In this document: piece after piece, positions 1 to 22,059 of the stretch
Layout of the letters: each line of letters opens with the position of its first letter
How positions within the stretch are numbered: the stretch's first letter is position 1
IMG/VR virus record: IMGVR_UViG_3300035034_003771
Location: 1-22,059 of that record
Origin: a virus
DNA: 22,059 bases
Strand: one strand, 5' to 3'
Program-made: the position numbers and the translations under genes
Notes under the pieces: generated by a model
Told to the model about the DNA's origin: nothing
What the model saw: only the letters and a program-made list of their open reading frames with translations
The model's database searches: none

Positions 1-70
1 AAGATTAGCTGACAAAGCTATCGTTAAACTAGAAAAGTTCAGAGCAAAAAAAGGCAAAACAAATGGCTAG
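1..70 (+). CDS. C-terminal end of a gene cut by the window edge, possibly integrase
   Basis: A + strand frame (codons from base 2) is open at the left edge and encodes 22 residues, beginning RLADKAIVKLEKFRAKKG, before a TAG at 68-70. The helical, Lys/Arg-rich tail and its position about 130 bases before a tRNA-like attachment core suggest the end of a tyrosine recombinase (integrase), since int genes usually lie next to attP. No catalytic residue is visible in so short a piece, so the assignment rests on position. It could be any small phage protein or chance. Confidence 0.35.
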   Translation, partial: RLADKAIVKLEKFRAKKGKTNG

Positions 71-197
71 AAATTTCAAAGAGTGTTGCACAAATGCTAT
101 AAAAAAAGCATGTAAAAACCCTGAAAATAATGCACTTAAAATAGCATCAAAAGCCTTATCAGCTTTAGCTTTCAGCGTTTCACAACTTAACACAAAA

Positions 198-248
198 CCC
201 CGCATTGTAAGCGGTAGGTCATCAGTTCAAATCCGATATCCGGCACCA
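198..248 (+). other. tRNA-Thr(UGU)-like 3' fragment, candidate attP core
   Basis: The sequence matches the 3' half of a tRNA. It has an anticodon stem CCGC/GCGG, a loop at 204-210 containing TGT (206-208, Thr), a five-base variable region AGGTC (216-220), a T-arm with loop TTCAAAT (226-232), the 3' acceptor strand ATCCGGC (238-244), discriminator A and an encoded CCA (246-248). No D-arm or 5' acceptor strand (expected GCCGGAT) lies upstream, so it is not a working tRNA. The T-stem has one A-C mismatch and the outermost anticodon-stem pair is C-T. Such fragments are typical of phage att cores that restore a tRNA 3' end on integration. The exact core borders cannot be seen. Confidence 0.75.
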
Positions 249-302
249 TTTCTTTGGTGCTGTGGCTGTCACTTTCACCACTTACCAACCCAAAACCTAC
301 AA

Positions 303-338
303 AAATTTTCAGAGTCAAAAAAGCCAAATTTTCAGAGT
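303..338. repeat. 13-bp direct repeats near the attachment core
   Basis: AAATTTTCAGAGT occurs at 303-315 and again at 326-338, a 23-bp period (about two helical turns). A related block, TTCAGAG followed by an A-run and GGCAAA, lies at 38-58 on the other side of the tRNA-like core; compare 308-328. Repeats flanking a core at helical spacing are what integrase arm-type sites look like. Binding is inferred, not shown. Confidence 0.4.
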
Positions 339-743
339 TTGGCAAAATTGCCACAGCTATTGGCATTGCTTTTTGCACTTACTATTTCCAGCGCTTGCAC
401 TACACCTATGATGGCACAAGCAACCGACATCAACAGCCAAGTTAACAATACGATCCAGTACGAATATTACAACAGCAATACCCCTCGCCCAATTCAAGAG
501 ATAGAAACCACCAAGCGTGGAAACTGCACTGATATTGCAGCCTATAAACAGCATCTACTCACAAAAGCAGGCATAACCTCTTACAAAGTAAAAGGCACTA
601 CTCTAGACGATCAACAGCATGCGGTCGTCATGTTTTATGAGGGGGGAGAAAGATGGTTTCTTGATAATCGCTACCGATTCCCAACACAAAAAGTTTTTAA
701 AAGATGGTTCTATAACATTGATACAAAGGAAATATTACGATGA
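339..743 (+). CDS. Secreted transglutaminase-like cysteine peptidase (BTLCP/C93-like)
   Basis: The protein is a predicted exported papain/transglutaminase-fold enzyme of about 134 residues. Using the TTG at 339, a Lys-containing N-terminus and a hydrophobic stretch (LLALLFALTISSAC) form a signal peptide. Cleavage could occur at MAQA|TD; the SSAC motif is a poor lipobox. A likely Cys-His-Asp triad follows: Cys63 in RGNCTDIAAY, His94 in QQHAVVMF and Asp109 in WFLDNRY, with family-like spacing. It is short for the family, lacking much of the usual N-terminal part. The start is uncertain: TTG codons at 339, 348 and 360 or ATG at 408 are in frame, and the frame stays open back to ATG 63 only by passing through the tRNA-like fragment, so that longer version is doubtful. 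Its stop overlaps the next start as ATGA. It is probably cargo (a moron gene). The target is unknown; relatives include LapG-type adhesin proteases, but substrate cannot be inferred here. Confidence 0.65.
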   Translation: MAKLPQLLALLFALTISSACTTPMMAQATDINSQVNNTIQYEYYNSNTPRPIQEIETTKRGNCTDIAAYKQHLLTKAGITSYKVKGTTLDDQQHAVVMFYEGGERWFLDNRYRFPTQKVFKRWFYNIDTKEILR

Positions 744-1270
744 CCTACCAATTAAATGTAGCTGACTTAATTCAACAATGCCACGGTGCAGCAAAAGCTG
801 GTGGCTGGTGGCACGACATCAACACTGGTGAACCGCTTAAGAGAGATAAGCGACAATTGAAAATGTTAATCATTAGTGAATTATCAGAGGCTATGGAAGG
901 TCTTCGCAAGGATCTAATGGATGACAAGCTATCACACCGCAAAATGGAGGAAGTAGAGCTTGCTGATTATGTCATCCGTGTGTGTGATTTTTTAGGTGGT
1001 ACAGCAGCTCCATTCTGTGTTGAAAGCTACATAAGCTACGCAGAATCACAAGATGTTGCCAGGAGCGATAACCGCGCTGTATTGCTTTTTGAAATGGTAG
1101 ATGCCATCACACGATCTTATTATGAATTGGCACTTGGAATAGCATCGCGTTACGCCAAACGTTTTAATCTTGATCTGGCAGGAGCCATTCAAGAGAAAAT
1201 AGCATTCAATGCAAAACGTGCCGACCACAAACCAGAAAACCGCGCCCTGGCGAATGGAAAGAAATTTTAA
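740..1270 (+). CDS. MazG-like nucleotide pyrophosphohydrolase
   Basis: This 176-aa all-alpha NTP pyrophosphohydrolase-type protein would hydrolyse (d)NTPs to monophosphate and PPi in the cytoplasm. The metal-binding pattern is visible: E47xxE50 in SELSEAMEG, and E73xxD76 in ELADYVIRVCDF about 23 residues later. The C-terminal KIAFNAKRADH block is typical of phage-borne versions. The ATG at 740 overlaps the stop of the upstream peptidase gene (ATGA), which suggests translational coupling, and a terminator follows at 1302. Phage MazG-like enzymes are linked to nucleotide-pool cleaning or alarmone control. Which substrate this one uses cannot be told from sequence. Confidence 0.75.
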   Translation: MTYQLNVADLIQQCHGAAKAGGWWHDINTGEPLKRDKRQLKMLIISELSEAMEGLRKDLMDDKLSHRKMEEVELADYVIRVCDFLGGTAAPFCVESYISYAESQDVARSDNRAVLLFEMVDAITRSYYELALGIASRYAKRFNLDLAGAIQEKIAFNAKRADHKPENRALANGKKF

Positions 1271-1301
1271 GTTTCTTATCCAAATATCATAAAGAATAGT
1301 G

Positions 1302-1343
1302 AAACGCTTGCTAAGATTGTCCCCGCAACAGCAAGCGTTTTTC
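1302..1343 (+). terminator. Intrinsic terminator between convergent genes
   Basis: A perfect 11-bp stem, AAACGCTTGCT (1302-1312) with AGCAAGCGTTT (1330-1340), encloses a 17-nt loop and runs into a five-T tract on the + strand. It closes the peptidase-MazG pair. It may also stop the leftward late transcript, but on the - strand the stem is followed only by TTTCAC, a weak U-tract. Confidence 0.8.
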
Positions 1344-1388
1344 TACTTATCCATGTTGGGATGCTCGGTATATAATGCCAGATTGCTT

Positions 1389-1829
1389 TCATGCTTTACA
1401 CCAAAGTGCCGCCTCAGCTTCACGGCGTTTAATAAGTCCATTTAATTTTACTCCACCAGCATAACACCATCGCTGCAGCTGGTAAGGCACATCATCATAA
1501 TGTTTTGCATTCACCCTTTTGCGCAGAGTGCTTGCCTGCAATGCACCGCTTCCAAGATTAAAGGTGAATGATACCAATGCAGAGAATTGATTGCTATTTA
1601 ATGGCACCGCAATCAAATTACGCACAGCACGTTCCGCCACTGCAATATCATCACGCAACAAAGCTTCCGCTTGCTCTTCAGTAATATCATGTTCAAATGA
1701 TTCACCCTCTTTCAGTAAATGCCCATAGCCAATAGTCGGATATCCACCAGCGCATAAATATACATGCGGAATAAAACCTTCAAACTTCTTGATAAGGTCA
1801 ATTCCTGCTTGATTGCATTGATTAGGCAC
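1389..1829 (-). CDS. Phage lysozyme / endolysin (GH24, T4-type)
   Basis: This is a glycoside hydrolase family 24 muramidase that cuts peptidoglycan at lysis. From the GTG at 1829 it is 146 aa, close to the usual length. The active site is KKFEGF....YLCAGGYPTIGYGH. Glu17 is catalytic, and the position of T4 Asp20 is Cys26, followed by Thr32, giving the E-x8-C-x5-T pattern found in a recognised subset of phage lysozymes. There is no signal or SAR helix, so export should depend on the holin. The GTG overlaps the holin stop (GTGCCTAA), indicating coupling. The frame is open up to an ATG at 1958, but that would overlap the holin gene by about 135 nt and adds residues unlike the family, so the short start is preferred. 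Confidence 0.85.
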   Translation of the reverse strand: MPNQCNQAGIDLIKKFEGFIPHVYLCAGGYPTIGYGHLLKEGESFEHDITEEQAEALLRDDIAVAERAVRNLIAVPLNSNQFSALVSFTFNLGSGALQASTLRKRVNAKHYDDVPYQLQRWCYAGGVKLNGLIKRREAEAALWCKA

Positions 1830-2268
1830 GGCGAAGCTTTGCCATTGCTCGTTGTCCAAAGTAGAAGCTGATGATGCCAGCAAATATGGCGGCATCTTCC
1901 TGTGTCCAAAGAATGGTTTTGATATCTTCGATAGGAACTGAGTCAGGTAGTGAAACATAGATAAGCCCCTTTACTACTGCATAGAGAATGAAAAACGCAT
2001 AAGCGATGGTTGGCCGCACGGTGCCGTTATAGGCATCCACCCATTTCACGCCCGTGTTATAGGTTTTATAGATAGTGCGGGTTTCTTCGATGTCGGCCTG
2101 CACATTTATCTGCTGAAGCTTCTGCCCTGCCGATTCGCGCTTTGCCTGCAGCTGCTTGTCCATGATATCAAGCTCTTGTTTATGATCCTGCTTCTGCTTA
2201 AAGAAAGCCAAAACATCAGGTATGGCGGAGGTAAAAAACCCTAACAGTGAGGCAAGTATTGTAAGCAT
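1822..2268 (-). CDS. 3TM-type phage holin
   Basis: This 148-aa membrane protein resembles the 3TM holins of gene transfer agents and related phages (PF11351-like). There is a hydrophobic N-terminus (residues 1-24), a charged Lys/Gln/Glu-rich amphipathic middle (about 25-70), then the W-x(6)-RP signature in WVDAYNGTVRPTIAY. Two further membrane segments follow at about 84-106 and 120-137, and the tail is basic. Its role would be timed permeabilisation of the inner membrane so that the adjacent lysozyme reaches the wall. An AAGGAG Shine-Dalgarno sits seven bases before the ATG, which overlaps the previous stop (TGATG). The end overlaps the lysozyme GTG. Confidence 0.8.
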   Translation of the reverse strand: MLTILASLLGFFTSAIPDVLAFFKQKQDHKQELDIMDKQLQAKRESAGQKLQQINVQADIEETRTIYKTYNTGVKWVDAYNGTVRPTIAYAFFILYAVVKGLIYVSLPDSVPIEDIKTILWTQEDAAIFAGIISFYFGQRAMAKLRRA

Positions 2269-2546
2269 CAGTTTCTCCTTTCTAAATTATTCAATATGCG
2301 ATTTAATGTTTCTTGCTGATTCACCTGCAGCTGCTTCATTCCAGCAATATCTTCTTTTATTTCCGATATTCTTTGGCGGCTATTTTCGTTCTTCATCACT
2401 CGCTCTTTTAATGATTCTATTTCCTTCCCCTGCTTTGCCCAGGCAACGCTAATTCCTATTGCTAATGTGAGGGCAAAGAACGTACCCCCAAAGATGGTTA
2501 ATACATTTCCAAAAGTAATCGTAGGATCATATTTAGGGGGAGTCAT
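2268..2546 (-). CDS. Membrane-anchored coiled-coil protein of the lysis cassette
   Basis: This 92-aa protein has one transmembrane segment (about residues 13-36, FGNVLTIFGGTFFALTLAIG) followed by a charged, heptad-like helical tail to the C-terminus. An N-terminal TM plus coiled coil, placed immediately before holin and endolysin, resembles an inner-membrane spanin (Rz-like) or a holin accessory protein. No second lipoprotein (Rz1-like) gene is visible inside or next to it, so the spanin reading is tentative. It is separated from the fibre genes by an intrinsic terminator and overlaps the holin start by one base. Confidence 0.6.
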   Translation of the reverse strand: MTPPKYDPTITFGNVLTIFGGTFFALTLAIGISVAWAKQGKEIESLKERVMKNENSRQRISEIKEDIAGMKQLQVNQQETLNRILNNLERRN

Positions 2547-2584
2547 AAGCAGTTCCCATATTGCTTGTTGTTGAATTTAGGCAA

Positions 2585-2612
2585 TAAAAAACCCCACTGT
2601 GAGCGGGGCTAA
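2585..2612 (-). terminator. Intrinsic terminator after the tail-fibre genes
   Basis: Read on the - strand, AGCCCCGC-TCACA-GTGGGGTTTTTT forms a short GC-rich stem (CCCC/GGGG plus flanking wobble pairs) followed by six T. It lies in the 108-base gap between the DUF4376 gene and the lysis cassette, so lysis genes must be expressed by read-through or from a nearby promoter that I could not identify. Confidence 0.7.
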
Positions 2613-2653
2613 AACTTATTCTCTTTAAAAGTTAGAAGGATGCATTGGGAAAA

Positions 2654-3235
2654 CTATTCCCCTACATAAGCCGCATCAAATGCCTTTTCTACTTCTGCCT
2701 TCGAATTGTAGGTAATATCGGCAATGGCAGCCTCTGCATCAAAACACTGCTGCACATGTGTGCGCACGGCATCAGCAACAGCTATGATCTGGCTAGCATT
2801 AAGTGTCTGAAAGCCATTTTCTGTTTTCCAATTCACCGTGTAATTGTCATCCTCTTTAGCCAATACGCGAATTGCTATTAAGCGCTGCTGAGATACATTA
2901 TCGGTTGCAACCGTTACACCAGAAATGGTAATACCTTCCGCCACTCGCTGTTCACGGTATGTCTTTTTATGCAAGGGAATGCTAGCCGCTTCTTCAGCTT
3001 CTAATAAGGCCGCTTCTGCCGCAACACGATTGGCATGTTCATTTAGGATCGGCTCAAATTCATCTAAGCTTGTAAGCTTGATATTTTTTCCCTCTTTGGT
3101 TTCAATAATACCCTTCGCGCCATCCCATTGAATGGCATGGTAATTGGAATCGATTTCAAATGATGAAAGGTCAAACTTAATGCTTTTCTCACCAATAATA
3201 ACTCTATTGTCAGACGGAATAATTGTAACTCTCAT
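2654..3235 (-). CDS. DUF4376-type tail fibre assembly/accessory protein
   Basis: From the ATG at 3235 the product is 193 aa. That ATG overlaps the fibre stop (TAATG) and has GGAGGAG about ten bases upstream; an ATG at 3253 lies within the Shine-Dalgarno and is not preferred. The N-terminal half is a small beta region followed by an Ala/Glu-rich helix (about 70-92). The C-terminal half has the DUF4376 pattern: YREQRVAEGITISGV, then VNWKTENGFQTLNASQI, then AVRTHVQQCFDAEAAI near the end. Proteins with this domain usually sit directly after tail-fibre genes and are thought to help fibre folding or attachment. That role is inferred from position. Confidence 0.7.
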   Translation of the reverse strand: MRVTIIPSDNRVIIGEKSIKFDLSSFEIDSNYHAIQWDGAKGIIETKEGKNIKLTSLDEFEPILNEHANRVAAEAALLEAEEAASIPLHKKTYREQRVAEGITISGVTVATDNVSQQRLIAIRVLAKEDDNYTVNWKTENGFQTLNASQIIAVADAVRTHVQQCFDAEAAIADITYNSKAEVEKAFDAAYVGE

Positions 3236-4167
3236 TATGCTGTTCTCCTCCATGTATATGCCGCTCGATAAGGTGAAATGGTAGCCATTGCAGATCCGCC
3301 ACCAGCAGATCCAGTACCTGTATTGATATTATTTACCACACCAGCACTAGTGGTAGCTCCTGATGAAGTACTATTAGAGGACCTTCCAATTGAACTGGAG
3401 CTAGCGCCACTAGTATGACCGTGGTTAGCCATGGTGCTTTCTATTTGTGTAGTAGTAGCAGAACCACCTTCGCTTCCTGCAGGATAGGTAGCACTTGCAC
3501 CTATTGGCATCACATCTTCGACAGCCACCCACGTACCAAATCCAAGTAAAGTGCCAGGATTTGTTGAGTCGCTATCATTAAAGTACCAAGAGCCAACTGG
3601 ATAACATTGCTGCTTTGCTAATGTAAGAATAGCCTGAATTGTTGTTTTTTTGAGTAAATTACTATCATCCACATCACTAAACATAATTTCATCAGAAGTG
3701 CTGGCCGTTGCAGAGTCGAGGCTACTAATATCAACTCCTTGAATGGCTGCACGTAAATCTGTTAAATCAGCATTGGTAATTTCGGTAATGCTAGTCGTTA
3801 AGCTGATACGTGCTATCGCAATCTTTCCAGCTGGCAAGGAGGGATCAGAAGGGCTGGCCGCCTCGCTTCCTGTAGCCACACCAACAGCACCAGTCGATTG
3901 ATCAATATAAACAATATCATAGCGAGGATCTGATGAAGGTGCAGTGATGGTACTGGTGTTTTGTGCAGTCACCTCAGTTGGTATGGTTCCAACAGCCGTG
4001 ATAACACCAGCACCAATTTGTATCGTCATATCTGGCGTATCTTGCGCTTGCGGGTTAAATGCGCCACCAATACGATTGAGCATTGCCACTGCATTATCAA
4101 TATTGGTTTTATACGCTGTACCACCTTGACTGGTAAAGTCAGGCTGTGTGAATGGATTGGCCGTCAT
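3235..4167 (-). CDS. Tail fibre / collar-like protein with gp10-type C-terminus
   Basis: This 310-aa fibre is low in Cys and rich in Thr/Ser/Gly. The N-terminal part (FTQPDFTSQGGTAYKTNIDN) resembles phage fibre bases. The middle is beta-rich with the repeated pattern seen in attachment domains. From about residue 190, the block PVGSWYFNDSDSTNPGTLLG, then FGTWVAVEDVMPIG, NHGHT, a Ser/Gly/Thr-rich linker and the ending SPYRAAYTWRRTA match the C-terminal domain of T4 gp10/short-fibre-like collar proteins. It would project from the tail tip and contact the host surface. It starts one base from the end of the gpJ-like gene and ends inside the next start. Confidence 0.8.
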   Translation of the reverse strand: MTANPFTQPDFTSQGGTAYKTNIDNAVAMLNRIGGAFNPQAQDTPDMTIQIGAGVITAVGTIPTEVTAQNTSTITAPSSDPRYDIVYIDQSTGAVGVATGSEAASPSDPSLPAGKIAIARISLTTSITEITNADLTDLRAAIQGVDISSLDSATASTSDEIMFSDVDDSNLLKKTTIQAILTLAKQQCYPVGSWYFNDSDSTNPGTLLGFGTWVAVEDVMPIGASATYPAGSEGGSATTTQIESTMANHGHTSGASSSSIGRSSNSTSSGATTSAGVVNNINTGTGSAGGGSAMATISPYRAAYTWRRTA

Positions 4168-4168
4168 C

Positions 4169-7100
4169 TTAAACTCCGCTTAAAGTAACATTAACATCGC
4201 CACCAACTTCTGTGCCGGCACCATTAAATACATGGATATCAACACTTGTTTTGGTCACATTTTCAAAGGTCGTAAAAAGTGCGCTTGAACCGATTGCGCT
4301 AACCTGCACATCAGGTATTAAGTGAAATTGCTCAATGCCATAATCAGCAAAGGTGATGGTGGTACCACTCGCACCAATGGTAACGGTGCCAGTATTTTCT
4401 GCACGATCTTTTGTATCAGCCACAGCGGTGAACTGCTCAATGTATCCTGGCGTATCATCATTGGTAAGTTCTAAACGCTGGCGCACATATCGTGCATCTA
4501 CCGTACCCACTGACCAGTCTATAAATCCATCAGGCACTTCTCCACCTTCTGTTGAGCCGCTTTGCATATAATCATCGGTAAATTCAAACGGGTAAAGCTT
4601 GATTGATTTAATTAACGCGAAACCTGGATAATTAAGCAGCCCAGCATTACAAATGGTAATTTGTGTTAAGTCCGTTGGCATATCACCAGTGGTATCTTTA
4701 CCGATTGCACCGCCATTAACACACACTTTAAAACTATCTTTCTTAAATGATGCAATAATTATATATGGTACTTCTGAGCTAGGGCTAGACTGGCCTGTAA
4801 TGGCAGACACAACGCCACCATCTTTAACAGCATAAGCACCAAGATTTCCTCCGCTAAGAATGCCCACACCCGCTCTTTGGATGCTACTTGCACCATTACT
4901 AACTTCAAATAATCTACGACCGGTATTCGCATCGAGTTCACCTAGATACATAGCTTCAATCCGAACAGCAAATTCTTCTGTATTGAATCCTTCTATATCC
5001 GAAACAGCAAATGTAAGACTTTCATCGCTTCTTGTTTCCTCTGTACCAGAGGTTTTAATAGGAGTAGATGCAAAAGCTCCCTCCTCCACTTGTGGCAAGC
5101 CAATATCCAAAGTTAGATCTACGGCCAAACCAGAGAACACCCGAACATTTAGAAGCCCCCTAACCTTTCCTACAGTGCCACCACCTGAAAGAGTTCTTGT
5201 GTCTTCAAATCTTAATAATTCTGTTGTTAATTGATTTTTAACATCAGGAGAGCTGCCCCCTGCTACGTAACTACCACCAGAAGTATATTCATTTATCCCT
5301 AAGGCAATATTATTAATATTTGTTAGGCTCCCCTCAACCAAAGATAAGAAAAACGAATTAGTCCATGTTTCCCCATCTAAACCATCTATTCGAGTTGTCA
5401 CTTCTGGGAAAATTTGCAGCGTGTTTGTTGATGTTGGTGTGCCATATATTCTTAACCTGATATATTCTTTCCCAGCTCTTGAAGATATTTCAATAACTTC
5501 ATAATTTAGATTGGCTGGATTAAATGCACTCCAATTAGTTGGCAACGACCCACCGCTTCCAACAACTCCAACAACTCCACCGCCCATTGTATTATTGCGT
5601 ATATAATTAATTCTCTGCCCTTCTATAAGTAAAGCTGAGTAGCTCACGCTGTAATAGTACCAACGCGGGGTGTTAGCGAGTGTGTCAATAGTATTAAAAA
5701 GCGAATCCTGATAGGTAGCCGTATCACCGGAACGGCTAAACGTAGCTGCATCAAACAAGGTGTGGTTTGGCAACACCAGCGCACGTGGCATCACTGCTTC
5801 ATCATAAGCCACAGCAAGCTGTATATCAGCATTACCAACTTCGCCAGCGCCTGCACCTGCGGTGAGTGGCTGCGCATAAATACGCACCTCATTCGCAGTG
5901 AATCCTAAGTCAATTTCTGGCGCTTCGTAATAGCAGCTGGTTTCTGGGTTATACACGTAACTATCAAATATATTGAAATCATCACCCATTGAATCACTAT
6001 CCATACTAGTAGGTACCAGACGACCAGAAACATCATGTATCAACAAATTAGTACGAAACCCTGACCAACGTGAATCCTGCTGTGCTTCAGTAATCACATC
6101 GTTCGTATTACGCACCGTAATATCAAATGTGGTTGCATTGGTGGAGTGGTTTCCACTCGTATCAACCGCTTTCACACCTGCTGTTTGCGCACCAGGTGGC
6201 ACTGCACCATTTGTAACCAACGTGCCTTTAGTCACTTTGGTAAGCACAGTGGCATCTTCCCACACAAAGCTTCCCTTGCTTGAAAATCTAATTTCATAAC
6301 CAGAGAGATCCTGATCAGCTACCTGTGTCCAACGAAAATTAACTACATTACCGTTTTGCTGTGCACTGAAATCTGCTACATCCGCAGGTGGCGTGGTTTT
6401 ACCAATAACAGTGTGATTGCTTGCAGTCACCCATGCAGAGCGAATACCCAGAGAGTTCATTGCACGCACTCTCACGTCATATGCATCACCATCTTCTGCA
6501 TCCCAGATATAAACAAATGTTTGGTCGCCAGGATTGGTAGCAGGTTCCCATTCACTTTCAGCTGAGCGTTTCATTTGCACTTCATAGCTGCGCACATAAA
6601 AATCAACCGATGCTGTCCAGCTAGCATAGATACGCGTAACAACGGTACCATCTTTCTTGCGATAGAGATAAGCAGTGCCACTTGCCAATGTTAAATCAGT
6701 TGGTGGAATAACCGTGCTAGCATCAGGCAATGTAGTTGTGGGTGCTGGCGATACTGCCGTTTCATCGCTCGATGCTGTAAAGCTATAAACATCAGAATCA
6801 GTTTCACGCAATGTAAAATCACAGCCCCATGCCGGATCACCATTATCATCTTCAAAACTTAATAATGTATGGCTAACTACTTCAAAACTTTTATCTTCCC
6901 ATCCAAAACGATCATTACTAAATTCAACCACATCACCCGCTTGCGATTGCATGCCAGTAATTTTTAACTTTGCTTCTGCTGTAATTTCACGCCGATGCTG
7001 ATTAATCTTAATCTGCGCAAGGCGCTGAGCCGTATTTGAGCGCGAAGTAAAAGGCGTATCAAACTGCTCATATATCACATCGTCGCCATCTGCAGTGACA

Positions 7101-8476
7101 TAAGAAGAAACAGAAACCACAGGATAATCCGTAGGCTGGCCAAAGTTTAGTGGCGATACATACTGACCACGCACGCTATTAAATCGTTTACTACGGCTAT
7201 GGCGTGTTTGCACAGCAATACGATCACGCAAATCTGATTCATCATAGGCAACCGTTGGCGTGCGATAAGCAGCTGCTAGCATCACCCATTGTGAACCGAC
7301 TGGAAAGAATGTGCCACCCATACTTGAAAGCAAAGGCACAATCAGCTCATTCCACTCTTTATTAATATAAAGCACACCATTACAGGTGTAGCGTGGCTCA
7401 GCATTTTTAGTAATAGTATGTGTGCCAGAACCTGAACTGGTAATATTGACCGCTGTAGCTGCTAGCGCATTTGTATAACTACTTGCAAGTTGAATTTGTA
7501 CTTCGCCACTTTCACCCGCTTCACGATGGCGACAAATCACATAATAGTTGGTCGCAAGGCTGATGCCAGTTGGTAGCGTGCCGCTGGTGGTCGCTTGCAC
7601 ACGGTCGCCTGTTTGAAATTCCAGCACCTCTGCATCTAACGCTAAATAATCACTGCTTGCACTAACGTTATCAACTGTATGTGCAACGCTCTTTGTCGTC
7701 ACAAATTCATCGCAGATATTTGCTTCTGATGTCACATAGCTATCATTAATACGATCAGTCGCACTCGCAACACCATACCCTGTTTCGTCGGTGAAAAAGT
7801 CACGGATACATAAGGCAGGGTTTGGTGTCCAGTAAGTAGTACTGGTGCGCGTATCATATGTTTTTACGCCTTTTACTTCCGCCTCAACCAATGGCAAGCC
7901 GGTTGGAAATACTTCCGTATCTGCTTCAAAGCGAATATATAAGTAAGTATGTCCACGAAAGCGGAAGTTACTATCCACAATTGAAACGTCATTGATTAAA
8001 TCGCTATCGGCGGCTTGGCTAGCAGTTCCTAAATGTTTTTTAACTCTAACTTTGCCGCTATATTTTCCACTGGTAACATTGCCTGAACCATTAATTTGCT
8101 CACTATGAATTGGCTCACCATTAAAGTAGATGGTTCCTATTTCTTCACATTCATGTGCGGCAAGTACAATCACCACATGGTGATATTTATTGCTATTCGT
8201 TGTTTCCCAAAATTTAATAGCACCTGAAATACGCGCCTCACCATAAACCACACGCCACTCAGTAGAAGACTCCTTCACCTGAATCGTGCGCGAACTTCCC
8301 TCTGCCCTAAAATCAAATTGTGGAGTCTTTGATTTTGGAGCAAATGCAGTCTGTAATAAAGTTGCAGCTGCACTCAAAGCACCAAGTACAAGCGCTGTTG
8401 AAAGCGCGTAGCCTGCAGTTACAGCACCAGCAGTTGTTGCCGCAGCAGCAATAATAACGGGAATAGCAGCAGGCAT
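4169..8476 (-). CDS. Giant gpJ-like host-specificity (central tail tip) protein
   Basis: This 1435-aa tail-tip protein occupies the lambda gpJ / GTA gp15 position after the NlpC/P60-like gene. An Ala-rich hydrophobic N-terminus (1-48) is followed by a hub region (about 50-560) with VVYGEARISGAI and phage-tail_3-like features. An inserted beta module sits at about 259-359 (TGDRVQATTSGTLPTGISL). Two fibronectin-III-like domains follow (about 592-690 and 695-790). A beta module at about 960-1150 begins NYIRNNTMGGGVVG. A LamG/concanavalin-like domain (about 1153-1295) includes FAVRIEAMYLGEL and DSFKVCVNGGAIG, and a short beta C-terminal domain ends the protein. The last modules probably bind surface glycan or receptor; this is inference. 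The ATG at 8476 shares its first base with the last base of the upstream stop (TAATG). Confidence 0.85.
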   Translation of the reverse strand: MPAAIPVIIAAAATTAGAVTAGYALSTALVLGALSAAATLLQTAFAPKSKTPQFDFRAEGSSRTIQVKESSTEWRVVYGEARISGAIKFWETTNSNKYHHVVIVLAAHECEEIGTIYFNGEPIHSEQINGSGNVTSGKYSGKVRVKKHLGTASQAADSDLINDVSIVDSNFRFRGHTYLYIRFEADTEVFPTGLPLVEAEVKGVKTYDTRTSTTYWTPNPALCIRDFFTDETGYGVASATDRINDSYVTSEANICDEFVTTKSVAHTVDNVSASSDYLALDAEVLEFQTGDRVQATTSGTLPTGISLATNYYVICRHREAGESGEVQIQLASSYTNALAATAVNITSSGSGTHTITKNAEPRYTCNGVLYINKEWNELIVPLLSSMGGTFFPVGSQWVMLAAAYRTPTVAYDESDLRDRIAVQTRHSRSKRFNSVRGQYVSPLNFGQPTDYPVVSVSSYVTADGDDVIYEQFDTPFTSRSNTAQRLAQIKINQHRREITAEAKLKITGMQSQAGDVVEFSNDRFGWEDKSFEVVSHTLLSFEDDNGDPAWGCDFTLRETDSDVYSFTASSDETAVSPAPTTTLPDASTVIPPTDLTLASGTAYLYRKKDGTVVTRIYASWTASVDFYVRSYEVQMKRSAESEWEPATNPGDQTFVYIWDAEDGDAYDVRVRAMNSLGIRSAWVTASNHTVIGKTTPPADVADFSAQQNGNVVNFRWTQVADQDLSGYEIRFSSKGSFVWEDATVLTKVTKGTLVTNGAVPPGAQTAGVKAVDTSGNHSTNATTFDITVRNTNDVITEAQQDSRWSGFRTNLLIHDVSGRLVPTSMDSDSMGDDFNIFDSYVYNPETSCYYEAPEIDLGFTANEVRIYAQPLTAGAGAGEVGNADIQLAVAYDEAVMPRALVLPNHTLFDAATFSRSGDTATYQDSLFNTIDTLANTPRWYYYSVSYSALLIEGQRINYIRNNTMGGGVVGVVGSGGSLPTNWSAFNPANLNYEVIEISSRAGKEYIRLRIYGTPTSTNTLQIFPEVTTRIDGLDGETWTNSFFLSLVEGSLTNINNIALGINEYTSGGSYVAGGSSPDVKNQLTTELLRFEDTRTLSGGGTVGKVRGLLNVRVFSGLAVDLTLDIGLPQVEEGAFASTPIKTSGTEETRSDESLTFAVSDIEGFNTEEFAVRIEAMYLGELDANTGRRLFEVSNGASSIQRAGVGILSGGNLGAYAVKDGGVVSAITGQSSPSSEVPYIIIASFKKDSFKVCVNGGAIGKDTTGDMPTDLTQITICNAGLLNYPGFALIKSIKLYPFEFTDDYMQSGSTEGGEVPDGFIDWSVGTVDARYVRQRLELTNDDTPGYIEQFTAVADTKDRAENTGTVTIGASGTTITFADYGIEQFHLIPDVQVSAIGSSALFTTFENVTKTSVDIHVFNGAGTEVGGDVNVTLSGV

Positions 8477-8904
8477 TAATCAATCGTCCAAGCAATAGTT
8501 GCTAATGATAAAGGCTTGGTGATTAGTCCTTTTTCGCTCACCACCAAACAATGACGACCCGTCAAATCAACAACAGCAAGTGCATCGCCATCTGGTGTAC
8601 CAATCAACACTACATCGCCACGCTTAGCAAAAGCAGCATTATCTAACTCAATAAATCCAAACTGCTTTGCAAGTTTCCTAAATGTTTCTTTCAAACCTCC
8701 ACCTGCAAAACGCTTCAATGCACCATAAGCACCACGCTTGGTTTTATATTTACCGCGAAATGATTTGGCAGGATCTTCACCTGTCATGGCAAGAACGGCA
8801 TTACATGCAAATAACGCACAATCGTGGTTGCCCCACTCAAATGGTTTTCCAGCAGCTGCGCGAATCACTTCACCCAGTTTCTTCTGCCAATCATCAAATC
8901 GCAT
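8476..8904 (-). CDS. DUF6950 / NlpC-P60-like tail tip protein
   Basis: This 142-aa protein occupies the lambda gpK / GTA gp14 slot and is probably a papain-fold wall peptidase or its structural relative. FEWGNHDCALFACNA (Cys29 as candidate nucleophile) is typical of the family. It is followed by KYKTKRGAYGAL, then AKRGDVVLIGTPDGDALAVV and the ending LSLATIAWTID. The usual NlpC/P60 histidine strand (HVGI-like) is not obvious; the ALAVVDLTG strand occupies that place, with a His only a few residues later. Activity is therefore uncertain. It overlaps both neighbours by one base, so translation is coupled. Confidence 0.75.
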   Translation of the reverse strand: MRFDDWQKKLGEVIRAAAGKPFEWGNHDCALFACNAVLAMTGEDPAKSFRGKYKTKRGAYGALKRFAGGGLKETFRKLAKQFGFIELDNAAFAKRGDVVLIGTPDGDALAVVDLTGRHCLVVSEKGLITKPLSLATIAWTID

Positions 8905-9464
8905 TAATTTTTACCCCATACAATTTCTTTATTTTGAAGTCCCGCTGCAAAATCAAACGCCGTATCATCTGGATAGGTGATTGCTTGGTCTTCTGGTGTC
9001 CAGTTTCTAATAATCGCTCTGCGAAAATCGATAAGATCATTTTCAATAGAAAGTGAAATATTGCAGTTATCCGCTCCTTCATCGATGCTCATCGTATCGA
9101 TGGCACCTTTAAAATGCTGGTAAGGATCAACAATCAAGTTAAAGCTAGTATTAAGTGCGGCAAACCACACATTGGCTATGCGCCCCTGATAATCTTCCGA
9201 TAGAGCATATGAAAGAATTTCCGAAGGCACGCCACTCAAGCTTAACGTTAAACCAGCTGCTTCTAGCACTTCTGTTTCCATAATCTCGCTGATGGCAATC
9301 AATCCACCCGCACCATTATAAGTTTCACTGTCGTAGCTGATGGTGCCAATACCATTCCACAAATTAAGATCGCCTGAATCAAACTCAAGTTTGACCAAGA
9401 TAATTGGCATCAGTGATTCAGCGGTAACTTCCGTCACCATGCCACTTGTTAAACTACGCGCCAT
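8904..9464 (-). CDS. Tail tip / hub protein (GTA gp13-like position)
   Basis: The preferred start is the ATG at 9464, which overlaps the upstream stop (TAATG) and has AGAGGC upstream, giving 186 aa; a TTG at 9482 is possible. The protein has features of the minor tail proteins found between the distal tail protein and the NlpC/P60 gene in alphaproteobacterial phages: FDSGDLNLWNGIGTISYDSE, LSLSGVPSEILSYAL, EDYQGRIANVWFAAL and the C-terminal ending GLQNKEIVWGKN. It probably forms part of the tail hub, like GTA gp13 or lambda gpL, by position. No enzyme motif is seen. Confidence 0.7.
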   Translation of the reverse strand: MARSLTSGMVTEVTAESLMPIILVKLEFDSGDLNLWNGIGTISYDSETYNGAGGLIAISEIMETEVLEAAGLTLSLSGVPSEILSYALSEDYQGRIANVWFAALNTSFNLIVDPYQHFKGAIDTMSIDEGADNCNISLSIENDLIDFRRAIIRNWTPEDQAITYPDDTAFDFAAGLQNKEIVWGKN

Positions 9465-10084
9465 TAAAATGCCTCTGAGCAACTAAACGATACTTCATAA
9501 TGCATCGCCTCATTAATAGAAAAAGGAATGCTGTTTTCAGATAAACGCCAGCGTCCTTTAGCAGCAGATAATGTCAATGGATCGTTATCGCCTGGCGAAG
9601 TTCTCAAATTAGGCCAAATCGTCAATGTTGCATCACCCGATCCATCACTATCCGTATCTTCTAAAACCTTATGCAACCGTGTTGCGCTTCCACTGCCCAA
9701 ACTAAAATAATCACCAGCTTTTAAAATGTTGGTTTGGCTAGTGTCCCACCCATCGGTTTCCAATGCATTACCTGTTTGGCTAGCGCCTTTCACAAGTGGT
9801 GTACCTGTAGCAAGTCCACGTGGTGTTTCACCTGCGGGATCACCCATCAAAAACGTGCCATATTTTCCATCGAGTCTCAAAAAAAACGCAACCCATTCTT
9901 CAGCTTCTTCACGCGTCATCATAGGAAGTGTCACTTGCGCTTCCCACCATTGACCAGGATGTTTTTGAATCTGCTGCTGACCAGTGAATGGGCTACGAGA
10001 TGCAGCAACTACCGAATGGCCAGCAAGCACGATGCTTTTAATACCTGTTACAGTTGGCAATGTTAATGGATAGGTAATTGTCAT
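9464..10084 (-). CDS. Minor tail / distal tail protein
   Basis: This 206-aa protein follows the tape measure and lies at the GTA gp12 / distal-tail position. Family-like stretches are SPFTGQQQIQKHPGQWWEAQ, LPMMTREEAEEWVAFFLRLD, GTFLMGDPAGETPRG, LKAGDYFSLGSGSATRLHKV and LTIWPNLRTSPGD near the end. These are seen in many siphovirus minor tail proteins. It probably forms the ring connecting tube to tip. A Shine-Dalgarno (AAGGGC) lies inside the end of the tape measure gene eight bases before the ATG, and the stop overlaps the next gene's ATG. The functional name comes from order and general resemblance. Confidence 0.7.
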   Translation of the reverse strand: MTITYPLTLPTVTGIKSIVLAGHSVVAASRSPFTGQQQIQKHPGQWWEAQVTLPMMTREEAEEWVAFFLRLDGKYGTFLMGDPAGETPRGLATGTPLVKGASQTGNALETDGWDTSQTNILKAGDYFSLGSGSATRLHKVLEDTDSDGSGDATLTIWPNLRTSPGDNDPLTLSAAKGRWRLSENSIPFSINEAMHYEVSFSCSEAF

Positions 10085-10085
10085 C

Positions 10086-11930
10086 TTATGCCCTTAAATA
10101 TGAAGGGTTGCGCTGATTCTTGTTCTGCACTGCTTTTACGGCACGCCCTTCAATCGATGAATCCACTCGCTTTAATGCATCCATAATACGTCGCTCAACA
10201 CCTGCTTCAGCACCACGCGCATCAATATTATAAACAATACTTCCGCCAGATGATGACCCTGAACGCTGCTGTGCTGGTGTTTCTACTGTCACCCGCTCAC
10301 CTGCGCTTGCCATAAAAGACACTGGTACATTATCGGTACCTGGCTTACCTCCCACCTCAAATGATCCACCTCTTGCAAAAGCAGGAACACCAGCTGTGGT
10401 TCCACCACTAAAGTAACTTCCTGCCGCACTTATGCCGGCACTAATCAACCCACCTAATCCGCCGCCACCTCCGCCACCAATTGCATTCTTGGCATTTAAT
10501 TGCTGCTGAATAATATTTTGCAGAACATCCACCGCCACATTGCCAAGGTCTTTCCATGATTTGATTTGACCATTAATCGCTTGCTCTGAAACACTATCAA
10601 TGACACTTTTAAGATCATTACCCGAAGCAGCTGCTTCCCGTTGTTTTTCACTCTGAATATCAAGTGCATTGCCTGCATTCTCAATGGCGCGATTATAGGT
10701 ATCTTGAGTGATTGCACCTTGCTTCTGTAACTCGTTCAATTCAACAACATTGGCTTGATATTCTTCAAGCGGTGTGCGCACTGATTGTGTAATACTTTCA
10801 CCACGCTTCATTAATTCTTGTTGTTCTTTAATAGATTCTAAATCTATGCCACCACTAGGTGCCGAAGGGCTAGGCAATGCTTTAGATACTGATGCAGCAT
10901 TATTCTTTGCCCTTTCAAATTCGTTAGCGATTCCCTTTGCTCGCTCCTCCATGATTTTAAACGCTTCTTTTGATGTATCGCTATCAATAACACCAAACAT
11001 TTCTGATGCTTTAATACCAACAGATGCAAACCCATCACGAGCAGCTCCAAAGAAGTTGCCCAAACCAGTACCAAGCGCATTCACCCATTTTAATGCTTCT
11101 GTAATCTTTGGAATCATATCCACAAAACTTTGTGATAGTTTTGAAATCTCAGGTGCAAGTTCTACTACAGCAGCAGTAACTTTGGTGCTTAAAACGCGTG
11201 ATAGAATATCTAACTGATCATTGGCTTTTTCAGAATTTCTTAATAGGGATTCATCAATCACTAATCCAAGCTCACGTGCTTTTGCAGAAAAAACATCTAA
11301 TCCTGCAACGCCTTGGTTCATCAGATTCACCATGTCCACGCCAGTGCGACCAAATGCGGCATTTGCAAGTGCAGCTTTAAGCGTAGCATCTTCAGTGTTT
11401 GCAATCGCATCTGTCATTAAGCGATAAGCTTCATCGGTAGACTTTGCATTTTGTATGTTAGCCAGGAGCGATGGATCAACTTTCTTTAATACCGTAATCA
11501 ACGAACCGGTACCAGCTTGCGCCTCACCTACACGTTTGGCAAAACCCTGTAACGCTTTATCAAACGCCTCCGTACTCACACCAGACTGGCTTGCAGCAAA
11601 GCGGTATTCTTGCAGTTTAGCCGTAGAAATCCCGATAGAATCCGAGGTCTTAGCAATGGCATCGGCGGCTTCGATTGAGCTTTTAATCAACAACCCTAAA
11701 CCGGCAGCACCAGCAGCCAAACCAACCCCTGCAGGTAGATTTAGCAAGCTTCCTGCAAGGCCAGAAACAGCACCTTTTGTGCGATTAAAACCGCGATTAA
11801 CATCACCTAAAAAACGGTTCATCTTAGTAGAACTAGCTTTTAATGACTTCTCAGCCTTGCCAATATTCTTGGTAAAGGAAGCGCTGTTTGCTTTCAAATC
11901 AACTGCCATCGTGCCGATTTTTATTGCCAC
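10086..11930 (-). CDS. Tape measure protein
   Basis: This 614-aa, helix-rich protein follows the chaperone gene. The N-terminal AVDLKANSASFTKNIGKAEK pattern is common in tape measures. A hydrophobic Gly/Ala segment follows at about 62-83 (NLPAGVGLAAGAAGLGLLI), then long helices, a Gly-rich stretch near 480-490 and the recurring C-terminal motif FARGGSFEVGGKPGTDNVPV. It sets tail length and later helps DNA entry. At roughly 0.15 nm per residue the tail would be up to about 90 nm (inference). The start is GTG at 11930 with GAGGT eight bases upstream; this Shine-Dalgarno overlaps the end of the frameshifted chaperone reading frame. Confidence 0.9.
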   Translation of the reverse strand: MAIKIGTMAVDLKANSASFTKNIGKAEKSLKASSTKMNRFLGDVNRGFNRTKGAVSGLAGSLLNLPAGVGLAAGAAGLGLLIKSSIEAADAIAKTSDSIGISTAKLQEYRFAASQSGVSTEAFDKALQGFAKRVGEAQAGTGSLITVLKKVDPSLLANIQNAKSTDEAYRLMTDAIANTEDATLKAALANAAFGRTGVDMVNLMNQGVAGLDVFSAKARELGLVIDESLLRNSEKANDQLDILSRVLSTKVTAAVVELAPEISKLSQSFVDMIPKITEALKWVNALGTGLGNFFGAARDGFASVGIKASEMFGVIDSDTSKEAFKIMEERAKGIANEFERAKNNAASVSKALPSPSAPSGGIDLESIKEQQELMKRGESITQSVRTPLEEYQANVVELNELQKQGAITQDTYNRAIENAGNALDIQSEKQREAAASGNDLKSVIDSVSEQAINGQIKSWKDLGNVAVDVLQNIIQQQLNAKNAIGGGGGGGLGGLISAGISAAGSYFSGGTTAGVPAFARGGSFEVGGKPGTDNVPVSFMASAGERVTVETPAQQRSGSSSGGSIVYNIDARGAEAGVERRIMDALKRVDSSIEGRAVKAVQNKNQRNPSYLRA

Positions 11931-11935
11931 TTTCT

Positions 11936-12477
11936 TTACCTCTTTTTTAAGTTTGCTTCCGCACGCGCAATTAAATTTTGCTTATCCGTTTCTTCTCTGG
12001 CTTCGTTATATTTAAGTTTAAAATAGGCACGCCACTCGGCTATTTCTGCACTATCGATACGCGACAACATTTCATGCACCGTCATGCCAAGCTTTAATGC
12101 CAAGTCAAAATAGAACCGGCGGCTAGGCCGCCGTATTAGTTTTTTATTGTTGTTTCTTCATCGTTTAATTTATTCAACTTATTAGCAATCCAAAATAAAC
12201 GATCCAATGCTTTAGAACTCTTTTTGCCAAGCGCCTCAGCTTCTTCATTCGTGAATAGTCGGTTGCCTTCGCTGTCCACTACTGCAAATGAAACGGCAAG
12301 AGCGCGAGTGTTCTTTGCACCGGCAATTATTTTTTGCTCTAACGCATCACGCTCTAATCCTGTGAGTGTTCTTACCTTTACTTTTCCACCCCATTCGGGC
12401 ACATCAACAATTTCAGAGGGCAGATCATTAGCAGATAAAATTTGCTGTTTGGTGAGTAGTTGTGCTTCTTTAGTCAT
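11936..12477 (-). CDS. Tail assembly chaperone, -1 frameshift product (GT-like)
   Basis: The frame starts at ATG 12477, reads 113 codons to AAC (12139-12141), slips back one base at A AAA AAC and continues with CTA (12139-12137) for 67 more codons to TAA ending at 11936, giving a 180-aa fusion. The extension has no start of its own that would cover it. It reads as a clear DUF4035-type tail protein: RRFYFDLALKLGMTVHEML, then SAEIAEWRAYFKLKY and a charged tail. This is the T part of a lambda G/GT-type system, which binds the tape measure and recruits tail-tube subunits. The G part alone is the short product ending at 12136. Confidence 0.8.
12117..12145 (-). promoter_or_regulatory. Programmed -1 frameshift signal: slippery heptamer plus hairpin
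   Basis: On the - strand, the heptamer A AAA AAC (12145-12139) lies in the right phase (zero frame ATA AAA AAC TAA) and directly before the stop. After a five-base spacer (TAATA) comes a perfect 7-bp stem CGGCGGC-CTA-GCCGCCG (12133-12117). Slippery site, spacing and stem match the standard layout of -1 ribosomal frameshift signals. Confidence 0.85.
12136..12477 (-). CDS. Tail assembly chaperone, short form (G-like)
   Basis: This 113-aa, charged protein sits between tail tube and tape measure, the G position of lambda. It contains VDVPEWGGKVKVRTLTGLER, a pattern common in siphovirus tail assembly chaperones, and a helical C-terminus ending ETTIKN. Termination at TAA (12138-12136) gives the abundant short form, while slippage at the preceding A AAA AAC gives the long form. 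The two forms are expected to coat the tape measure in a fixed ratio during tail assembly and to be absent from the virion. A terminator upstream at 12502-12525 should lower its expression relative to the tube. Confidence 0.8.
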   Translation of the reverse strand: MTKEAQLLTKQQILSANDLPSEIVDVPEWGGKVKVRTLTGLERDALEQKIIAGAKNTRALAVSFAVVDSEGNRLFTNEEAEALGKKSSKALDRLFWIANKLNKLNDEETTIKN

Positions 12478-12501
12478 GGTTTACCTTTAGATTTTAGACA
12501 T

Positions 12502-12525
12502 AAAAAAACGCAGCCAAAGCCACGT
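12502..12525 (-). terminator. Intrinsic terminator after the tail-tube genes
   Basis: On the - strand, ACGTGGC-TTTG-GCTGCGT forms a 7-bp stem with two G-T wobbles, directly followed by a run of seven T. It separates the tail-tube genes from the chaperone and tape measure, a place where reduced expression makes sense. Confidence 0.7.
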
Positions 12526-12550
12526 TGTAAAATAGCAATAAGTTAAGTAA

Positions 12551-12964
12551 TTAACTTTCTGCACGAGTAAGCGTTCCAGCAGATACGATAGAAAGAGAAG
12601 CCTTTGCGGTATCACCCACACCATTTCCAAACGGATTATAAGTAGTAATTAAACCACTACCTGAATAGTTAGGATTGCTCGTGCTTACACTCCCTGAATC
12701 TGGTCGTACAATGCAAGTAACAGCATCGCCAGCATCTGCCAGCGCCCAAATCAAATCATCTTCTGCACTATTTGCAAAGTCCTGGTTAAATTCAATCTCA
12801 AGTGACCAGCTCTTTAAACCACCAAGATTGATTCTAGTACCATCACCCATTGCCGTTGCATCTTGTGCCTCGGTTTCAAAACCAAGTGCCACATTACTTA
12901 CGTGATCACTAATATCATTGCCACCAATGCTGACAAATGCATTTGTTAAAACTTGTACACCCAT
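12551..12964 (-). CDS. Tail tube protein (short paralogue)
   Basis: This 137-aa protein is a likely tail-tube subunit. The N-terminal 60 residues share roughly 40% identity by eye with the larger neighbour upstream: GGNDIS, LGFETEAQDAT, GTRINLGGL and a following beta strand. Its size is nearer a minimal tube protein (one beta-sandwich domain). It has a strong Shine-Dalgarno (AAGGAG) and is followed by a terminator, both consistent with high expression. Which of the two paralogues forms the main tube cannot be decided from sequence. It starts 12 bases after the other gene ends. Confidence 0.7.
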   Translation of the reverse strand: MGVQVLTNAFVSIGGNDISDHVSNVALGFETEAQDATAMGDGTRINLGGLKSWSLEIEFNQDFANSAEDDLIWALADAGDAVTCIVRPDSGSVSTSNPNYSGSGLITTYNPFGNGVGDTAKASLSIVSAGTLTRAES

Positions 12965-12976
12965 GGTATTTTCTCC

Positions 12977-13693
12977 TTATAAGATGCCCATTAGAACGAT
13001 GAATGAAAAAGAAGGATCCGAGCCGGTGATTGTAAAATCTGATCGCCACCACGTATCCGTTATTGCGCCATCAAATGTCATAAATTGACTTCCGATGGCA
13101 TTAACTTGATCGAATGTAATTCGTGTCGTTTCACTGCCTGAAAAATCATCAGCAGCATCACTTTCAATCATCACATCCAATGTATCCGAATCAGACGCTT
13201 CTAATACGTGAAGCGCTGCCCAAATTTTCTGAGAAGAAGAAACAGCACCTAGCTGTTGCGCATCACTATTTGCACTACTGCTTACATCTTCTTTATTTGC
13301 TAAAATATTACCTCTTATTAACCTATCAGCACCAACTGCTTCTGCACTAAAGCTATGTAACTCACCAACCTGAGCGCCTAGATTATATGACGAATGAAGT
13401 GCTTTGAAGAAATAAGCAATACTGCCTTCACTAGAGGCATCTGCAAAACTCAATATATTTGTATTATTGCCAACATTACCAAATAAAAAACCTGGATCAA
13501 CAATAGGATCCACATACCCTTCAATCGAAGCATTCACAGCTCGCAATCCCGCTTTATTAATGCGTGTATCATTGCCAAAGGTGGTAGCGTCTTGTGCTTC
13601 TCGCTCATAACCAAGTCCAATCGCATTCGCTGCGCCGGTTATATCGTATCCACCAAACCATATCTTTTGGTTACTCAGTGTTTGAATGCCCAT
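12977..13693 (-). CDS. Tail tube protein (long paralogue)
   Basis: This 238-aa probable major tail protein shares with the following gene the N-terminal MGxQxLxN start, GGYDIT, LGYEREAQDAT, and NDTRINKAGL. It is about 100 residues longer, with added beta-rich segments such as AYFFKALHSSYNLGAQ and a C-terminal TWWRSDFTITGSDPSFSF block. The extra part could be a surface domain or simply a larger tube fold. Translation is linked to the DUF3168 gene: GAGGAAGAATAA of that gene's end supplies its Shine-Dalgarno. Confidence 0.7.
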   Translation of the reverse strand: MGIQTLSNQKIWFGGYDITGAANAIGLGYEREAQDATTFGNDTRINKAGLRAVNASIEGYVDPIVDPGFLFGNVGNNTNILSFADASSEGSIAYFFKALHSSYNLGAQVGELHSFSAEAVGADRLIRGNILANKEDVSSSANSDAQQLGAVSSSQKIWAALHVLEASDSDTLDVMIESDAADDFSGSETTRITFDQVNAIGSQFMTFDGAITDTWWRSDFTITGSDPSFSFIVLMGIL

Positions 13694-13695
13694 AA

Positions 13696-14100
13696 TTATT
13701 CTTCCTCATAGATGACTTCAAAATCTAAGGTAGATCCCACCAGCTTAAAATCTGGTTCGTAAAGATCACGCCCGCCCTGTAAAATAAAAATGTCTTGAAT
13801 CACTGGATTACTCGCCTGTCGATATCGTGCCAGCGCTTCCTTTAACAATTTAACAACCGATCTAACGCCATTTGCTGAGGTGTAACCTTCTGCCCAAACA
13901 TTAAACTGAAACCTTGCACGTGTCAGCGAATGGTCACTTCCCATCGATGAAACCGGCACAGATGAAACTTGAAAATAATTGATGCAGGGATTAGTTACTT
14001 TTTGCGGTAACTTACCATAATAAATACGACCACTTACAACGCTGTTTAGAGCGCTATAGTTAGTCATGCGCGTTTTTAACGCATCAGCAATATCAGTCAT
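13696..14100 (-). CDS. Tail terminator-like protein (DUF3168)
   Basis: This 134-aa DUF3168 member caps the head-proximal end of the tail. Visible family features are ADALKTRMTNYSALNSVVSG, RIYYGKLPQKVTNPCINYF, SLTRARFQFNVWAEGYTSA and the closing DFEVIYEEE. It follows the HK97 gp10-like gene with a 4-nt ATGA overlap, the standard connector-module order. Confidence 0.85.
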   Translation of the reverse strand: MTDIADALKTRMTNYSALNSVVSGRIYYGKLPQKVTNPCINYFQVSSVPVSSMGSDHSLTRARFQFNVWAEGYTSANGVRSVVKLLKEALARYRQASNPVIQDIFILQGGRDLYEPDFKLVGSTLDFEVIYEEE

Positions 14101-14531
14101 TTGTTAAAACCAGATTTAGAGTATTTACCTGACGCACGCTTTGCTTGACGCGCCAACGATTTTGCCATGGCATTGCCCATGACCTGAAATATATTCTCAA
14201 CATTTTCATCAAAAGCTGGACGCAAGAATGGTTGTGGCTTCATATGTACCGTACCAAACTCAACAAGGTGGGCATGCCTAATGCCCTTTCTTGTTCCCAC
14301 CTGCATCGAAACCGATTCCGGTGCACGCCTATCTTCTTTGATAATAATACCATCACGCAAATCACCATCATCAACCGGTGCATTATCTTTAGCAGATTTT
14401 TGCAGTAGCTTTGCAGCAGCACGAACACCGCCACGTAAGCCATTGCGTGCCAGATTATTTGGCAACTCTTTAAGCACCGCTTCTAGTTCTTTAGCACCTT
14501 TAAGTTCTATCTTCTTTACATCAATCGGCAT
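14097..14531 (-). CDS. HK97 gp10-like head-tail joining protein
   Basis: From the ATG at 14531 this is 144 aa and matches the HK97 gp10 family: helical N-terminus, KELPNNLARNGLRGGVRAAA, APVDDGDLRDGI, then RHAHLVEFGTVHMKPQPFLR and AFDENV. It belongs to the head-tail connector set and probably helps tail completion. The frame is open up to 14576, but the additional residues (MNKLRLLITLLRVLK) are a shadow of the preceding gene, so the inner ATG is preferred; it overlaps that gene's end by 11 bases. Confidence 0.85.
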   Translation of the reverse strand: MPIDVKKIELKGAKELEAVLKELPNNLARNGLRGGVRAAAKLLQKSAKDNAPVDDGDLRDGIIIKEDRRAPESVSMQVGTRKGIRHAHLVEFGTVHMKPQPFLRPAFDENVENIFQVMGNAMAKSLARQAKRASGKYSKSGFNK

Positions 14532-14745
14532 TTTCAAAACCCTCAACAATGTAATCAACAATCGTAATTTGTTCACATATCATGTTTAGCAACGGCGCTT
14601 CGTTGCTTACTGGTAACGCATCACTTTCAATCAAAAAGCACACGTCACCTTTTTCATTTACTTCGGCAGATACAACCTTCACAGAATCTTTAAATATCGT
14701 TGTTTGAATCAACGGTAATGAAACATTTACGCGACCTTTTCCCAT
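14521..14745 (-). CDS. Small protein of the connector module, unrecognised
   Basis: This 74-aa acidic protein starts MGKGRVNVSLPLIQTT and ends YIVEGFENAD. I do not recognise a family. It is probably real because its ATG overlaps the head-closure stop (TAATG), its end overlaps the gp10-like start by 11 bases, and no other frame explains the 210-base interval. It may be a small beta-rich accessory connector protein, but no motif supports a function. Confidence 0.6.
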   Translation of the reverse strand: MGKGRVNVSLPLIQTTIFKDSVKVVSAEVNEKGDVCFLIESDALPVSNEAPLLNMICEQITIVDYIVEGFENAD

Positions 14746-15062
14746 TATGAAACCGTTGCCTGAGCCATGATTTCTAATCCTTCACGCCTGCCTAATTCAT
14801 TAATAGAAATGATGTTATAAATTAAACCATTATAGGAAATCCGCATTTTTGGTGTCACTGTTGAAAGATAGCGAATTTTAAATATTGCATCGGCTTGTGC
14901 AATTTCACGCTCACCCCTAAAAGGCTCGCGTCCAGCAACCTGTCTCACATTTGCCCATATCGTAGCATGTGTGCTCCAACTATCTGTAACCTCACCCGCA
15001 TCGGTTTGACCCTGCGTGGTGGTTTGAATAATAATTTTTCTATCTAGGCGACCAGCTTGCAT
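14745..15062 (-). CDS. Head closure / head-tail joining protein (SPP1 gp16-like)
   Basis: This 105-aa protein of the phage head-tail joining family (PF05521-like) starts MQAGRLDRKIIIQTTTQ, followed by AGEVTDSWSTHATIWANV, REPFRGEREIAQADAIFKIR, MRISYNGLIYNIISI and EIMAQATV. It plugs or closes the connector after packaging and accepts the tail. It begins two bases after the connector gene ends. Confidence 0.85.
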   Translation of the reverse strand: MQAGRLDRKIIIQTTTQGQTDAGEVTDSWSTHATIWANVRQVAGREPFRGEREIAQADAIFKIRYLSTVTPKMRISYNGLIYNIISINELGRREGLEIMAQATVS

Positions 15063-15064
15063 TT

Positions 15065-15649
15065 CTAAAACCTGAAATCACGATAAGGATATAATAGAGT
15101 GTCGGTTGCCATCGGCACCGCTGTCACCACACCAGCTTGCGTGTATGATTCACGATGCTCGTAAAGATGACCAATATGCATAAGCATCGCTTGAATAATT
15201 TCTTGCGGCACATCACTTCCAGCATCGCCGTAACCAGTAACCATTCTAATAGTCACTGCATTAATTTGGTCACGTGTAGATGGATAAACCTCACCATATA
15301 CTGGTACAATCTGTGCAGGTACGGCATCAGAATCAACCATGTATAAACTTGAATCCCATGTTTGTGTTACTCCTTGCGCATCTACATAACTAATCGATGT
15401 CACGGATTGGAGTGGTGAGAAAGGCAGCTCAATTAGCTGCCTCGCATCACATGGAAAATGATTTAGTTTTATATCCCACGTTTGTGTAATCAATGTTCGG
15501 CGTGTAAAGTTCTCTGCATATTGACGCGCCGCAACAATTAAAGCGGTGATATAACTATCATCATCACTGCCTACTACACGCAGATGTGATTTTGCATCTG
15601 TAACACTGATTGGTTCAGCTGCTGGTGCGGTAACTAATGCGTTAGACAT
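15065..15649 (-). CDS. Head-tail connector protein (gp6/phiE125 gp8-like)
   Basis: This 194-aa connector (adaptor) protein has the helical start SVTDAKSHLRVVGSDDDSYI, then ALIVAARQYAENFTRRTLIT, the beta part LPFSPLQSVTSISYVD and a late IIQAMLMHIGHLYEHRE helix, the pattern of the gp6-like family. It forms the ring under the portal. Only six bases separate it from the gene before it, whose last codons carry a weak Shine-Dalgarno (GCAGGT). Confidence 0.85.
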   Translation of the reverse strand: MSNALVTAPAAEPISVTDAKSHLRVVGSDDDSYITALIVAARQYAENFTRRTLITQTWDIKLNHFPCDARQLIELPFSPLQSVTSISYVDAQGVTQTWDSSLYMVDSDAVPAQIVPVYGEVYPSTRDQINAVTIRMVTGYGDAGSDVPQEIIQAMLMHIGHLYEHRESYTQAGVVTAVPMATDTLLYPYRDFRF

Positions 15650-15655
15650 AAATAA

Positions 15656-16048
15656 TTAACCTGCAATCAATGCTTCAGCTTCTTCTTTCTTTACTGGCTT
15701 TTCTGTGAAAACATTACCATCTTCATCCAGCACATCATACCAACCGCCACCAACATGTTTTAAGGTAAAGCCGCCTGTTTCGTTTGATGTGGTTTCATCA
15801 CCATTATCTGCAGATTGATTATTAGTTCCAGCTTCTTCTTTACTTCCATTAGCTGTAATAGCAGCAGTTTCAGTAGATGGATTTTTTGCAGCAGTTTCAT
15901 AGCCACCTTTAATGATTTCTGCATAACCAGAATCAACTAAACCTTTCAATTCTTTTCTAGAAAATCCATGAGCAGTTTCATCAATTGTTTCACCAGATCT
16001 GAAGCAACCTTTAGCATTTGCTAATGTTGATTTTAATTTTACTTGCAT
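15656..16048 (-). CDS. Two-part head accessory protein, function unknown
   Basis: This 130-aa protein has two short conserved-looking ends joined by a low-complexity linker. Residues 1-47 (FRSGETIDETAHGFSRKE, VDSGYAEII) resemble the small helix-turn domains seen in phage accessory head proteins. Residues about 50-90 are Asn/Thr/Glu/Ser-rich and probably disordered. Residues 91-130 (FTLKHVGGGWYDVLDEDG, KPVKKEEAEALIAG) form a compact beta-beta-helix block. CGGAG lies eight bases before the ATG, and a strong terminator stands between it and the decoration gene. I can give no function beyond its head-connector context. Confidence 0.65.
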   Translation of the reverse strand: MQVKLKSTLANAKGCFRSGETIDETAHGFSRKELKGLVDSGYAEIIKGGYETAAKNPSTETAAITANGSKEEAGTNNQSADNGDETTSNETGGFTLKHVGGGWYDVLDEDGNVFTEKPVKKEEAEALIAG

Positions 16049-16077
16049 CGGAAAAACTCCGTATTTTTTTTAATAAA

Positions 16078-16103
16078 AAAGGGGAGCGCGAATGCTCCCC
16101 TTT
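16078..16103 (-). terminator. Strong intrinsic terminator after the decoration gene
   Basis: A perfect 10-bp stem AAAGGGGAGC/GCTCCCCTTT with six-base loop is followed on the - strand by TTTTTTATT. It lies in the 77-base gap between the decoration-type gene and the accessory protein. Confidence 0.85.
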
Positions 16104-16125
16104 AGTAAACGGCAACAGTCAAATC

Positions 16126-16572
16126 TTATACTTCGTCTGGGCTAACCGCCAATGCTGAAGCAGCAACTGTAGCACCTTGTGTTACAGGTGATTTGCTTGA
16201 CTTGTATTTAATTGCAATTGTATTGCCGTAAGCAATATTTGCTGTTGCGCTAGTAAGGTTAGCACGCAAAAATTGCTTCTCAGGGCGATACACATCAACA
16301 ATTAGTAACTGACCATTAATATCATCGTTTGCACCGCTTGTTACGGTAGCTGATGCACCAGAAAGTGCTGCCATACCACCGCCAGAATTGGCACTATTTT
16401 GTTCTACATTTAAAGTAGCCACACCTGTATCAACACTGTCAGTAATAGGGGTAATAAATACCACACCATCAAAACCAGCCATATCAACAATATCACTATT
16501 TGAGTCAATACTAGCGCCAGCAGCTACAGGTGCCAACACTTCTAAAAACTCCATATTTTTTAGTACATTCAT
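16126..16572 (-). CDS. Probable capsid decoration/stabilisation protein
   Basis: This 148-aa protein directly follows the major capsid gene and is framed by terminators. The sequence resembles the small proteins found after HK97-type capsid genes in many phages: FLEVLAPVAAGASID, IVDMAGFDGVVFITPI, a Gly/Ala/Ser-rich middle, LLIVDVYRPEKQFLRANL and IAYGNTIAIKYKSS. A decoration or stabilising role is inferred from position and expected high expression (GGAG Shine-Dalgarno). No experimental family function is known to me. Confidence 0.65.
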   Translation of the reverse strand: MNVLKNMEFLEVLAPVAAGASIDSNSDIVDMAGFDGVVFITPITDSVDTGVATLNVEQNSANSGGGMAALSGASATVTSGANDDINGQLLIVDVYRPEKQFLRANLTSATANIAYGNTIAIKYKSSKSPVTQGATVAASALAVSPDEV

Positions 16573-16614
16573 GTTCTTTACTCCGTCAGGAATTATAAAA
16601 TTAATCTTTAGATA

Positions 16615-16639
16615 ATAAGGGAGGCAAAGCCTCCCTTAT
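16615..16639 (-). terminator. Strong hairpin after the major capsid gene
   Basis: A perfect 11-bp stem, ATAAGGGAGGC-AAA-GCCTCCCTTAT, begins six bases past the capsid stop. On the - strand it is followed by TATCT rather than a clean T-run, so it may terminate poorly or mainly protect the mRNA 3' end. Confidence 0.6.
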
Positions 16640-16644
16640 CGTTG

Positions 16645-17856
16645 TTAGGCAGAAAGCTTAACGCGAGCAAACGCTTCTTCAAGCACCGGCATAGCATCCG
16701 TTTCTTTACGACCGATAAAGCCAGTTTGGTTGGTTTCAGCATAAAGCTCGTCAAGACGCTGCATTTGCATATTTAATGCATCAGCAATCCAGTAATTTTT
16801 GAAATCACCAAACAAACCAACATATGCACTAGCAGAGAATGTGCTTGGCGCATACTCAGAGCTTACATAAGGGCGACCATTAATTTCACCAGCACGCAAA
16901 TCAAAAATTGGTAAATTTTCACCATCTTTAATTTTAGCAATTTGCTTTAAGCCATCACGGTGGAATAGCCAGGTACCATTACTACGATACTGATCTTTCA
17001 CACTGTACATTACTTCCATCAAGCCATCCCACGTAACAGCGCTTGCTGTGTTACCCGTGCTAACATCACGGCCAGTGGAAATACCATTATTACTTGCTGT
17101 GAATAAACCTAGTGGCTGATTAGAACCATTACCTGTTAAGAATGCTTTTTCTTCAGTTACAGCAAATTTATATGCCATGCGCTGACGAATAATACGCTCA
17201 ATAGGAAGCAAACTTTTACGAATTAAAGTATTAGAAGCCTTAATGCGTTTAGCTACTGGATGCGGTTTTAAATCACGCTTACCAAATGATGTATTGCTAT
17301 CTTCTGAACCAGTTTTAATTTCAGCTGTCCAGTCAGCATCAGCAGGATCATTATCTAGTGATGGCGCACCTAAACTATCAGCATTTGGAACATCAAATAC
17401 AGTGGCAAGACGGCGAATAGAAACCATATCATCCACTTCTTTAATAAGTTCACGCACAAATTGCTCTGGCGCTACTAAAAATCCACCTTGCGTATCAGCA
17501 TCAGCTTGCAAAGCACGAAACTCTTGGCACTCATCACCAATCATACGGCCACTAGAAATCCATTTACGGAAGCCTTCAATCTGCTTTGTCGCACGTGCTT
17601 CTATATCATCTTTACTATCTGAACGATTTTCAGCTTTAGTAGATGCATTAGAAGCCATTTCACGACTAAGTTCTTGACGCTTTTCTTCACATTCAATCTG
17701 ATGCTTTAGTTTTTCCGCATTATCAAAAAGTTCATTGAACTTTTGTTCTTCTTCTGCAGTGAAATTGCGCTTTTCTTGCTCCGCCTTAGCTGAAACATCT
17801 TCAAGCGCAGTAACTATTTCATGGCGTTTAGTACGCAATTCGTTAATTCTAGGCAT
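16645..17856 (-). CDS. HK97-type major capsid protein
   Basis: This 403-aa major capsid protein has the HK97 layout. An N-terminal delta (scaffold) region of about 110 residues is a charged coiled coil (RTKRHEIVTALEDVSAKAEQ), presumably cut off by the protease. It is followed by the mature domain opening near ADTQGGFLVAPEQFVRELIK. Family blocks include TSFGKRDLKPHPVAKRIKAS, FLTGNGSNQPLGLF, FGDFKNYWIADAL and the C-terminal FARVKLSA. It assembles the icosahedral shell. Translation starts from an ideal AAGGAG six bases before the ATG, preceded by a 137-base leader and followed by a hairpin. Confidence 0.95.
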   Translation of the reverse strand: MPRINELRTKRHEIVTALEDVSAKAEQEKRNFTAEEEQKFNELFDNAEKLKHQIECEEKRQELSREMASNASTKAENRSDSKDDIEARATKQIEGFRKWISSGRMIGDECQEFRALQADADTQGGFLVAPEQFVRELIKEVDDMVSIRRLATVFDVPNADSLGAPSLDNDPADADWTAEIKTGSEDSNTSFGKRDLKPHPVAKRIKASNTLIRKSLLPIERIIRQRMAYKFAVTEEKAFLTGNGSNQPLGLFTASNNGISTGRDVSTGNTASAVTWDGLMEVMYSVKDQYRSNGTWLFHRDGLKQIAKIKDGENLPIFDLRAGEINGRPYVSSEYAPSTFSASAYVGLFGDFKNYWIADALNMQMQRLDELYAETNQTGFIGRKETDAMPVLEEAFARVKLSA

Positions 17857-17993
17857 TGTATTCTCCTTAAAATATTAGGAATTAGGTTAAAATGGTGTTG
17901 CCCGCGTTTGAAATTGGGATAACAGACATGGGCAGTGGTTACGAACACCTCACAATGGTGGTCGTTTGCTGTAAGTAACCTGCCTGTTAATTC
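17857..17993 (-). promoter_or_regulatory. Structured leader before the major capsid gene
   Basis: This is the longest non-coding gap inside the late operon. On the - strand it holds an 8-bp near-perfect hairpin, CGACCACC-ATTGTGA-GGTGTTCG (about 17942-17964), enclosed by GGTTA/TAACC (17976-17980 with 17937-17941) with a one-sided bulge. The capsid Shine-Dalgarno is at its end. I could not identify a clear promoter. A dedicated promoter or an mRNA processing/stability element for capsid expression is likely but unproven. Confidence 0.35.
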
Positions 17994-18587
17994 TTAAAAG
18001 AGCTTGGCTAGCTTTACTTTGCGTTTTGCCGTTTCAAGCTCAATTTCTCTTTGTTCTTCTTTCTTGGTTTCATCTTCTCCCTTCCAACTATTCAGTGAAC
18101 GAACAGCTGCATCGGTTTCTGCATAAGCAGGGTATGTCACAGGTGAAACATCAAAAATATCCACCTCAACCAGAGTACGAACATTTTCACCATCAATAGT
18201 TTCCCATCGATCAGTCTTTGTTCTAAAACCGAACGACATTTGCGAAATATCGCCGCGCTGCATCGAGGTCATAAGGTCACGTGCAGCTTGAGTATCAGGA
18301 GGTGAAATTTCAATCGCCAATCCTTTATCATCTTCAGAGAGTAATAAAGTGCCAGATAAGGTTCTGCCCAATACGAAATTAGGATCATGATTAAACAATG
18401 CTCTTACATCAGCTGTTTTAATTGATTCTTTAAACGCACCTGGCTCAATCTTCTCTCTAAAACCACCAAGATTTTCACTCAGTGAATTAAAAACAGCAGC
18501 ATAACCAACAATTTTTGCACCATTTTCTTCGCTTGCTCTTACCTCAAGATTCTGTAAGACAAAATGCCTACGCTCGAAATTCTTCAT
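17994..18587 (-). CDS. Prohead maturation protease (HK97 type)
   Basis: This 197-aa serine protease of the herpesvirus/HK97 prohead fold removes the capsid delta region. His67 lies in the ADVRALFNHDPNFVLGRT block, and the catalytic Ser is in DISQMSFGF (Ser115 or Ser118, the second more likely). VDIFDVSPVTYPAY is the usual following motif. The C-terminal 30 residues are charged and probably cleaved or scaffold-binding. The ATG overlaps the portal stop by four bases (ATGA), with AGGAAG seven bases upstream. Confidence 0.9.
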   Translation of the reverse strand: MKNFERRHFVLQNLEVRASEENGAKIVGYAAVFNSLSENLGGFREKIEPGAFKESIKTADVRALFNHDPNFVLGRTLSGTLLLSEDDKGLAIEISPPDTQAARDLMTSMQRGDISQMSFGFRTKTDRWETIDGENVRTLVEVDIFDVSPVTYPAYAETDAAVRSLNSWKGEDETKKEEQREIELETAKRKVKLAKLF

Positions 18588-19852
18588 GATTCGCTTCCTG
18601 TTTGTTTTGGTTCTTCTTCTGGATCTGAATTGGTTTGTGTACCATTTGCAACTTGATCTGCTGGCACCATATTAAGTGGCACTAGATAGATTTGCCCCTG
18701 ACCATCTGGCAGTGGATTCATATCTTCTTTTTTGCGTATATCATCAGCATTAAGCCAACCACGATCACGGCCAATTGCGTAGGCTTCGTAACGAGTTTTA
18801 ATATCGCCACGCAACAATCCCTCAAGGTTAAATGAAAAATAATAATCTTGCTTTCTTTCACTTTCTAACAACAGATCACGTGCTAATTGTTCTTCCCAAT
18901 TCACCACAATTGGGCGAATCGCATCCGATACATAATTAATAGATTGATGCTCAATATTAGAAAAAGTTGAACGATCTAAATCTGCAATCTTATGTGGCGG
19001 CACACGAAAAATTCCACAAATCTCTGAACGGTTAAACTTTCTGCTTTCTAAAAATTGCGCATCTTGAGCCGTGATACCAATCTTTTCGTAACTCATGCCT
19101 TCTTCAAGAATTGCAGGACGATGTGAATTATCAACGCCACTATGCCTTCTTTCCCATGATTTTAAAATACGATCAGAAGCATCTTTTGAAAGTTTTGCAG
19201 GGTGCTTTAACACCGCACCTGGCACTGCACCGTTTGAAAATATACGCGCACCATATTCTTCCGTTGCCATCGCATGGCCTAATGCTTCTCTGGCAATGTC
19301 AATTCTTGATTCACCAATCAGTACATCACTAGATAAATCAGAAAAGTGATGCATTTCACTATTTAAAATAATACGCTCAGTGTTGTTTTTAGCGCGATAT
19401 ACATATGCAATAGTTCCATCAGGCGCAAAGAACGGTGTCACACGGTCTGGATGCAATGGCATCAACTCGCCCACCCTACCATTATTGAGATAAATTTTCT
19501 CTGCATACGCATTCCCGCGTAAAAGAAAATGCCCCAACATCATGGAAAAGAACTTAACACGTGTTTGCAATTTATTAGGGTTTCTTAAAATCGCTTTGAT
19601 GGGGTGGCTTTTTATTTTCTGCTTACTTCCATCTTCAAGTTCGCGGTATAGCCCAACAGGAAGCGTTGAAATATCTTCCGACAATACGCGAACACAAGCA
19701 TGCACAGCATTTAAACGCATGACTGTTTCTGCATCAACATGAATACCTGAAGCAGTATTTCTAATACCAAACAACCACCTAAGCGCTGGATCTCTTGGAT
19801 GGCCAACACTTACTTTTGACGACCGCTTTGTAGAAAAAGGCCAAAATTTCAT
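18584..19852 (-). CDS. Portal protein (HK97 family)
   Basis: This 422-aa portal subunit forms the dodecameric ring through which DNA enters. Typical blocks are RLNAVHACVRVLSEDISTLP, KSHPIKAILRNPN, FLLRGNAYAEKIYLNNGRVG, LMPLHPDRVTPF, GICGIFRVPP-like SEICGIFRVPPHKIADLDRS, FSNIEHQSINYV and LNADDIRKKEDMNPLPDG. A Ser/Glu-rich tail closes it. It overlaps the terminase by ATGA and the protease by ATGA, consistent with coupled expression. Confidence 0.95.
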   Translation of the reverse strand: MKFWPFSTKRSSKVSVGHPRDPALRWLFGIRNTASGIHVDAETVMRLNAVHACVRVLSEDISTLPVGLYRELEDGSKQKIKSHPIKAILRNPNKLQTRVKFFSMMLGHFLLRGNAYAEKIYLNNGRVGELMPLHPDRVTPFFAPDGTIAYVYRAKNNTERIILNSEMHHFSDLSSDVLIGESRIDIAREALGHAMATEEYGARIFSNGAVPGAVLKHPAKLSKDASDRILKSWERRHSGVDNSHRPAILEEGMSYEKIGITAQDAQFLESRKFNRSEICGIFRVPPHKIADLDRSTFSNIEHQSINYVSDAIRPIVVNWEEQLARDLLLESERKQDYYFSFNLEGLLRGDIKTRYEAYAIGRDRGWLNADDIRKKEDMNPLPDGQGQIYLVPLNMVPADQVANGTQTNSDPEEEPKQTGSES

Positions 19853-21513
19853 AATATCAACAAACCTCTATCTTCATAAACAGAGCGCCCACTACCATGC
19901 AATTCAGCACGACCAATAGCCATGACGCTGGCCACAATGCCATCAATTTTATCTTTTGATTTCGATTTATCTGGCTTTAAATTTCCTGCCGGATCTTCTC
20001 TTACTGCCACATTACTAGCCATCCAGCGTAATACCGGATGCCCACCATGGCAAAACTCACCACCCTTAATGAAAGCACCAAGTGATTTGGTGGGTGCAGA
20101 CATGCTTGCAAAGCCCTGACCAAAAGGCACCATCGTAATGCCATCACCTTCTAGCTGTGTTGTTAGTTGTGTAGCGTTCCACCTATCGTAGGCAAGTTCT
20201 TCAATATTATAAATCTCGTAAAGCTCATTGATGTCTCTACGGATTTCATCAAAATCAATAATATCACCTTCAGTTGCTTTGATGTGCCCTTGCTCCACCC
20301 AAACATCGTAAGGCACGTTGTCACGTTTCGATCGTGCATTTACTGTTTCTTTTGGTACCCAAAGTCGCCACACCATGGCACATACATCAGGAAAAAAGAG
20401 CGCTAAGGCGGCAACATCTTCACGACTTGCAAGATCTAATCCACCAAAACAACGCTCGCCGCGCAATAAATCAGGGTAAACACGCCCTTTGCATCCATCC
20501 CACAATGCCATATCAAGCCATCTGTTAGCTTGCTCAGTCCACACATTCAGACGTAAACGCTTGAATGAGTTTTGTGCACCAGGCATTTGCTTTGCCTTTT
20601 CACACAATCTGGCTAGATCATCAGGCTTAACCGACACGCCATAGTTAGGGTTAGCTTTTGCCCATACTGCAGGATCCGTCCAATCGTCATCTTTATCGAT
20701 TGAATAGATAAGTGCAAACCAGCTATCATCCTCAATGATACCATTGAGCACTTTCCTGCTATATTCGTGATGCTCATAACAAATGCTATGACGATCATAA
20801 CCAGAAGTGGTGATCTCAAATGTTAGAGGTTCACGCCTTGCACCGGTTGCGGTTTCCATCACATCAACTACACCACGCGACTTATGTGCGTGGAGCTCAT
20901 CACTGATAACCCCATGTGGGTTCAAGCCATCCAGTGTATTTTCATCTGCACCAAGCGGCTCGAATTTAGAGTTCGACGCTTCAACAGAAATATTATTAGC
21001 GAAAATATCAATATATTCTCTTAGATCGGATGACGATAACACCATCCGCTTTGCTTCCGTCCAGACAATCTTTGCCTGGTCTTTTTTAGTAGCAACCGAA
21101 TAGACCTCGGCACCTGCCTCACCATCAGCAAGCATCAAATAAAGTGCAACGCCAGGAGCTAATGTTGATTTGCCGTTCTTACGTGGTATCTCATTATACG
21201 CTGTTCTAAAACGGCGAAGACCATCAGCGCGTTTCCATCCAAACAACGAGCCAACAATAAACTTTTGCCACAACTCTAAAACAAATGTCTTTCCTGCCCA
21301 TTCACCTTTTGAATGTTTTAGAAAACCAAAAAAATCTATGGCATGATCCGCAGCGGCTTCATCAAAATAGATGCCACTTCGTTTCTTACCATTCTTTAAA
21401 TCATTAAGATGTCTTTGACATGCGAGTGTAACTAATTCTCCTGCCGGTATATCTCCAGCCACCACCTTTTTTGCATATTCAGTGGTGGGATGTTCACTCT
21501 TTCTTTTTGCCAT
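19849..21513 (-). CDS. terL: Terminase large subunit
   Basis: This 554-aa packaging motor is of the HK97/phage-type large terminase family. The Walker A-like PRKNGKST is at 110-117, Walker B VISDE at 202-206 (Glu206 the likely catalytic carboxylate), and a coupling motif TTSG at 235-238. The nuclease domain follows with acidic residues in GGLDLAS (Asp360), AYDRWNA (Asp443) and KDKIDGIVA (Asp524). It pumps DNA into the prohead and cuts the concatemer. It starts inside the end of terS (20-base overlap). Confidence 0.95.
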   Translation of the reverse strand: MAKRKSEHPTTEYAKKVVAGDIPAGELVTLACQRHLNDLKNGKKRSGIYFDEAAADHAIDFFGFLKHSKGEWAGKTFVLELWQKFIVGSLFGWKRADGLRRFRTAYNEIPRKNGKSTLAPGVALYLMLADGEAGAEVYSVATKKDQAKIVWTEAKRMVLSSSDLREYIDIFANNISVEASNSKFEPLGADENTLDGLNPHGVISDELHAHKSRGVVDVMETATGARREPLTFEITTSGYDRHSICYEHHEYSRKVLNGIIEDDSWFALIYSIDKDDDWTDPAVWAKANPNYGVSVKPDDLARLCEKAKQMPGAQNSFKRLRLNVWTEQANRWLDMALWDGCKGRVYPDLLRGERCFGGLDLASREDVAALALFFPDVCAMVWRLWVPKETVNARSKRDNVPYDVWVEQGHIKATEGDIIDFDEIRRDINELYEIYNIEELAYDRWNATQLTTQLEGDGITMVPFGQGFASMSAPTKSLGAFIKGGEFCHGGHPVLRWMASNVAVREDPAGNLKPDKSKSKDKIDGIVASVMAIGRAELHGSGRSVYEDRGLLIL

Positions 21514-21988
21514 TGTTCAAGAAATTCCCAAACGCACTACCTTCCGGTTTTTTTGATCCGCCGCCAACACGCGATCTTGATGCCGGAGTAAGTCCTATTT
21601 CACTTGCGAGTGATCGAAGTAGTTTGGTTGCTTCGTTTAAATCAGCCACTGCAGGATGCTTTCTTTTCATCTTGCCACCGTCCTTTGTTTCTGATTCGTA
21701 ATAACGTCCTTCGTCATCAATGACTTTCTGAGCTTCAACCATATCCGCATAAACACTGCAATAAGCCTCTAAGATAGGGTAATCACATATGGATAAGATG
21801 CCGTTTTTTACTAATTCAGGCGCAATTCGTTTCCATTCTTTTCGCGCAATCTCATTCAAATAAGTAGGTGCGGCAGGTGCTTTTTTTGGGCAATCCATTT
21901 GAACCGTTTCTTTAGAATCACTGCGCTTTCCCGGATTCCCTCTTAGCAATCTAAGGTTATTCGGATTTGGCTTTCTTCCTTTCGTCAT
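21494..21988 (-). CDS. terS: Terminase small subunit (P27 family)
   Basis: This 164-aa P27-type small terminase recognises the packaging site. It starts with the family signature KGRKPNPNNLRLLRGNPGKR. A helical middle (YLNEIARKEWKRIAPEL, ILEAYCSVYADMVEAQ) follows, then LRSLASEIGLTPASRSRV near the end. It is the first gene of the leftward late operon. The Shine-Dalgarno upstream of ATG 21988 is weak in an A-rich leader. The 71 bases beyond it contain a possible TTGAAA -35 on the - strand, without a convincing spaced -10. Confidence 0.9.
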   Translation of the reverse strand: MTKGRKPNPNNLRLLRGNPGKRSDSKETVQMDCPKKAPAAPTYLNEIARKEWKRIAPELVKNGILSICDYPILEAYCSVYADMVEAQKVIDDEGRYYESETKDGGKMKRKHPAVADLNEATKLLRSLASEIGLTPASRSRVGGGSKKPEGSAFGNFLNNGKKKE

Positions 21989-22059
21989 TTTGTTTTCATT
22001 TTATCTTTATTTTTTGTTTACACTTTTTGTTTTCAATTTCGCGGGTGTACAAATAACAC

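Follow-up and report, generated by a model that had tools for sequence, protein, structure and literature searches.

Does the tail assembly chaperone gene of this virus end at its zero-frame stop codon, or is it extended into a second reading frame by a programmed −1 frameshift, as in the G and GT products of phage lambda? The original prediction was that a heptamer, a spacer, a hairpin and a downstream open frame together form a complete system of this kind. We followed it up in a window that comprises the whole 22,059-base virus record. The minus strand of the window carries a siphovirus structural module with genes for terminase, portal, protease, capsid, connectors, tail terminator, tail tube, G, tape measure, distal tail and tip. 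Within this module the G-T pair sits between the major tail protein and tape measure genes, in the order tail tube, G, T, tape measure. The features on which the argument depends are as follows.

12551..12964, minus strand: tail tube (major tail) protein, upstream of G; PHROG 4574 major tail protein, E 5e-27
12477..12136, minus strand: gene G, tail assembly chaperone, zero frame, 113 aa; PHROG 344 tail assembly chaperone, E 5e-23
12145..12139, minus strand: slippery heptamer A_AAA_AAC, in phase X_XXY_YYZ; direct reading
12138..12136, minus strand: zero-frame stop UAA, abutting the heptamer; direct reading
12133..12117, minus strand: probable stimulatory hairpin, CGGCGGC-CTA-GCCGCCG, a perfect 7-bp stem with a 3-nt loop, 5 nt after the heptamer
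11936..12140, minus strand: putative T extension, −1 frame after the slip, 67 codons plus stop; PHROG 337 (tail protein), E 7e-9
11936..12477, minus strand: predicted GT fusion by −1 frameshift, 180 aa; matches PHROG tail families 14766 and 25875 across the junction
10086..11930, minus strand: tape measure protein, the gene after T, GTG start; PHROG 8462 tail length tape measure protein, E 2e-36

On our reading of the sequence, the GAGG motif of the tape measure gene overlaps the end of T. The tail tube gene at 12551-12964 (−) is adjacent to a paralogue at 12977-13693 (−), the two sharing 34% identity over 142 positions (E 4e-15); Arthrobacter phage Kovu likewise has two major tail protein genes ahead of the chaperone. 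Elsewhere in the window, the C-terminal part of an open reading frame at 63-743 (+) matches the transglutaminase-like superfamily (PF01841, E 1.7e-7). The stretch at about 196-248 (+) resembles, by eye, the 3′ half of a tRNA gene, with an anticodon arm (CCGC-ATTGTAA-GCGG), a T arm and CCA. It would fit a tRNA-Thr(UGU) attachment site; ARAGORN found no complete tRNA there.

Gene G, the T extension and their junction

Rhodococcus and Streptomyces phages carry annotated tail assembly chaperones that are homologous to G, and a genome scan with G as the query returned one locus, in Saccharopolyspora kobensis. Its 3′ end reads ...ACA ACA ATA AAA AAC TAA, with the heptamer in phase and the zero-frame stop directly after it, exactly as predicted. 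As a check on chance, we scanned 25 minus-strand open reading frames (6724 codons) for in-phase X_XXY_YYZ heptamers. There are 38, and at just one of them, AAAAAAC at 12145..12139, does the −1 frame pass the stop of its own gene; among the other 37, the best local folding energy is −6.9 kcal/mol. A long −1 frame beyond a stop is not in itself rare, because overlaps between genes create such frames. The combination of a heptamer, a −1 frame continuing beyond the stop and a strong fold exceeds chance.

Starting at 12157, ahead of the G stop, the −1 frame stays open up to its own stop at 11938..11936, and the 67 codons predicted to follow the slip were confirmed. A tblastn search of isolated phages with the GT fusion returned 48 records, and in 14 of them at least 80% of the query is covered; the best-ranking matches consist of two pieces, G then T. 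The closest T is found in a viral contig, L056, and is 81% identical across all 67 residues. In this comparison, nucleotide differences fall 9/5/27 by T-frame codon position (pS 0.55, pN 0.108), and both remaining frames are interrupted over T in the window as well as in L056. T is a conserved coding frame, and this pattern of substitution indicates that it is under purifying selection. Between the window and L056 the G stop changes from TAA to TGA, while the T frame retains Leu-Ile.

With regard to the identity of the extension, Pfam family PF06223 (Phage_tail_T) matches the homologous T regions in 6 of 8 relatives, the best at 4.8e-15, and the fusion of Moraxella phage Mcat11 also passes PF16459 (Phage_TAC_13); the Pfam search gave no match of the window's own T to PF06223. 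The extension had been thought to resemble DUF4035. That identity was rejected, as Pfam gave no DUF4035 match for the window's T at E values up to 10 or for the relatives at E values up to 1; the extension belongs instead with PHROG 337 and probably, through its relatives, with PF06223. A profile search of the PDB returned only designed repeat proteins and weak helix-turn-helix matches, which are not meaningful.

Conservation of the heptamer and hairpin in related phages had been proposed, beside junction peptides, as a check on the original prediction: the heptamer and the frame of T are kept, and the hairpin is kept in the nearest clades. The corresponding position in L056, L031, L059-L062, L064-L068 and the Moraxella group also carries an in-phase A_AAA_AAC; elsewhere the junction carries GGGAAAC, GGGAAAA, CCCAAAA or GGGTTTC. 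Relative to G, T occupies the −1 frame in almost every relative. About one-third of the distinct relatives compared have no strict heptamer; L015 and L029 belong to this group and carry T in the +1 frame, so the −1 heptamer is not universal in the wider family. The direction of the G-T shift is known to differ among phages, being −1, −2 or +1 (PMC5009743). The end of G in L015 and L029 contains TTT CCT near the junction, possibly a +1 slip site. A two-part join is annotated in four isolated-phage records (Dubu, phiSASD1, Jflix2 and Kovu), in each case with a −1 shift. The join is missing from the records of seven Moraxella phages, Mcat1, 2, 3, 5, 9, 10 and 11 (L127, L130, L128, L129, L047, L131 and L051, respectively), where T is listed as a gene apart, labelled 'tail protein' and given a start codon of its own.

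Expression of the split frame

The PHROG 344 and 337 assignments, the gene order, the annotated relatives and the conserved junction all agree with the G/GT system that was predicted. We therefore regard it as very probable that the locus undergoes a lambda-type G/GT programmed −1 ribosomal frameshift in a siphovirus tail assembly chaperone gene; both the occurrence of the shift and its efficiency we infer from anatomy and conservation. Most ribosomes would translate G and terminate at the UAA that adjoins the heptamer. In a minority, tRNA-Lys on AAA and tRNA-Asn on AAC would slip back by one base, and the hairpin 5 nt downstream would slow entry of the mRNA during the slip. Slipped ribosomes would then read CUA AUA CGG ..., yielding the 180-aa GT protein. 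One point against this reading is that, in E. coli, the A_AAA_AAC site shifts less readily than A_AAA_AAG (PMC5009743). If the parallel with lambda holds, the G portion would bind the tape measure protein and the T portion would recruit the tail tube protein, and neither G nor GT would stay in the virion; homology and gene order point to such assembly roles here.

The two frames could in principle also be joined before translation. An extra A inserted by RNA polymerase at the run of six A in the heptamer would put G and T into one frame of the mRNA, and both the run and the right frame after one added base are present. Six A is, however, short for polymerase slippage. Slippage on this run is very unlikely, because the relatives use mixed heptamers at the junction (GGGAAAC, GGGAAAA, GGGTTTC and CCCAAAA) that contain no long run; the downstream hairpin and its spacing, moreover, fit a ribosomal mechanism. 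An error of assembly or sequencing, with G and T forming a single frame in the real genome, might be entertained for a virus record that comes from a public collection with reads absent. The identical split position recurs, however, in the independent contig L056 and in isolated phages, and because these share the split we consider such an error excluded for practical purposes.

Alternatively, T might be translated by itself rather than as part of a fusion, starting at the TTG at 12103 or the ATG at 12085. Both codons are in frame inside the extension, and the annotations of Mcat9, Mcat11, Madraxi, Dryad and P1312 show T as a gene by itself that has its own start. A start at either codon would, however, forfeit the conserved residues L, R and F at the beginning of T; no ribosome-binding motif was seen ahead of TTG 12103 or ATG 12085, and the −1 frame is already open before the G stop is reached. 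We rate separate translation as improbable, on a par with polymerase slippage. The same two codons qualify the earlier statement that no start codon covers the extension, which holds for its full length but not within it. The expectation that gene calling would leave the region empty has to be modified as well, in that callers may give a start-truncated T, as they did in the Moraxella Mcat phages and several actinophages.

The downstream hairpin and the abutting stop

Both the five-base spacer and the 7-bp GC-rich hairpin of the original prediction are present. The hairpin has a folding energy of −14.4 kcal/mol; shuffling the 29-nt stretch 200 times gave no fold as strong. Folds this strong occur at approximately 10 of 19,172 coding-strand positions, grouped at about three places. 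A stable hairpin or pseudoknot 5-8 nt after the heptamer is the spacing rule for stimulated −1 frameshifting (PMC4066793), and the 5-nt spacing in the window falls within this range. L056 carries the identical 17-nt hairpin. The hairpin sequence encodes RRPSRR, and because the CGN and CCN codons of this peptide themselves favour self-complementarity, we generated 1000 synonymous versions of the T frame from local codon usage as a control for the hairpin energy. Against this control the real energy is unusual in the window (p = 0.002) and in L056 (0.001), and also in L065 (0.007), L060 (0.016) and L008 (0.020). Seven Moraxella-group sites are likewise unusual (0.002-0.015), with a differing peptide (LIADKS and similar). 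In the same test the hairpin energy is not unusual in L069, L074, L076, L104, L107, L110 and most high-GC actinophages, and several relatives with A_AAA_AAC have no hairpin.

Pairing within the stem was also assessed in an ungapped alignment of ten relatives that have the motif L..RP.R.F; these are not independent samples, and the set was picked by peptide motif. In this alignment 70% of the stem cells are paired, compared with 60% in shuffles, and the covariation score is 0.210 compared with 0.067, with 1 of 500 shuffles scoring as high. At columns 15/27 and 18/24, both sides change in several sequences. A register shifted by +3 also pairs, in 73% of cells, because the CGN codons repeat; its covariation is lower (0.130). 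In the lineage of the window, then, the hairpin is stronger than its codons require. It is probably a selected, lineage-specific element, with selection beyond the encoded peptide acting in the near clades only, and it most likely stimulates the frameshift. On balance we lean towards the broader view that some G/GT sites, the window's and those of the Moraxella prophages among them, depend on a hairpin under selection that lies 4-6 nt beyond A_AAA_AAC and whose stem sequence and register have turned over; lambda, in contrast, is said to need no stimulator.

The zero-frame stop directly after the slippery site had in addition been expected to increase slippage. In canonical tandem slippage, the stop codon has yet to enter the A site when the tRNAs shift. 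Among the papers searched, none tests the effect of a stop that abuts a −1 heptamer in bacteria, so we judged this claim on comparative data only. Two Moraxella-group loci that share their T peptide and hairpin differ in this respect, the stop lying 0 nt from the heptamer in L083 (AAAAAAC TAA TC) and 3 nt in L080 (AAAAAAC TCA TAG). In L058, L060-L062, L064-L068 and L112 the distance is 36-54 nt, and outside the Moraxella group the relatives elsewhere span 24-54 nt; in published sets the mean heptamer-to-stop distance is 26-36 nt (PMC10885494). Judged by these distances, zero is the short extreme of the range, recurrent but not maintained. Since adjacency of the stop is not conserved, the proposed stimulatory role is unsupported. 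The natural alleles at the G stop of L080, L083 and further Moraxella-group loci offer a ready test of stop adjacency.

Comparison with known G/GT systems

The G/GT two-product system is well known, and what this locus adds is apparently a hairpin under selection. The frameshift site leaves the known picture of tail assembly unchanged; it provides a correct annotation for one phage gene and for a group of Moraxella prophages whose records omit the join. The relatives also form a small natural series, with the same heptamer, with or without a hairpin, and with the stop at 0, 3 or about 50 nt, which could be used to test what sets the G:GT ratio. If a hairpin-dependent subset does exist, control of this ratio would rest on RNA structure in some lineages, and the natural Moraxella alleles would separate the effects of the hairpin from those of stop position.

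The gpG/gpGT pair of lambda, the subject of Levin (1993) and of Xu, Hendrix and Duda (2004, 2013, 2014) as covered in the review PMC5009743, resembles the present locus in having a chaperone gene between tail tube and tape measure and a −1 shift near the end of G. A further likeness is the T domain of the Phage_tail_T type, which is found in the window's relatives. The binding partner of lambda G is the tape measure protein, and that of lambda T is the tail tube protein (PMC5009743). The slippery site of lambda is G_GGA_AAG (PMC7618472), and certain tailed phages, for which the lambda work is cited, are described as having no stimulatory signals (PMC5009743); in contrast, the window has A_AAA_AAC abutting the stop and then a strong hairpin. 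The same A_AAA_AAC serves G-T frameshifting in the haloarchaeal Haloarcula virus HCTV-2 (PMC5009743), an archaeal virus that is likened here by description rather than by sequence. Streptomyces phages Dubu and phiSASD1 have homologous G and T and a heptamer that abuts the stop (GGGAAAC TGA), but differ in the heptamer itself (GGGAAAC compared with AAAAAAC), in the length of T (115-118 codons compared with 67) and in having no unusual hairpin. Moraxella catarrhalis phages Mcat9 and Mcat11 share AAAAAAC TAA at the junction, and in Mcat11 the heptamer is followed, after 5 nt, by a GC-rich hairpin; in these phages, however, the stem sequence and register are different, T has 109-114 codons and the records carry no join. 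The greatest likeness is to the IMG/VR contig L056, which has the same heptamer, an abutting stop, the identical hairpin and a T of 81% identity, and which differs in its TGA stop (TAA in the window) and in approximately 20% DNA divergence across T.
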